From contig JAAVEO010000010.1 of NCBI GenBank assembly GCA_014801225.1, positions 2,935-66,934 of the forward strand: 64,000 nt of DNA. The letters are read 5' to 3'. This document shows, one piece after another, positions 1 to 64,000 of the stretch. The DNA comes from Bacteroides sp. GTDB lineage: Bacteria > Bacteroidota > Bacteroidia > Bacteroidales > Muribaculaceae. The position numbers were made by a program, and so were the translations under genes. Under the pieces are notes generated by a model, which made no database searches, had not been told where the DNA came from, and saw only the letters and a program-made list of their open reading frames with translations. How positions within the stretch are numbered: the stretch's first letter is position 1; each line of letters opens with the position of its first letter.

Positions 1-2777
1 CGCATGAAGGTTGCCATAGCCTCTTCGGCAAGAGCCTCGGTGAGTCGTTCGTTGTCAAGTTTACCATACTCTTCCTCAGTGAAGGGAAGTTCGATTGCCA
101 ATGACTTGCGTACCTGCTCGTCAAGTTCGGCATAACCGCCGGGATATTTACGGCCCGCGATATCGGCGGCAACATCATAAATCATGTTGGCGATATCTGT
201 GCCGATACGCTCTCCCTTGAGGGCGTTCTGACGACGGCCATACACACCCTTACGCTGGGCATTCATCACATCGTCATACTCCACAAGGCGTTTACGGATA
301 CCGAAGTTGTTCTCCTCCACACGCTTCTGGGCATTCTCGATAGATTTGGTCACCATCTTCGATTCGATCATATCTCCTTCCTCGAAGCCAAGACGGTCGA
401 GTGTCTTCACGATTCGCTCATTGGCGAAGAGACGCATCACGGTATCCTCGAACGATACGAAGAACACGGAGCTGCCCGGGTCGCCCTGACGACCGGCACG
501 GCCTCGGAGCTGACGGTCTACACGACGTGACTCATGACGCTCTGTGCCGATAATGGCCAGACCTCCGGCATCTTTCACCTCTTTTGGAAGCTTGATATCC
601 GTACCACGACCCGCCATGTTGGTAGCGATGGTCACAGTGCCGGGTTTGCCGGCCTGAGCTACGATCTCAGCCTCCTTCTGGTGATACTTGGCGTTGAGCA
701 CCTGATGAGGAATACGACGAAGTTTGAGCATCTTGGAGAGAAGTTCGGAAATCTCCACGGATGTTGTGCCGACGAGGACGGGACGCCCGATCTTCACCAT
801 ATCCTCCACTTCCTGGATTACGGCTGCGTATTTCTCTTTCTTGGTGCGATATACGCGGTCGTTCATATCATTGCGGAGCACGGGGCGGTTGGTAGGAATC
901 TCCACTACCTCGAGCTTATAGATATCGTAGAACTCGCCCGCCTCTGTCATGGCGGTACCGGTCATACCGGCGAGTTTGCGATACATTCGGAAATAGTTCT
1001 GCAATGTGATGGTGGCGTAAGTCTGGGTGGCAGCCTCTACCTTCACACCCTCCTTGGCCTCGATAGCCTGATGCAGACCATCGGAATAGCGGCGACCCTC
1101 CATGATACGGCCGGTCTGCTCATCCACGATCTTCACCTTGTTATCGTCGATCACATACTCCACCTCCTTGTCGAAGAGTGTATATGCCTTCAGAAGCTGG
1201 TTGACGGTATGTACACGCTCAGCTTTAACAGAGTAGTTCTGAAGAAGGTTATCTTTTTTCTCCTGCTTCTCCTCGGCAGTGATATCCTCTGTATCAATCT
1301 GAGAGAGCTGAGCCGCGATATCAGGGAGTACGAAAAATTCGGGATCCTCGTTATAGCCTGTCAATACCTCTATACCCTTATCGGTAAGCTCGATGGAGTG
1401 GTTCTTCTCGTCGATTACGAAGAAGAGAGGCTCCACAGCCTTGGGCATCTCGCGGTTGTTGTCTTGCATATATTTGGCCTCCACCTTGAGTAGAAGCTGC
1501 TTGATACCCTCCTCGCTGAGATAGCGGATGAGAGGGCCGTGCTTCGGGAGAGCCTTGTAGACGCGGAAGAGTGCCAGACCTCCCTCCTCGAGAAGCTGCT
1601 CGGGAGTGAGAGGTTTTTTACCCTCCTCTTTCTTATCGTATTTCGCCACCTTCTCGGGGTCGCCGCTCATAGCGGCATTGATCTTCTCCTTAGCTTCGAG
1701 AAGAAGGCCTTGGGCGAGTTTGCGCTGAGCGTTGACTACCTTCTCTACGTTACCCTTGAACTCATTGAACATCTGGTCGTCTCCCTTGGGCACGGGACCG
1801 GAGATAATAAGCGGAGTACGGGCATCGTCGATAAGTACGGAGTCCACCTCATCCACAATTGCATAATAGTGCTGGTCGCGCTGCACGAGGTCCTGCGTCT
1901 GTGTGGCCATATTATCGCGCAGATAGTCGAAACCGAATTCGTTGTTGGTACCGAAAGTGATATCCGAACGATATGCACGGCGACGTTCCTCGGAGTTAGG
2001 TTCTGTCTTGTCGATACAGTCCACGGTCAGACCATGGAACTGATACAATGGGCCCATCCATTCGGAGTCACGCTTGGCCAGATAATCGTTGACCGTCACT
2101 ACGTGTACACCCTCACCTGTGAGGGCATTGAGGAATACGGGGAGTGTAGCCACGAGAGTCTTACCCTCTCCGGTAGCCATCTCCGCGATATTGTTGGAAG
2201 CCTTGTGTCCGTCAAACATTCCGTGGAGCACCATGCCGCCGATAAGCTGCACATCATAATGCACCATGTCCCATGTCATGAGGTTGCCGCCGGCAAGCCA
2301 TGAATTACGGTATACCGCTTTGTCGCCCTGGATGCTCACGAAGTCTTTACCCTGACCGGCGAGTTCGCGGTCGGCATCGCTGGCGGTCACTTCTATAAGT
2401 TCATTGTTGGCGAATCGACGTGCAGTCTCCTTTACTACAGCAAATACCGTAGGGAGTGCTGCATCAAGTTTACGGGCATACATATCGAAACATTCGTCGC
2501 GAAGCTCGTCGATACGCTTCCAGAGAGGCTCGCGTTTATCGTATTCAAGAGTCTCGATCTCCTGACGTATCTCGGCCATCTGATCCTTATAGTTCTTGGC
2601 CTCGCCGCGAATGTCATCGCGGATGATATTGATACGCTCACGCAGCTCATCATTACTGATGTTGCGGATTTCTTCCGAGATCGGGTTGATCTCTTTCTGG
2701 AGGCGTTCCCAAAGCGGGCGCACTGCGCGCTCGCTCTGGTCGCCAAAGATTTTTTTGAATATGTTGCTGAATCCCAT
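1..2777 (-). CDS. secA: Preprotein translocase subunit SecA (C-terminus runs off the left edge)
   Basis: Minus-strand translation from ATG at 2777 gives [49 protein letters not shown]..., typical Bacteroidetes SecA; open to window start. Confidence 0.93.
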
Positions 2778-2877
2778 TATATTGGGGGGTTAAATATTAT
2801 TTCTTATTGATGGTTTTATCGCGCAAATATAGTGAAATGGAGCGAGATAGCGAAATCTCAGACTGAAAAAAAGATGC

Positions 2878-4455
2878 TCAGAGACTCAGCGGGCGCTCCG
2901 TGATGCCGTTCGGAGCGCGAATGCGCAATGTAGATGTCACGGTAGGGGCGAGTTTCACAGCCTCTACTGTGTTGCCTATCACCTTTGGTTCCACTCCTGG
3001 AGCCATGATGAAGGCGGGGGTCAGAATCATTGACGAACGCACGGGCTTCTTCTCCACCGGAAAACGGAGATCATCGCTCACTGTCCATCCCGGCGAGAAC
3101 TCTACGAAGATATCTCCGCAGTTCTTCGGGTCGGTAGCGAGACGAAGCGACTCAAGCGACGCTGAGGAAATACTTAATATTTCCGGTAGGGTATATGCGT
3201 CGGCCACACCGCTCATCTTGCAGAGGAAGGTGCGGGCATCGTCGGCTACATCGGCCGGCGAAAGGCGTTTACCCTCGATTACGCCGTGATCGAGATATAT
3301 ATGCCCGTTGTAATAAGAATCTATATAATCAGCATTACCGTGCTTGGCCGAGAGATAGGAGTTGAGAAGCGATGTGGCTCGCTTCACACTGAATTCTCCC
3401 GACGGAATGCGATAGGCCGCATCATCCGTCACGGCATCATCATAATATCCTGTGCCTGTGAGATAGATTAGTGCATTATCAAGCCCCACACTCTTCTCTA
3501 TGGCATCGAAGAGACGACCTAACTGAGAGTCAAGGCGCAGATAAGTGTCCTCAAGTTCCAGACGGAAATCTCCATCCTTCACATATTTGTATGGAGCGGC
3601 CGTATAGGCCACATTAAGCATATCTATGGCATCGCCGCGCTTCCCGAGATTCATACCCTGGAGGCAGTCGATAGCCAGATCCGTCACCTCCGTATTGACA
3701 AGAGGGGAGGACATGAACATTCGGTATACATTCCTGTCGGAAGTGGGGAAAGTATATCGGAAAGGATAAATGCGTTTCTGTGCCGGCAAGCCGGGATAGC
3801 GCTCCAGAGGGAGCGACGGTTTCCATTGCATCGTGTCGATGCGATTGGCCAGCGGCCGGTTGTAATTGCGCGTATTCACAGCGCCTGGCACATCATGATA
3901 ATATGTGGATGTAGCCCATTTGCCGGTGTTCTCGTTGAGCCAGATGGCGCAATTTCCTGCATGTCCGGCCATGATTACGGCCTGCTGCGGATCGGGCGCT
4001 ATGGAATACACTGCGCTCACTCCGGCTCCGTCAATGGCCACCTCATCGCTGATAGTGGAGAGACGCAAGGCTGCGGGTGAGAAAGTCTCGGTAGTGAAAT
4101 TGCCGATAGCTTCCGGATCTTCCAGCGGTGCTGAGGCCTGCTTGGTAGAGGGACGGTAGACATTTGCGGAGGGCACACCGGTAGCGTTGGGATAGTTGCC
4201 GGTGAAAGCAATCGCAGTGGCATTTACGGCATCCAACCCTTTCGCTTTGAAGTCTACATCGCGCATGTACACACCATCCTTCATCAGGCGTTTGAATCCC
4301 TTCTCTCCGAAAAGGCTCTGAAGATATTCGAGATAGTCGCTGCGGAGCTGATCCACTACGATGCCTACCACGAGCTTCGGGCGGGAGGGATCGGCCATGA
4401 TGACGGTGTTTAGCCCGACAAGACCGAATATGACGGAGGTGATTAATCTGTTCAT
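2878..4455 (-). CDS. Alkaline phosphatase-family / type I phosphodiesterase-nucleotide pyrophosphatase-like protein
   Basis: 525-aa ORF with signal peptide and 'PKLVVGIVVDQLRSDYL' N-terminal metal-site-like motif. Confidence 0.8.
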   Translation of the reverse strand: MNRLITSVIFGLVGLNTVIMADPSRPKLVVGIVVDQLRSDYLEYLQSLFGEKGFKRLMKDGVYMRDVDFKAKGLDAVNATAIAFTGNYPNATGVPSANVYRPSTKQASAPLEDPEAIGNFTTETFSPAALRLSTISDEVAIDGAGVSAVYSIAPDPQQAVIMAGHAGNCAIWLNENTGKWATSTYYHDVPGAVNTRNYNRPLANRIDTMQWKPSLPLERYPGLPAQKRIYPFRYTFPTSDRNVYRMFMSSPLVNTEVTDLAIDCLQGMNLGKRGDAIDMLNVAYTAAPYKYVKDGDFRLELEDTYLRLDSQLGRLFDAIEKSVGLDNALIYLTGTGYYDDAVTDDAAYRIPSGEFSVKRATSLLNSYLSAKHGNADYIDSYYNGHIYLDHGVIEGKRLSPADVADDARTFLCKMSGVADAYTLPEILSISSASLESLRLATDPKNCGDIFVEFSPGWTVSDDLRFPVEKKPVRSSMILTPAFIMAPGVEPKVIGNTVEAVKLAPTVTSTLRIRAPNGITERPLSL

Positions 4456-5753
4456 TTTGTTCTGCGTCCGGACTTCCCTTTTCTGCCTCGGCGCGGAGCC
4501 GATGAAGGAAGTTGCCCGGTGAATTTATAACTATTTCTACGCGAGTTTATTGCGTAGCTTATGCTCAGCACTACTGTAGCGGCAGCCAAAGGAAATATCG
4601 CCGGATTGGCCACCTGATGCTGAAAGGGCCATACTATAAGCATACAGCTTACGGCTACAATATCATAGTAAGCTACCGCTAAGGCAGCAGGGCGAGTCAC
4701 TCGCCACCATAGACATACAGCTGCTATAAGTTGAAGGGGATTGAGCCATAGCACAAGGATATTGGGCGACGTGGCCTCGTGAGAAGAGAAGAATACGAGG
4801 AAGAAGCTTACACATCCGATGGCTCCGATGATCAGATAGAAGAGAGAGTAGAACCAACGGGTCACGTTACGGCGTATACAATCGATAGTCGCTACGAAAA
4901 GCGATACTGCCGCCAGGGCAATCGTTGCGGCAAGAGGTGTGAGCAGGGGAGAGGTAGGCCCGAGTGTGGCGTCTTCGCTCCCTTCGTTGAGCACCCTTGT
5001 GGCGCGTATGAGTGGACGTCCGTCCGGCAACCTGGCTGTGGAGGCCTTGCGCATCATCTCCATTGGTACAAACATCTCCTCTTTCCCTTTCAGAGTATAA
5101 TCGAGGCCCGAGCCGAGAGCGAGATCTATACCGAATTGGTACCAGGGATAATTCTTGTGGTAATGACGCATCTCTGTGCGGAATGTGCCGTAACTGATAC
5201 TGTCACTGTAGATTACAGGACCTCCGGCTACGGAGTCGATACGGTCAAGGATACGTGTGGCGCAATTATCCTTCACATAGTTGTAGCGGTAACGCCGGTT
5301 CTCCGGAAGAGCCTCCTCCTGAAGCATTGAGCGAAGGCGCCCTACTTCCTCCGGAGTGAGATTAAGCTCCTGCTCCACTACGCGGCGTCTTTGTCCGATA
5401 TATTCCGGCATAAACCATGCGAAAGGATAGCCGGCAAGAAGATAGTCGGTCTCTCCCTTCACAAAGCGGTAGATAAAGTTGGGCTCATGGAAGTCGAATA
5501 CGCCGTAGTTCCATACGGAGTCGGTATATTCATCCTGTATGCGTAGAGCCTCGTGGCCACATAGCTCATACACTTCCGAACCGGGCCAACATGTGATAAG
5601 ACTCGCACGCAGGTGCTCGTCTTGTGTGGTGCGTGCCGAAGCCGGCGAGGCCACGGCACACATAAACAGCCATACGAGAGCCAAAGCGGCAATTACCGTT
5701 CGGGCTCTTCGTATGTGCCTATGGGTTGAACGATTCGTTCCGAGGTAAGTCAT
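4452..5753 (-). CDS. DUF4105-type (Lnb N-terminal periplasmic domain) membrane protein
   Basis: ORF extends to 5903 but that overlaps asnS; start at MTYLGTNRS (5753) fits better. 'LITCWPGSEVYELCGHEALRIQD...WNYGVFDF' motif plus C-terminal TM segments. Confidence 0.75.
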   Translation of the reverse strand: MTYLGTNRSTHRHIRRARTVIAALALVWLFMCAVASPASARTTQDEHLRASLITCWPGSEVYELCGHEALRIQDEYTDSVWNYGVFDFHEPNFIYRFVKGETDYLLAGYPFAWFMPEYIGQRRRVVEQELNLTPEEVGRLRSMLQEEALPENRRYRYNYVKDNCATRILDRIDSVAGGPVIYSDSISYGTFRTEMRHYHKNYPWYQFGIDLALGSGLDYTLKGKEEMFVPMEMMRKASTARLPDGRPLIRATRVLNEGSEDATLGPTSPLLTPLAATIALAAVSLFVATIDCIRRNVTRWFYSLFYLIIGAIGCVSFFLVFFSSHEATSPNILVLWLNPLQLIAAVCLWWRVTRPAALAVAYYDIVAVSCMLIVWPFQHQVANPAIFPLAAATVVLSISYAINSRRNSYKFTGQLPSSAPRRGRKGKSGRRTK

Positions 5754-5755
5754 GC

Positions 5756-7153
5756 TTAGAATTCGCAATTCTTGGGGTAGCGGGGGAAGGGGATTACGTC
5801 GCGGATATTCTGCATACCGGTCACGAAGAGCACAAGGCGCTCGAAACCGAGACCGAATCCGGAGTGGGGCACTGAACCGAAACGGCGGGTATCCATGTAC
5901 CAATCCATTCCTGTCAGACCCAGTTCCTCCACACGCTTGTTGAGCTTCTCGAAGCTCTCCTCACGCTGGCTGCCGCCGATAATCTCGCCGATTTTCGGGA
6001 AGAGTACGTCCATGGCGCGTACTGTCTTGCCATCCTCGTTGAGCTTCATATAGAAAGCCTTGATCTCCTTGGGATAATCGGTGAGGATAACGGGCTTCTT
6101 GAAGTGTTCCTCCACAAGAAAACGCTCGTGCTCGCTGGCAAGGTCGACACCCCAATATACCGGGAATTCGAATTTTTTACCGCTCTCTTCAAGGATACGG
6201 ATACCCTCGGTGTAGGGGAGACGTACGAACTCGTTCTCCACTACGAAGCGCAGACGGCTTGTAAGCTCTTTGTCGAAATGCTCCTCAAGGAAGGCGATAT
6301 CATCAGCACAATGCTCGAGAGCGTAGTTGATGCAATATTTGATGAATTCCTCAGCGAGATCCATATTGTCCTCGATCTCGTAGAAGGCCATCTCAGGCTC
6401 GATCATCCAGAATTCCGAGAGGTGGCGGGGAGTATTGGAGTTCTCGGCACGGAATGTAGGGCCGAAGGTATAGATGCATCCAAGTGCTGTGGCGCCGAGC
6501 TCTCCCTCAAGCTGTCCGGAGACAGTGAGGTTGGCCTGACGTCCGAAGAAATCCTCGTTGTAGTTGATCTTTCCGTCTTCGCCTTTGGGGAGATCGTTAA
6601 GGTCGAGTGTAGTCACCTGGAACATTGCGCCTGCACCCTCGCAGTCGGAAGCTGTGATAAGGGGAGTATGGAAATAGTAGAATCCCTTATCGTTGAAAAA
6701 TTTATGCACTGCATAAGCCAGAGCGTGGCGAATGCGGAGCACAGCTCCGAAAGTATTGGTGCGCGGACGCAGATGAGCTATCTCACGGAGAAACTCAAGG
6801 GAGTGGCCCTTCTTCTGGAGAGGATATTCAGCGGGATCGGCTGTGCCGTAGATCTCAAGCTCGTCGGCCTGTACTTCTACATTCTGCCCTTTACCCTGGG
6901 ATTCCACCAAAGTGCCTTGCACATGGATGGAGCTGCCTGTAGTGACAGCACGAAGCTGATCCTCGGAGAAGCGGGAGAGATCGAACACAATCTGGAGATT
7001 ATTGATGGTGGATCCGTCGTTGAGAGCTACAAACTGTACGTTCTTGTTGCCACGGCGGGTGCGCACCCAGCCCTTCACGTCGACCTTCTTACCTACGAGA
7101 GCATCATGCTGCTTGAAGGTCTCGGCCACGGTAAGACGTTTGATCTTTTCCAT
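5756..7153 (-). CDS. asnS: Asparagine--tRNA ligase
   Basis: Class II aaRS motifs, anticodon-binding OB fold, C-term '[29 protein letters not shown]'. Confidence 0.96.
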
Positions 7154-7259
7154 TTCAGTGTTTTGTTTTATCAATATTGAATCCGGATTCCGGGAAAGGG
7201 GGAGCCTCCATCCGATGAGGTGGAGGCTTCCCCTCTCGTGTAACCGGTAATTATGCTAA

Positions 7260-8903
7260 TTATTCGAAAGCTCCCATGCGGAGGTAGTTCACCTCTTCCT
7301 GAGTGAGGTAACGCCAGCGTCCGCGGGGAAGGTTCTTCTTGGTGAGGCCGGCGAAGTATACGCGGTCAAGTTTAGTGACGCGATATCCGAGGCTCTCGAA
7401 GATACGGCGTACGATACGATTGCGACCGGAGTGGATCTCGATACCTGCCTGATTGCGGTCGGTATCGCTCACGTAGGAGATAGCATCAGCATGGATCTCG
7501 CCATCCTCAAGCTCGATACCGTCGGCGATGCGCTGCATATCCTCTTCGGTGATATCCTTATCTGTCCATACGTGATAGATCTTCTTCTTTACAAATTTGG
7601 GGTGAGTGAGCTTGGAAGCCAAGTCTCCGTCGTTGGTAAGAAGGAGCACACCGGTAGTGTTACGGTCGAGACGGCCTACAGGATAGATACGTTCCTGACA
7701 TGCATTCTTCACGAGATCAAGTACTGTGAGACGGCCGTTGGGATCATCGCTTGTAGTCACACAATCTTTAGGCTTGTTGAGAAGCACATAGCATTTACGC
7801 TCGGGAGTCACCACTTTGTCATCGTACTCCACTACATCGTTGCGTGAAATCTTGGTGCCGAGTTCGGTGACTACTTCTCCGTTCACCTTCACTTTTCCTC
7901 CGGTGATATATTCATCGGCCTCGCGACGCGAGCAGATACCAGCGTTGGCCATATATTTGTTCAGACGGATCTGTGCTTCGGGATCGATATCCTCCAGAAC
8001 ATAATCGATCTGTTTGGGACGCGGAGTGAATTTCATTCCGCCATTCTGCTGCTTGTTGTTGCGGTTGAAGTTGCCGCGCTGATTGTTACGGTTCTGTCCG
8101 TATCCGCCTTGCTGGCGATTCTGGCCATATCCTCCCTGACGATTCTGGCCATAATTGTTCTGACGATTCTGACCGTATCCGCCCTGCTGACCATCCTGAT
8201 TGAAGCCCTGCTGACGGTTCTGTCCGTATCCCCCTTGCTGGCGGTTCTGACCGTAACCATTCTGCTGACGGTTCTGACCATATCCATTCTGCTGACGGTT
8301 CTGACCGTATCCATTCTGCTGGCGGTTCTGACCGTAACCATTCTGCTGACGGTTCTGACCGTAACCGCCCTGCTGACGGTTCTGACCATATCCGCCCTGC
8401 TGACGGTTCTGACCGTAACCGCCCTGCTGACGGTTCTGACCGTAACCATTCTGCTGACGGTTCTGACCATATCCCCCCTGACGGTTCTGACCATAGTTGC
8501 CACGGGGTTGATACTGACGGGGTTGATAGCCGCCCTCATTGTGATTGTCGGAGCCCTGAGCATCGTTTGAGGCTGAGTCTGAAGTCTTGGAAGCTTCAGA
8601 GGGATCTGTGGTCTGCTGATAGGGGCGAGGCTGATAAGAGCTCTGCTGGGTATAATGAGAATTGTAACGGCTCTGTCCGTAGGAGTTTCCCTGACGGTTC
8701 TGATTATAGCCATACTGACGAGGCTGGTACCCTGTGGAAGGGCGATCCTGTGCGTCGGAGGTGGAATTGGACTGAGAAGGATAACCTACCTTCTCATAAC
8801 GGTTGTCGTGTTCCCCGAGGTCGGACGTTGTCTGATTGATACCTGCGCTGATACGCGGGCGTTTGGGTTTCTTGTCTGCTTCCATTGTTTGGTTTTCTGT
8901 CAT
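7260..8903 (-). CDS. rRNA pseudouridine synthase (RsuA/RluB family) with long Q/N/G-rich repeat N-terminus
   Basis: S4 domain 'IRLNKYMANAGICSRREADEYI' and catalytic 'GRLDRNTTGVLLLTNDGDL'; N-terminus carries many YGQNRQQ(G/N)G repeats. Start chosen at MTENQTMEADKK. Confidence 0.9.
   Translation of the reverse strand: MTENQTMEADKKPKRPRISAGINQTTSDLGEHDNRYEKVGYPSQSNSTSDAQDRPSTGYQPRQYGYNQNRQGNSYGQSRYNSHYTQQSSYQPRPYQQTTDPSEASKTSDSASNDAQGSDNHNEGGYQPRQYQPRGNYGQNRQGGYGQNRQQNGYGQNRQQGGYGQNRQQGGYGQNRQQGGYGQNRQQNGYGQNRQQNGYGQNRQQNGYGQNRQQNGYGQNRQQGGYGQNRQQGFNQDGQQGGYGQNRQNNYGQNRQGGYGQNRQQGGYGQNRNNQRGNFNRNNKQQNGGMKFTPRPKQIDYVLEDIDPEAQIRLNKYMANAGICSRREADEYITGGKVKVNGEVVTELGTKISRNDVVEYDDKVVTPERKCYVLLNKPKDCVTTSDDPNGRLTVLDLVKNACQERIYPVGRLDRNTTGVLLLTNDGDLASKLTHPKFVKKKIYHVWTDKDITEEDMQRIADGIELEDGEIHADAISYVSDTDRNQAGIEIHSGRNRIVRRIFESLGYRVTKLDRVYFAGLTKKNLPRGRWRYLTQEEVNYLRMGAFE
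8095..8510 (-). repeat. In-frame ~27-bp tandem repeats coding for (N/G)GYGQNRQQ
   Basis: Repeated 'ctgacggttctgaccgtatcc(a/g)ttctg' units visible directly. Confidence 0.9.
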
Positions 8904-9180
8904 TTTGCGCCGCTGAACATCTCTGCCCAATCCGAAGCGCAAATTTGATGAGGTTTTCTAACTGTTAAGAATTCTTATATGTTTTTGTGGTATTTCTCTA
9001 AAAACAGTCTGCCGTCTATAGCGGGGCGGCAGCCGTGAGCTTTTGCACATGGTCACATTGTGACGTCAATCCCGGCATTCGCATCCGAGAATCATTCACA
9101 ATGTGCCGCAAAAATACAAATAATATCGCAAATAGCGAAATTAATCAAAAAAAATCTATCCCCTCGCATCGTAGAGCGGA

Positions 9181-10506
9181 TTATTTTTTCCGGAAAAGGT
9201 CGTGATATATGATATCGGTAGCTCCTGTCATCGCGCTGATATAGTCGCCCGCACTCTTTCCACGTCGTTCGCGCTCCTCAGTGTCAAGACGCAATCTTTC
9301 TGCCATACCGGTGAAATCCCGGGCGCTCGCCACTGCTATCCCTCCTCCGTTGGCCTTGAGATCTTCCGCCTCGGCGAAACGATGATGGTTGGGCCCGTAG
9401 ATTACGGGAATTCCCCATGCGGCTGCTTCGTTGATGTTATGGATCCCGACTCCGAATCCACCACCCACGTATGCTATGTCGGCATAGGCGTATGCGGAGG
9501 AGAGAAGCCCGAAACAATCGATAATCAATACTCTGGCATTCTTCCCGGCCTCGGGGTACTGTTCCATCTCACTTTTGAGTACGGCTTCTCCCTCGCCTCC
9601 GAAAAGCTGTTTGAGTTTGTTCAAGCGGACTTTGTCGAATTCATGCGGAGCTATGATGGCTTTGACGTCTTTGTGCTCATTGAGCCATGGGGCATAGACC
9701 GCCTCATCCGCCGGCCAGCTGCTTCCGGCTATGAATACCGGAGATTTATCCTTACGGTCGGATTTTTTACCTACGAATCTTTCAAGCACATCGATACGGC
9801 GTGCCGAATCGCGGATATGGGCCACGCGGTCAAAGCGTGTGTCGCCGGCCACAGTGACATTCTCCAATCCGATTCCGGCCAGCAATATTCTGCTCTCTTC
9901 ATTCTGCACATAAATATGGGTGAGCCAGTGCAACCATCCTGCATACCATGAACTACGTTTGCGGAAGAAAGCCTGGTCCTTGCGGAAAAGAGCGGAAATC
10001 AGATAAGAGGGTATGCCGCGTCGCGATAGTTCCTTAAGGTAACCTCTCCAAAGTTCGTATTTCACGAATATCGCCATGGAAGGACGCACGATGTCAAGAA
10101 ATCGTGCGGCGGCGCCGGGCACATCGAGAGGAAGATAGCAGATAAGATCGGCCAAAAGATAATTCTTTCTTACCTCGTAGCCCGAAGGGGAGAAGAAGGT
10201 GAGTAGGATTTTTTTCTCGGGTTGATCTGTCTTGAGGCGTTCGATGAGGGTACGCCCCTGTTCGAATTCTCCGAGTGAGGCGCAGTGAATCCAAATATAA
10301 CCTCCCTCCGGAGCTATACTTTCGCGTAATATATGCCAGGAGTCGTTGAGTCCGCCGTTGAGTAAACGAGCTTTACCTCCTCCCAACGCGGCTATACGGA
10401 TCCCCAGTCGGTAAAGGGGAAGGCCGATGCCATAGCCGAGGGGTTCCAACACCCTTCGGCCGGCATCGGCCATTCTTTTTCTTGTCGATGATTTACGATC
10501 TGTCAT
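9181..10506 (-). CDS. waaA: 3-deoxy-D-manno-octulosonic acid transferase
   Basis: '[25 protein letters not shown]', '[30 protein letters not shown]' typical of KdtA/WaaA; start at [11 protein letters not shown] overlaps the gltX stop. Confidence 0.92.
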
Positions 10507-12032
10507 TTCTCCACGGGCTGGATTTTCTCGATAGCGGTGCGGAGGCGGCTCACTACCTCTTCGCGCGGCATGAGTTCGGTGATGTCGAACATGTGCGGAC
10601 CACGGCATGCTCCTACCACAGCGAGGCGGAAGGCATTCATCACATTGCCAAGGTGATAACCCTTGTCGGAGATCCATCCCAACACGATTTTCTCGGCATT
10701 GGCCGAGGTCATGTCATCGATTCCTTCAAGCACACCTATGAGCTCTTCCATGATTCGGGGGGTATCAGCGCTCCAGCGTTTCTTCACATCCTTTGCGGCA
10801 TACTCTTCGGGAGCACGGAAGAAGAAATCGGCCTGATCCCAGAGTTCTCCTACGAAGTTTACGCGACCTTTCACCATTCCTACTGCACGGGCTACGTAAT
10901 CCTTGTCAAACCCTGTCACGCCTTTCTCTTCAAGTATCGGCATGAAAAGTTCAGCCAGAGCTTCATCGTCCATTCGCATGAGATACTCATGATTGAACCA
11001 TATTCCTTTCTGATAGTCGAACTTGGCGCCGGAGCGTGAACAATGCTCGAAACTGAATTTGTCGATGAGATCCTGCATGGAGAGCAACTCTACATCATCT
11101 CCGGGATTCCATCCGAGGAGAGCAAGGAAATTTACCACAGCCTCGGGAAGATACCCTTTCTCGCGATAACCGGATGACACTTCCCCCGATTTGGGATCAT
11201 GCCATTCGAGGGGGAAGACGGGGAATCCGAGTTTGTCGCCGTCTCGTTTGGATAGCTTGCCGTTACCCACGGGCTTGAGAAGGAGAGGGAGATGTACGAA
11301 AGAGGGCATTGAGTCCTTCCATCCGAGGGCCTCGTAAAGAAGCACGTGGAGGGGGGCGGAGGGAAGCCATTCCTCACCGCGAATCACGTGAGATACCTCC
11401 ATCAGATGATCGTCGACGATATTGGCGAGGTGATATGTGGGAAGATCGTCGGCACTCTTGTAAAGCACTTTGTCATCGATAATCGAAGAGTTGATCTTCA
11501 CTTCGCCGCGGATAAGGTCGTTGACCACTACGTCGCGTCCGGGTTCGATGAGGATACGTACCACATACTGCTCCCCTGCGTCAATCAGGCGGCGCGTCTC
11601 CTCTTCGCCGAGTGTGAGGGAGTTGCGCATACGTATACGTGTAGACGCGTCATACTGGAAGTTGGGTGTTTCTTCGCGGGCCTTGTCGAGCTCTTCGGGA
11701 GTATCAAATGCTATGTAAGCTTTCCCGTCGGCAAGAAGCTGGTCTACATATTTACGATATATGTCACGACGCTCGCTCTGGCGATACGGCCCGTGAGGGC
11801 CACCCTCGCGCACTCCTTCGTCAAACTTGATGCCGAGCCATCCGAGAGCTTCGTTGATATACTCCTCCGCGCCGGGTACGAAACGACGGGAATCAGTATC
11901 CTCTATACGAAGAATCATGTCGCCCCCATGTTTGCGGGCAAAGATATAATTGTAAAGCGCTGTGCGCACTCCGCCTATATGAAGCGGGCCTGTGGGCGAC
12001 GGCGCGAATCTCACTCTTACTTTTCTTTCCAT
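10503..12032 (-). CDS. gltX: Glutamate--tRNA ligase
   Basis: '[29 protein letters not shown]' HIGH motif and 'KLSKRDGDK' KMSKS-like motif. Confidence 0.96.
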
Positions 12033-12084
12033 AAGTGTGGTATATTATACTGCTATAAGTATGTTTTTATCGTGTATAGGTATG

Positions 12085-12864
12085 CTATTGTCGTGTGGTG
12101 TATTTATTCCCGTCCCAATGATAGGTTACACCTGCGGGACGGAGATAGGGCTTGATAATATCGAAGTCCTCCTGCGTCATATATTTTCCTACGGTGAGAT
12201 GTCCGTTGAGGCTGGTATTGTCGGGGGAAGCCTCGAATTCATAGGTGGGGAATGCTATGACCTGCTCCAACTCTTTGAACGATACGGGAGCGTCTTTCGG
12301 AATATCGAGAAAATCTTTCAAATCGGGATATTTGAAGTATTTTGTACGCTCGAGTTGTGTGAGTTCGGGGGTGAAGAATCGGATATCGGAGTCACCGGCG
12401 GCATTTTCGCCCCCAATAGAGTAGACAGTCATTACGATCTCCCCTTTCTTATAGGGGAGCATACGCACCTCGAGAGTGGAGACAGAGGATATCCTTACTT
12501 TCAGATAATCCGGCCCGGCGGCTATAAGTTCCGATACTCCTCCCATCACATTCGGTGCCTGCCAGATGGAATCGGCATCAATATAGGAAAGCATATCGAG
12601 TCGTTGTGTGCGTGGCAATATATCCAGCACCCCGACAGGGAGATTCACAAATACCGATCTGGCATCAGTATTCTTTTCGCCTGGAGCGGCTATCTCATAA
12701 TCCGCGCCCGGAAGAATAGTGTCTCCGGCTTCCACGGATATAGACGCTTCGACAGAGGTGGATACGTCGTCCGGCCGAGACTCCGTTTGGCCTGCCATCG
12801 GGATAGCGGCCAATATAAGAATCCCTGCCGGAAGAAGAGATATGATTCGGCTCCTCATCATCAT
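12085..12864 (-). CDS. DUF3256-like exported protein
   Basis: Signal peptide; 'LPVGVLDILPRTQRLDMLSYIDADS' pattern of Bacteroidales DUF3256 proteins. Confidence 0.65.
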   Translation of the reverse strand: MMMRSRIISLLPAGILILAAIPMAGQTESRPDDVSTSVEASISVEAGDTILPGADYEIAAPGEKNTDARSVFVNLPVGVLDILPRTQRLDMLSYIDADSIWQAPNVMGGVSELIAAGPDYLKVRISSVSTLEVRMLPYKKGEIVMTVYSIGGENAAGDSDIRFFTPELTQLERTKYFKYPDLKDFLDIPKDAPVSFKELEQVIAFPTYEFEASPDNTSLNGHLTVGKYMTQEDFDIIKPYLRPAGVTYHWDGNKYTTRQ

Positions 12865-14738
12865 TTTTTCTTGATAAAGATGTCGTAGTTTCCGTTATAT
12901 TCGGGACGCGAGGATTTCTTTCCTTTCACTTCCTTTTTCTCCTTTTTTGCTTTCTTCTCCTTCTTGGGCTTTTCGCTCTTTTCACTCTTGGAGCTCTTTG
13001 CGCGCTTCTTGGCCGGACGGTCGGAGTAGCTGTCGCGGTCGCGTTTGCGGCGGTCGCGGGCATCGGCCGAGTAGTCGCGGTCGGTAGCTACTTCACAGCG
13101 GAGGGATGTGCCGAAGAAATCTGCATGGCGAAGAGCGTCGATCACCTTACGTGCATCATCCTTTTTAACATCGAAGAGCGTATAATCCGGGAGAAGATCG
13201 ATTCGGCCGATATCGGGCTTCGAACCGACTACACTGCGATTGATAAGCTCCATAAGATTGCCGGGGAAGAAGCCCTGCTTTTTGCCTACGTTCACCATCA
13301 GACGCTCGTAACCGGGATCGGCTTCACGGCGGTCTTTATCGCGCTTGGCGCTCCGGCGCTTCCCGTCACTGTCGGAATCCGCTCCTTTGTTGGAGGCATT
13401 AAGGTCGATATCCGGCATATTCTGGTAGTAAGCCAGAAGACGGTTGAACTCCAATGACAACACACGTTTGAGAAGGTCTTCTTCCGAAAGCCATTCCAAT
13501 TTTTTTCGTACGCCGGGGAGATATTTGTTGATCTCCTCCTCGTTCACTTCCACACGCTCCAGACGGTCGGCGAGATTGTATAGCTGCTTCTCTATGATAT
13601 GTTCTGGAGTAGGTACCTTGCGGTATTCGAATTCCTTGCCTATCTTCTTCTCGATGAGGCGCAGACGGCTTTTCTCGCGAGAGTGGATAATGGCTACGGA
13701 TACACCGGTTTTATTGGCACGTCCCGTACGTCCGGAACGATGGGTATATACCGCTACATCATCGGGTAATCCATAATTTATGACGTGGGTAAGATCGTCC
13801 ACGTCAAGACCGCGGGCCGCCACATCGGTTGCTACAAGAAGTTGTGTGACATGATCGCGGAATTTCTTCATCGCCAGGTCGCGCTGCTGTTGTGAAAGGT
13901 CGCCGTGGAGACAGTCGGCGTTATAGCCGTCGGCTATGAGTTTGTCGGCGATCTCCTGAGTCTCCTTACGGGTGCGGCAGAAGATGATGCCGTAAATATC
14001 GGGATTGTTGTCGGCTACACGTTTGAGGCATAGATATTTGTCGTGAGCCTTCACCATGTAGTAGATATGCTTCACATTCTTGGAGCCCTCGTTGCGCCCG
14101 CCGGCTACGAATTCCACGGGATTATGCATGAAGTCCTTCGATATTTCAGCGATTTCCCGTGGCATAGTGGCGGAGAACATCAGCATCTTGCGCTCTTCGG
14201 GCACATGGGTGAGTATCTGCTTGATATCATCGATGAAGCCCATATTGAGCATTTCATCAGCTTCGTCGAGAATTACGGTATGTACGTTTTTCAGGTCTAC
14301 CTCTCCACGGCGTATAAGGTCGATAAGACGTCCGGGAGTAGCCACAATTACTTGTACGCCTCCACGCAATGTGCGGATCTGGCTTTCTATACTTGAACCT
14401 CCGTATACCGGGAGAATCTTGAGGCCGTCAATATATTTGGAGAAGTCGGCGAGGTCACCGGCGATCTGAAGACATAATTCACGGGTAGGGGCTATAATCA
14501 ACGCCTGAGGTTCGCGCAGGGCTACATCGATACGCTGCAGCACGGGGAGACCGAACGCGGCGGTTTTGCCTGTACCGGTCTGCGCAAGACCCACAACGTC
14601 GCCGTCTTTTTCAAGAAGGTGCGGAATCACCATCTCTTGAATAGGCATCGGATGCTCGAATCCCATCTCCTCGATGGCCTTGAGCAAATCAGGCTGTACG
14701 CCGAGGTCTTCAAATCTTTTCATTTCTTTTTCTTCCAT
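12861..14738 (-). CDS. DEAD-box ATP-dependent RNA helicase (DeaD/CshA-like) with basic C-terminal tail
   Basis: Motifs AQTGTGKT, DEAD, SAT, HRSGRTGR; DbpA/RRM-like C-terminal domain. Confidence 0.93.
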   Translation of the reverse strand: MEEKEMKRFEDLGVQPDLLKAIEEMGFEHPMPIQEMVIPHLLEKDGDVVGLAQTGTGKTAAFGLPVLQRIDVALREPQALIIAPTRELCLQIAGDLADFSKYIDGLKILPVYGGSSIESQIRTLRGGVQVIVATPGRLIDLIRRGEVDLKNVHTVILDEADEMLNMGFIDDIKQILTHVPEERKMLMFSATMPREIAEISKDFMHNPVEFVAGGRNEGSKNVKHIYYMVKAHDKYLCLKRVADNNPDIYGIIFCRTRKETQEIADKLIADGYNADCLHGDLSQQQRDLAMKKFRDHVTQLLVATDVAARGLDVDDLTHVINYGLPDDVAVYTHRSGRTGRANKTGVSVAIIHSREKSRLRLIEKKIGKEFEYRKVPTPEHIIEKQLYNLADRLERVEVNEEEINKYLPGVRKKLEWLSEEDLLKRVLSLEFNRLLAYYQNMPDIDLNASNKGADSDSDGKRRSAKRDKDRREADPGYERLMVNVGKKQGFFPGNLMELINRSVVGSKPDIGRIDLLPDYTLFDVKKDDARKVIDALRHADFFGTSLRCEVATDRDYSADARDRRKRDRDSYSDRPAKKRAKSSKSEKSEKPKKEKKAKKEKKEVKGKKSSRPEYNGNYDIFIKKK

Positions 14739-14752
14739 AATTATTATGTTGA

Positions 14753-14795
14753 GGGCGTTATATACATTGTTTTCTTTACAATGTATATAACGCCC
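14753..14795 (-). promoter_or_regulatory. Perfect 18-bp inverted repeat (7-nt loop) just upstream of the helicase start codon
   Basis: GGGCGTTATATACATTGT-TTTCTTT-ACAATGTATATAACGCCC; base pairing checked by eye. Confidence 0.8.
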
Positions 14796-14872
14796 GCTGA
14801 CGTGCCCCTGTTCATAAGGGGGGTATACGGGTCTGCAAAGTTAGTCAAAAACTTGCAGACTGCCAACTCGGA

Positions 14873-16909
14873 TTATTTGATCACGACTTTGCGTGTCTCA
14901 GTGCCGCTGCGGCGGATGTATAGGCCCGGTGCCGGTGTGCCGGATATGCGACGTCCCTGAAGATCGAAGTATTCGGCTTCCGATCCTTCAGCTCCGATAG
15001 TTCCGACGGAAGACTCTTCGCGGGTACCTACTTTAATTGGATACGTGCGGCTTACGGGTTCATCAGTGTAGTCGGTAATGTATATTTCGTAATTGCCGGC
15101 TTCAAGATCGATGGTAGTGGTGAAGTCTACGAATTCGAGCATGAAAGGATCGATATTCGCTTCTACGGGAATTCTGAGGAGCTCCTCTTGTGTGGCAGGG
15201 TCTATGACGTGCATACGCAGATATCCGTTATATCCGCTTTCTCCCGTAGTGACATCAAGTTTTACGGGAGCCGCAAGATTTGGATAGAACTTCGGAGGAA
15301 GGAGTATATTGGTCACCTCTATCACGGGAAGCATTGTGTACCCTTCATTTGATAACTCCATTTCGTTATCCTCGTTGATTATCATAGTGATGCTCTGACG
15401 GTCGCCGTTGCGTACGGGAATTATCTGAGCAGGGATATCTTCGTTCTCGAAGCCAATGTATATGTTATATTTGCCGGGTTCGAGACGGGGGACGAAAACG
15501 GTGACAAAGGATGTGCCGGAAACCCAAGTTCGGGTGCCCATACCTTTGATTTGTATATCTCCGTAAGGATACCAACCTACCTCATCGCCATATTCATCGG
15601 TGATGAAGACTCCGATTTTACCTGTGATATCGTCTACGATGTTGCCATAGAGAGCCCCATCTCTGAATATTATGCGTGCTACAGTGCCTTCTTCATCCGA
15701 CGATTGTAATTCATATACTCCCACATCTCCTTTTATATAAAGGGGTGTGAGCTGGTATAGACCTTCGTCTTGTCCGGGAGGACAGAGGTGTACCACTGCA
15801 TCCTGATCCGTGTTGAAGGCACCGGCACCTCCTCCGATACCTACACCGGGAGGATTCAGGGCGGTCAGACGGAAGTAGCCGTCGCAGTAGCCGTTCCAGC
15901 CCCAGTTGATGTGGAACATATCGCCTGTGCGATAACCGTCAGCGATAAACTCGTGACCTCCGGCCGGACCTACACCTGAGTAGGTGACGGGACGCCCGGC
16001 TGCCATTTCATCATAGATGAGCTGCACCCATCTGGTGAGTGTGGTGAAGTCACGCTGTACGAAGCTGGTGACTTTGGAATATCCGAAGTATTTACGATAA
16101 GCGTGTGGGATTCGAAGTGCGATAGCACCGGTAGCCTCCGGAGAATAGTTGCTGTTTACCGACATTCCGCAGGCTGTCATGAGGGTTGCCACAGCTTCTG
16201 CTTGTTCGGGGGTGTAGCCATCTAAATAAGAGTCAAGCATATTGTCCCATTGGAATGTGGTGGCGCCGAAGTCAAATTCGCGGGGAAGACCATTATCCGC
16301 GTATCGGTTCTCTCCAAATCCGGTCTCCGGATAATTGAAGTGCTTCATGGCTTGAGCCATAGCGGTGGCCACACACCCTGTTACGCATATATCATCGTAT
16401 GTTCTGGGACAAAGTTCGTTGTAAGGACTATCCTGAGCCCATTTGGTATGCACGAAAGGTTCGATATTCTCTTTCCCCGCTTGCAGGCGCGTCTTACGCG
16501 GAGCTGGGTCGGCGGCTGCCGCGGCTTTTATCTCGTCGCGGTTTTCAAGATACCAGTCGATCTCGCGTACATATTCTCCCATCCACCATTTTACATTTGA
16601 GGGAAGGGCATCTACTGAGAAGAATCCGTTATCCACATCTGCGAGCACAAGAGGAAGTTCGTCATCGGCTGAGAGGATGAGGAAACCTCCCTGAGGTTTG
16701 TTGTAGACGTAGTAAGCGGGGGCCGAGAGATCGGTAGTGTTGGCAGTATATGTCAGCACCGGAGCACCTCCGGTGGAGGGCGCTTTCCATGCTGAGGACT
16801 GCATGGCTTGACGCAAAGCTTCTTGCGGAGTGATTGTCTCGGCTGCAAGCGGAAGTGCACATATTACCGCTGCCATTCCCGGCAGGAGTGTGCGTATAGA
16901 AGTTTTCAT
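14873..16909 (-). CDS. C10 (streptopain-like) family peptidase with C-terminal T9SS-like sorting sequence
   Basis: 'CVTGCVATAMAQAMKHFNYPETG' catalytic Cys region and 'GGHEFIADGYRTGDMFHINWGWNG' catalytic His region; C-term 'AEYFDLQGRRISGTPAPGLYIRRSGTETRKVVIK'. Confidence 0.9.
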   Translation of the reverse strand: MKTSIRTLLPGMAAVICALPLAAETITPQEALRQAMQSSAWKAPSTGGAPVLTYTANTTDLSAPAYYVYNKPQGGFLILSADDELPLVLADVDNGFFSVDALPSNVKWWMGEYVREIDWYLENRDEIKAAAAADPAPRKTRLQAGKENIEPFVHTKWAQDSPYNELCPRTYDDICVTGCVATAMAQAMKHFNYPETGFGENRYADNGLPREFDFGATTFQWDNMLDSYLDGYTPEQAEAVATLMTACGMSVNSNYSPEATGAIALRIPHAYRKYFGYSKVTSFVQRDFTTLTRWVQLIYDEMAAGRPVTYSGVGPAGGHEFIADGYRTGDMFHINWGWNGYCDGYFRLTALNPPGVGIGGGAGAFNTDQDAVVHLCPPGQDEGLYQLTPLYIKGDVGVYELQSSDEEGTVARIIFRDGALYGNIVDDITGKIGVFITDEYGDEVGWYPYGDIQIKGMGTRTWVSGTSFVTVFVPRLEPGKYNIYIGFENEDIPAQIIPVRNGDRQSITMIINEDNEMELSNEGYTMLPVIEVTNILLPPKFYPNLAAPVKLDVTTGESGYNGYLRMHVIDPATQEELLRIPVEANIDPFMLEFVDFTTTIDLEAGNYEIYITDYTDEPVSRTYPIKVGTREESSVGTIGAEGSEAEYFDLQGRRISGTPAPGLYIRRSGTETRKVVIK

Positions 16910-16978
16910 GATTTTTGATAGAGTGATATGGTTTTAGTGTCAATAAGAAGTCAAATGCTTCTTTAAGGTATATGTGAA

Positions 16979-17019
16979 GTTGTCAAACCTTATTTTGAGA
17001 GAAAATAAGGTTTGACAAC
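16979..17019. repeat. Perfect 18-bp inverted repeat, related to the one at 26083
   Basis: GTTGTCAAACCTTATTTT-gagag-AAAATAAGGTTTGACAAC. Confidence 0.85.
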
Positions 17020-17032
17020 AAGTGTTTCGGTA

Positions 17033-18679
17033 TTATTTCTTGATGAGGAAATGGTCGCCGGTCTCTTTTACGATATTCTCGTAGTATTTCTGATCATAAC
17101 CAGGGAAGTCGGGATAGAGAGGCAGTCCATATTCATTCTTCATGAAGTTGCCGTCGGCATCCACCTTTTTCATGTTTCCGTCCATGAAGCGAACGAGCAG
17201 ATAAGTGCCGAGGTCGCGATAACGGTCTGTGGCTTCCTTGGCGATGGCTGCGCCTTCGGCATTCATCTCCTTTACAAGTGTGTTCATGTCTCCCCGGTTG
17301 GCAAGCTCCGCATAGTGGGCTTCGGTAGCGGGACGTGTGCTTTGGTATTTCCCTTCGAGCTCGCCCTGTACTTTGCGGATATCGGGAATCATGAGGTCGT
17401 AGCGGTTGTAAGCCTGATTGGCCACCCAATTGGTCATCCAGAAGTTGGCATTCCAGTCGAAGGTGTTGATGTCGCCTTCGGCAAGCTGGGAGGGCACTTC
17501 CGTCATGGCGCAATAGAAAGGCATGTAGACGGTGGTGTTAGTGTCGTCAGTACCAAACCAAAGTACGCCGCCTACGGGGTCGGGGAGCCAATCGCGGCTC
17601 TGGCTTACGAAGCTCCAGCCTGTCTGCTGAGTGGCTATGGCACGCTCGTTGCAGTAAGTTTTGCCATCCACTTCAAAATCCATAGGACGCCAGCGATAGG
17701 GCACATGATTGGGGCCGGCGCCGATATCGGAGGTCATCTCCAGAGGTGTGCCTTCGAAATGGTCGCGCATGCTTTCCTGCATCTCGGCGAGACTTACCTT
17801 ACGGTCGGGCACGATATAGAGGGGCATCGGTTCGTCGGATTCTCCCACTACCCATGTGTAGTAGCTGTCTGTTTCGGGTTTGAAGCGGCGGAAGTAGCTC
17901 CACACTCGGCCATCGCATCCGCGACGTGTATCGGCAGGATGGTCGGCGTATGCATCGGCGAATGAGAAGTCTTCATCCTTACCGGAGAAATATCCGCGCT
18001 TGCGTGCGAAGGATATCATATCCTTCGAATACATCACGTTCTCTTTGTCTTTGAGGTTTACCTTGCGGATACGCGGCTCGTTGGCATGGCCGGAGATGGC
18101 GTCATCGGGTATGCGTACTGCAATCCATACCGCTCCCTTTTCAGCGCCTTTGCCGATCAGCTCAAGCACCCATACTTCATTCTTATCGGCTATGGAGAAG
18201 GATTCTCCTGAACTGGCGTAGCCGTATTTCTCTACCAGGGAGGTCATCTCTTTGATTGCCTCGCGGGCTGTCTTGCTACGCTCGAGGGCTATCTGTATAA
18301 GAGAGCCGTAGTCAATCATGGCTTGCCCGGTAGTGTCTACCAGTTCTTCACGTCCTCCCCATGTGGATTCTCCGATAGCCACCTGATGCTCATTGATATT
18401 TCCCACTACATTATATGTATGTGCGGGCTGCGGAATCTCTCCGAGATGTTTCCCGGAATCCCAGTCTACCACCTGACGCATTTCACCCGGTTTGTGATCT
18501 GCGGCGGGAGTGTGCGACAGCATTCCATAGAGGGAATGGGAGTCGGCGGCATAAGTCACCATCACCGATCCGTCGGCTGAGGCTTTTTTGCCTGCTATGA
18601 GATTTGTACACGCCAATGCGTTGAAGCCGCAAGTGGTGGCTAAGGCTGCAAGAGGGAGTGTCAGATATTTTCTGTTCAT
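17033..18679 (-). CDS. C69 family dipeptidase
   Basis: Mature N-term 'CTNLIAGKKASADGSVMVTYAADSH' (N-terminal nucleophile Cys) typical of PepD/C69. Confidence 0.9.
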   Translation of the reverse strand: MNRKYLTLPLAALATTCGFNALACTNLIAGKKASADGSVMVTYAADSHSLYGMLSHTPAADHKPGEMRQVVDWDSGKHLGEIPQPAHTYNVVGNINEHQVAIGESTWGGREELVDTTGQAMIDYGSLIQIALERSKTAREAIKEMTSLVEKYGYASSGESFSIADKNEVWVLELIGKGAEKGAVWIAVRIPDDAISGHANEPRIRKVNLKDKENVMYSKDMISFARKRGYFSGKDEDFSFADAYADHPADTRRGCDGRVWSYFRRFKPETDSYYTWVVGESDEPMPLYIVPDRKVSLAEMQESMRDHFEGTPLEMTSDIGAGPNHVPYRWRPMDFEVDGKTYCNERAIATQQTGWSFVSQSRDWLPDPVGGVLWFGTDDTNTTVYMPFYCAMTEVPSQLAEGDINTFDWNANFWMTNWVANQAYNRYDLMIPDIRKVQGELEGKYQSTRPATEAHYAELANRGDMNTLVKEMNAEGAAIAKEATDRYRDLGTYLLVRFMDGNMKKVDADGNFMKNEYGLPLYPDFPGYDQKYYENIVKETGDHFLIKK

Positions 18680-18818
18680 TCTGAAAATAGGATGTCAGGT
18701 TAATTTGAATGTGGTTTCAGATTTTAGGGTTGAAGTTGCGTGCAACTTCTATAAATCTGCACGAAATTACGAAATCCCCGTCAACTTTGCAAGTTTTAGA
18801 TGAATTTTTACATCTTCC

Positions 18819-21053
18819 TTAACGCGGAATGGCTTTGAGTACGGTGGGGCGGTGGCTTGAACCGTCTCCGGTACGAGCGGAGATAAGAAGCATTTGTCCG
18901 CTTAAATGAGAAAGGTCGATTTCACTGTCGGTAGTGGCGGCAGTCTGTTGGAGCATACGTCCTTGAGTGTCGGCGATCGTTATGATAAGTTGGTCATCAG
19001 CAGGATTGAAGATAAGCAGTCTGCCTCCCTTCATTTCCAAAACGGGGAGAGGGTTGACGGCATCTATCGAGTCTACCGATACATTTCTCAGTACCATCTT
19101 GAGGCCTTCGTAAGCGTCAAACCATCCTTGGCCGTGGCGCGGATTATCGGGATCGGGTACGTCTGTATGATTGGTGGAGGCTATGATACGCTTCACGTCG
19201 GATATTGTAAGGGTAGGGTCTGCCTCAAGCCATGTGGCGAGAAATCCGGCTACATAGGGGCTTGACATGGAGGTGCCGCCATCGGGTTGCCAATACCATG
19301 TTTTATTCTCCGTTCGGGAGATCGCGCATACATCCTCCATGTAGTTGGGATTGGCTGCGAGGAAGGGTGCCGAGCCGGCTGAAACTACGATAAAGCCCGG
19401 GGCGACCGTATGAGGATACACTCTTCCGTCAAGAAGAGTAGCATAGCTGGAGTTGACGTTTACCGTCCCTTCGTCATAGTCTCCTTTCAGACCTCCGGTA
19501 GCGAGAGGATATGAGCGTCGGGTGGTATGCATTCCCACGCAGAGCACGTTGTGACCCGTAGCAAGGTCACTGATTGAGAATGACGATCCGGGTGCGGGAC
19601 TTCCGGGTATCTGACGCAGACGTGAGTAGGAACCGTCGGTAAAGACATCTGCTCGTTGTCCCGGTTCTCCTTCCACCAGAAATCCTATATTATACCGAGC
19701 CCAGGGCCCGGCATCGCTCTCTGTGGTGGTGTGTAGGTCATAGAGTAGTGAAAGGTTATAGCGTCCGTTTTCCGAATTGATACCCCCCTCTGCATATATC
19801 CATCCCTCATAGTATCGGCGGAATTCAGCATCGGCCTCTTCAAATCCACGGGGATTCTCAAGCGTACTCACTCCCCATTCCCGGCCTGAGTGAAGATCTA
19901 TGGTCGGAAAGCGATAGATTATTTCGGAGATGGTCTCGTCATAAACCACCGGAGTCAGGCGCAGGCTCCGCATGTCGGCGCTCCAGATATCTGTCATTCC
20001 TTGTATGTCGAATTGATTCCATTTGTAATTATGGATGCGTTGTCCATAGGAGCGGTTCTCTTCAGTGAAATTAAGTGTCACGGAATTGGAATGTCCTTCG
20101 TTCCCTTCGTTGCCGGCTGAGAGGCATATCAATGCTTCCTCTCCGAGCATATCAAGGTATTGGGAGAAGAGGGAGGTGCCGTCATGCGGACCGGTATAAT
20201 TCCCCATTGAGAGATTCACTACAGCTGGTTTGCCTACTTCTCGGGCATATTCCAAAATATCTTCCACACCGGCCAGCAATCCTACATCGCTCAGCTGGGA
20301 GGTACTGATTACAATATCGGCTCCCGAAGCAATCCCTCCGTAGCCGAGGGAATCGTCGGCTCCTGTCAATATTCCGGCCACATGTGTTGCGTGGTAATGG
20401 GCGGTGGTGTCCGTGGTCCAGGAGATATACTCTTCGGGTGAACGCATATCGATGCGCTCTCCTTGAGCTTCTTTGTATTGAGTGATACGACGTACGCGGC
20501 TTTCTCCCGTGATAGGATCATGGAAAGCCGGGTGGGAGGGATCGAATCCGATGTCGCAGATACCTACCACTACTCCTTTGCCTGTGAATGCTTTCGGAAG
20601 ATTATCGCCGGTAAGTACACGGGAGGCTCCGTAAAATGCTTTTGCTTTGTCCAACGTGGGGCTGACGGTGCGTCCGATATCGATACGTGCGTTTCCGCCG
20701 TGCCCTTTGCGTGAATCATTTTCATCCGATTTGCGTGGCGATTTTTTTTCTATCTCTTCCCGCTCTTTGTTAGGAAGATAGGTAAGGGCAAGATTGCCAC
20801 GGCGTCGCAAGAGTATGCCTTCCTCTCCGAGTATCTCTTGAAGCTCATCCTCGGATGAGAATTTCACAATTGCAGGGAGAAACAGAGCATCATCTTCGGC
20901 TTCATACTCGTCGCCGCCCGGATGATATCCGGCAGGGAGGGAGGTTGCGTTGAGAGAGAGGGGGGAGAGAAGAAATCCGCCAAGAGTCAAAGCCACGATA
21001 CTCGCTATTCGAGGCAGAGAGGCGTAGATATTAAGGAGGAGATGTTTCATCAT
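18819..21053 (-). CDS. S8 family (subtilisin-like) serine peptidase, secreted
   Basis: 'VVGICDIGFDPSHPAF' (Asp), 'HATHVAGILTG' (His), 'GGTSMSSPYVAGFLA' (Ser); signal peptide; C-terminal T9SS-like domain. Confidence 0.92.
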   Translation of the reverse strand: MMKHLLLNIYASLPRIASIVALTLGGFLLSPLSLNATSLPAGYHPGGDEYEAEDDALFLPAIVKFSSEDELQEILGEEGILLRRRGNLALTYLPNKEREEIEKKSPRKSDENDSRKGHGGNARIDIGRTVSPTLDKAKAFYGASRVLTGDNLPKAFTGKGVVVGICDIGFDPSHPAFHDPITGESRVRRITQYKEAQGERIDMRSPEEYISWTTDTTAHYHATHVAGILTGADDSLGYGGIASGADIVISTSQLSDVGLLAGVEDILEYAREVGKPAVVNLSMGNYTGPHDGTSLFSQYLDMLGEEALICLSAGNEGNEGHSNSVTLNFTEENRSYGQRIHNYKWNQFDIQGMTDIWSADMRSLRLTPVVYDETISEIIYRFPTIDLHSGREWGVSTLENPRGFEEADAEFRRYYEGWIYAEGGINSENGRYNLSLLYDLHTTTESDAGPWARYNIGFLVEGEPGQRADVFTDGSYSRLRQIPGSPAPGSSFSISDLATGHNVLCVGMHTTRRSYPLATGGLKGDYDEGTVNVNSSYATLLDGRVYPHTVAPGFIVVSAGSAPFLAANPNYMEDVCAISRTENKTWYWQPDGGTSMSSPYVAGFLATWLEADPTLTISDVKRIIASTNHTDVPDPDNPRHGQGWFDAYEGLKMVLRNVSVDSIDAVNPLPVLEMKGGRLLIFNPADDQLIITIADTQGRMLQQTAATTDSEIDLSHLSGQMLLISARTGDGSSHRPTVLKAIPR

Positions 21054-21350
21054 TGAGAAAAAGGTTAGAAAGATAAAAAAGTATGAGTAGGTAGCCACCT
21101 ACAATAATTCCTATGTATTCATAACGGAAAAACTCTTGCGAAATTCCCTCCCGTCAGTTAATTATTATGGATAACCTCCGTATTCGTTTCACTCTTCAAA
21201 GATTGTTGAAAGCTAAGACTGCCAATGTCCGCGCTTTCGCCCTTTTGCTTCAATCGTTTAGCCGGCAATACTCCTACGCAAATCTTCCCCTCATCCGGGA
21301 AACATTTTGTTTAAACAAGATGCTTTGAGAATTTAAGGGATGAATATAAT

Positions 21351-23729
21351 TTAGAATGTCATACGACCTCCACCCATTTCAGCGGCGTTATTGCGTTGAG
21401 CTTGTATGACTTTAGTATTACCCAACCTATAGGAAATGGAAAGGTATAAACGAGGTTTATTCTCAAAATAATAAATTGACGTTGTTATGTAGTTTAATGA
21501 GGAATATTTTCGAACTCCTTGATTTAGATTTTGTTTATAACTCAGCCTACATTCCAGACCGAAATTGAAAGTCTTTTGTAGTCCTGCGCCTATAATATGA
21601 TGATCAGGAAAATGGGTAGTGTAGTTTCTGTCGCCCATAATATAGGAATAGAAAGGATAGAACTCTAAATCTTTTGCAGAATTAAGATATACACTTGGAG
21701 TTAATTGGCAACTGAAACTATTATTTACTGATTTTGTATAATCAGAATTGTTAGAGTAAGATTTCGCCCAATGATATGATGCAGAAAATTTTAGGTGTAA
21801 ATAGTTGTTTAACAACCATTTGTCAATATTAATATCCGCCAATATTCCCTGATAGCTGACCCCGGGGATATTGGTTGAAATTAATATTCCATCCTTGCCG
21901 GGGATAAAGGTGGCAACGGGAAGATCATTAAGCCAAATGGAAGAGAGACTTAAATTAATTAGACTCCCATAGCCATAGCGTAAATTAATACTATGACTGT
22001 TTGCTCCTTTTAGAGTAGGATTACCAACTGTCTACTCAGTTGCAGAAGTCCATTTTTTGACAGGACTTAAAGATGATATATCAGGACGGTTTTTCCCCAT
22101 GCTATAGCTTAGTCTCAAGTTATTCTGACTATTTATTGCCATTGATGCTGAGATATCCGGTAGTATATTGATAAAAACTTTATCAAAATTCGGGCTGTCT
22201 ATTAATTTACTGAAATGTCTATTAGTTATTTCGAGTGAGACTCCGGCGGATACCGTAAAACGTGAATTATACCACGATGTCTCTATAGCTTGAGAAAAAA
22301 TGCCCTCCTTATATCTAAATTCTTCTTCCTCTCCGTTATTTATCATCTCATATTGATAATCCATGTATGAATATGTTGTGGAAAAATCCAATCGGAATGG
22401 AGTCTTGAATCCTTTTCCCAATCCTAATCTGAAATTTGCACTATTGCCATAGGAATTATTAATCTGTGTAAAGGATTTTTCCCTTTCCGCAGATTCATCG
22501 AGATGGTAGTTATACTCGGATAAAAATACATAAGGAGTTTGAGAGCTTACAAAGTATCCCCCATCAAAGCGCAAGCCCCAGTTATATTTAAAATTAGTTC
22601 CAAATGTGATTCCCACTCCTCCGTTGGGTTTTCCAAATTTTCTTTGGTTTTGACTCTCAGTGGTATATAATAATGAGCGTAAGGTTTCCGTCACGGAATA
22701 GATATTACTTCTATCCCTCGACCAATCCTTGAATCCACTCAAATTTGCATTTACACCAATAAAAGTCTTTGTTGTGATATACCATTTTGCTCCTAAATTA
22801 CCTGATAATGTGTGCCTGTCTGTTTTGCTGTATAATTCCTCTTCCGTAGATGTATCACTATCAGTAAATTTAGTCGTTTTATTGTATTTTAAATTCATAG
22901 CTTGGTCTCTATTGGTAATTGAACCGCTTACCATAACTCTCCCATTCTGATATGAGGACCATAGAGTATTAGAGTCGGAGAACTTTTCATTCTCGTAAGA
23001 CACTGAGGAGTTAATTCCGGAAAGATGTCCCACGAGATAGTTTTCCAATATTATGTTTATAATACCTCCTTTTTTTACTGATGAAGAGTAGGTGGCTCCG
23101 GGATCAAATATTATTTCAATACCCTTTATTGATTTAGGAGGCATTTTCGCCAGCCATTCCTGAAGTACCTCAAGTGAATAATTTATAGGGTTTCCATTCA
23201 CATATACTATTGCGGTCTGCTCTTTTGAAAAGATATTAATGGAATTGCTCCCTACTTCCAACATAGGTACTTTTCTCAACAATGCCTTTGCATCCTTCAC
23301 TATGCCATAAAGTTCGTGCGGATTATATCTCATGCCACCGGGAACAGGTTTCATACTTGGTTTTTTAGATTTTACTTCCAGTTCGGGCAGCTCTTCTGAT
23401 AATTTTTGCAGGCGTATGGGGTCAGGGATTGAGCTTATAGTAGAACTAAAATTTTCATATCCTTTTTTTAAGGTATGGAGTTGAAAATCATTTGGATTAT
23501 AATTGTCAGGTAAATCAAGAAGGTATATACCTTTATTATCAGTGGATGTCATACATAAGGTTGTGCTGTCGGCATTATTGATGACAGTCACGAGTACATC
23601 CATAATTGGTGCACCATCCGAACTAATAATGTGACCTTCTTTCTTTTCACCATAGGAAAGCATGGATTGCCAAAGACCACAAAATAGGAATAGGCAAAAG
23701 GTAGAAAGTCTTTTTAATATATTTTGCAT
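21351..23729 (-). pseudogene. Outer-membrane beta-barrel protein (CarboxypepD_reg + TonB-dependent-receptor-like barrel), interrupted by in-frame TAG
   Basis: ORFs 22032..23729 and 21351..21842 are in the same frame. Codon 22034-22032 is TAG and the frame stays open from 22031 to the end: ...KKWTSATE*TVGNPTLKGANSHSINLRYGYG.... Confidence 0.8.
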
Positions 23730-24028
23730 AATTTTTGAATTTTATCTTTACTCCGAACTACTTTCAACCTTTAGGCATTATCGCTAATTCATGAGTAGAA
23801 AGTTTGTTAATGTGTAATAAATATATGGTGTTACAAATTTAGATTTTTTTTGTTTAATTCAAAATTTAAGTCTAATTTCTTAACAAAAATTAACATAATT
23901 AAAGACGTGCGAGGAAGTCGTGCCGTTCCACTTTGAGCGATTTCTCAGAAGTGTTGTCATTCTCCAAGCCGGTTAGTCTATATAGACGTGGTGTAAAATA
24001 TAGAGGCGTGGCGGGCGTTACTTTAAAT

Positions 24029-26041
24029 ATGGAAAGATTACGGCAAATGATATTCGGAGGCAGAGGGAGAGGGGTGTTGCTCTCTCTCGTTGCTGTCATG
24101 GCGCTTCTGTTAGCCGGCGGTTGCAAGGGCGGTAAACTCGCCGATGCCGATGCTCAGATGGCTAAAGGTGAATTTTTTGATGCCTCGAAGACTTACCGCA
24201 AGGTCTATAATAGTCTGACGAAGCCCGCGGAGCGTCCGTTGCGCGGGGAGGTGGCCTATAAACTCGCCACATGCTATCGTCGTCTTAACATGGCTTCGCG
24301 TGCAAGTGCCGCTTATCAGAATGCTATACGTTACCAATACCCTGATTCGATGGCTTTCTATTGGCTCGGGCGTTCTCTTCAGGCCGAGGGAAAGTATAAT
24401 CCGGCCATACAGGCCTACAATACTTTCCTGGAATGGATGCCCGATGATCAGCTTGCCAAGGAGGGCCTGCGCGGTTGCCGATTGGCTCTCGCTTCCAAAG
24501 AGAACGGCAAGACCCGCTATATCGTGAAGAATGCCAAGCTCTTCAATTCTCGCAGGGCCGACTTTGCTCCGATGTTTCTTGACAAGAATCTTGACCAAAT
24601 CTATTTCACTACCACGAATGAAAAGGTGACCGGCGATAATAAGTCGGAGATCACGGGTATGAAGAAGGGTGATATATGGTTCTCCAAAAAAGATGAGAAA
24701 GGGGAGTGGACCCGTCCCGAACCGGTGGAGGGCGAACTCAACAGCGAAATGGACGAAGGTATAATTTCTTTCTCTCCGGATGGCTCCACAATGTATCTCA
24801 CCATGGCACGCCGTGCTCCCGAGTCGGACACTTCCGTAGAGATTTACACTTCCAAGCGCAGCGACGCCTCATGGAGTGCTCCTCAGAAATTCGAGATTAT
24901 TTCCGATACGATATCCGCAGTGGGTCATCCGGCCGTAAGTCCTGACGGCCGCTACCTTTATTTCACGTCGGATATGCCGGGCGGCTATGGAGGTAAGGAT
25001 ATCTGGCGTATCAATCTCAATGAGCGAAGCGGTTCGCTGGAGAATCTCGGTCCGCAGATCAATACCGCCGGTGATGAGATGTTCCCTTATGTGCGTACCG
25101 ACTCTCTTCTATATTTTTCCTCCGACGGTCATCCCGGTTTCGGCGGTCTCGACCTTTTCCGCGCACGCCTTAACTCTACCGGTGAGAGGTGGAGCGTGGA
25201 GAATATGGGCATTCCGATGAATAGCGCCGGCGATGACTTCGGTATCACTTTCGGACAGGGGGAGAGTGGCTATTTCTCCTCAAACAGGGGTGACGGCAGA
25301 GGCTACGACCATATTTATTCATTTGAACTTCCCGACCTTAAGATTACGATTTCCGGATGGGTGCTCGATAAGGATGAGGAGCCTGTGCCTAACGCTGTAA
25401 TACGAATTGTAGGTGACGACGGATCCAACCAGAAGGAGATTGCCCGCGATGACGGCAGTTTCCGCTTCAATCTTCAGCGAGGAGTAAGATATGTGATGAT
25501 GGCCGGCGCCAAGGGATATCTCAATGTGAAGCAGGAATTCGAGAGTGATAACGCCGAGGAGGATGCCGACTATGGTATTGATTTTATTCTGGCAGCTATC
25601 AATAAGCCGCAGGTGGTGGAGAATATATTCTATGATTTCGATAAGGCCACACTTCGTCCCGAGTCGAAGACGGCTCTTGATGAGATGGCTCAGATTCTTC
25701 GCGACAATCCCAATGTGACAGTGGAGATGGGGGCACATACCGACCGTTGGGGATCCGACGCTTACAATAACGCTCTCTCCGATCGAAGGGCCAAGAGCGT
25801 GGTGGATTATCTTGTGAGCGCCGGAATTCCGGCTGCCCGTCTCTCATGGAAGGGATATGGCGAATCGCGTCCCAAGACTGTTACGAAGCGTATCAATCGC
25901 GAGTATCCGCAATTTCCGGAAGGTACTGTGCTTGACGAGGCCTTTATCGAGACCTTATCTCCCGAAGATCAGGACGCCGCCGACCAGATCAATCGCCGTA
26001 CGGAATTTCAAGTCACTTCCATAGATTTCGACATGTTCTGA
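24029..26041 (+). CDS. PorE-like T9SS-associated OmpA-family lipoprotein (TPR + PD40 propeller + CRD + OmpA_C)
   Basis: Lipobox 'LLLAGGCKGG'; TPR region; 'AVGHPAVSPDGRYLYFTSDMPGGYGGKDIW' PD40 repeats; 'ISGWVLDKDEEPVPNAVIRIVG' CRD; 'TVEMGAHTDRWGSDAYNNALSDRRAKSVVDYL' OmpA_C. Confidence 0.85.
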   Translation: MERLRQMIFGGRGRGVLLSLVAVMALLLAGGCKGGKLADADAQMAKGEFFDASKTYRKVYNSLTKPAERPLRGEVAYKLATCYRRLNMASRASAAYQNAIRYQYPDSMAFYWLGRSLQAEGKYNPAIQAYNTFLEWMPDDQLAKEGLRGCRLALASKENGKTRYIVKNAKLFNSRRADFAPMFLDKNLDQIYFTTTNEKVTGDNKSEITGMKKGDIWFSKKDEKGEWTRPEPVEGELNSEMDEGIISFSPDGSTMYLTMARRAPESDTSVEIYTSKRSDASWSAPQKFEIISDTISAVGHPAVSPDGRYLYFTSDMPGGYGGKDIWRINLNERSGSLENLGPQINTAGDEMFPYVRTDSLLYFSSDGHPGFGGLDLFRARLNSTGERWSVENMGIPMNSAGDDFGITFGQGESGYFSSNRGDGRGYDHIYSFELPDLKITISGWVLDKDEEPVPNAVIRIVGDDGSNQKEIARDDGSFRFNLQRGVRYVMMAGAKGYLNVKQEFESDNAEEDADYGIDFILAAINKPQVVENIFYDFDKATLRPESKTALDEMAQILRDNPNVTVEMGAHTDRWGSDAYNNALSDRRAKSVVDYLVSAGIPAARLSWKGYGESRPKTVTKRINREYPQFPEGTVLDEAFIETLSPEDQDAADQINRRTEFQVTSIDFDMF

Positions 26042-26082
26042 AAAGCGCTTGCGTGGGCAGCGAAAAATAGAATTTAAGCTTG

Positions 26083-26131
26083 CGAAGTTGTCTAAACTTA
26101 TTTTCTTACGAAATAAGTTTAGACAACTTCG
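26083..26131. repeat. Perfect 21-bp inverted repeat, related to the one at 16979
   Basis: CGAAGTTGTCTAAACTTATTT-tcttacg-AAATAAGTTTAGACAACTTCG. Confidence 0.85.
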
Positions 26132-26224
26132 TTGCATATTACCGTGGAATTCATTAATTTTGCCGATGATTTTTGTACGCCGTTATCTTCGGAGATGGCG
26201 TGCCCTTTAACAAAAGCATAGAAA

Positions 26225-26779
26225 ATGGAAAACGAGATTACAGTCAACGGTCTTACATTCGTGCCTTATATCACGAATGAGGAGATAAAGACTCAGGTGG
26301 AGCGGGTAGCTTCGGAGATTCGTAACGATCTTCGCGGATGCGAACCGGTATTCCTTTGTGTGCTCAACGGTGCATTTATCTTTGCGGCTGATCTTATCCG
26401 TGCCGTGGATATTTCCGATTGCAAGGTATGCTTTGTGAGATACTCAAGTTATGAAGGCACCAATTCCTCGGGAAAGGTGAAGACTCTCATGGGGCTTACG
26501 GAAGATCTCGAAGGTCGTGATGTGGTGATCGTGGAGGATATTGTGGATACAGGTCTTACTGCTTCTCATATGGTGGATGATATTCGCAAGCGCAATCCCC
26601 GCTCCATTCGTTTTGCCACGTTGTTACATAAGCCGGAAAGCAGTAAGACGGGTTTCAAACCGGATTATGTGGCTTTCTCCATCTCCCCGAGCTTTATTAT
26701 CGGTTATGGTCTCGACCTTGATGGCAAGGCACGTAATCTCCCCGATATCTATGTCATCAAGGATCAAGCCAAGTGCTGA
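26225..26779 (+). CDS. hpt: Hypoxanthine phosphoribosyltransferase
   Basis: 'VVIVEDIVDTGLTASHMVDDIRKRNP' PRPP-binding motif. Confidence 0.93.
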   Translation: MENEITVNGLTFVPYITNEEIKTQVERVASEIRNDLRGCEPVFLCVLNGAFIFAADLIRAVDISDCKVCFVRYSSYEGTNSSGKVKTLMGLTEDLEGRDVVIVEDIVDTGLTASHMVDDIRKRNPRSIRFATLLHKPESSKTGFKPDYVAFSISPSFIIGYGLDLDGKARNLPDIYVIKDQAKC

Positions 26780-26863
26780 CGGATGCTTGGTGGTCTTTCT
26801 TCCGAATGATCCTCATTTTTCCGACTGAAGATTACTATACTATATCTTAATAAAAAGACAATC

Positions 26864-27463
26864 ATGTTGAATCTTGTATTGTTTGGGGCTCCCGGCAGTG
26901 GCAAGGGCACCCAGAGCGCGAAACTCATCGATGAGTACGGGCTGTATCATATTTCTACAGGCGAACTTCTCCGCGACCATATCAAGCGTGGCACAGAACT
27001 TGGTAAAATCGCCGACAGCTATATCTCAAAGGGTAATCTTATTCCCGATGATCTGATGATCAGCATCCTTGATGATTTCCTTGAGAAGAATGCTGCTGAT
27101 GTGGAGGGTGTCGTGTTCGATGGCTTCCCTCGCACTATTCCTCAAGCTGAGGCGCTTGAGAAACTCCTCAACAAGCGTGGCACAAATCTCCACGCCGTGG
27201 TAGGTCTTGAGGTGCCCGAGGAAGAGCTCGTGGAGCGTATGCTTGAACGTGGCCGCCAGACAGGTCGTGCCGACGATACTCTCGAGACCATCAAGAATCG
27301 TCTTGACGTTTACCACAATCAGACTATGCCTCTCCGCGACTACTATACAGGCAATGGCAAGTATCTCAAAATCAATGGTCATGGCTCTATCGATGATATC
27401 TTCGAGGAAATAGCCGCCAATCTTGAGAAGCACACCGGAGCGAAGCGCAAATCCAAGAAATAA
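26864..27463 (+). CDS. adk: Adenylate kinase
   Basis: 'LVLFGAPGSGKGTQSAKLIDEYGLYHISTGELLRDHI', 'FDGFPRTIPQAEALE'. Confidence 0.95.
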   Translation: MLNLVLFGAPGSGKGTQSAKLIDEYGLYHISTGELLRDHIKRGTELGKIADSYISKGNLIPDDLMISILDDFLEKNAADVEGVVFDGFPRTIPQAEALEKLLNKRGTNLHAVVGLEVPEEELVERMLERGRQTGRADDTLETIKNRLDVYHNQTMPLRDYYTGNGKYLKINGHGSIDDIFEEIAANLEKHTGAKRKSKK

Positions 27464-27520
27464 GAAGCCGCGCAGGAATCTCTTGTTGCATAAGAGAATA
27501 ATCGTTTCATAATAGAGATG

Positions 27521-27566
27521 GCCGGAGGTCGGAATTTTTGTATGTCCCGATTTCCGGCTTTTTTAT
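27521..27566 (+). terminator. Intrinsic terminator downstream of adk
   Basis: GCCGGAGGTCGGAATTTTTGTATGTCCCGATTTCCGGC followed by TTTTTT. Confidence 0.7.
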
Positions 27567-27735
27567 GGCTCCGGAAATTGATGATCTTCTTAATGAATCT
27601 ATAATAAGAAGATCTAATGTGAATATATGTTAAAATATGGTGTAAATGGAAAATAAATAGTTAATAAATATAAATTCAAGCGATATTTTTTATGTTGTAA
27701 AACATTATTTAAGAAAATGTTTGTAATTTTGCATT

Positions 27736-27808
27736 GAGTTTTTCATGGTATTAGATTTTAAGGTTAACACAGAGATTGGTTGTCGGGAGACAATCAATTT
27801 TTTTTGTG
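27736..27808 (+). ncRNA. Small RNA unit, copy 1 (promoter -7 box 27724-27731; terminator hairpin + T8)
   Basis: TAATTTTG box, then gagtttttcatggtattagattttaaggttaacacagagattggttgtcgggagacaatcaattttttttgtg. Hairpin TTGGTTGTC-ggga-GACAATCAA followed by T run. Confidence 0.75.
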
Positions 27809-28015
27809 TCTTTCTGAAAATGACAGGATGTAATTGTGAATTTCCCGGTAAAGGTATGAGGTAATGTTGCGATGTTACCTGACGGTTAGTTTCTTATGTC
27901 CTTAAAAGAATAAAAATATTCCAAATTAGCCTATTAATTCTTAAAGAATGTTAAAACAAAGAAATTTTTTATGTTGTAAAGCATGTTTTATAGAAATAAT
28001 GACTAATTTTGCATC

Positions 28016-28088
28016 GAGTTTTTCATGGTATTAGATTTTAAGGTTAACACAGAGATTGGTTGTCGGGAGACAATCAATTTTTTTTGTG
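28016..28088 (+). ncRNA. Small RNA unit, copy 2 (identical 73 nt; -7 box 28004-28011)
   Basis: Exact repeat of 27736-27808 offset by 280 bp, with its own TAATTTTG box and conserved upstream TTTTTTATGTTGTAAARCAT. Confidence 0.75.
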
Positions 28089-28236
28089 CTTTCCTTTAGA
28101 GGGTTGCTGCTTCTGTCATAGTGGAGTATGCAACCTATTATTTTGCCCTTTCGCAAAAAAGATGTATCTTTGCAGACTGACGAAGCTGCATCTATAGGAT
28201 GTAGCTGAGTGCAACAACATTTTCAAAACAAGTCAC

Positions 28237-28677
28237 ATGACACTCAACGACAAAGTAAGGCGATTTTTCGACCGAAACGAGATAACCTATCAATTCCTTC
28301 CTTCCGAGGATGAGAATGAACTCGATTCTTTCGAGGCCGGGTTCAAAGGCCACAACGGTAATTTCAAACTCCGTGTGCTCACCAATGAGGAGGACGAGTG
28401 GATGCTCATTATCGGCTTTCCGGCATTTTCTGTGCCACAGAAATATATGGAGCAAGGAATTCATGCCGCAAATCTTCTCAATCGTGACCGCTTGTTTGTA
28501 TTGTGTTATGTCGATCCTGACGACGGGGAAGTGGCCTATCGTCTTGGTTTGATGGTGCCTCCGGGTACTCCCGATGAAACTATCGAACGGGCTATATGGA
28601 CCGTCTGCGCCGCCACTGACAATGATAATGCATCCTTTATGGAGGCTGTTTTTCGCGATAATGGCGCAATGAACTGA
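28237..28677 (+). CDS. YbjN domain-containing protein
   Basis: 146-aa ORF, YbjN-like fold pattern 'FPAFSVPQKYMEQGIHAANLLNRDRLFVLCYVDPDDGEVAYRLGLMVP'. Confidence 0.7.
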   Translation: MTLNDKVRRFFDRNEITYQFLPSEDENELDSFEAGFKGHNGNFKLRVLTNEEDEWMLIIGFPAFSVPQKYMEQGIHAANLLNRDRLFVLCYVDPDDGEVAYRLGLMVPPGTPDETIERAIWTVCAATDNDNASFMEAVFRDNGAMN

Positions 28678-28701
28678 CCCTTTCTCTTAAGACGTGATAA
28701 T

Positions 28702-29661
28702 ATGACTATCGAATCCCTTAAAGAAAAAGTATTGGCGGGAGGCTCCGTCACCCGTGAGGAAGCTGCCTATCTTGCTGCGGTGGAGAATCTTGACGCTCTA
28801 TGCGATGCCGCCAACGAGATAAGCCGTAAATTTCATGGCAATGTGGTGGATTCCTGTTCTATCGTCAACGCCCGCAGTGGCCGTTGCGGCGAGAATTGTA
28901 AATGGTGTGCGCAGTCCGTACATCATAACACCGGATGCGAAACCTACGATTTCCTCGATGAAGAGGAAGTGATGCGTGCTGCCCGTATCAATGAGAAGGA
29001 GGGTATCCGCAGATTCTCTCTCGTGACGAGCGGACGCCGAGTGTCTCGAGCCGATGTGGAGCGCTATTGCAAGGTGATACGCCGATTGAAGGCTGAGACA
29101 AATCTCTATGTTTGTGTCTCAATGGGCCTGATAGGGGAGGAGGAGATGCATATGCTCGCTGATGCCGGTGTGGAACGCTACCATTGTAATATGGAGACTT
29201 CTGAGAAAGTATTCTCCACACTATGCTCATCCCATACCCCGGATGATAAGAAGGCTACAATCGCGGCGGCTCGTAAGGCCGGATTGGATGTTTGCTCCGG
29301 GGGAATCATAGGTATGGGCGAAAGTATGGCCGACCGTATCGATTTTGCTTTCGAACTTGCCGCTCTCGATGTTGATTCCACTCCTATTAATATATTGAAT
29401 CCTATTCCCGGTACACCTCTCCAGCATACTCCTCTCATCAGTGAAGAGGATATCGTGCGTACTGTGGCCTTATTCCGTTTCATTCTTCCTCATAAGGCGC
29501 TCCGCTTCGCCGGAGGCCGTATGCGTCTCAGTCAGGAGAATATGCTACGTATCATGACCGGAGGAATGAACGGTGTGCTGATGGGTGATATGCTTACTAC
29601 TGTCAGCAATACCATAGCCGAAGACCGCGTGCTTTTCGAGAAAGCCGGAATGGAATTTTAA
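28702..29661 (+). CDS. bioB: Biotin synthase
   Basis: Radical SAM 'NARSGRCGENCKWCAQSVHHNTG' and 'NILNPIPGTPLQ'. Confidence 0.93.
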   Translation: MTIESLKEKVLAGGSVTREEAAYLAAVENLDALCDAANEISRKFHGNVVDSCSIVNARSGRCGENCKWCAQSVHHNTGCETYDFLDEEEVMRAARINEKEGIRRFSLVTSGRRVSRADVERYCKVIRRLKAETNLYVCVSMGLIGEEEMHMLADAGVERYHCNMETSEKVFSTLCSSHTPDDKKATIAAARKAGLDVCSGGIIGMGESMADRIDFAFELAALDVDSTPINILNPIPGTPLQHTPLISEEDIVRTVALFRFILPHKALRFAGGRMRLSQENMLRIMTGGMNGVLMGDMLTTVSNTIAEDRVLFEKAGMEF

Positions 29662-29672
29662 AATCTTGACAG

Positions 29673-30245
29673 ATGAACTCTCCTGAAAATAACATTGCCT
29701 CCTCTACTCGTTCCGTCATGGGGCATGCCGCTCACGCCGGACTCCCGATGGGGTTATATCTCACGGCTGTCTCGATGTGTCTGCTCGGGAGTCTGAAGCT
29801 TGACGTGCTTCCGATCTTGATGCTCCCCTTGGTATGCGGTATTCCGATTGTGCTTTATCGGCTCATGAAGCGTACGTGTACCGAAGATCCCTCCTGCTGC
29901 AGGGTGTCCTCTCTTTGGCTGATGGGGATATATACATTTATCTTCGGTTCTCTTATCTGTGCTCTGGTATCCAATCTTTATATCGTCTTCATCGAACCCG
30001 GTTTCGTGAAGGATTATATAATGATGGCTATCCGCGATATGGAGAGCTCCCCGAATGCTGAGGCATTCGCTTCCCAGATTGATTTGATGCATAGAGCCGT
30101 GGAGGGACATGCTCTGCCGGGAAGTATGCAGTTCGTGGCCTCGATGGCGTGGACCACTTGCTTCTTCGGATCTCTTCTCTCATTGATTACAGCCCGGGTG
30201 CTCACATGGCGTCGCGCCTCTAAGCGTAGTGGTTTTCCCGGTTAA
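29673..30245 (+). CDS. DUF4199-like membrane protein
   Basis: Four-TM protein upstream of a GT2 gene, typical Bacteroidales context. Confidence 0.6.
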   Translation: MNSPENNIASSTRSVMGHAAHAGLPMGLYLTAVSMCLLGSLKLDVLPILMLPLVCGIPIVLYRLMKRTCTEDPSCCRVSSLWLMGIYTFIFGSLICALVSNLYIVFIEPGFVKDYIMMAIRDMESSPNAEAFASQIDLMHRAVEGHALPGSMQFVASMAWTTCFFGSLLSLITARVLTWRRASKRSGFPG

Positions 30246-30248
30246 TAT

Positions 30249-31208
30249 TTGATAGAAATGGACATTTCAGTAGTAATACCTCTCTTTAACGAGGAAGAAT
30301 CGCTCCCCGAACTCGAAGCCTGGATAAGAAGGGTGATGGAAGCCAACGGATTCTCTTATGAGATTCTATTTGTCAACGATGGCTCCACCGATCGTTCTAT
30401 GGATGTAATAAAGGAGATAGCGGCTGCAAATCCGAATGTGCATGCCGTCTCTTTCTCGCGCAATTATGGCAAGTCTCCGGCTCTCAATGTCGGTTTCGCA
30501 CGTGCGCAGGGAGATGTGGTGATCACTATGGATGCCGATCTTCAAGATAGCCCTGACGAGATTCCTGAACTCTATCGTATGATTACGGAGGATGGCTATG
30601 ATCTGGTGTCGGGGTGGAAGAAGAAGCGTTACGACCCTCTTTCCAAGACTATCCCCACCAAACTGTTTAACGCTACGGCGCGCAAGGTGAGCGGTATCAA
30701 GAATCTCCATGATTTCAATTGCGGCCTAAAGGCTTACAAAAGGCAGGTGGTGAAGCATATCGAAGTTTATGGGGATATGCATCGATATATACCATATTTG
30801 GCTAAGAATGCCGGATATAAGAAGATAGGGGAGAAGGTGGTGCAGCATCAGGCACGCAAATATGGCCATACCAAGTTTGGCCTTGACCGTTTCGTCAATG
30901 GGTATCTCGATTTGGGCACTCTATGGTTCCTCTCCAAATTCGGAGTAAAACCAATGCATATATTCGGTCTGCTCGGTTCGCTGATGTTCATTATCGGTTT
31001 CTTCGCTGTGCTTGTGGTGCTTATACTCAAGTGTGTGAGTCTTTGCTCCGACTCTTATTCGTTCTATGTTACGAATTCGGTGTATTTCTATCTGTCGCTT
31101 GCTGCCATGATCATGGGGTTGCAGTTCTTCCTCACGGGTTTTGTGGGCGAACTGATAGCACGCAATTCCCCCGAACGTAACAATTATCTCATAGGGGAGG
31201 AGTTCTGA
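30249..31208 (+). CDS. Family 2 glycosyltransferase (GtrB/DPM1-like) with C-terminal TM segments
   Basis: 'DISVVIPLFNEEESLPELEAWI', 'VITMDADLQDSPDEIPELYRMI'. Confidence 0.92.
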   Translation: MIEMDISVVIPLFNEEESLPELEAWIRRVMEANGFSYEILFVNDGSTDRSMDVIKEIAAANPNVHAVSFSRNYGKSPALNVGFARAQGDVVITMDADLQDSPDEIPELYRMITEDGYDLVSGWKKKRYDPLSKTIPTKLFNATARKVSGIKNLHDFNCGLKAYKRQVVKHIEVYGDMHRYIPYLAKNAGYKKIGEKVVQHQARKYGHTKFGLDRFVNGYLDLGTLWFLSKFGVKPMHIFGLLGSLMFIIGFFAVLVVLILKCVSLCSDSYSFYVTNSVYFYLSLAAMIMGLQFFLTGFVGELIARNSPERNNYLIGEEF

Positions 31209-31750
31209 TGCGTAGGGATATAGTCTCCATGCGTAGCGCGGCGCTGTTACTTCCCTCTGTGGCGGTGATGGCAACCGGGATATCGGCATGCAGTTCGGAG
31301 GAGTGTCTGGAGAATAAGAATTCCCTCCCTCTCGCCGGATTCTATACCTCTCAGCCTGTACCTGAGGCCATATCTCTCGATTCGCTCACTATCTACGGCC
31401 TGGGTGCCCCGGGAGATTCCCTGCTTCATGACTCCGTGCGCAATATAAGCCAAACTTATCTCCCTTTCAGAATAGACGAGGAACGCTCCTCTTTTGTGAT
31501 CCGTTATCTTCAGGAGCCGTTTGGAGATATTGGATTGGCTGATACGATCACTTTCCGTTATGACATTATTCCGTATTTTGTCTCTGCGGCTTGCGGAGCA
31601 GTCTATGAGTATCGGATGCGGTCGATTGCCACTACTAATCATCTCATTGATTCCGTGACGTGTCCCGAAGGGATCATCACCAATCTCAATGCGGAGAATA
31701 TCAGGATTTATTTCCGTGTAGCTTTGTCAGATGAAGACCAAGAGAATTAA
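31208..31750 (+). CDS. DUF6452-like lipoprotein
   Basis: Lipobox 'GISACSSEECLENKNS'; adjacent to a DUF6048-like gene. Confidence 0.6.
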   Translation: MRRDIVSMRSAALLLPSVAVMATGISACSSEECLENKNSLPLAGFYTSQPVPEAISLDSLTIYGLGAPGDSLLHDSVRNISQTYLPFRIDEERSSFVIRYLQEPFGDIGLADTITFRYDIIPYFVSAACGAVYEYRMRSIATTNHLIDSVTCPEGIITNLNAENIRIYFRVALSDEDQEN

Positions 31751-32615
31751 TCGTAGAATGTGTCTCTCTCATGTCGGTTTGATGGCGCCGTTGGCGGCTG
31801 CCGTCATGAGTGTCGGTGCACTCATGTCGGTATATGCTCAGGATAATACGACGAGGAAGATCACCCCCGTGGAGAATGATGATCATAAACCGCAACAGCC
31901 GATACTTCATTATTTCGACAAACATGGCGAACCTCTTAAGGAACCCGTGCTATTCCTTTCCGAACTTGACACTGTGAAGAAGGTGAAGTCGGGGCCGGTC
32001 TATCCTCTGATGAATTCTGTCAGTGTCGGTGTAAATTTTTTCGATGCTATAATGATGGCTGCCGGGCAGAAGCATGCCGGATTTGATCTTTGGGCTGATC
32101 TCTCGCTTCATAATTGGTTCTTCCCGGTTGTGGAGGCCGGTGTTGGATTCGCGGATAATAAGCCGGAGGAGGGAAAATTTCATTATAAGGGGAAACCATC
32201 GTTCTACGCCAAACTCGGTCTGAACTATAATTTCCTGTATAAGAGTAATCCTGATTATCAGGTGTTTCTTGGTTTGCGGGCCGGTTTCTCCCGGTTCAGT
32301 TATGATATCACTGATATCACGGTGGATTCCCCCTATTGGGGACAATCGAATAATTTCAGTATCATGGGGCAAAGCGCCACTGCTTTCTATGGTGAGGTGC
32401 TCGCCGGAATAAAGGTGAAACTCGTACGTCATCTATCCATGGGCTGGAATGTAAGAGTCCATTTCAAGATGCATACCTCTTCTCCTCTTAATTCCACACC
32501 CTGGTATATTCCCGGATATGGCACCAACGGTCTCCTCGGAGCCTCGTTCTCGCTCATCTATACTATCCCTCTTTCTCATAAGCAACCTGCGGGAGAATCC
32601 GATTTGGCCAATTGA
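31731..32615 (+). CDS. DUF6048-like outer-membrane protein
   Basis: 'GFDLWADLSLHNWFFPVVEAGVGFADNKPEEGKFHYKGKPSFYAKLGLNYNFLYKS'; overlaps previous CDS. Confidence 0.65.
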   Translation: MKTKRINRRMCLSHVGLMAPLAAAVMSVGALMSVYAQDNTTRKITPVENDDHKPQQPILHYFDKHGEPLKEPVLFLSELDTVKKVKSGPVYPLMNSVSVGVNFFDAIMMAAGQKHAGFDLWADLSLHNWFFPVVEAGVGFADNKPEEGKFHYKGKPSFYAKLGLNYNFLYKSNPDYQVFLGLRAGFSRFSYDITDITVDSPYWGQSNNFSIMGQSATAFYGEVLAGIKVKLVRHLSMGWNVRVHFKMHTSSPLNSTPWYIPGYGTNGLLGASFSLIYTIPLSHKQPAGESDLAN

Positions 32616-32653
32616 TGCTGTATAGGGATGTGACTTAAAAATCAGATAGTGGT

Positions 32654-33250
32654 ATGAAGAGGATAGCGAGAAGATGTCTGGTGGCCGGTGTTTGCGTATT
32701 GACGCTCTCTATGGTTGGCCACGGTGCCGGCCGGAAGGTAGCGCCCATAGATATTACTGAAGCGAAGGAGCTTTGTGACGAATTGCCGTTGCAGCCGGTG
32801 GAGGGACTTTGGGATTTCCCTGATGAGAATATGACGGTGATGGTAATGCGCGGGGAAGATGCAAGTGGTAATACTTCCGCCGCGAGATATGCAGTGACGG
32901 TGGTGGAGACTCCCGATGTGCGTCTGATTCCCGGAGATACTATCGGCTGGATTGAAGCCTCTGTGGATCCCAAACTTTTCCGTATGACTCTCTATACTCG
33001 GAAGAATCTCTCCACTCTCATGCAACCGGCAAATATCTTGGTTCGTATTGCCGACGATGGTCGGGCTCTTCAGCTTAAAGTAGAGAAGTGGAGCCTGAAA
33101 CTTAGTCGTATCTCTTTTCTCCCTTCCTTCTGGCGAAGTATAAAGCTTCAGCATGATGACCCTTTGAAACAGTTGCCGGTAGGTATGCGTAGAGTGTATC
33201 CGTTGCCCGAGCAGTTGCCGTCCGAATCACGTGAGATAAGATATCTTTGA
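32654..33250 (+). CDS. Hypothetical exported protein
   Basis: 198-aa ORF with signal peptide, co-directional cluster. Confidence 0.6.
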   Translation: MKRIARRCLVAGVCVLTLSMVGHGAGRKVAPIDITEAKELCDELPLQPVEGLWDFPDENMTVMVMRGEDASGNTSAARYAVTVVETPDVRLIPGDTIGWIEASVDPKLFRMTLYTRKNLSTLMQPANILVRIADDGRALQLKVEKWSLKLSRISFLPSFWRSIKLQHDDPLKQLPVGMRRVYPLPEQLPSESREIRYL

Positions 33251-33789
33251 ATAGAATGATACGTTTCCATTCAATTAGAATCCTGTTGCCGCTCTTGATA
33301 GCCCTGTTTTTCGGATTCCTCTCCGCTCAGGAAGAGGGGAGTGGCATTGCGTGTGGCAAGAAGGTGGCTACCACGTTAAAATCGCCGGGTAAGCAACAGG
33401 TGAAAAAGAAGAAGATAGATAAGAAGGATGAGGAGGTGGTGCGGCCGCGGGGAGCCGACTCCATAGAATGGGCGCATCGTCTCGTATTTGCCGGTTATGA
33501 CAAGCAGTTGGCCTCCTCTCAGGAGAGTTTCTTTATCAGCAACAGGTCCGAAAGGGAGATAAAGCAGCTGAAAATACGCATTACCTATCTCGACCTTAAG
33601 GGGCGTATGCTTCATCAGCGCGAGGAGGTCCTGAGCGTGGAGATTCCCCCACAGGAGACTCGCAAAGTAGATATAAAAAGCTTCGATGTTCAGCACAGCT
33701 TCTATCACATCCTCAGCAATAAACCCACCCGTCGCGCCACTCCCTTCGATACCCGCATAGAAATCCTCTCTCTCACCCTCAAGAAATAA
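33247..33789 (+). CDS. Hypothetical exported protein
   Basis: 180-aa ORF with signal peptide; overlaps the preceding stop. Confidence 0.6.
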   Translation: MNRMIRFHSIRILLPLLIALFFGFLSAQEEGSGIACGKKVATTLKSPGKQQVKKKKIDKKDEEVVRPRGADSIEWAHRLVFAGYDKQLASSQESFFISNRSEREIKQLKIRITYLDLKGRMLHQREEVLSVEIPPQETRKVDIKSFDVQHSFYHILSNKPTRRATPFDTRIEILSLTLKK

Positions 33790-33958
33790 AAGAAAAACAG
33801 AATTTTCTAATGCAAAATTAGATAAATGGGAATAAGAAATTTGGAATGAACGGAAATTTTTTGTAATTTTGCGCTGTTAAATCCGCCAAGGCAGAATCAA
33901 GCGCGTCCGGAAAAGCCGGAAGCCGCCTTACGGAATGAAAAAATTTCTAAATCAACCA

Positions 33959-34282
33959 ATGTACGCAATTGTAGAAATTAAAGGACAGCAGTTCAAAGCC
34001 GAAGAGGGCAAGTATCTGTATGTTCATCATCTCGGCGATGAGGTGAAAGAAGGCGAAGCCGTTACATTCGACAAAGTTCTCCTTCTCGATGCCGACGGCG
34101 ACGTAAAGGTCGGAGCTCCTGCCGTTGAAGGTGCTAAAGTTAACGCTGAAGTACTCGTTCCCCTCGTAAAGGGTGAGAAAGTGATCGTTTTCAAGAAAAA
34201 ACGTCGCAAAGGTTACCGTCGTAAGAACGGCCACCGTCAGTGCTTCACAAAAGTCTTAATCAAAAACATCGAAAAAGCTTAA
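33959..34282 (+). CDS. rplU: 50S ribosomal protein L21
   Basis: [42 protein letters not shown]... ; next to rpmA. Confidence 0.95.
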
Positions 34283-34288
34283 AGAGAT

Positions 34289-34552
34289 ATGGCACATAAA
34301 AAAGGTGTCGGCAGTTCTAAGAACGGCCGTGAATCAGAAAGCAAACGCCTCGGCGTGAAGATCTTCGGTGGCTCCAACTGCAAAGCCGGCAACATCATCA
34401 AGCGTCAGCGCGGCACACAGCACCATCCCGGTCTTAATGTAGGTATGGGTAAGGACCACACTCTCTTCGCTCTCATCGACGGCGTAGTAGTGTTCACTAC
34501 AGGCAAAGAGGGCCGCAAGTTCATCAACGTAGAGTCCCACAAAGCCAACTAA
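34289..34552 (+). CDS. rpmA: 50S ribosomal protein L27
   Basis: [29 protein letters not shown].... Confidence 0.96.
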
Positions 34553-34591
34553 TCCCGACTCACCGTCTGCCTCCGGCAGACACAGTACAAA

Positions 34592-34643
34592 TAATAAAAA
34601 GGACTCAAGGAATTCCAATTCCTTGAGTCCTTTTTATTATTTC
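34592..34643 (+). terminator. Strong intrinsic terminator after rpmA
   Basis: aataataaaaaggactcaaggaattccaattccttgagtcctttttattatt palindrome. Confidence 0.85.
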
Positions 34644-34871
34644 TCGATTCTGTCCTAAAAATGTCAAAAAATTTAGCGGCATGGCGTGGCATGGATACTA
34701 TTTCTTTGAGTATGTCTGTGCGACGACACAATAACGTATCATGTCATATAACCTTATTCGTACGTGCTCATTAGAAATCTTTTTTATAAAAACTAAAGAA
34801 ATAGTTTGCACAACTAAATAATTAGTTATATCTTTGCCCTCGAAAAGAAATTATTACCAAAACACGTACCT

Positions 34872-35276
34872 ATGAACATAAAACGACGAGGGCGTAAGCC
34901 TCTTGCTATAACGGAGAAGGAGTTTGAGATTATGAAACTCCTTTGGCAACACGGCCCATTGTTTGTCAGGGAGATGTTGCAATATTATCCCGATCCCAAA
35001 CCTCATTTCAACACTGTCTCCACCACAGTCAGAAATCTGGAGGAGAAGGGGTATATCGGGCATGAAGCCGTTGGAGGTTCATATCGTTACCATTCCTTGG
35101 CAGAAGAACAGCAATTTCGTGACAAATCCTTGAAAGAACTTGTCGCTAATTTCTTTAATAATTCTTACCGTTCGGCTGTATCTGCTTTAGTTGAGGAGGA
35201 GAAGATCAGCATTGATGAACTCAAAGAGATTATCGATCTGATTGAAAAGAAATCACAGAAGCCGCCAACCGTCTAA
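34872..35276 (+). CDS. BlaI/MecI/CopY family transcriptional regulator
   Basis: 'ITEKEFEIMKLLWQHGPLFVREMLQYYPDPKPHFNTVSTTVRNLEEKGYIGHEAVG'. Confidence 0.9.
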   Translation: MNIKRRGRKPLAITEKEFEIMKLLWQHGPLFVREMLQYYPDPKPHFNTVSTTVRNLEEKGYIGHEAVGGSYRYHSLAEEQQFRDKSLKELVANFFNNSYRSAVSALVEEEKISIDELKEIIDLIEKKSQKPPTV

Positions 35277-35289
35277 ATATATATTGACT

Positions 35290-36975
35290 ATGGGTGAAAT
35301 TTTAACATATTCGTTAAGCTCCGCTCTTATACTAATGGTCCTGTACTTGGTATATCGGCCGGTGAAGGCTCCGGATAACAATGCGTCGTTTAATCGCGTT
35401 CTTTTATGGAGCGTCTATGCCGTGGCGCTCTTATCGCCTGCTCTGTATACCCCTGTCAGCAATTTAATCCATCATTCGGCCCGCTCTGCAGATGAGGTGT
35501 TAATCCTGATGGAGCAGGTGGAATTCGGGGAGATAGTTGTTAAAAGCGAGCCTGTGAATTATGCTTTATCCTTTTTATTATGGATATATCTTGCCGGGAT
35601 AGTAATTGCAATTGGATTGACTGCGATCAATCTCTTCAGGATTTTCAAAATAATACGCAACGGCAAATATCTTGAAATAGAGGGACAAAAAGTAATCTTT
35701 ACACGCCGAAGTGATGTGGCTCCGTTCAGCTTCTTGGGGTTTATCGTCGTTTCGGATGAAGATTCTGCCGAACACTTTCAGCTTATCCTCCGCCATGAGT
35801 ATTTGCATATAAAGTTCTGTCATTGGATTGATCTATTCTTTGCTCAAGCGGTTTGTATCTTCCAATGGTATAATCCGGCCGCATGGCTGATGCGTAGGGA
35901 GCTTAAGAACGTACACGAATATCAAGTGGATAGATGTATGGTCAATTCCGGTGTGGATATTCGGAAATATCAATTATTGCTTATAGAAAAGGCTGTCGGC
36001 GCGAGATTCCCGTCACTTGCCAACAGCCTGAATCATAGTAAACTTAAAAAACGTATCACCATGATGTACAATCAAAAAAGAGTTCGTGGCGGCCGCTTGC
36101 TTCGCCCGCTGCTTCTGCTTCCCGCCTTGGGAACAGCCTTATGGCTGACAAATCAGCCGGCGGTGGCTTCGGCTATGGATTCCATCGCGGCCTCTTCGCT
36201 CGTAGCCTCTGACGCCGAAACATCCGCCAAAATTACAAATTTCATCTCAAAACCCACACAGGATTCGTCGGAAAATTCTCAGGCGAGCTCTCAGACTGAG
36301 CAGACTGTCCGGAAGGTTGCTTCAAAAAAGGGTGACGCCGAGCCTCAGAAAAAATCCGACCCTTATTTGGCCGTGGAGAAAGTAGCGGAATATCCCGGCG
36401 GAATGTCCGCTCTGATGAATTTCCTCTCGGAAAACATTAAGTATCCGGAAGGTAGTAGTGCCACCGGAAGGGTAATTGTGCGCTTCGTAGTGGAGGCCGA
36501 TGGATCGATAGGAGATGTATCGATTATCCGACCTATCTCTCCGGAATTGGCTGCTGAGGCCAAGAGAGTGGTGAAGATGATGCCTCGATGGATTCCGGGT
36601 GAAGTCGGCGGCAAACCGGTAGCCTCCTATTACAACATTCCTATCAGTTTCCAGACAGGACCGACGTCCGGAAAGACAGCGTCCGGCCAAGACAGCAATG
36701 GGAAATCTGATTTCCTGTCGAAGTCTGTCTCCACCTCCACTACATCGGATGGCAAGACGAAGACCACACTCACTATCACTTCCACATCCGGCGATGGCTC
36801 TACGTCTGTTTCCACCACATCCACCGGTAGCGGTCAGCCTAAGTATGAGGTGTATGTCGATGGCAAGAAATTTGATGGAGATTTGTCGGAAATATCTTCC
36901 TCAAGCATAGCCTCCATGAGAGTAGACCAGACAGACGATGCGCCTGCGAAAATCTACATCACTTTGAAGAAATGA
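35290..36975 (+). CDS. M56 (BlaR1-like) membrane metallopeptidase with C-terminal TonB domain
   Basis: HEXXH-type 'LRHEYLHIKFCHWIDL'; TonB_C 'ATGRVIVRFVVEADGSIGDVSIIRPI'. Confidence 0.87.
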   Translation: MGEILTYSLSSALILMVLYLVYRPVKAPDNNASFNRVLLWSVYAVALLSPALYTPVSNLIHHSARSADEVLILMEQVEFGEIVVKSEPVNYALSFLLWIYLAGIVIAIGLTAINLFRIFKIIRNGKYLEIEGQKVIFTRRSDVAPFSFLGFIVVSDEDSAEHFQLILRHEYLHIKFCHWIDLFFAQAVCIFQWYNPAAWLMRRELKNVHEYQVDRCMVNSGVDIRKYQLLLIEKAVGARFPSLANSLNHSKLKKRITMMYNQKRVRGGRLLRPLLLLPALGTALWLTNQPAVASAMDSIAASSLVASDAETSAKITNFISKPTQDSSENSQASSQTEQTVRKVASKKGDAEPQKKSDPYLAVEKVAEYPGGMSALMNFLSENIKYPEGSSATGRVIVRFVVEADGSIGDVSIIRPISPELAAEAKRVVKMMPRWIPGEVGGKPVASYYNIPISFQTGPTSGKTASGQDSNGKSDFLSKSVSTSTTSDGKTKTTLTITSTSGDGSTSVSTTSTGSGQPKYEVYVDGKKFDGDLSEISSSSIASMRVDQTDDAPAKIYITLKK

Positions 36976-37039
36976 CCTTCTGCCTGAAAAGCACAGTGAC
37001 TATTGTCAAGTAGAATTTCAGCTAAGGTAAAAGATGTAG

Positions 37040-37075
37040 GTCGGGGCGTGAGATTAAAGAATCTCACGCCCCGAC
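37040..37075. terminator. Bidirectional terminator hairpin between convergent genes
   Basis: gtcggggcgtgagatt-aaag-aatctcacgccccgac. Confidence 0.8.
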
Positions 37076-37098
37076 TTGTATATTTGAGCGGATGTGAA

Positions 37099-38385
37099 TT
37101 ATTTCTTGGTGGTCATGATTTTGAGGACGAGGCGGTCGGTCTCGTTCATGGCTTCACGTCCGATTGAGGTGAGGTTGTGGATTGTGGCATCGATATCGTC
37201 GCTTACGATTCCTTCGGCAGAGGTGACACACTTGTCATTCATCGCCAACATGGCCGACATGGCGGCGGTGGATACGCTGGAAGCAATCTTCATGGCGCAT
37301 GATGGTTTGGCTCCGTCGCAGATCATGCCCGTAAGATTAGCCACCATATTCTTGATAGCCGCACATACTCTCTGGAAATCTCCACCCATGAGGTAGATCA
37401 GACCGGAACTTGCACCCGTGGAAGCGACTACACAGCCGCATAATGCCGACAGACGTCCCAGACTCTGCTTGATATAAATACTGGTGAGATGACTCAATGT
37501 AAGCGCTCTCACAAGATCATCTTCACTCGCTTTGATCTCCTCGGCAAACGCTACCACAGGCATAGTGGCAGTAATACCCTGATTACCGCTACCGCTGTTT
37601 GACATTACAGCGATAGGCGCTCCTCCCATGCGGGCATCGCAGGCCGCCGAAGTGGCCGACATCATGCGACCCAACGGAGAATCACCGAGCAGACTCATTC
37701 CCTTGCTTTGGATTGTCACGCCTAACGAATGACCGTAGTTACCGGCCATTGCCGTGTTGGAAGCTTCCTTATTGAGATCGCGAGCCTGGAGAATGAATCT
37801 GATTTCCTCGATGGGGGTCTCGGTGGCGAACTCATACACCATTGCAGCGTTCAGCTCGATGTCGTCATTCCCTATGGCAGATGTCTCTGCTAAAGGTTCC
37901 TCCTTGTATTCTATCTTGTCGTCTTTCTCGAGAAGAATGAAATTGGTGTGGGCTCGTGAAATCACGGCACGCGCAGTGTGCCCTTCACTCTCCACGATGA
38001 CATCGATATGGAGATTGGAAGGAACATCCTCGCTATGATACACATGGATATGTCCTTCATCGATATAGCGTTTTCCCGCTTCCACAGCCTCGGGATTCAC
38101 ATCGCGGATCACCTCAAGCTGATATTCCGATTTCCCGATAAGCGCACCCAAGGCTATTGCGATAGGCAGACCGATCATACCGGTGCCGGGGATACCGACA
38201 CCCATTGCGTTCTTGATAATATTACCGCTCAGGCCCACGCTGATTTTCTCAGGACGAGTGCCAAGCAGTTCGGTGGCACGGGCCACACAGAGCGAAACCG
38301 CAATCGGTTCGGTGCAACCCATTGCCGGCACCACCTCGCGGTTTATAAGATCTATGATTTTTTTTCGTTTCTCTTCAGGTAACAT
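37099..38385 (-). CDS. L-serine ammonia-lyase alpha-like / L-cysteine desulfidase family protein (UPF0597/YhaM-like)
   Basis: 'EVVPAMGCTEPIAVSLCVARA', 'SNSGSGNQGITATMPVVAFA', 'LCGCVVASTGASSGLIYLMGG'. Confidence 0.85.
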   Translation of the reverse strand: MLPEEKRKKIIDLINREVVPAMGCTEPIAVSLCVARATELLGTRPEKISVGLSGNIIKNAMGVGIPGTGMIGLPIAIALGALIGKSEYQLEVIRDVNPEAVEAGKRYIDEGHIHVYHSEDVPSNLHIDVIVESEGHTARAVISRAHTNFILLEKDDKIEYKEEPLAETSAIGNDDIELNAAMVYEFATETPIEEIRFILQARDLNKEASNTAMAGNYGHSLGVTIQSKGMSLLGDSPLGRMMSATSAACDARMGGAPIAVMSNSGSGNQGITATMPVVAFAEEIKASEDDLVRALTLSHLTSIYIKQSLGRLSALCGCVVASTGASSGLIYLMGGDFQRVCAAIKNMVANLTGMICDGAKPSCAMKIASSVSTAAMSAMLAMNDKCVTSAEGIVSDDIDATIHNLTSIGREAMNETDRLVLKIMTTKK

Positions 38386-38438
38386 AAGTCAGGTAGATTT
38401 TAAAGTATTTTTCAGGTTAAGTAAATAGAAGGATAAGT

Positions 38439-39059
38439 TCAGATGGGAAGACGGTCTCTATCTGCTATCTCCACTTGCTTGGCATTCCAGCACTTACGGC
38501 ATACGGCCATATAGCGGTCGTTGCCTCCGATCTCCACTTGCGCCCCTTCGGTGATGATATCTCCCTTAGAGTCGATACGGGCATTGACAATCGTCTTGCG
38601 TCCGCACGAACATGTGGATTTAATTTCGTCGATACTGTCGGCAATCTCGAAAAGCCGCCGCGACCCCTCGAAGAGTCGAGTCTTGAAGTCGGTACGCAGA
38701 CCATAGCATATCACATTGCATCCGAAGTCATCCACAAGATGAGCCAGCTCATCCACCTGCCGGGCGGAAAGAAACTGAGCCTCGTCAACCAACACCCATC
38801 GCGGACGGTCAGGCGTCTTCTTGAATATCTCGCTAATATAAGCGTAGAGATCGGTGTCGCGATATATCCATGTGCATTCCCGTTCTATCCCGATACGCGA
38901 GCGAATCACATTTCGCTGTTCGCGGGTGTCGGTAGAGGGTTTGAAGCACATGTAGCTCATGCCTCTCTCTTCGAAATTATAGGCAGTTGTGAGCAAAAGA
39001 GCCGTTTTGGCCGAGCCCATTGTGCCGTATCTGAAATATAGTTTGCCAATCCTGTTCAT
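38439..39059 (-). CDS. tdk: Thymidine kinase
   Basis: 'LYFRYGTMGSAKTALLLTTAYNFEERG' P-loop, 'VLVDEAQFLSARQVDEL', zinc cysteines CSCGRK...CRKCW. Confidence 0.92.
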   Translation of the reverse strand: MNRIGKLYFRYGTMGSAKTALLLTTAYNFEERGMSYMCFKPSTDTREQRNVIRSRIGIERECTWIYRDTDLYAYISEIFKKTPDRPRWVLVDEAQFLSARQVDELAHLVDDFGCNVICYGLRTDFKTRLFEGSRRLFEIADSIDEIKSTCSCGRKTIVNARIDSKGDIITEGAQVEIGGNDRYMAVCRKCWNAKQVEIADRDRLPI

Positions 39060-39255
39060 GATGATAGGGAAGGGTAGTCGCCATTCCTTACGCGAAGTTA
39101 CACCTTTTCTTTGAATCTCCAAAACAATAATCTCTCAAAATTTGTTAAGGAATCATGAGAGTTGCTTACGGCCCCTGATTTAACGGTGCCATAGAGTTAT
39201 CCTCTCTCCATATTAAGAACATAAATCTATATGACCCCTTTAACTTCGACACGAT

Positions 39256-39873
39256 ATGACACATGCCTCCGTAATTTCCATAGATCCCGGCAAGTCAACA
39301 CTTGGAGATCTCAATCCTGCGGCCACGGCGAGAACCCTCAGATACCGGGTGCTCAACCGTGAGGCTCAGGCCTCCGCTTCATTCAAACATGTTCTGAATT
39401 CCATATTCGCTATCGGTAATGCAGGACGTGCGCAGTCGAAGGGGGTGTCGCTTATGCTGGTTCGTATGCTGGTAGGCACTATTCTCCTCTTCTGTGGACT
39501 TTCTGAGGGTTTTGGAGGCGTGTTGCCAACTCCCGAGGTTCTTCAGTCCGCCGGATTCGTTCCATCTCTTGAGACAGTAGCGCTCCTTATGACCGGTACT
39601 TCCCTTTGTCTGGGTCTTTTCACAAGAATCATGTTGCTCGCAAGCGCTGTTTGCTTCGGCATAGTTTTCGGAGAAGGTATCGCCGCCGGTGAATTCATGC
39701 AGACTGCGGCTCTTATGTTTGCATTGAGTCTCGTATTCGCGGTGAAAGGTCCCGGTCGGTTGAGTATGGATGCTCTTATCCGTCGCTCCCTCTACTCGGC
39801 TCATCGTAATCGTGCGCGTCGCCGCGCCGCACGCCGCCTCTCCTACGAAGCCTTCCGTTACCAGAACTTCTGA
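39256..39873 (+). CDS. DoxX/TQO-small-subunit-like membrane protein
   Basis: ~205 aa with DoxX-like TM pattern 'LVRMLVGTILLFCGLSEGFGG...LCLGLFTRIMLLASAVCFG'. Confidence 0.5.
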   Translation: MTHASVISIDPGKSTLGDLNPAATARTLRYRVLNREAQASASFKHVLNSIFAIGNAGRAQSKGVSLMLVRMLVGTILLFCGLSEGFGGVLPTPEVLQSAGFVPSLETVALLMTGTSLCLGLFTRIMLLASAVCFGIVFGEGIAAGEFMQTAALMFALSLVFAVKGPGRLSMDALIRRSLYSAHRNRARRRAARRLSYEAFRYQNF

Positions 39874-39889
39874 AAACATTTATCTTATA

Positions 39890-39938
39890 AAGACAATAAT
39901 AAGGGCCGCGATATTATCGCGGCCCTTATTATTGTCTT
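39890..39938. terminator. Bidirectional terminator between convergent genes
   Basis: aagacaataataagggccgcgat-att-atcgcggcccttattattgtctt. Confidence 0.85.
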
Positions 39939-39952
39939 TGTCCTTATCAAGA

Positions 39953-40207
39953 TTACTTCTTGCTGCGGTTGCCATAACGGCTGCGGAACTTGTCCACACG
40001 GCCTGCGGTGTCGACGAGTTTCTGCTTGCCGGTGAAGAAGGGGTGGGAGGAGCTGGTGATCTCGAGTTTTACGAGAGGATACTCCTTGCCATCGATCTCG
40101 ATTGTCTCACGTGAGGCTACTGTGCTACGAGTGATGAAGATCTCATCGTTCGACATGTCCTTGAATACCACCTCACGGTAGGAGGAAGGATGAAGGTCTT
40201 TTTTCAT
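39953..40207 (-). CDS. rpmE2: 50S ribosomal protein L31 type B
   Basis: [74 protein letters not shown]. Confidence 0.95.
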
Positions 40208-40485
40208 TTTAATTTCTGCAGTTTAAAATTATTATTTTTGGAAGCTTGGCAGGTCGCGATCCCACCAATTGGCTTGCAAAATTACTAATTATTTCTCATT
40301 CCCACAAATTTCCCCGCTTTTATCTCGGTTTATCCCCGCAGAACACATCCGCAGAGTACTCGGATTGAAACCAAGCGGAGTGAGCTTCTTGCCTACCGGT
40401 TGCCATAACCATCATCACTGCGGATCACATATTAATTTGTATTTGACGGATAAAAGCGTTATATTTGCAAGATAAAACAAAGTGT

Positions 40486-42048
40486 ATGAGCAAACTTAGA
40501 TATCCCATCGGAATCCAGTCGTTCACTTCTCTCATAGAGGAAGGCTATACCTATGTCGATAAGACCCGTTTTATCGCGCAATTAGTTACGGAAGGTAAAT
40601 ATATCTTCCTTAGCCGTCCGCGACGTTTCGGAAAGAGTCTGTTGCTTTCTACATTTCATGCCTATTTTGATGGACGACGTGACCTCTTCAAGGGGCTTGC
40701 TATCGATGATATGGATATGGATTGGACGCCTACTCCCGTGCTCCATTTCGATTTCAATGTCGGCCTTTATGACAATCCGGAGGGATTGCAAGAACGATTG
40801 GTGGAATTCGTATCAACTTATGAAATAGTCTTCGGAATAGAACAACGTAAAGATCTTAACGTAGTTCTGAGATTTCAGAACCTTATCAAAGGAATATACG
40901 TTGCAACAGGACGCCAAGTGGCTATACTGGTAGATGAATACGACAAACCACTCCTTGGGATAGAGGATAATCCTGAACAGTTTGAAAAGAACCAGGCTAT
41001 GCTGAAAGGGTTTTTCTCAAACCTTAAATCGATGGACGAGTATATCCGGTTTGCAATCCTTACCGGAGTGGCCCGATTCAGTAGGGTAAGTATCTTCAGC
41101 GACCTCAACAATCTCCACGATATATCAATGTCCGATCAATATCAGGAGATTTGCGGCTGGACTGAAGATGAGCTTAAAGAATATTTCAAGATAGGTATTG
41201 GTGCGCTTGCTGAGAGTCGGGAGGAATCTCCGGAACAGACACTTGACAATCTGCGCACATATTACGACGGTTATCTCTTCAGCAAAAAGGGAAATCGTCT
41301 TTATAATCCTTATAGTGTACTGACTGCCCTCTACAACAAGGAAATCCTTCCATATTGGTTTGAGACAGGCACTCCCACATTTCTTGCAAAGCGTATCAGG
41401 AAAAGCGGTATCAATCCGGATGATATTAACGGCCAATCACGCAGTTACGAAGACTTGATAGCCGTCGGGCTTGGTACGAGCAATGTCATTGCCCTGATGT
41501 TTCAGACAGGATACCTGACAATCGACTCGTATGATTCCCGCCGAGGCAGATACAAACTGAGATTCCCTAACCGGGAAGTGGAAGTAGGTTTTGCCCGCAA
41601 TCTCCTTCCCCTCTATGCTCCTCCTACAAAACAGCTTGGAGGCTCTTTCAGTCTTGAGAATTTCCAGGATGACCTCTACGACGGAGACCCGGAATCTTTT
41701 ATGAAGCGGCTTGAGACACTGATGAAGGATCTTCCGGGCGAGGACCACCGTGAGTCGACTTATCGCGCCGTTATCTATCTGCTCTGCCTTCTTTCCGGAA
41801 CAGAGGCGCACGCGGAAAGACATTCCTATAAGGGGCGAAGCGACTTGGAGGTGCTCACCCCTGACTATGTATATGTATTTGAATTCAAATACAACAAGAG
41901 CGTCGGTGAGGCCATGGAGCAGCTCCACACGCGCGACTATGCCGGACGCTACAGAATGGATCCTCGAAAAGTGTATCTCATAGGAGCGAACTTCAACGAA
42001 AAGAAGCAACCTCATATTCTCGAATATGACATAGAAGTGTTGAATTGA
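40486..42048 (+). CDS. AAA-ATPase_like + PD-(D/E)XK (DUF1703-type) nuclease family protein
   Basis: 'YPIGIQSFTSLIEEGYTYVDKTRFIAQLV...YIFLSRPRRFGKSLLLSTF' and C-term 'YVFEFKYNKSVGEAMEQLHTRDYAGRY'. Confidence 0.92.
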   Translation: MSKLRYPIGIQSFTSLIEEGYTYVDKTRFIAQLVTEGKYIFLSRPRRFGKSLLLSTFHAYFDGRRDLFKGLAIDDMDMDWTPTPVLHFDFNVGLYDNPEGLQERLVEFVSTYEIVFGIEQRKDLNVVLRFQNLIKGIYVATGRQVAILVDEYDKPLLGIEDNPEQFEKNQAMLKGFFSNLKSMDEYIRFAILTGVARFSRVSIFSDLNNLHDISMSDQYQEICGWTEDELKEYFKIGIGALAESREESPEQTLDNLRTYYDGYLFSKKGNRLYNPYSVLTALYNKEILPYWFETGTPTFLAKRIRKSGINPDDINGQSRSYEDLIAVGLGTSNVIALMFQTGYLTIDSYDSRRGRYKLRFPNREVEVGFARNLLPLYAPPTKQLGGSFSLENFQDDLYDGDPESFMKRLETLMKDLPGEDHRESTYRAVIYLLCLLSGTEAHAERHSYKGRSDLEVLTPDYVYVFEFKYNKSVGEAMEQLHTRDYAGRYRMDPRKVYLIGANFNEKKQPHILEYDIEVLN

Positions 42049-42094
42049 TGCTATCTTATTCCTTTCGAGTGGAGGGAGCTTCTTGCCTACCGGT

Positions 42095-42897
42095 TTATCG
42101 CTTTACATTCTTGAAGAGTTCAGCATAAAGCTTGACGTTTTCGAGTTCAGTCCAATGACGCACTTGTGCGGGTATAATGTCAAGATCGTATATCTTGGCA
42201 TCAGGGATGGCGAGTAAGAATGGAGAATGAGTGGCAATGATAAATTGACACTTGAAAAACCGTGCGTAATTCGAGATCATTATGGCTAACTCATTCTGGA
42301 ACCTTGGAGAAAGACTGTTTTCCGGTTCATCGAGCAACACTAATGTTCCATCATCGATGTTATCTCGGAAATAATCAAATGCAAGTTCTCCATTGCTTTG
42401 CGCCTGACCAAAATTTTCAAGAGCACGGTAAATCCAACGGTCGCCACTCCCGACATATTCAATGTTCTCGTTTCCGTTATTGAAGAAGCGTTCATACAAG
42501 TCCGGGTTCACATTATGGATATGTTCCTTTATTTTCTCATTATGCTGTCGAGTTTTGATAATTCGATGCATTACTTCTTCACTTCTTATGAGACGACTGT
42601 CTTCCGGGATGTCGCAGTGCTCATTGAAAGATGCAGTCACCTTATATCGGCAGTCATTGATATATGGTTGCAGGGTCTCGGAATCGTTTCCTCTGTCAAA
42701 CAATTGACACCCAATTTGCGAGCGATAATATTCAGCAACGTTGATTTTCCACTGCCGTTACTACCATAGAGTATGGTGATCGGGTCAAATACTATTTCCC
42801 TTAGATCTTTGGGATTTAGTACATTATAGGGATACGTTAGCTTTCTGCTCAAATTGGGCAGTATAAATTTTTCAAGATAGATTTTGTATGTGCTCAT
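42095..42897 (-). pseudogene. AAA-family (AAA_23/OLD-like) ATPase, frameshifted near 42703
   Basis: Frame 1 (42897 down) has Walker A 'YGSNGSGKSTLLNIIARKLGV'. Frame 2 (42703..42095) has 'TLVLLDEPENSLSPRFQNELAIMI' and 'FIIATHSPFLLAIPDAKIYDLD'. Restoring one T (AATTTGTTTGAC) joins them. Confidence 0.75.
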
Positions 42898-42973
42898 TGA
42901 ATTTGGTTGGGTCTTAAAATACTTTCAAGTCGTTTACGCTGCAGGAGGAATGCCATTACCTTGTATTTTTGTG

Positions 42974-42981
42974 CAAAGATA
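42974..42981 (-). promoter_or_regulatory. -7 box (TATCTTTG) of the frameshifted ATPase gene, with CTTG 20 nt upstream
   Basis: Bacteroidetes-type consensus with 20-nt spacing. Confidence 0.55.
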
Positions 42982-43058
42982 GCTTTTTCAAGCGGGATAT
43001 ACAAGCTGCTACGAACATTTAGACTATTCTACTTGCCTCCTCGTTGGCTTAACCCTAA

Positions 43059-43298
43059 TCACTGCGACTTACAGATTAATTCAAGATAATTAGGTAACGG
43101 GGTATCTAAGGGGATGGCATGCTTTGAATTATCGTTATCCTCGTTCCATTCCTTGAGAAGGTACCACCATTTGTTTTTTTCAAGCTCCGGACATGAAAGA
43201 TAGCTGTATAATGATCTTAACTGATTATCAGTAAGACGTCCTGTGTAGTCATTATGGTCGAAGTATTCGGGTCTATCAATGCACAGTCCGACTTTCAA
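43059..43298 (-). CDS. Hypothetical protein; open frame may extend upstream to ~43390 (KNGEYAGEFYGLNLYFHFDDNNDTPHLHINDLYG...)
   Basis: Continuous open frame; 'DTPHLHI...L..WN' resembles small DUF4160-like proteins; start uncertain. Confidence 0.5.
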   Translation of the reverse strand: MKVGLCIDRPEYFDHNDYTGRLTDNQLRSLYSYLSCPELEKNKWWYLLKEWNEDNDNSKHAIPLDTPLPNYLELICKSQ

Positions 43299-43377
43299 TC
43301 CGTATAAATCATTGATGTGAAGATGTGGAGTATCATTATTATCATCGAAATGAAAATATAGGTTCAGTCCATAAAAC

Positions 43378-44163
43378 TCACCTGCGTATTCCCCATTTTT
43401 CTTTCTGACGTTCCTCTTTGTGTGGATCTTGTGTTTTCAACCATTCATCTTCTTCTTCGTTTTTGCATCGTTCGTTCCAAGTCAGCATATCCGACAATAT
43501 ATCTTCCGGAATAGGAAACCGAGGCTTCATAAGCTGAAGGGCACCTACATGATCATGGTAAAAATAATTAGGTCCGTCAATCACAACAGCGCAGTCGTCA
43601 GTAGAATCGAGGAAGTATGGCATTCCCTCTCTCTTCTGACATCTTTTATATATTTCCCAACATCTCTTTACATCCGGAATCGGATGATTCAATACTACCA
43701 GTTGAACATGTCCGTTGCCAATGACTTCCACAATGTCTCCGACTTTAAAACGTTGGCGAGACTTAGGACGGCCAAAGAAAGTGAAATCTTCGGGTTTACC
43801 GAAAATGTCTTGTGTAATAGTATAGTCAAGAAGTTCGCCATTTTGATCGTATAGCCATTCCGCCCCATTACATCCGTAATCGGAAGATACATTGCAGGCT
43901 ATCTGTATTATCCAGCTGCAGTAAACATTATCTTTGTTTCTTTTTACAAACTTCTCTGCAGACTTAAACGTCTTGAAATAGAATTCCTTGGTATAGTCCA
44001 ATTTAAATTTCGGATAAGGATGCTTCAAGCTGTTGTCAAACATTGCTTGGGTTACCCTATAAATCCAATTGCCTTTCAGATTTGGTTGACGGTTGGCAAG
44101 GGCCTCGAATTCTTCAAAGGTCATGTTCGGATTCAGGTCTCGCTTTTTTTCTCTAATTCCCAT
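43378..44163 (-). CDS. Hypothetical protein (261 aa)
   Basis: Long ORF in operon-like series; no recognised domain. Confidence 0.6.
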   Translation of the reverse strand: MGIREKKRDLNPNMTFEEFEALANRQPNLKGNWIYRVTQAMFDNSLKHPYPKFKLDYTKEFYFKTFKSAEKFVKRNKDNVYCSWIIQIACNVSSDYGCNGAEWLYDQNGELLDYTITQDIFGKPEDFTFFGRPKSRQRFKVGDIVEVIGNGHVQLVVLNHPIPDVKRCWEIYKRCQKREGMPYFLDSTDDCAVVIDGPNYFYHDHVGALQLMKPRFPIPEDILSDMLTWNERCKNEEEDEWLKTQDPHKEERQKEKWGIRR

Positions 44164-44174
44164 AAAAGATATAA

Positions 44175-45296
44175 TTATATATTGATTTTAATATGTGGGC
44201 GCAGCATCTCCGGTTTGATTTTCATTATATCCGCAATCGTAAAAACTTCATCTTCTTCAAAAAGATTGCGAAATGCGCGGCATAATTTCAGACCATGAGA
44301 TTGTTCAAGCGGATGGAATACCCCGCTACAATTGGCATACCAGTGTATCTCGTTACTAATCTCAGACGCAAGGCACTCGGACGTAGTATCGTCATTAGCG
44401 AAGATTACTTTATACTCTGCAAAATGACATAGAGTTTCCAATAACTCGTTTTCGTCATCCTTCTCGTATGGCTCAATTATGATGTAACCGTCAATACAGA
44501 AAGTGTCGTACTGATGAAATCCTTTTGCTATCTGTTCCCGAAGATTGGCAGTAATAACTTTCACCTGATCCATAACCTCGTGCTGTAATTCTACGAGTCG
44601 GTCATTGAGAACTATGAAGTGGGCTACTTCATCCTCAGTGAACTCATCAGGCCAGTTTTCGACAATTTGTCTACTCCCTACCAAACCTTTTCTCTTGATC
44701 TTGCGGTGATTCCACCTATGGAATCGTTGGAAATCATCGTGCTGACGATAGCAAATAAGTGTTTTATTCCGGAAATTGATTATACCTTGCTCTATATCTT
44801 CATTAGAATAGCAATCGAGCCAATTCAACCCCATATATCCCCATGACATACAATGACAAATACCGGCACAAAGTATTATTTTAATTTTCTCATCTTCTTC
44901 ATGCATTAACTGAGAGACAAGTATGTCTCGAAGGTCTACATCCTTCATAGCGCAGGAATCAAACTCATCAAGCAAGCCCTCGTAATATTTGTCAGAGAGA
45001 TAGGGAAGGAGTTGTGCGAAAGTTTCAGCGCCATGATACTTTTCACTCAGTGCCGGATTATTCTCTAAATCCAGTTTCTCTTCCCAATATCCTGCGCAAT
45101 AGTCATAAAAACCACGCATACCAAGACTTATACCACAATTGTCAATAAACCGATCGGCAAGAAAGCGAAGGGCATCTTCGGGATCAACCATGTCAGCCAT
45201 GTCACGATAGCGTAATATGTCTGGAATATGTATATCCATCAGTTGACGGAGCCTTTCATCCTCACACATCAACTTTTTTACAATGTTCTTTATCAT
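44175..45296 (-). CDS. Hypothetical protein (373 aa)
   Basis: Long ORF, co-directional, no recognised domain. Confidence 0.6.
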   Translation of the reverse strand: MIKNIVKKLMCEDERLRQLMDIHIPDILRYRDMADMVDPEDALRFLADRFIDNCGISLGMRGFYDYCAGYWEEKLDLENNPALSEKYHGAETFAQLLPYLSDKYYEGLLDEFDSCAMKDVDLRDILVSQLMHEEDEKIKIILCAGICHCMSWGYMGLNWLDCYSNEDIEQGIINFRNKTLICYRQHDDFQRFHRWNHRKIKRKGLVGSRQIVENWPDEFTEDEVAHFIVLNDRLVELQHEVMDQVKVITANLREQIAKGFHQYDTFCIDGYIIIEPYEKDDENELLETLCHFAEYKVIFANDDTTSECLASEISNEIHWYANCSGVFHPLEQSHGLKLCRAFRNLFEEDEVFTIADIMKIKPEMLRPHIKINI

Positions 45297-45320
45297 AAAT
45301 ACTTATTTTTAACTTTGCTA

Positions 45321-46016
45321 TTAATCTCTTTCTATTAACCCCATTTCTCGCATCCATTCGTCAAATTGCGATTGAGTCCTTATAATAGTTGTTATTCTTT
45401 GACCCTCAACTCCTTCCAGAATCTTGAAAAGATGGTTCATACCGGCCCCCGAACAACAATGACCAAAGTCATCAGCGATTGTGAGATGGTCATTGAGAAG
45501 TAGCGGTTGGAGCATTTCTATATGAGATGTGGCAAGCAATTCATCTTGTGTAGAGCAGAGAGCATGGATGTTTTCACGCTTCTTCATAATAGTTTGCTTT
45601 ACGTCATATCGATCGTATTTAGCGAGGATCTCATCTGTAAGCCTATATGTCTGCACCCCATCAAGACGAGGACAGAAATACTCCAGTTCCTCATCTTTCC
45701 ATTGCGATAATGTTTCTTTGGGGTTGAGACACGGATTGACAACCACAAGGAATGCCTCACTGCTGTCACACATCAGCGTCATCCATCCTCCTAAAGAAGT
45801 GCCGATAATAATCATGGGGTTCTCCCTCGCAATCATATCGTTGATAATAGCGAGCGATTTTTCAGGGTCTGCGTCTACCTCAGGTGCGATTACACGATAT
45901 CGTCCTTCAAAATGTTTCTGCAATTGTTCACGCTTGGAACCGTTAGCCCCTGAACGAAAACCGTGAATATACATCATCACGGGCAACTGATTTTTCATAT
46001 CTTTATCATTTTTCAT
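45321..46016 (-). CDS. Alpha/beta-fold hydrolase, YqiA/YcfP-like esterase
   Basis: 'MMYIHGFRSGANGSKREQL' and nucleophile elbow 'IIIGTSLGGWMTL'. Confidence 0.8.
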   Translation of the reverse strand: MKNDKDMKNQLPVMMYIHGFRSGANGSKREQLQKHFEGRYRVIAPEVDADPEKSLAIINDMIARENPMIIIGTSLGGWMTLMCDSSEAFLVVVNPCLNPKETLSQWKDEELEYFCPRLDGVQTYRLTDEILAKYDRYDVKQTIMKKRENIHALCSTQDELLATSHIEMLQPLLLNDHLTIADDFGHCCSGAGMNHLFKILEGVEGQRITTIIRTQSQFDEWMREMGLIERD

Positions 46017-46021
46017 CGTTG

Positions 46022-46255
46022 TTATTTTTTTAGAGATTTCCCGTAATAATCATCTTTAGGTGTTAACCAGCGTTTCCCATCTGCCGGCATATGCCATAAA
46101 TCGGTTACTTCCTTCACATAAGTTGGCATATGATAATCGGAATTCATCCTTTGATGCTCAATCCGACGAAAACGCTTGTTTGCTTGACGCTTCCCGGCCT
46201 TATTAGAACGAGCTGCATACCAAACCACAGGGTACTTTTTTCTGCTTCTTGACAT
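46022..46255 (-). CDS. Small basic conserved hypothetical protein (77 aa)
   Basis: MSRSRKKYPVVWYAARSNKAGKRQANKRFRRIEHQR...; resembles a widespread 'SRSRKKxP' small-protein family. Confidence 0.55.
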   Translation of the reverse strand: MSRSRKKYPVVWYAARSNKAGKRQANKRFRRIEHQRMNSDYHMPTYVKEVTDLWHMPADGKRWLTPKDDYYGKSLKK

Positions 46256-46353
46256 ATTATTTGATGTTACGAAATGAGGTTTTCTTACGGCGATCGAACA
46301 CTACCTTTTCGTCTATACCATAAATACCGGTCAGTTAATCATAGTAATCTTTA

Positions 46354-47274
46354 TTATTTCTTGGAGTTAGAATCTTCATAGTGTTTGTTCATTTTTGAGA
46401 TTATCTCTGCAATTTCATCACGTAGTGTTTTGGGTGACAATACTTCGAGTTGCTCGCGGTGCAGTAGCAACTCCTGAATGAAATCAAAAGAGGGTTTTAA
46501 GCGAAGTGAAAAGTCAGTATATTCCTCACTTGATGATATTTCGCGTTGACTATGGTGCATAGGTAACGAACGGAGATAGCCCGGCAGTTCAGCATAAGTG
46601 CGGATCACAATGTTTTCGACTTTACCCCCGGTTCCTGCAACTATGCCGAACACATCTCGGAAATATTCGGCCGGTTCAAAGTCTTTCGGATAGATAAAGG
46701 GTTTGTCGGTGGTGTTAAGCATTTTGACTCTGTCAAGTGAAAAAATTCGCTTTCTATCTCTTTCTACTTCGCAAAGTACATACCATCTGCGTTTGAAAAG
46801 TTTTACACATAAAGGGCTGACGACTCCTGCAAACTTCACACCAAAGAAATTCTCATATTCGAGCTCTATCTGATGATTATTCTGAAGAGACAGAAGTACT
46901 GGTTCAAGCCATTCGCGCCCCGATGGTATTTCCTCCAAAAGAATCTTGTCCGCTATGGAAGCTTTGCCGAGAAGCAACTCACCGAGTGAGAAACTATCCA
47001 ATGCCCATTTTGTCAACGAGTTTTCCTCAATAGCTTCCGGATTGGCTATGCTATATAGATTGAGCCCACGTCCACGACGACATTCTATATCAATCCCGAA
47101 ATGACGAGCCACAGCCTGACAATGATTGTAGAATGTGCGCTTTGACAGCACAGAATCATTATCATTAACCGATGACTTGCTCCATTGATCGGCGATCTCA
47201 TCGTAAGTCATCTCTCCGCCACGCATTAAGGTGTCAATCAACCAGAGATAACGTTTTAAAAGGAGTTCAACCAT
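46354..47274 (-). CDS. WYL domain-containing transcriptional regulator
   Basis: N-term HTH, 'KLFKRRWYVLCEVERDRKRIFSLDRV' (WYL core), C-term WCX-like. Confidence 0.85.
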   Translation of the reverse strand: MVELLLKRYLWLIDTLMRGGEMTYDEIADQWSKSSVNDNDSVLSKRTFYNHCQAVARHFGIDIECRRGRGLNLYSIANPEAIEENSLTKWALDSFSLGELLLGKASIADKILLEEIPSGREWLEPVLLSLQNNHQIELEYENFFGVKFAGVVSPLCVKLFKRRWYVLCEVERDRKRIFSLDRVKMLNTTDKPFIYPKDFEPAEYFRDVFGIVAGTGGKVENIVIRTYAELPGYLRSLPMHHSQREISSSEEYTDFSLRLKPSFDFIQELLLHREQLEVLSPKTLRDEIAEIISKMNKHYEDSNSKK

Positions 47275-47344
47275 ATATTAATTCTTTTTACACGGCAAAG
47301 TTACCACAGTAATCGGCAATATAATTTCCGATTAAAATTATTTC

Positions 47345-47386
47345 CAAAAAAAAGAGCGAAAAAACGATCTTCGCTCCTTTTTTTCA
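47345..47386 (-). terminator. Intrinsic terminator after the UDG-like gene
   Basis: aaaaaaaagagcgaaaaaacgatcttcgctccttttttt. Confidence 0.65.
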
Positions 47387-47395
47387 TCAGTCAAA

Positions 47396-48316
47396 TTATT
47401 TTGACGAATTATTTTTACAGTGAATCAATTCCACTATGTGGTTAGCATATAATTCTGCTAAATGGTTTATATCTGTTTTACTCTCCAGTCCAAAATATTG
47501 CTTTATCTTGTGACCGGCAGTTCCACAAATATGAGGGATATATCCAGACAATCTATTATCACTTTCTAATAACTCCCGACAACTTTTCTCAGCACTATGA
47601 CCAAGTGTCACAATCAATTTAGGATTGATAATATCAATCTCTTCTTTAAGGATATTACGGTATAGATCCATTTTCTCCGACGTGGTGTACATATCAGATT
47701 CATGATGGTTGTAGACAAAAAACTTCCTGCAGTCGGTCAAGTAAATGTTGAAACCTTTTTCAAGCAATGCACGCACAAGCAGCCACATTCGTTTTCCGCC
47801 ATTCCCTTTTTCACGGTGATGAGCATCCTGCAAACCAAAAGGAGATGATACAATAGCGTCATTGCAAATGTATCTCTCATCGACTTCATCTCCATACCAT
47901 TTAGCACTTCTAAGAGGATCTTGGGTTACAATCATTATGAACGTAGCTTCTGACGATTGATAGAACCATGTCGGTAAATCTAATCCTATTGCACCACGCC
48001 CTTGTTCTTTTGTACGAGCCGTAAGGTCTATAAAATTTGGATGATTGATAGGAATAGGCACTGCCGTAGTATCACCATAGTAAAATTCACGTCCCTTAGG
48101 AGCAAAGGGTTTAAGACCGTCACTAAATTCCCACTCCTTTTTGTCACCGGTTACAAAATCTTTAGGGTAGCTAAAAAAGTTATTACGCATATCATCGTAG
48201 CGACGTTCAATCTTATCTAATTGTTCTACTCCTAAAAGATTGTTTGCAATCAGTTCTTGGATTTTGTGAGAAATAGTCTCATTCTCACAAAATCCAAAGT
48301 TATTTTTATTCCTCAT
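47396..48316 (-). CDS. Uracil-DNA glycosylase superfamily-like protein
   Basis: 'IMIVTQDPLRSAKWYGDE' (motif A-like), 'IDIINPKLIVTLGHSAEKSC', 'IPHICGTAGHKI' (motif B-like). Confidence 0.7.
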   Translation of the reverse strand: MRNKNNFGFCENETISHKIQELIANNLLGVEQLDKIERRYDDMRNNFFSYPKDFVTGDKKEWEFSDGLKPFAPKGREFYYGDTTAVPIPINHPNFIDLTARTKEQGRGAIGLDLPTWFYQSSEATFIMIVTQDPLRSAKWYGDEVDERYICNDAIVSSPFGLQDAHHREKGNGGKRMWLLVRALLEKGFNIYLTDCRKFFVYNHHESDMYTTSEKMDLYRNILKEEIDIINPKLIVTLGHSAEKSCRELLESDNRLSGYIPHICGTAGHKIKQYFGLESKTDINHLAELYANHIVELIHCKNNSSK

Positions 48317-48326
48317 AGTAGAAAGC

Positions 48327-48572
48327 CTATAGTTTAGTTACGTCCCAATTACCTGCACATCTTGCACTATATGCAACGGAAGGGCCAAAACCTAACGCCA
48401 AAAGCACTCTTTCCACATCCTCTGATTTAGGAGTGGGTGCTGTGGTTGCCGAGGGCACTTGAATTGTGTAACCCTTGGGGATACGAGTAAGTTTACCCTT
48501 ATCCTTATCACGTACCACACCTCCATTTAAATCTCGCTTAGCTCTAAGAAGAAAATTATTCATGTTTTGCAT
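48327..48572 (-). CDS. Small protein (81 aa) upstream of the UDG-like gene
   Basis: MQNMNNFLLRAKRDLNGGVVRDKDKGKLTRIPKGYTIQV...; GGAGG upstream of ATG. The longer ORF to 48719 reads through the structured leader RNA and is unlikely to be real. Confidence 0.6.
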   Translation of the reverse strand: MQNMNNFLLRAKRDLNGGVVRDKDKGKLTRIPKGYTIQVPSATTAPTPKSEDVERVLLALGFGPSVAYSARCAGNWDVTKL

Positions 48573-48617
48573 TTCTCTTAAGCCTCCATTGACGCATTTC
48601 GGCACTGCGGTCACATG

Positions 48618-48838
48618 AAAAAAAGGCGCGACACCCTTTTCGCTTATCTGCTTTAGTCGGCTCTGGTAAACCGTGAGTTCGGATAAGTGGAAAGCGGTCG
48701 GCGCCCTGAACGGGTGCAACCTATCTTTCGACTTATTACACGGAACTCAAAAGTGAAATTTACCAGATTTTACTAAAGCCGGGTAATTAGTCAAAGCTAA
48801 TTGCTATGTAGTGAGTCTACAGAATAATCACATATACT
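48618..48838 (-). ncRNA. Highly structured leader/ncRNA ending in an intrinsic terminator
   Basis: Minus-strand promoter TTTG-N20-TAACTTTG. Nested helices GCTTTAGT/ACTAAAGC, CTGGTAAA/TTTACCAG, TGAGTT/AACTCA, ATAAGT/ACTTAT, GAAAG/CTTTC, GGTTG/CGACC, CCC/GGG. Terminator GCGA...TCGCGCC-T7. Confidence 0.7.
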
Positions 48839-48843
48839 CTGCG

Positions 48844-48875
48844 CAAAGTTAGCGATTTAATTTGATACTCACAAA
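48844..48875 (-). promoter_or_regulatory. Bacteroidetes promoter for the structured RNA (-7 at 48844-48851, -33 TTTG at 48872-48875)
   Basis: TTTG-N20-TAACTTTG on the minus strand. Confidence 0.7.
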
Positions 48876-49029
48876 CTGCCAACGCTTTCCAACGGCAAAA
48901 TTATACCATAGAAGGGAAACATCATTTCCGAATAGCAATTAATTTATTCCTTTTTCTTCGGAAATCCCTATGCTTAGTCATTTTACATCTATCCGCGTCA
49001 GGCAGTGAGTAGAATTATTTGTTCCGGAT

Positions 49030-49179
49030 CTATTCTATCGGGGCGGGGGCTGAGGCGGGAGAATCATACGGAGTGCCGAAGGTGATCACGGTGTGATCCT
49101 TCAGAATTGCTATCTTGTTCATTTCGAGTGGAGTGAGTTTTTTTGCTCCTTTGAGCTCGGGAAAAGGGGAAGTTGACAT
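49030..49179 (-). CDS. 49-aa leader-peptide-like small ORF (possible RiPP/natural-product precursor-type)
   Basis: MSTSPFPELKGAKKLTPLEMNKIAILKDHTVITFGTPYDSPASAPAPIE*; 'LKGAKKLTPLEMNKI' resembles Bacteroidales GG-type precursor leaders. Downstream of a VKOR gene. Confidence 0.5.
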   Translation of the reverse strand: MSTSPFPELKGAKKLTPLEMNKIAILKDHTVITFGTPYDSPASAPAPIE

Positions 49180-49232
49180 GATCGTAAGATTTTTATTGCA
49201 TTGTATAATGCGGAGGGTTATGTCGGATAATT

Positions 49233-49270
49233 ACCACCCTTTCGCAAAGAGCTTTTTGCGAAAGGGTGGT
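49233..49270. terminator. 16-bp perfect hairpin just after the VKOR gene
   Basis: ACCACCCTTTCGCAAA-gagctt-TTTGCGAAAGGGTGGT. Confidence 0.6.
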
Positions 49271-49280
49271 TGATGTAAGT

Positions 49281-50330
49281 TTAAGATTTATCTTTCTTCT
49301 CGATAAGGGGCATAAGAGCGTTGACAAAGAGCATTACTCCAAGATATGCCACACCCAATACGAAGAAATCGATGCTTACGGGCAGACTCTGGCGCAACCA
49401 TCCTCCGAAGAGATAGCAGAAGAAGAGAAGCCAGAGTGACCCTTGTACAGTGACGCAGAGCGTACACCATCTTTTGGCTCGGAAGCGCTGATACCAGATA
49501 CTCCATACCGTAAACGGCAGACAGCACAAATTGCATAGCGCCAAGGAAGGCAAAGCTCCGGGGAACATCAGCAACGACAGCAGACTGACCGAGAAATAGG
49601 CGAAACCTACCTCACTCCATCCGAACAATCCGAAGAATTTGGATGCGGACGTGGCCAAAATATCATCACATCCTCCCGCCTGAAGCACTCCGCAGAAGCG
49701 GTCGGCCCGAGCATTGTGGATGTTAAGGGATTTCTGTACGAGCAGATAGGTGACGTATAGCCCGGCGAGATCTATGGCCGCAATAAAGTAGGTGGATACA
49801 TAGCGATAAAGCCCGTTGGTAATAAAAGCATATATCAGGAGCGCTACTGCACATAGCATCAATACCCATTTCTTCGATTTTGTGAAAAATTCAAGTCGGC
49901 GGTGCAGACCTAAATCGGGTTCTTTGGCATCCTTCCCGGCATACGAAAGAAATATATTCCCATCGCAAGCTTTCAACAATCGGTCAGTAGTGGTGGTCTT
50001 TCTCAATCCGAGACTGAGATATTCCACTCTGTCACCCTCGATGGCTGTCACTATGATATTTCCACCTTCTTCTCCGCCTGTATGTGCAATGAAAGGTACG
50101 GGAATGTCAAGCATCTCGCTTTTATCCGAAAGCTGATATGCCTGAGACTCCACTCCATACTTCTCCAATGCTCTTGAAAAGCCGAACCAGGTCTTGAAGG
50201 GTATGGCCTTCTCGGAGGTACGGGTGAATTCCACCGTATGCGGCACGCCCAACACCGTGAGCCAATCACCGAGCAGGGAGGAATCAGGCAGCCTGTGGCC
50301 TGACGACAGACGCTTCGAAGGATGATCCAT
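49281..50330 (-). CDS. Vitamin K epoxide reductase (VKOR) family protein with N-terminal degenerate C39-like domain
   Basis: VKOR loop 'FCGVLQAGGCDDILATSASKFFGLFGWSEVGFAYF' and CxxC 'RWCTLCVTVQ'; N-term 'PFKTWFGFSRALEKYGVESQAYQL...VPFIAHTG' C39-like without a catalytic Cys. Confidence 0.85.
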   Translation of the reverse strand: MDHPSKRLSSGHRLPDSSLLGDWLTVLGVPHTVEFTRTSEKAIPFKTWFGFSRALEKYGVESQAYQLSDKSEMLDIPVPFIAHTGGEEGGNIIVTAIEGDRVEYLSLGLRKTTTTDRLLKACDGNIFLSYAGKDAKEPDLGLHRRLEFFTKSKKWVLMLCAVALLIYAFITNGLYRYVSTYFIAAIDLAGLYVTYLLVQKSLNIHNARADRFCGVLQAGGCDDILATSASKFFGLFGWSEVGFAYFSVSLLSLLMFPGALPSLALCNLCCLPFTVWSIWYQRFRAKRWCTLCVTVQGSLWLLFFCYLFGGWLRQSLPVSIDFFVLGVAYLGVMLFVNALMPLIEKKDKS

Positions 50331-50334
50331 GGCT

Positions 50335-50634
50335 TTACTCCTTTATGGCATCCTGAATCTTTTTCAAGAGCATTTCGGCTGACATTTCGCCCGTCTCACG
50401 CATCACTTCCTTTCCGCCGTCGTAGAGGAGGAAAGTAGGTATAGATTTCACTCCGGCCTGATCGGCTTCCTCCTGATTCTCATCGATGTCAAGTTGCACC
50501 ACCTTGAGATTGTCGGCCAAGAGGGTCTTTATATCCTCCACGATCGGCATCATTCTCTGGCAGTGAGGACACCATGACGCATAGAATTCTACTAATACTA
50601 CGGGGGCTGAATTGATTTCCTGTGTGTAATCCAT
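50335..50634 (-). CDS. Thioredoxin-family protein with CPHC active site
   Basis: 'VLVEFYASWCPHCQRMMPIVEDI...VKSIPTFLLYDGG'. Confidence 0.92.
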   Translation of the reverse strand: MDYTQEINSAPVVLVEFYASWCPHCQRMMPIVEDIKTLLADNLKVVQLDIDENQEEADQAGVKSIPTFLLYDGGKEVMRETGEMSAEMLLKKIQDAIKE

Positions 50635-50663
50635 AATGACTGAAATTTTAATCGGCAAATCTC

Positions 50664-50684
50664 CGTACGGCAGTACGCCGTACG
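50664..50684. promoter_or_regulatory. Inverted repeat CGTACGGC-agtac-GCCGTACG upstream of the thioredoxin gene
   Basis: Perfect 8-bp arms about 30 bp upstream of the likely ATG. Confidence 0.6.
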
Positions 50685-50800
50685 AGATACCGTATGGTGA
50701 TTGATAAAGGTTTTATTCTACTCTTAAAACACTCTTCCGGTCACATTGGTTTTAGTCCCCAATCCATAACGCTTATCATTTCAAGCCGTCGATGTAAGAA

Positions 50801-50832
50801 AAAAGCCCGATGCTATGTCGCGTCGGGCTTTT
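50801..50832. terminator. Intrinsic terminator hairpin
   Basis: AAAAGCCCGA-tgctatgtcgcg-TCGGGCTTTT. Confidence 0.8.
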
Positions 50833-50853
50833 GCTTATGGATGGGGAAGTGCG

Positions 50854-52545
50854 TCAGAGGAAACAAAGTATCACCACCTGAGCGCAGATCACTCGCATGA
50901 ACATGGTAAGAGGATACACAGTAGAGTAGGCCACGGCCGGAGCATCATTGTTGGCTACCTTATTGGCGTAGGCCAAAGCCGGGGGATCGGTGTAGTTGCC
51001 GCTCATCATACCGATGAGTGAAAGATAGTTCATCTTATATTTGGCGCGTGCGATGCAGCCTACGATTATCAGCGGCACAACTGTGATTATGAATCCGTAA
51101 GCCACCCAAAGGGCTCCACGGGCATTGAACACTGTTGCCGCAAAATCTTTACCTGCTGCTATACCTACCGATGCAAGGAAGAGACATATACCGATCTCGC
51201 GGAGAAGAAGATTGGCCGAGGAGTTGGTATATGTCACAAGATGTATCTTCGGACCGTATGCACTGATAAGAATCGCCACCACGAGTGGACCGCCGGCGAG
51301 ACCCAACTTCATAGGCACGGACATACCGGGGAACTGCAAGGGGATGCTGCCTACAATGATACCGAGGAAGATTCCGATGAACATGGTGATGAGGTTAGGC
51401 TCGTTAAGGCGTTTCATGGAGTTGCCGAGCTTACCGGCAAGAGATTGGATATCATCGAGTTTGCCCACTACCGTAAGACGGTCGCCCATCTGCAGACGCA
51501 ACGAGGGGCTGGCAAGAAGATCCACACCGGCACGGTTCACACGGGTCACATTAAGCTGATAAGCGGAGCGGAGACGGAGCGAACCGAGTTTCACACCGTT
51601 ATATTCCGTACGGGTGACGAGAATGCGACGCGATACCACGGGACCTTTCTCCATTTCCCATTTCTTATCTACTGTAGGCCCGAGGAAACGCTTGAACACT
51701 TCTTCATCAGCGATGGAGCATACTACGAGCACAAGGTCGCCCATGTGTACCTCATCGTTGGCTGTAGGAATTACAACCGATCCGTCGGGACGCTCGATGC
51801 GGGAGAGCACGAAGTTGCAGTTGATAAGGGTATGGAGTTTCGCGATTGTCAGACCATCCACAAGATCGTTGGTCACTTTGTAGGTTACGATATGCGGGGC
51901 CAATGTAGAATCTGATTTCTCCTGGTCAAGCTCTCTGATCTCTTCGTCGATATTGATTTTGAAGATTACTTTGAGTATGATCATTGTGAGAATAATGCCG
52001 ATTACACCTAAAGGGTAAGCGGCGGCATATCCCATTGACATCTGCTGGGAGATATCGTAGGCTGCCGGATCCACTTGAAGCACTGCCTGCTGAGCCGCAC
52101 CAAGACCCGGAGTGTTGGTGACGGCACCACTCATCACACCCACTATCTGAGCAATGTTGGTCTCTCCGTCGGCTCCTCCCTGAATGTAGTAGATGCCAAG
52201 TGCGATGGCAACGTTCAGGAGCACTGCCAGCACTGCCAGCATGTTCATCCTGACACCACCCTCCTTGAATGAGGAGAAGAAGCCGGGGCCCACCTGCATA
52301 CCGATGGAGAAGATGAAGAGAATTAGTCCGAACTCGCGTAGGAAGTGGAGAGTATCTCCTTGCACCTCATAACCGAAGTGGCCGAGCAGGATACCTACGA
52401 AAAGCACGAATGTGACTCCGAGAGAGATGCCGAAAATCTTGATCTTGCCCAGATAGATACCTGCAAATATCACGAAGGAATAAAGCAGGATCGTGGAGGC
52501 AAGCGATAGATTATGCGGCGTAAGCAAATCAATAAGCCATTCCAT
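50854..52545 (-). CDS. Putative AspT/YidE-type transporter with two TrkA-C (RCK_C) domains
   Basis: Duplicated AspT/YidE/YbjL TM domains flanking RCK_C-like segments. Confidence 0.88.
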   Translation of the reverse strand: MEWLIDLLTPHNLSLASTILLYSFVIFAGIYLGKIKIFGISLGVTFVLFVGILLGHFGYEVQGDTLHFLREFGLILFIFSIGMQVGPGFFSSFKEGGVRMNMLAVLAVLLNVAIALGIYYIQGGADGETNIAQIVGVMSGAVTNTPGLGAAQQAVLQVDPAAYDISQQMSMGYAAAYPLGVIGIILTMIILKVIFKINIDEEIRELDQEKSDSTLAPHIVTYKVTNDLVDGLTIAKLHTLINCNFVLSRIERPDGSVVIPTANDEVHMGDLVLVVCSIADEEVFKRFLGPTVDKKWEMEKGPVVSRRILVTRTEYNGVKLGSLRLRSAYQLNVTRVNRAGVDLLASPSLRLQMGDRLTVVGKLDDIQSLAGKLGNSMKRLNEPNLITMFIGIFLGIIVGSIPLQFPGMSVPMKLGLAGGPLVVAILISAYGPKIHLVTYTNSSANLLLREIGICLFLASVGIAAGKDFAATVFNARGALWVAYGFIITVVPLIIVGCIARAKYKMNYLSLIGMMSGNYTDPPALAYANKVANNDAPAVAYSTVYPLTMFMRVICAQVVILCFL

Positions 52546-52856
52546 GATGTTTATTTTAACTGTTGGTTGATATGATTGAATGATTGTTTACGTGGAAATT
52601 TTTTATCGTGGACACCATGAAAAATCGAGGAGACAAGTGGTGCTGAAAATCGGGGGTGCCCGGTTTTGAAAGTGCAAAATTACAATTTTTTTTTGAGAAT
52701 TATTCACGAGGATAATACAGATGTTAGAGATTTATTGTAATTTTGCAATCCGTAATCCTGCTTCAACCCCGAAGATAATGGCAAAATGCCACGGCATTCC
52801 GATGCTTGGGATATTTTGAATAAAAGAATGTAGTATTCATTAAATATAATACAATT

Positions 52857-53753
52857 ATGAAAAAGATACGTGCAGCCGTAGTAGGATACGGAAATATCGG
52901 TCGATTCTCATTGGAGGCTCTTCAGGCGGCTCCCGACTTTGAAATTACAGGCATCGTGCGTCGCGATCCGTCTCAGCGTGCCGGAGTGCCGGAGGATGTG
53001 AAGGTCGTGGGTAGCCTCAGCGAACTTCCCGACAGCGACGTCGCTATTCTCGCCGTGCCTACCCGTAAGGTGGAGGAACACGCTCTCGAGGCTCTCGCTC
53101 TCGGTATGAACACTGTTGACAGCTTCGATATCCATGGACGTATCCCCGAGCTACGCGCCTCTCTCGCAAAAGCTGCCCGTGAGGCCGGTAAGGTAAGTGT
53201 AATCTCCGCAGGTTGGGATCCGGGAAGCGACTCCGTTGTGCGTACCCTCATGGAGGCTATTGCGCCCAAGGGTATCACATACACCAATTTCGGTCCCGGC
53301 ATGAGTATGGGCCATAGTGTTGCAGTCAAGGCTATAGAGGGAGTAAAGGATGCTCTCTCCGTTACAATCCCCGTCGGTACAGGTATTCATCGCCGTATGG
53401 TATATGTGGAGCTTCTCCCCGGCTTTGATATAGAGACAGTAGCCGCAGCAGTCAAGGCAGATCCCTACTTCGCCAGTGATGAGACTCATGTATTCGCGGT
53501 AGATAGCGTCGATGCCCTCAAGGATATGGGCCATGGTGTCAATCTCGTGCGTAAAGGTGTGAGCGGCAAGACTCAGAACCAACTTCTGGAGTTTGATATG
53601 AAGATCAATAATCCGGCTCTTACAGGTCAGGTGCTCGTATGCGCCGCACGCGCCGCTATGCGTCAGCAGCCCGGATGTTATACTATGATCGAGATTCCTG
53701 TGGTGGATCTTCTTCCGGGCGACCGTGATGAATGGATTGCGCACCTCGTCTGA
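52857..53753 (+). CDS. ddh: Meso-diaminopimelate dehydrogenase
   Basis: 'KKIRAAVVGYGNIGRFSLEALQAAPDFEITGIVRR', 'SAGWDPGSDSVVRTLMEAIAPKGITYTNFGPGMSMGHS'. Promoter TAATTTTG at 52737. Confidence 0.93.
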   Translation: MKKIRAAVVGYGNIGRFSLEALQAAPDFEITGIVRRDPSQRAGVPEDVKVVGSLSELPDSDVAILAVPTRKVEEHALEALALGMNTVDSFDIHGRIPELRASLAKAAREAGKVSVISAGWDPGSDSVVRTLMEAIAPKGITYTNFGPGMSMGHSVAVKAIEGVKDALSVTIPVGTGIHRRMVYVELLPGFDIETVAAAVKADPYFASDETHVFAVDSVDALKDMGHGVNLVRKGVSGKTQNQLLEFDMKINNPALTGQVLVCAARAAMRQQPGCYTMIEIPVVDLLPGDRDEWIAHLV

Positions 53754-53868
53754 GACCCATAAGCAATCCTCGCATCCTTTTAGCCAAATATAATACCATA
53801 TAACATAAGACACGCACTTCCGCTCGGGATGTGCGTGTCTTTCTTATAAGGGTTGAGTTATGTATATG

Positions 53869-55554
53869 TCAGTCGGTGAGTTTACGGTAACGGATACGGT
53901 GAGGGGTATCGTTGCCGTCGCGTTTCTTGCGGTATTCCTCGTAGTCGGAGTAGGAGCCCTGATAGAAGGTCACTTTACTGTCCCCCTCGAATGCGAGGAT
54001 ATGTGTGGCTATACGGTCGAGGAACCATCGGTCGTGGCTAACTACTACGGCACAACCGGCGAAGTTCTCCAGACCTTCCTCAAGCGCGCGGAGCGTATTG
54101 ACATCGATATCATTGGTGGGCTCGTCGAGAAGAAGCACATTCCCCTCCTCTTTGAGTGCCATTGCAAGATGCAGACGGTTGCGCTCTCCGCCGGAGAGTA
54201 CTCCGATTTTCTTCTCTTGGTCAGCTCCGGTAAAGTTGAATTTTGAGAGATAGGCACGGGCATTCATATCGCGGCCTCCCATACGGAATGACTCCACACC
54301 CTGCGAGATAACCTCATACACCGATTTCTCCGGCGATAGATCCTTGTGGGTTTGGTCCACATAGGCCACTTTCACAGTCTCGCCTACTTCGAATTCGCCG
54401 GCATCTTGGTTTTCCAATCCCATGATGAGTTTGAAGAGAGTGGTTTTACCGGCACCGTTTGGGCCGATCACGCCTACAATGCCGTTGGGAGGTAGCATAA
54501 AGTTGAGATCGTTGAAGAGAACCTTCTCTCCATAAGCTTTCGAGAGCCCGTGAGCCTCGATTACCTTATTGCCGAGACGCGGACCATTGGGAATGAATAT
54601 CTCAAGTTTTTCCTCCCTGTCTTTCTGATCCTCGTTGAGCAGACGGTCGTAGCTGGCCAGACGCGCCTTTCCCTTTGCCTGTCGGGCTTTGGGAGCCATG
54701 CGTACCCACTCAAGCTCGCGCTCCAAAGTTTTGCGACGCTTGGAAGCCTGCTTCTCCTCCTGTGCCATGCGTTTTGTCTTCTGATCAAGCCATGAGGAAT
54801 AGTTCCCTTTCCAGGGTATACCTTCTCCACGGTCAAGCTCAAGAATCCATCCGGCCACATGATCGAGGAAGTAACGGTCGTGAGTCACTGCGATTACTGT
54901 GCCGGGATACTGCTGAAGATGTTGCTCAAGCCAATCGATCGATTCTGCATCAAGGTGGTTGGTGGGCTCATCGAGAAGAAGGATGTCGGGCTGCTGGAGA
55001 AGCAGGCGGCAGAGGGCCACTCGACGGCGCTCACCTCCGGAAAGTGTGCCGATCTTCTGATCGTCCGGCGGACAACGGAGGGCATCCATAGCTCGCTCCA
55101 GCTTGTTGTCGATATTCCAGGCATCGCAGGCGTCGAGCTTATCCTGAAGTTCTGCCTGACGTGCGATGAGCGCGTCCATCTTGTCGGGATTCTCAAGCAC
55201 CTCAGGGTCGGCAAAAGCCTCATTCACGCGATCATACTCGGCAAGGAGATCCACTACATGCTGCATACCCTCCTGCACTGTCTCTTTCACTGTCTTATCG
55301 GGATCAAGCTTAGGTTCCTGCTCAAGGTAACCTACACTATAGCCGGGTGAGAATACCACTTCACCTTGATATTCCTTATCGATACCGGCGATAATCTTTA
55401 GCAAAGTTGACTTACCGGAACCGTTAAGACCGATAATGCCGATCTTGGCCCCATAGAAGAAAGAGAGGTATATATTCTTCAGTATCTGTCGCTGGGGAGG
55501 AATGATTTTACTTACCCCTACCATCGAGAATATGATTTTCTTATCGTCTGCCAT
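53869..55554 (-). CDS. ettA: ABC-F protein, energy-dependent translational throttle EttA
   Basis: Two ABC domains, 'GLNGSGKSTLLKIIAGIDKEYQGEVVFSPGYSVGYLEQEPKLD', linker PtIM region, 'KVTFYQGSYSDYEEYRKKR'. Confidence 0.92.
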   Translation of the reverse strand: MADDKKIIFSMVGVSKIIPPQRQILKNIYLSFFYGAKIGIIGLNGSGKSTLLKIIAGIDKEYQGEVVFSPGYSVGYLEQEPKLDPDKTVKETVQEGMQHVVDLLAEYDRVNEAFADPEVLENPDKMDALIARQAELQDKLDACDAWNIDNKLERAMDALRCPPDDQKIGTLSGGERRRVALCRLLLQQPDILLLDEPTNHLDAESIDWLEQHLQQYPGTVIAVTHDRYFLDHVAGWILELDRGEGIPWKGNYSSWLDQKTKRMAQEEKQASKRRKTLERELEWVRMAPKARQAKGKARLASYDRLLNEDQKDREEKLEIFIPNGPRLGNKVIEAHGLSKAYGEKVLFNDLNFMLPPNGIVGVIGPNGAGKTTLFKLIMGLENQDAGEFEVGETVKVAYVDQTHKDLSPEKSVYEVISQGVESFRMGGRDMNARAYLSKFNFTGADQEKKIGVLSGGERNRLHLAMALKEEGNVLLLDEPTNDIDVNTLRALEEGLENFAGCAVVVSHDRWFLDRIATHILAFEGDSKVTFYQGSYSDYEEYRKKRDGNDTPHRIRYRKLTD

Positions 55555-55585
55555 TGTATTGTGTCAGATATTATTAAGGTTTGTA

Positions 55586-56149
55586 TTATTTGGAGGGAGC
55601 GGTCTTCACTCTATATCCGCAACGTACCTTTCCCTTGGCCAGATTGTTCAATTTTGTACGTATGAGTGAGCGGCGAAGGGGGGCGACACGATCCGTATAG
55701 ACTGTGCCGAGAAGATGGTCGAACTCGTGCTGGATTATTCGCGAGGCAAATCCTTTGAACTCTTTCTCATGCTCTTCAAAATTCTCATCAAGCCAATTGA
55801 GACGTACATGCTCGAAACGCTTTACGGGTTCGCTAAGTCCGGGCAAGGAGAGACATCCTTCTTCTCGTGTCACTGCCGGCTCATCCTCTATCACTTCCAG
55901 TTCGGGATTGATAAGCGTGAGCTTGAGATCTTTACATTCAGGAAAAGAGTCGGCGAGGGGAGTCCCGTCGATTACTACCACAGAGATACTTTTGCCAATC
56001 TGGGGAGCGGCGAGGCCCACACCGTCTGTGGCATACATTGTCTCATACATATCCTCAATCAGCTTGGGAAGCTCGGGATAATCTTTTTCGATATCTTCGG
56101 TCTCTTCGCGAAGCACGGGATGACCGTAAACGTATATGGGAAGTACCAT
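55586..56149 (-). CDS. def: Peptide deformylase
   Basis: 'DGVGLAAPQIG', 'EEGCLSLPGL', 'QHEFDHLLG'; start at MVLPIYVYGHPVL. Confidence 0.95.
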   Translation of the reverse strand: MVLPIYVYGHPVLREETEDIEKDYPELPKLIEDMYETMYATDGVGLAAPQIGKSISVVVIDGTPLADSFPECKDLKLTLINPELEVIEDEPAVTREEGCLSLPGLSEPVKRFEHVRLNWLDENFEEHEKEFKGFASRIIQHEFDHLLGTVYTDRVAPLRRSLIRTKLNNLAKGKVRCGYRVKTAPSK

Positions 56150-56306
56150 TGTCAGGTTTTGTTTATTCGTTTTGCTTTTGACTGCAAATTTAATAAAAAA
56201 TCGTGAGCATACAAAAAGCCGTCGCCTCGGATAGCGTGGCGACGGTAGGGGAGGGGCGTCTGTTACTCTGCAGATTGTTTGGGTTACAAGCTTGCGGTGA
56301 GCACGA

Positions 56307-57827
56307 TTAGAGTTTATAGGTAAGCATGGCCCGCAGCGACCCGGAAGAGGATAGCACTGACGGGTAATCGCGATAGCGGGTGGAACGAATATAGCTGGTA
56401 GCTGAGACAGTGGCATAAAGTCGTCTCATCAATTTGAAATCAAGACGTGCCTCCGTCACATTGAAAGAGGCTGCCGAATGGTCGCCCATCACATTGAGAG
56501 TACGGAAATTCACCTTATTTAGGTCTGTGCCGTAGCGATAGCCTACCCAGGAGAAAAGACGATAGTAGGAGTGATTGAGTGTGAAAGCGAAACGGTTTTT
56601 GTCAACCACTATATTGAATCCTCCTTTTAGTGAGAATCCGGAAGCCCAGTTGTAATTTCGTTCGTCAGTCTGGTAATGGTCGGAGAGTATCGAACCCAAT
56701 ATCACAACGTTGGCATGGGCATACGCATCAAACACACATCGCCGGCGGTCGCCGTCACGATAGAGTACGCCCACGCCTACACAAGCCGGTATTCCGAGTT
56801 TATAGGGCACTTTATCATATTTTTTTATCGTATCGGAGTCATAGAAGTCAAAGTGTTGATAAAGCCCTACACTGGCGAACGCTTTGCTTGACTTCATTAT
56901 TTCGCGGTCGAGTAGACGTCCTTTGATTTCAATTTCTGACAGGAGCGGCTGTTCGCGCATAGCTTGAAGCTCGGCTTTCACTGTGAAGTAATCGTATGGT
57001 TTGCTGCTTTCCTCGAAGCGGTCACCGTATTCCACATCTATCTGTGAAGCGAATCCTACATGAGTATCGCCTATTCTTCCTTGAAATTCCAAAGCTTTCA
57101 CACCGGCTGAGATTCGCACAGCTACATTCGGACGTCCGAAGAGCCGCCCTGTGGTGGATCTTACGCGCCATGCCTGGCCGGTGATGATGCGGTTGATGCC
57201 GCGCATTGGAGATATCACGAAGGCCGCCGCTTCACGTCCGAATCTTTCCCATCCCGTGGTACGGTCATCAAGTACTGCATCGGATGAGCGGAATAAAGTC
57301 TCCCCGATCACCGCTCCTCCGATAGGAGTGGCTATGACATCATTCGTAGAAGGATATTCGCATTCCATGAATGTTTCCCACATTGCACTTCCAAACATTG
57401 AGAATACCTCCGATTGCCAGAAGTTGAAGCCGTTGGCACGTGCCGCATTGAAATATAGATTTCCGGTATAGGGATGAAGGAATGTGTTGGTACCCAGCTT
57501 GTCGTTATCCCAATTATAACCATGCGACAGATTCTCTTCTACGGTGCGAAAGTTGATATAGGAAAAATCTCCGTGTTGTATGAAACGGTCGAAACCCCAA
57601 AGAGCTACATTGAATCCCATCACTTCTGCCGTCGCTCTCCAGAAATGTTTTTTTTCTCCTTCGGCCACATCCGCCGAATCCGGCAGTTGTGGCTCGATGA
57701 CGGAATGATGCATTGGAATTTGGGCGGCGGCAATAAATGGCAGGAGCGTAAGTAAAGCAACAATCCCCGGCAGGAATCTCTCTGCCGGGGTATGCCTTTT
57801 CATATAATTCTGGAGTCTAAGCCTCAT
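56307..57827 (-). CDS. DUF3943-like outer-membrane protein
   Basis: 'NTFLHPYTGNLYFNAARANGFNFWQSEVFSMFGSAMWETFMECEYPSTNDVIATPIGGAVIGE'. Confidence 0.8.
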   Translation of the reverse strand: MRLRLQNYMKRHTPAERFLPGIVALLTLLPFIAAAQIPMHHSVIEPQLPDSADVAEGEKKHFWRATAEVMGFNVALWGFDRFIQHGDFSYINFRTVEENLSHGYNWDNDKLGTNTFLHPYTGNLYFNAARANGFNFWQSEVFSMFGSAMWETFMECEYPSTNDVIATPIGGAVIGETLFRSSDAVLDDRTTGWERFGREAAAFVISPMRGINRIITGQAWRVRSTTGRLFGRPNVAVRISAGVKALEFQGRIGDTHVGFASQIDVEYGDRFEESSKPYDYFTVKAELQAMREQPLLSEIEIKGRLLDREIMKSSKAFASVGLYQHFDFYDSDTIKKYDKVPYKLGIPACVGVGVLYRDGDRRRCVFDAYAHANVVILGSILSDHYQTDERNYNWASGFSLKGGFNIVVDKNRFAFTLNHSYYRLFSWVGYRYGTDLNKVNFRTLNVMGDHSAASFNVTEARLDFKLMRRLYATVSATSYIRSTRYRDYPSVLSSSGSLRAMLTYKL

Positions 57828-57852
57828 GGAGCGGTCGCTGTTTAGTGACGGG

Positions 57853-58428
57853 TCAGAAGGTTCTTTTGATGTGTCGATTGATTTTGCGAAGTTGGAATGC
57901 CAGAGAAATTCTCCATACTCCGAAACATAAAAGTGAAATCCCTATCCATAGCCATCCGGCTACCCCTCCGAAAAGAGGAGATGAAAGGAAATAAAATCCG
58001 AAGAAGATAGTAGCGATGAGAAGTATGATCATCCATACTGCCCACCATCCGGAAAAACGGGAGAAAAAGGCCGCTTCACAGACGGCGTTGATCGCCACGA
58101 TCAATACCCATATTCCGATAGCGTAGGCGAAGGCTGCTGCCATCACTTCGGGCGATAGGGTAAGCATCCATCCTCCGCAGAATATCTCAATCAGGCCGAG
58201 GGCCAGACTCCATCCCCAGTTGGAATGCGACATATTGGAGAAAGAGTAGGCAAGATTGAATATTCCTCCGGCGATAAGACAAATGGCGAAGGCCATAGCG
58301 AATACCGGAAGTGAAGAGGCGGGAGAGAGAAAGCACCATATCCCTAAGAAAATGGCAAGGATACCTGTTATCATCGGCACCCACCATAATCTGTGAGTAC
58401 GTCCGTTGAAATCTGTAATATTTTTCAT
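57853..58428 (-). CDS. HdeD-like (DUF308) membrane protein
   Basis: Six-TM pattern 'WWVPMITGILAIFLGIWCFLSP...GWSLALGLIEIFCGGWML'. Confidence 0.8.
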   Translation of the reverse strand: MKNITDFNGRTHRLWWVPMITGILAIFLGIWCFLSPASSLPVFAMAFAICLIAGGIFNLAYSFSNMSHSNWGWSLALGLIEIFCGGWMLTLSPEVMAAAFAYAIGIWVLIVAINAVCEAAFFSRFSGWWAVWMIILLIATIFFGFYFLSSPLFGGVAGWLWIGISLLCFGVWRISLAFQLRKINRHIKRTF

Positions 58429-58601
58429 AATTGTAAAAGATTAATTAAATTTTTCATAAATTAAACGGATAAGCAATTCTTAAAGTTTAGTCCTTAATTA
58501 AGAAAAATGACTAATTTTGCAGTCGTTTTCGGCCAACGTCCCTGTGGCCGATTTCCGTTTTTTGAAATTTCCATAATCGCTTTATATATATTAATTTACT
58601 C

Positions 58602-59873
58602 ATGAAGAGATTTTTACTATCCGCCTCTCTCTCTCTGCTGGCCGCTTCAGCAATTCTTGCAGGAACGGTTCCGGCAGATATGGTTGTGGCTTCCCCCGTA
58701 GCTGCAGAGTCTGCAGTTGCTGCACTTTCTCCCTCCCTCTCTCCTTCTGCCTCTACGGTGGTGGAAAAAACAGCTGTCGATAACGATAAATTTAAAGTCA
58801 CTCCACTTGGCACTCTGCTCCTGGACGGTGCTCTTTTTGCCTCGCCTCAGAAGAATCAGTTTCCCGATGGAGTGGCTATCCCCGATGTTCGTCTTGGTGT
58901 GAGTGGCTCCATAGGTAAGTGGAGCGCCAAGATAGAGATGGGGTATGCCTATGGCAAGGTGTTGCTCAAAGATATCTGGATGCAGTATAATTTCTCTTCT
59001 ACCGATTTTATCCGTGGCGGCATGCAGATGCACCATTTCGGCTATCAGAACTCTCAAGCCGCCTGTATGAAAGTGACTATGATCGAGCCCGTCTGCAATA
59101 CCGTATTCAATGAGGCACATATGATCGGTATTGAATGGTATCATAGTGCGGATAAGTATTATACCACTCTTGCAGCCCATGCCGAACCGAAGGCTTCCAC
59201 AGTCACTCTCGGTGTAGATGAGATGATACGCGAAGGATATGGCTTGCGCACTCGTATCGTAGCCCGCCCCATTCATCGGGATGGCCTGATGGTGCAGGCC
59301 GGTATCTCCGGAGCGTTCCTCACACCTCAGTATAATGGTTCCTCCTCAAAGGAAGATACTCATGATTCTTTCACTTTCGGAGCTAATTTCCCTTCAAAGG
59401 TAACACTTGTATCTGCTATCAATGCTAAAGTCGACCATGCCATGAATCTTTGGAAATTCTCTCCGGAGCTTATGTTTTGTTATGGTCGTGCCGCAATTGA
59501 GAGCCAATATTATTTCATGCAGGTGAATCGCCGTATGGACCTCACCGCCTATCGTGCCACGGGTGCATATGCCACACTGCGTGGCATCCTCATAGGGCGC
59601 GACTACCGATATAATATGGGTGTGGCCGGTATCGATACTCCTGCCAAGGGTTCGCTGGAGGCTGTGGCAAGCTACAACTATACGTCGCTGAGCGATTCCC
59701 GCGCCGCTATATATGGCGGTCGCCTCAACGACCTCAGCTTGGGATTTAATTATTATATAAATAAATATATGGTGGCCAAACTCCGCTATAGTTATACTCA
59801 CACCTGGGATCGTGCCGAAGTGGAGCCTATGACCCTCAACGCTTTTCAAGCCCGTTTGCAGCTCATTTTCTAA
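58602..59873 (+). CDS. Porin (OprO/P-like) outer-membrane protein
   Basis: Signal peptide, beta-barrel alternation, C-terminal 'NAFQARLQLIF'; promoter TAATTTTG near 58513. Confidence 0.8.
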   Translation: MKRFLLSASLSLLAASAILAGTVPADMVVASPVAAESAVAALSPSLSPSASTVVEKTAVDNDKFKVTPLGTLLLDGALFASPQKNQFPDGVAIPDVRLGVSGSIGKWSAKIEMGYAYGKVLLKDIWMQYNFSSTDFIRGGMQMHHFGYQNSQAACMKVTMIEPVCNTVFNEAHMIGIEWYHSADKYYTTLAAHAEPKASTVTLGVDEMIREGYGLRTRIVARPIHRDGLMVQAGISGAFLTPQYNGSSSKEDTHDSFTFGANFPSKVTLVSAINAKVDHAMNLWKFSPELMFCYGRAAIESQYYFMQVNRRMDLTAYRATGAYATLRGILIGRDYRYNMGVAGIDTPAKGSLEAVASYNYTSLSDSRAAIYGGRLNDLSLGFNYYINKYMVAKLRYSYTHTWDRAEVEPMTLNAFQARLQLIF

Positions 59874-60104
59874 GGATGGGCTTATCCAAAGCATGGAGGC
59901 TCAATTATCGGTAGGAATGCTAATACCCTAAGAACATAGTGGAAGGTGAAATCCGTATGTTTTTTCTATAGTATTGCATCAGAATTTTGATTTTAACACT
60001 TTAGGTGAATAAATGTTAAAATTTTTGAGATAAATTTTGGTCAAATGCGAGAATAATCTTAATTTCGCCGCGAACAAATTCTATCTTCGTTCCACTGTAA
60101 GCTA

Positions 60105-60205
60105 TTTCGGCAGCGTCCGGATAGGGCGCTGCCGAAAAGCTGACTTGACGTGGAGAAGGGTCCGGATTCCCTTTTGGAGGGAGACCGGACCCTTCCTTTT
60201 TCTTT
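60105..60205 (+). ncRNA. Two tandem perfect 11-bp hairpins, second with T-rich tail (candidate sRNA or 3' UTR terminator)
   Basis: TTTCGGCAGCG...CGCTGCCGAAA (60105-60137) and GAAGGGTCCGG...CCGGACCCTTC + CTTTTTCTTTTT (60155-60205). Confidence 0.45.
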
Positions 60206-60214
60206 TTATGAATA

Positions 60215-61315
60215 TTATTTATTCATCAATTTGTTGAGTGTGTCATAGAACGATGGATCGTCTCCGGTGGTGATATTCATGATCTTTCCTTTAGGACTGA
60301 TGATAATCTTGGTAGGAAAGCCCTGGATACCGTAAAGCTGGTCTACACTTCCCTCTTTCGTGACATTGTATACGTTCACCCAGGGAAGCTGATATTTATC
60401 GCAGGCGGCACGCCATGCCTCTTCAGTGTCCTGACAGTCGATGCCTATCACTTCCAGACGGTCTTTGTTGGCCTCATATACCTCCTTGAGGTGAGGGAAA
60501 CCCTTGATACACCAAATGCACCATGATCCCCAGAAATCCAGTATCACCCATTTGCCGCGATAATCACGGAGGCTTACTTCCTTCCCGTTGAGGTCCTTGA
60601 GTTTGAAATCGATCGCATCATATGTGCCGTTCTGCATCTCCTGCTGCAGACGTTCTGCTTCCACCTGCTTTTCAATCATGGGTTTGCGAAGCTCCACGAT
60701 AGGGTAGAGCATCGACATCATGGCCTCGGGCTTGAGTAGTGAGAGCCCTTTGAGAAAGTCTTCGCCGTCAAGTTCGAGAAGGGCATATACTGCAGCGGGA
60801 TTGGCTGGATTCTCGGTGATGTAGTCTTTAAGCACTCGATTATAGCTGTCTACAATCTGTTGCATCTTGGCGCTGTCTGTATTCGGTTGCTGTCTGGCTG
60901 CATTGAATTCAGCCAGAATAGGGCCGGTCTTGCTATCGATATAAGTCATTCCATCCATCAGAGGCGTACCGCTTACTGTATAGGTAAGCGGGGAAAGGGA
61001 AGTCACGTCCACAGTAAGATTCTCACCGGGCTGCGCATAGAAATCCGCCATTACATCAGGAGCGAAATCGATGCTGTAGCGAGATGGGCCGTCGGGTGAT
61101 ATACGGATAGTGAAGGAGTTCTTGTTCACCTTATAGGTGTCGGTCACTGTAGGTATGTCTTGATTACGGGGAGTGGTGAGCATATCTTTGATAGTGGCAT
61201 GACTCACTTTCACCTCTTGCAGATTGCTACCCGGGGCGAGATTTACTTTCACATCTGCATTGGCCGCAAATACGCTTGCGGCTCCTATAATGGTCAGAAT
61301 GGCTGTTTTATTCAT
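60215..61315 (-). CDS. TlpA-family thiol-disulfide oxidoreductase
   Basis: 'KWVILDFWGSWCIWCIKGFPHLKEVYEANKDRLEVIGID' CxxC thioredoxin domain. Confidence 0.9.
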   Translation of the reverse strand: MNKTAILTIIGAASVFAANADVKVNLAPGSNLQEVKVSHATIKDMLTTPRNQDIPTVTDTYKVNKNSFTIRISPDGPSRYSIDFAPDVMADFYAQPGENLTVDVTSLSPLTYTVSGTPLMDGMTYIDSKTGPILAEFNAARQQPNTDSAKMQQIVDSYNRVLKDYITENPANPAAVYALLELDGEDFLKGLSLLKPEAMMSMLYPIVELRKPMIEKQVEAERLQQEMQNGTYDAIDFKLKDLNGKEVSLRDYRGKWVILDFWGSWCIWCIKGFPHLKEVYEANKDRLEVIGIDCQDTEEAWRAACDKYQLPWVNVYNVTKEGSVDQLYGIQGFPTKIIISPKGKIMNITTGDDPSFYDTLNKLMNK

Positions 61316-61416
61316 TTTTGATTTATTTGTTCTTGTTAACTAACACCTTCTAATCCCCGTTTGTTTAATCTCTCATCCCTTTTCCTCATTTTATCCGGAA
61401 TATCTTTCCTGATTTC

Positions 61417-62304
61417 TCATTCATCCTTGAGTGCATTATGCAGGAGATTCATGAATTGATAATTCTTCAATCCCCATTTCGGGGCCACCACCATTCCGGG
61501 AGGTGCCTGTGCGAGAAAACGTTCAAGCACTATATTTTCCGGCACCATACGGGATATTCTGACGCACAGATCGAGATAGCGTTCAAGGGTGTAGGGTTTT
61601 ACGTCGATTGCCCCTGCCTCCCAAGCGCGATGAAGCGGTGTGCCCTTGATTATCTGGAGTTGATGAAGCTTGATCGTATCTATGGGAAGAGCGCAGGCTT
61701 TCTCTACATTTCTTATCACTTGTTCATCGTCTTCCCCCGGGAGTCCGGCTATCAGATGCAAGCCGCAACGCAGCCCGGCCGCGGATGCGCGTCTTACTGC
61801 ATCCTCCGTGCAATTCCATGTATGCCCCCGATTGATAAGCCGCAGTGTGTCGTCACAGGAGGATTCCGCTCCTATTTCCAGAAATACAGGTTTTTCCCGG
61901 TTAAGGCGGCCGAGAAGTTCTATCACACTGTCTGGAAGTGTATCGGGACGTGTACCGATTACAATCCCGACAATTCCTTCGCAATCCATTGCCTCGCGAT
62001 ATAGCCTTTCCAGATTCGTTATATCAGCTCCATAAGTATTGGTATAGCTTTGGAAATACGCCAGATACTTCATCTCCGGATATTTGCGCGAAAAAAACTC
62101 TTTCCCGGCTTCAATCTGCTCCTTCACGCTATCAGGCTGCATACAATAGGCGGGTGTGAAGCTGCGGTTGTCACAATAGATACATCCGCCTCGCCCGATA
62201 GTGCCGTCCCTGTTGGGACAGCTCCTGCCGGCATTCACCGAAATCTTCTGCACTTTAATTCCGGGAAACACTCCCACAAGATAATCAGAATAACTCTTTC
62301 TCAT
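61417..62304 (-). CDS. TIGR01212-like radical SAM protein (YhcC family)
   Basis: 'CPNRDGTIGRGGCIYCDNRSF', 'LAYFQSYTNTYG', start MRKSYSDYLVG. Confidence 0.88.
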   Translation of the reverse strand: MRKSYSDYLVGVFPGIKVQKISVNAGRSCPNRDGTIGRGGCIYCDNRSFTPAYCMQPDSVKEQIEAGKEFFSRKYPEMKYLAYFQSYTNTYGADITNLERLYREAMDCEGIVGIVIGTRPDTLPDSVIELLGRLNREKPVFLEIGAESSCDDTLRLINRGHTWNCTEDAVRRASAAGLRCGLHLIAGLPGEDDEQVIRNVEKACALPIDTIKLHQLQIIKGTPLHRAWEAGAIDVKPYTLERYLDLCVRISRMVPENIVLERFLAQAPPGMVVAPKWGLKNYQFMNLLHNALKDE

Positions 62305-62318
62305 CTGCTTCTCTATAT

Positions 62319-63392
62319 TTATTTCCTTCCTTCTGTTTCCAAAAGCATATCTGCTACCACAAGAGCCGCCATAGCCTTCACTATCGGCACTCCTCTCAGC
62401 GCCACACATGGATCATGACGGCCACGCACGCCAAGTATCACTTTCCGCCCTTGATCATCCACAGTGGCCTGCTCCGTAGCTACCGATGGCGTAGGTTTGA
62501 ATGCCACACGCATATACACAGGCATACCGTTGCTGATGCCGCCCTGAATACCGCCTGAATAATTAGTGGCGGTAGTGAGGCGCAGTGTCTGTGTCGGTTC
62601 ATCCGGGGGTAGAAAAGTATCCGCCGTTGCAAGTCCACGGGATGAGGCAAGATCAAAACCATACCCGTAATCAAATCCTTTAGCAGCATTGATACTCATC
62701 ATCGCGGAGGCCAATGCAGATTGCAATTTTCCGAATACAGGATCTCCGATGCCAGGCGGGATACCATAGACAGCACATCCTACCATACCTCCGACACTAT
62801 CGCAATCCCTACGTGCTCGCTCCACTTCATCTCGCATCTCTTCCGCAAGCTCTTCCGGAAAATCAAACCGACCCTCTTTTGCCATTTTCTCGCGGAAAGG
62901 GAGTTCGCCGCTTTCTCCTACGGATATGATTCCGGCCTCTATCGTCACACCGTATTGCCGAAGTATCTGCATGGCGATCGCGCCGGCTACTACTCTGCTC
63001 ACCGTCTCCCGGGCACTCGAACGTCCCCCTCCGCGCCAATCGCGTATACCATAACGGACATCGTAAGCATAGTCGGCATGGTTCGGACGATATACGTGGC
63101 GTAATTCATCATAATCCGAGGAACGTTGGTCGGTGTTGCGGATTATGAAGGCGAGGGGAGTGCCGAGCGTCACTCCCTCCGGGGAGAGGCCGGAGAGAAA
63201 CTCCGGAGTGTCACTCTCTTTGCGTGCGCTCACAAGTGTGGATGTGCCTGTGCGTCGCTCGTCGATAAGCACCTTTATAAGATCGAAGTCAAGACGTATG
63301 CGCGGAGGCACACCGTCAAGCACCCCGCCCATTGCAGGCCCATGGCTCTCGCCGAAGGTAGTGAGACGAAGATTTTTTCCGAATGTATTCAT
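62319..63392 (-). CDS. aroC: Chorismate synthase
   Basis: 'TFGESHGPAMGGVLDGVP', 'GRSSARETVSRVVAGAIA'. Confidence 0.96.
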   Translation of the reverse strand: MNTFGKNLRLTTFGESHGPAMGGVLDGVPPRIRLDFDLIKVLIDERRTGTSTLVSARKESDTPEFLSGLSPEGVTLGTPLAFIIRNTDQRSSDYDELRHVYRPNHADYAYDVRYGIRDWRGGGRSSARETVSRVVAGAIAMQILRQYGVTIEAGIISVGESGELPFREKMAKEGRFDFPEELAEEMRDEVERARRDCDSVGGMVGCAVYGIPPGIGDPVFGKLQSALASAMMSINAAKGFDYGYGFDLASSRGLATADTFLPPDEPTQTLRLTTATNYSGGIQGGISNGMPVYMRVAFKPTPSVATEQATVDDQGRKVILGVRGRHDPCVALRGVPIVKAMAALVVADMLLETEGRK

Positions 63393-63434
63393 ATTGTAGG
63401 GTAGAGATGTGATAATGTTTAATTGGCGTGTCCG

Positions 63435-63920
63435 TCAGAGATCGGTACTGATATCCGTGAAGACGGCGTTGGCGGCTTTGGCGAGATCGGCGGGAGCAAG
63501 TTTTAGCTGAAGGCCGCGCTTCCCGGCGCTAACGTAGATAAAAGGAAACTGCTGAGCTTCTTCCGATATAAAGGTGGGATATTGCTTCTTCATACCTATA
63601 GCCGTACATCCCCCGCGTATATATCCCGTGTTGGGAAGCAACTCCTTCATGGCGATCATCTCCACTTTCTTATTGCCGGAGGCCTTGGCAGCTTTCTTGA
63701 GGTCAACCTCTCTGTTGCCTGCCACCACGCATACGATCAATCCGGTCTGGTCGCCACGAAGCACAAGAGTCTTATACACTTGTTCTATGGGTTCGCCAAG
63801 TTCCTCTGCCACATGATCGGCTGCCAGATTGTTCTCATCCACGGTATATTCCACTGTCTCATAGCTTATACCGGCTTTATCGAGAAGTCGGGCGGCATTA
63901 GTTTTTTCTATCTTTTTCAT
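63435..63920 (-). CDS. ybaK: Cys-tRNA(Pro)/Cys-tRNA(Cys) deacylase YbaK/EbsC
   Basis: 'GEPIEQVYKTLVLRGDQTGLIVCVVAGNREVDLKKAAKASGNKKVEM...TGYIRGGCTAIGMKK'. Confidence 0.92.
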   Translation of the reverse strand: MKKIEKTNAARLLDKAGISYETVEYTVDENNLAADHVAEELGEPIEQVYKTLVLRGDQTGLIVCVVAGNREVDLKKAAKASGNKKVEMIAMKELLPNTGYIRGGCTAIGMKKQYPTFISEEAQQFPFIYVSAGKRGLQLKLAPADLAKAANAVFTDISTDL

Positions 63921-64000
63921 AATCTGATTTCGTGTGGAATGGGTCTTAAAAGGGCAGGTCGCGGAGAAGCATCCGCTTCCTCCATGATCTGCCCTTTATA

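Follow-up and report, generated by a model that had tools for sequence, protein, structure and literature searches.

Several described systems come close to the RNA analysed here. Amino-acid attenuators of the trp and his type use overlapping pairings, of which one set (0:1 plus 2:3 in the numbering used below) stops transcription and another (1:2) lets it proceed, with a U-run before the gene, and they have a leader peptide. Terminator-platform riboswitches have a closing P1 and inner helices that exclude a downstream terminator, and the T-box is likewise a leader attenuator. In the plasmid antisense attenuators of pT181 and pIP501, loop–loop contacts decide between terminator and antiterminator.

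Here we analyse an RNA on the minus strand of a 64,000-nt stretch of Bacteroides sp. DNA (the whole stretch is hereafter called the window) that, as modelled below, shares features of this kind with each system. It differs from the trp and his leaders in having no leader peptide, in its additional P1, P2 and loop–loop pair, and in preceding genes other than those of amino-acid biosynthesis. It differs from riboswitches in that no Rfam aptamer class is recognisable, the conserved bases are those of two hairpins (HP1 and HP2) and the regulon is mixed. The HP1 loop, CUGGUAA, resembles a tRNA-Thr anticodon loop, and the HP2 loop, UUACCAG, contains ACC, but the loci scanned gave no Rfam T-box match. 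Unlike in the plasmid systems, both loops lie in one RNA. We conclude, with a probability of about 0.82, that the window RNA is a cis-acting transcription-attenuator leader and a member of a large, multi-copy Bacteroidota family. The elements of the locus are as follows.

48844–48875 (−): Bacteroidota promoter; TTTG at 48875–48872, 20-nt spacer, TAACTTTG at 48851–48844
48618–48837 (−): whole leader RNA; 5′ end predicted, 3′ end at the T-run
48805–48821 (−): 5′ hairpin TGTAG/CTACA (48821–48807) and the overlapping motif ACATA (48809–48805)
48785–48802 (−): second 5′ hairpin, AATTAG/CTAATT; sequence differs among homologues
48772–48804 (−): region 0; its partner in the terminating fold is region 1 (48754–48716)
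48650–48779 (−): P1, GCUUUAGU (48779–48772) with ACUAAAGC (48657–48650); read-through fold
48662–48767 (−): P2, UCUGGUAAAUU (48767–48757) with GGUUUACCAGA (48672–48662); read-through fold
48756–48770 (−): HP1, AAAU-CUGGUAA-AUUU, with a 7-nt loop; alternative to P2
48658–48673 (−): HP2, CGGUUU-ACCA-GAGCCG in the Vienna fold; consensus GGYU/ARCC, loop complementary to that of HP1
48674–48749 (−): helix 1:2, the long central hairpin; read-through fold
48618–48707 (−): helix 2:3 (48707–48680 with 48650–48623) and T-run (48624–48618); predicted terminator of the alternative fold
48327–48572 (−): 81-aa basic protein, first predicted regulated gene; no Pfam, NCBIfam or PADLOC family
47396–48316 (−): UDG-superfamily protein, 306 aa, second predicted regulated gene; PF03167 match
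46354–47274 (−): WYL-domain regulator after the UDG gene; given for context, not as a member of the operon

Much of this architecture had been proposed in a first-pass annotation made from the sequence alone. The promoter was found as described (TTTG, 20-nt spacer and TAACTTTG); it is of the −33/−7 type, with transcription probably starting near 48837. The nested outer helices are also present (GCTTTAGT at 48779–48772 with ACTAAAGC at 48657–48650; TCTGGTAAATT at 48767–48757 with GGTTTACCAGA at 48672–48662), and the inner helices TGAGTTC/GAACTCA, ATAAGT/ACTTAT, GAAAG/CTTTC, GGTTG/CGACC and CCC/GGG form in the computed fold. The minimum free energy is −75.6 kcal/mol, against a mean of −55.8 kcal/mol (s.d. 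4.3) for dinucleotide shuffles (z = −4.61; 0 of 200 shuffles equally stable). The T-run, the 81-aa ORF and the UDG gene lie where they had been placed, the seven T's (48624–48618) ending 45 nt before the ORF start at 48572. One point calls for correction. CCGTG/CACGG within the hairpin is not the important alternative pairing; instead, the 5′ segment 48804–48772 pairs with the 5′ arm of the hairpin, and the 3′ arm pairs with the segment preceding the T-run. It follows that the main terminator is not the small hairpin formed locally ahead of the T-run. Elsewhere in the window, the FopS sRNA family of Bacteroidetes (RF04319) is matched twice, at 27736–27807 and 28016–28087 (+; 75 bits each).

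The family was delineated from a second locus with a UDG homologue (L004), in which the order RNA, small protein (a 72-aa homologue of the 81-aa protein, in the same position) and UDG is that of the window. The two loci have TCTGGTAAA and TTTACCAGAGCC in common, and their outer helix is changed on both sides (GCTTTAGT/ACTAAAGC in the window, TTCAGAC/GTCTGAA in L004). A search for TCTGGTAAA and TTTACCAGAGCC 60–90 nt apart matched Bacteroidales phage contigs and no fewer than 117 loci in genomes, almost exclusively of Bacteroidota or Fibrobacterota. Five matches (L013, L090, L093, L122 and L132) were judged by eye to be due to chance, lying within reading frames or lacking the fold; scans of viral sequences with shorter and longer spacings gave one likely chance match and otherwise nothing. 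A covariance model (R1) built from 74 pattern-found loci was then run on genome sets. It matched at least 134 of 393 sampled Bacteroidales genomes (about a third) and at least 26 of 297 genomes drawn across the phylum, rates that are lower bounds because scoring in these large draws was limited to the top few candidates of each genome. Members occur also in Flavobacterium, relatives of Fibrobacter and a Bacteroidales phage. At E ≤ 0.01, Bacteroides xylanisolvens XB1A has 11 copies, and Rikenella microfusus and Flavobacterium microcysteis have seven each. The model's E-values are rough, and the window RNA (48646–48780; 72 bits, E = 3.5 × 10−17) is itself one of the 74 training sequences. A weak palindromic match to both strands of the window at 39874–39954 (13 bits, E ~0.3) is probably due to chance. 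Same-strand tandem members were seen in L176 (1046–1182 and 1401–1540) and L147 (1272–1394 and 2397–2519).

No Rfam 15 family matched over the RNA in the window, L004, L011 or 14 further loci, nor did any, T-box included, at a permissive threshold (E ≤ 5), so the RNA is not already known there; a literature search for the motif strings found nothing relevant. The family is apparently new relative to Rfam 15 and the literature searched. Fremin and Bhatt (2021; PMC8040213) list unnamed palindromic candidates from Bacteroidetes, of which HMP_4078 lies near phage genes and HMP2_4205 and HMP2_1065 are predicted terminators. The likeness to the window family is one of description (palindromic, in Bacteroidetes), and the main-text descriptions of these candidates give no two-state model or regulon; that list may contain fragments of the present family.

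Homologues bear out the covariation that the first-pass annotation had put forward as a check, and they do so for two folds. At each of five consensus pairs of P1, both-sided changes occur in 31–40 of 74 sequences. In a swap test that needs no alignment, the pairing of each segment with its own partner was compared with its pairing with the partners of other RNAs, for 90 non-redundant RNAs. Own partners were preferred in P1 (−9.2 versus −2.2 kcal/mol), helix 1:2 (−33.3 versus −20.5), helix 2:3 (−25.3 versus −16.7) and helix 0:1 (−18.5 versus −12.6), and the control pairings 1:3, 0:2, 0:3 and 0:P1′ showed no such preference in the same RNAs. These results support two modelled states: state A, consisting of P1, P2 and helix 1:2, which would block the terminator; and state B, in which 0:1 and 2:3 followed by the U-run would form it. 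Helices 0:1, 1:2 and 2:3 are mutually exclusive in series, which is the logic of an attenuator.

The computed energies favour the read-through fold (−63.4 kcal/mol in the window against −53.7 for the terminating fold; means over 91 RNAs of −65.7 and −54.4), which is the stabler one in 89 of 91 RNAs. The transcript prefix ending at region 1 folds as 0:1, again in 89 of 91 RNAs. The terminating fold can thus start first, with read-through as the stabler end state, and in such a model a termination outcome would rest on folding kinetics.

The position of the RNA also fits a leader. At every one of the 75 loci where the sequence reached far enough, the RNA shares its strand with the longest ORF of the following 900 nt, and the chosen gene lies at a median distance of 89.5 nt. 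Upstream neighbours are split 39 to 22 in orientation. Of 89 members, 62 have TAnnTTTG at 25–160 nt before the conserved core (9 after shuffling), and a U-run follows the RNA in 69 of 91 (11 in shuffles). A recurrent unpaired motif, ACATA or ACATC, is found in 59 of 89 members, mostly ~45 nt before the core. The family thereby has the features of the general class of intrinsic-terminator attenuators, namely exclusive helices, one of them a predicted intrinsic terminator, between a promoter (62 of 89) and a co-directional gene (75 of 75). The annotation's suggestion of an attenuator or riboswitch-like leader is strongly supported by the two exclusive, covarying folds and by these co-directional genes. 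A strict U-run is missing in about a quarter of members and, since in some the AUG directly follows the U-run, the control might in part act on translation. A small HTH protein (~78 aa, motif ..IHIG..) sits right behind the leader at 12 loci (L020, L048, L055, L059, L060, L070, L071, L074, L076, L092, L100 and L121), several with the AUG immediately after the U-run, possibly a separate, recurrent association.

The other reading offered at first, a stand-alone RNA, would make this a trans-acting small RNA lying before genes by chance. Its own promoter and terminator and its very stable final fold would suit such an RNA, but downstream ORFs are close and co-directional at 75 of 75 loci, the conserved 0:1 and 2:3 pairings would be needless in a finished small RNA, and the loops described below vary and match in cis only, even among the copies of one genome. 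We regard it as quite improbable. Attenuation by a leader peptide was also considered and rejected. ATG-initiated ORFs spanning region 0 are depleted (23 of 90, or 26%, against 60% in shuffles), and ribosome stalling on such a peptide is therefore unlikely.

The attenuator reading is given further detail by HP1 and HP2. HP1 surrounds the 5′ strand of P2 with the consensus GAAAN-CNNNNAA-NUUUC, and all 74 sequences retain the pair that closes it (as A-U, U-A, G-U or G-C; 60.5 in shuffles), a conservation that the P2 fold does not require. HP2 surrounds the 3′ strand (GGUU/AACC, GGCU/AGCC, GGUA/UACC and GGCA/UGCC variants). Conservation of the CUGGUAA type in the seed set is a product of the search, which used this string as its pattern. 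Weaker model matches, unselected for it, have many other loops, each complementing its own partner: among 32 RNAs hand-picked for loops unlike the seed type, a perfect run of at least six was found in 31 own pairs, against 12% of swapped pairs. A census of loop types by the HP1 pattern mixed true and chance matches and was used only qualitatively. Copies inside one genome carry different loops. P2 is thus a cis helix that loop–loop contact could nucleate, and HP1 and HP2, judged by sequence, look like a kissing pair that would nucleate the switch. Mimicry of tRNA-Thr by HP1 (5-bp stem, loop CUGGUAA) was rejected, as the loop may also be CAUCCAA, CGACCAA, CUAGGAA or CUCGCAA with a matching HP2 loop; such compensated variation argues against tRNA specificity.

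A metabolite riboswitch would be a special case of the attenuator, the P1/P2 junction being the aptamer and a ligand stabilising the read-through fold. The logic of the expression platform would be identical, GAAA and RCC flanking P2 are conserved, and RibD_C/DHFR-like genes recur downstream. The regulated genes are nevertheless very mixed (restriction–modification, lipoproteins, HTH proteins, UDG and nucleases), the HP1 and HP2 stems account for the bases conserved at the junction, the alignments show no unexplained unpaired pocket save the far-upstream ACATA, and the P2 sequence varies freely. We consider a riboswitch unlikely.

In the attenuator model, polymerase would start at the −33/−7 promoter and make region 0, HP1 and region 1 first, so that 0:1 can pair. 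Were 0:1 to persist, region 2 would pair with region 3 beside the U-run, and transcription would stop before the gene. If region 2 took region 1 instead, helix 1:2 would form, the HP1 loop CUGGUAA would kiss the HP2 loop UUACCAG, and P2 and then P1 would zip up; the terminator could then not form and the 81-aa and UDG genes would be read. A cellular signal would set the balance, whether through the rate of elongation, a factor that binds the RNA or a ligand. We infer that transcripts are terminated or read through in vivo in this way, that the loops kiss and that a signal of this kind acts.

The downstream genes (cargo) are diverse: type I and III methylases, XRE-type HTH proteins, T9SS-sorted proteins, lipoproteins, RibD_C/DHFR-like proteins, UDG, phage genes and, assigned by eye, PD-(D/E)XK-like nucleases. 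RibD_C is present in 4 of 81 cargo proteins, and RibD_C/DHFR-like cargo was seen by eye at 4 of the 11 Bacteroides xylanisolvens copies. Identical or near-identical RNAs with a RibD-like gene occur across many Bacteroidales species (L018, L019, L023, L029, L039, L044, L049, L106 and others), a distribution that points to an integrative element having carried them between species recently. In L011, L012, L014 and L129, which are Bacteroidales phage contigs plus one genome contig, the RNA lies between the integrase and the terminase, in front of an ORF of 99 aa.

In the window, promoter and RNA form a 355-nt module (~48583–48934), which is 85–88% identical to its counterparts in L034 and L131, with the similarity stopping at the module edges. 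The three modules lead three different operons: the 81-aa/UDG operon in the window, a UDG operon in L034 and a PD-(D/E)XK-like operon (by eye) in L131. The RNA is thus a movable control module and UDG a recurring cargo. In L034 the operon is flanked by segments corresponding to the ends of the WYL gene (window 46284–46395 and 47195–47337; L034 3–143 and 3125–3342), the arrangement that would result from an upstream WYL gene with an internal deletion and a second, downstream copy.

Such mobility could instead mark an element that works at the DNA level, either a site of recombination or a mobile repeat, with palindromes that function as folded DNA, as in integron attC sites. The module moves among unrelated flanks, an identical copy is present in several species on an apparent integrative element, and structure is conserved beyond sequence; on the other side stand the upstream promoter, the downstream U-run, the 0:1 and 2:3 alternatives and a covariation that tolerates GU, and copies are mostly single per locus, without arrays. 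We give this reading very little credence.

The UDG-like assignment of the second gene proved weak but real: the window protein matches PF03167 at E = 1.7 × 10−4, slightly under the Pfam gathering score, and a homologue does so more firmly (E = 2.9 × 10−8). UDG homologues were found in 8 of 393 Bacteroidales genomes, one of them the genome that contains the window, and in none of the phage or plasmid records searched; the small protein was likewise absent from the plasmid records. The first-pass annotation had tentatively joined RNA, small protein and UDG into one unit, which as a dedicated defence or nucleic-acid-sensing system might resemble a type III toxin–antitoxin. Co-occurrence holds at several loci: the order RNA, small protein, UDG recurs in L004/L165 and L068, and the RNA precedes UDG in L034 and lies upstream of it in L163. 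It fails more widely, as UDG and the small protein are missing from most family members, most cargo is unrelated, several UDG homologues (L003 and L006–L010) have no such RNA nearby, and a near-identical RNA precedes the PD-(D/E)XK-like gene of L131. The window RNA shows none of the tandem repeats that characterise type III antitoxins, the window genes scanned matched no toxin family, and the reverse transcriptase of a retron is absent among the scanned neighbours (VKOR, UDG, WYL, UPF0227 and unknowns). A dedicated system is the least probable of the readings considered; UDG and the 81-aa protein are one cargo among many, not partners of the RNA. In L004, a DUF805b RNA (RF02914; E = 3.9 × 10−11; 1212–1247, +) lies between the attenuator and the start of the small protein.

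How gut Bacteroidota regulate their accessory and surface genes is poorly understood, and these bacteria have few known RNA switches. Found in about a third of Bacteroidales genomes, in up to 11 copies per genome, and absent from Rfam, the family would define a regulon of considerable size. More tentatively, and with the odds somewhat against it, kissing-loop attenuators may form a phylum-wide family that spreads as a small promoter-and-switch cassette, with a single shared signal acting on unrelated accessory genes (restriction–modification, nucleases, UDG, surface lipoproteins, HTH regulators, and phage and ICE genes). Its switch design, in which two hairpins with complementary loops would decide between terminator and antiterminator without a leader peptide or obvious aptamer, comes in a compact module with its own promoter that could serve as a genetic part.
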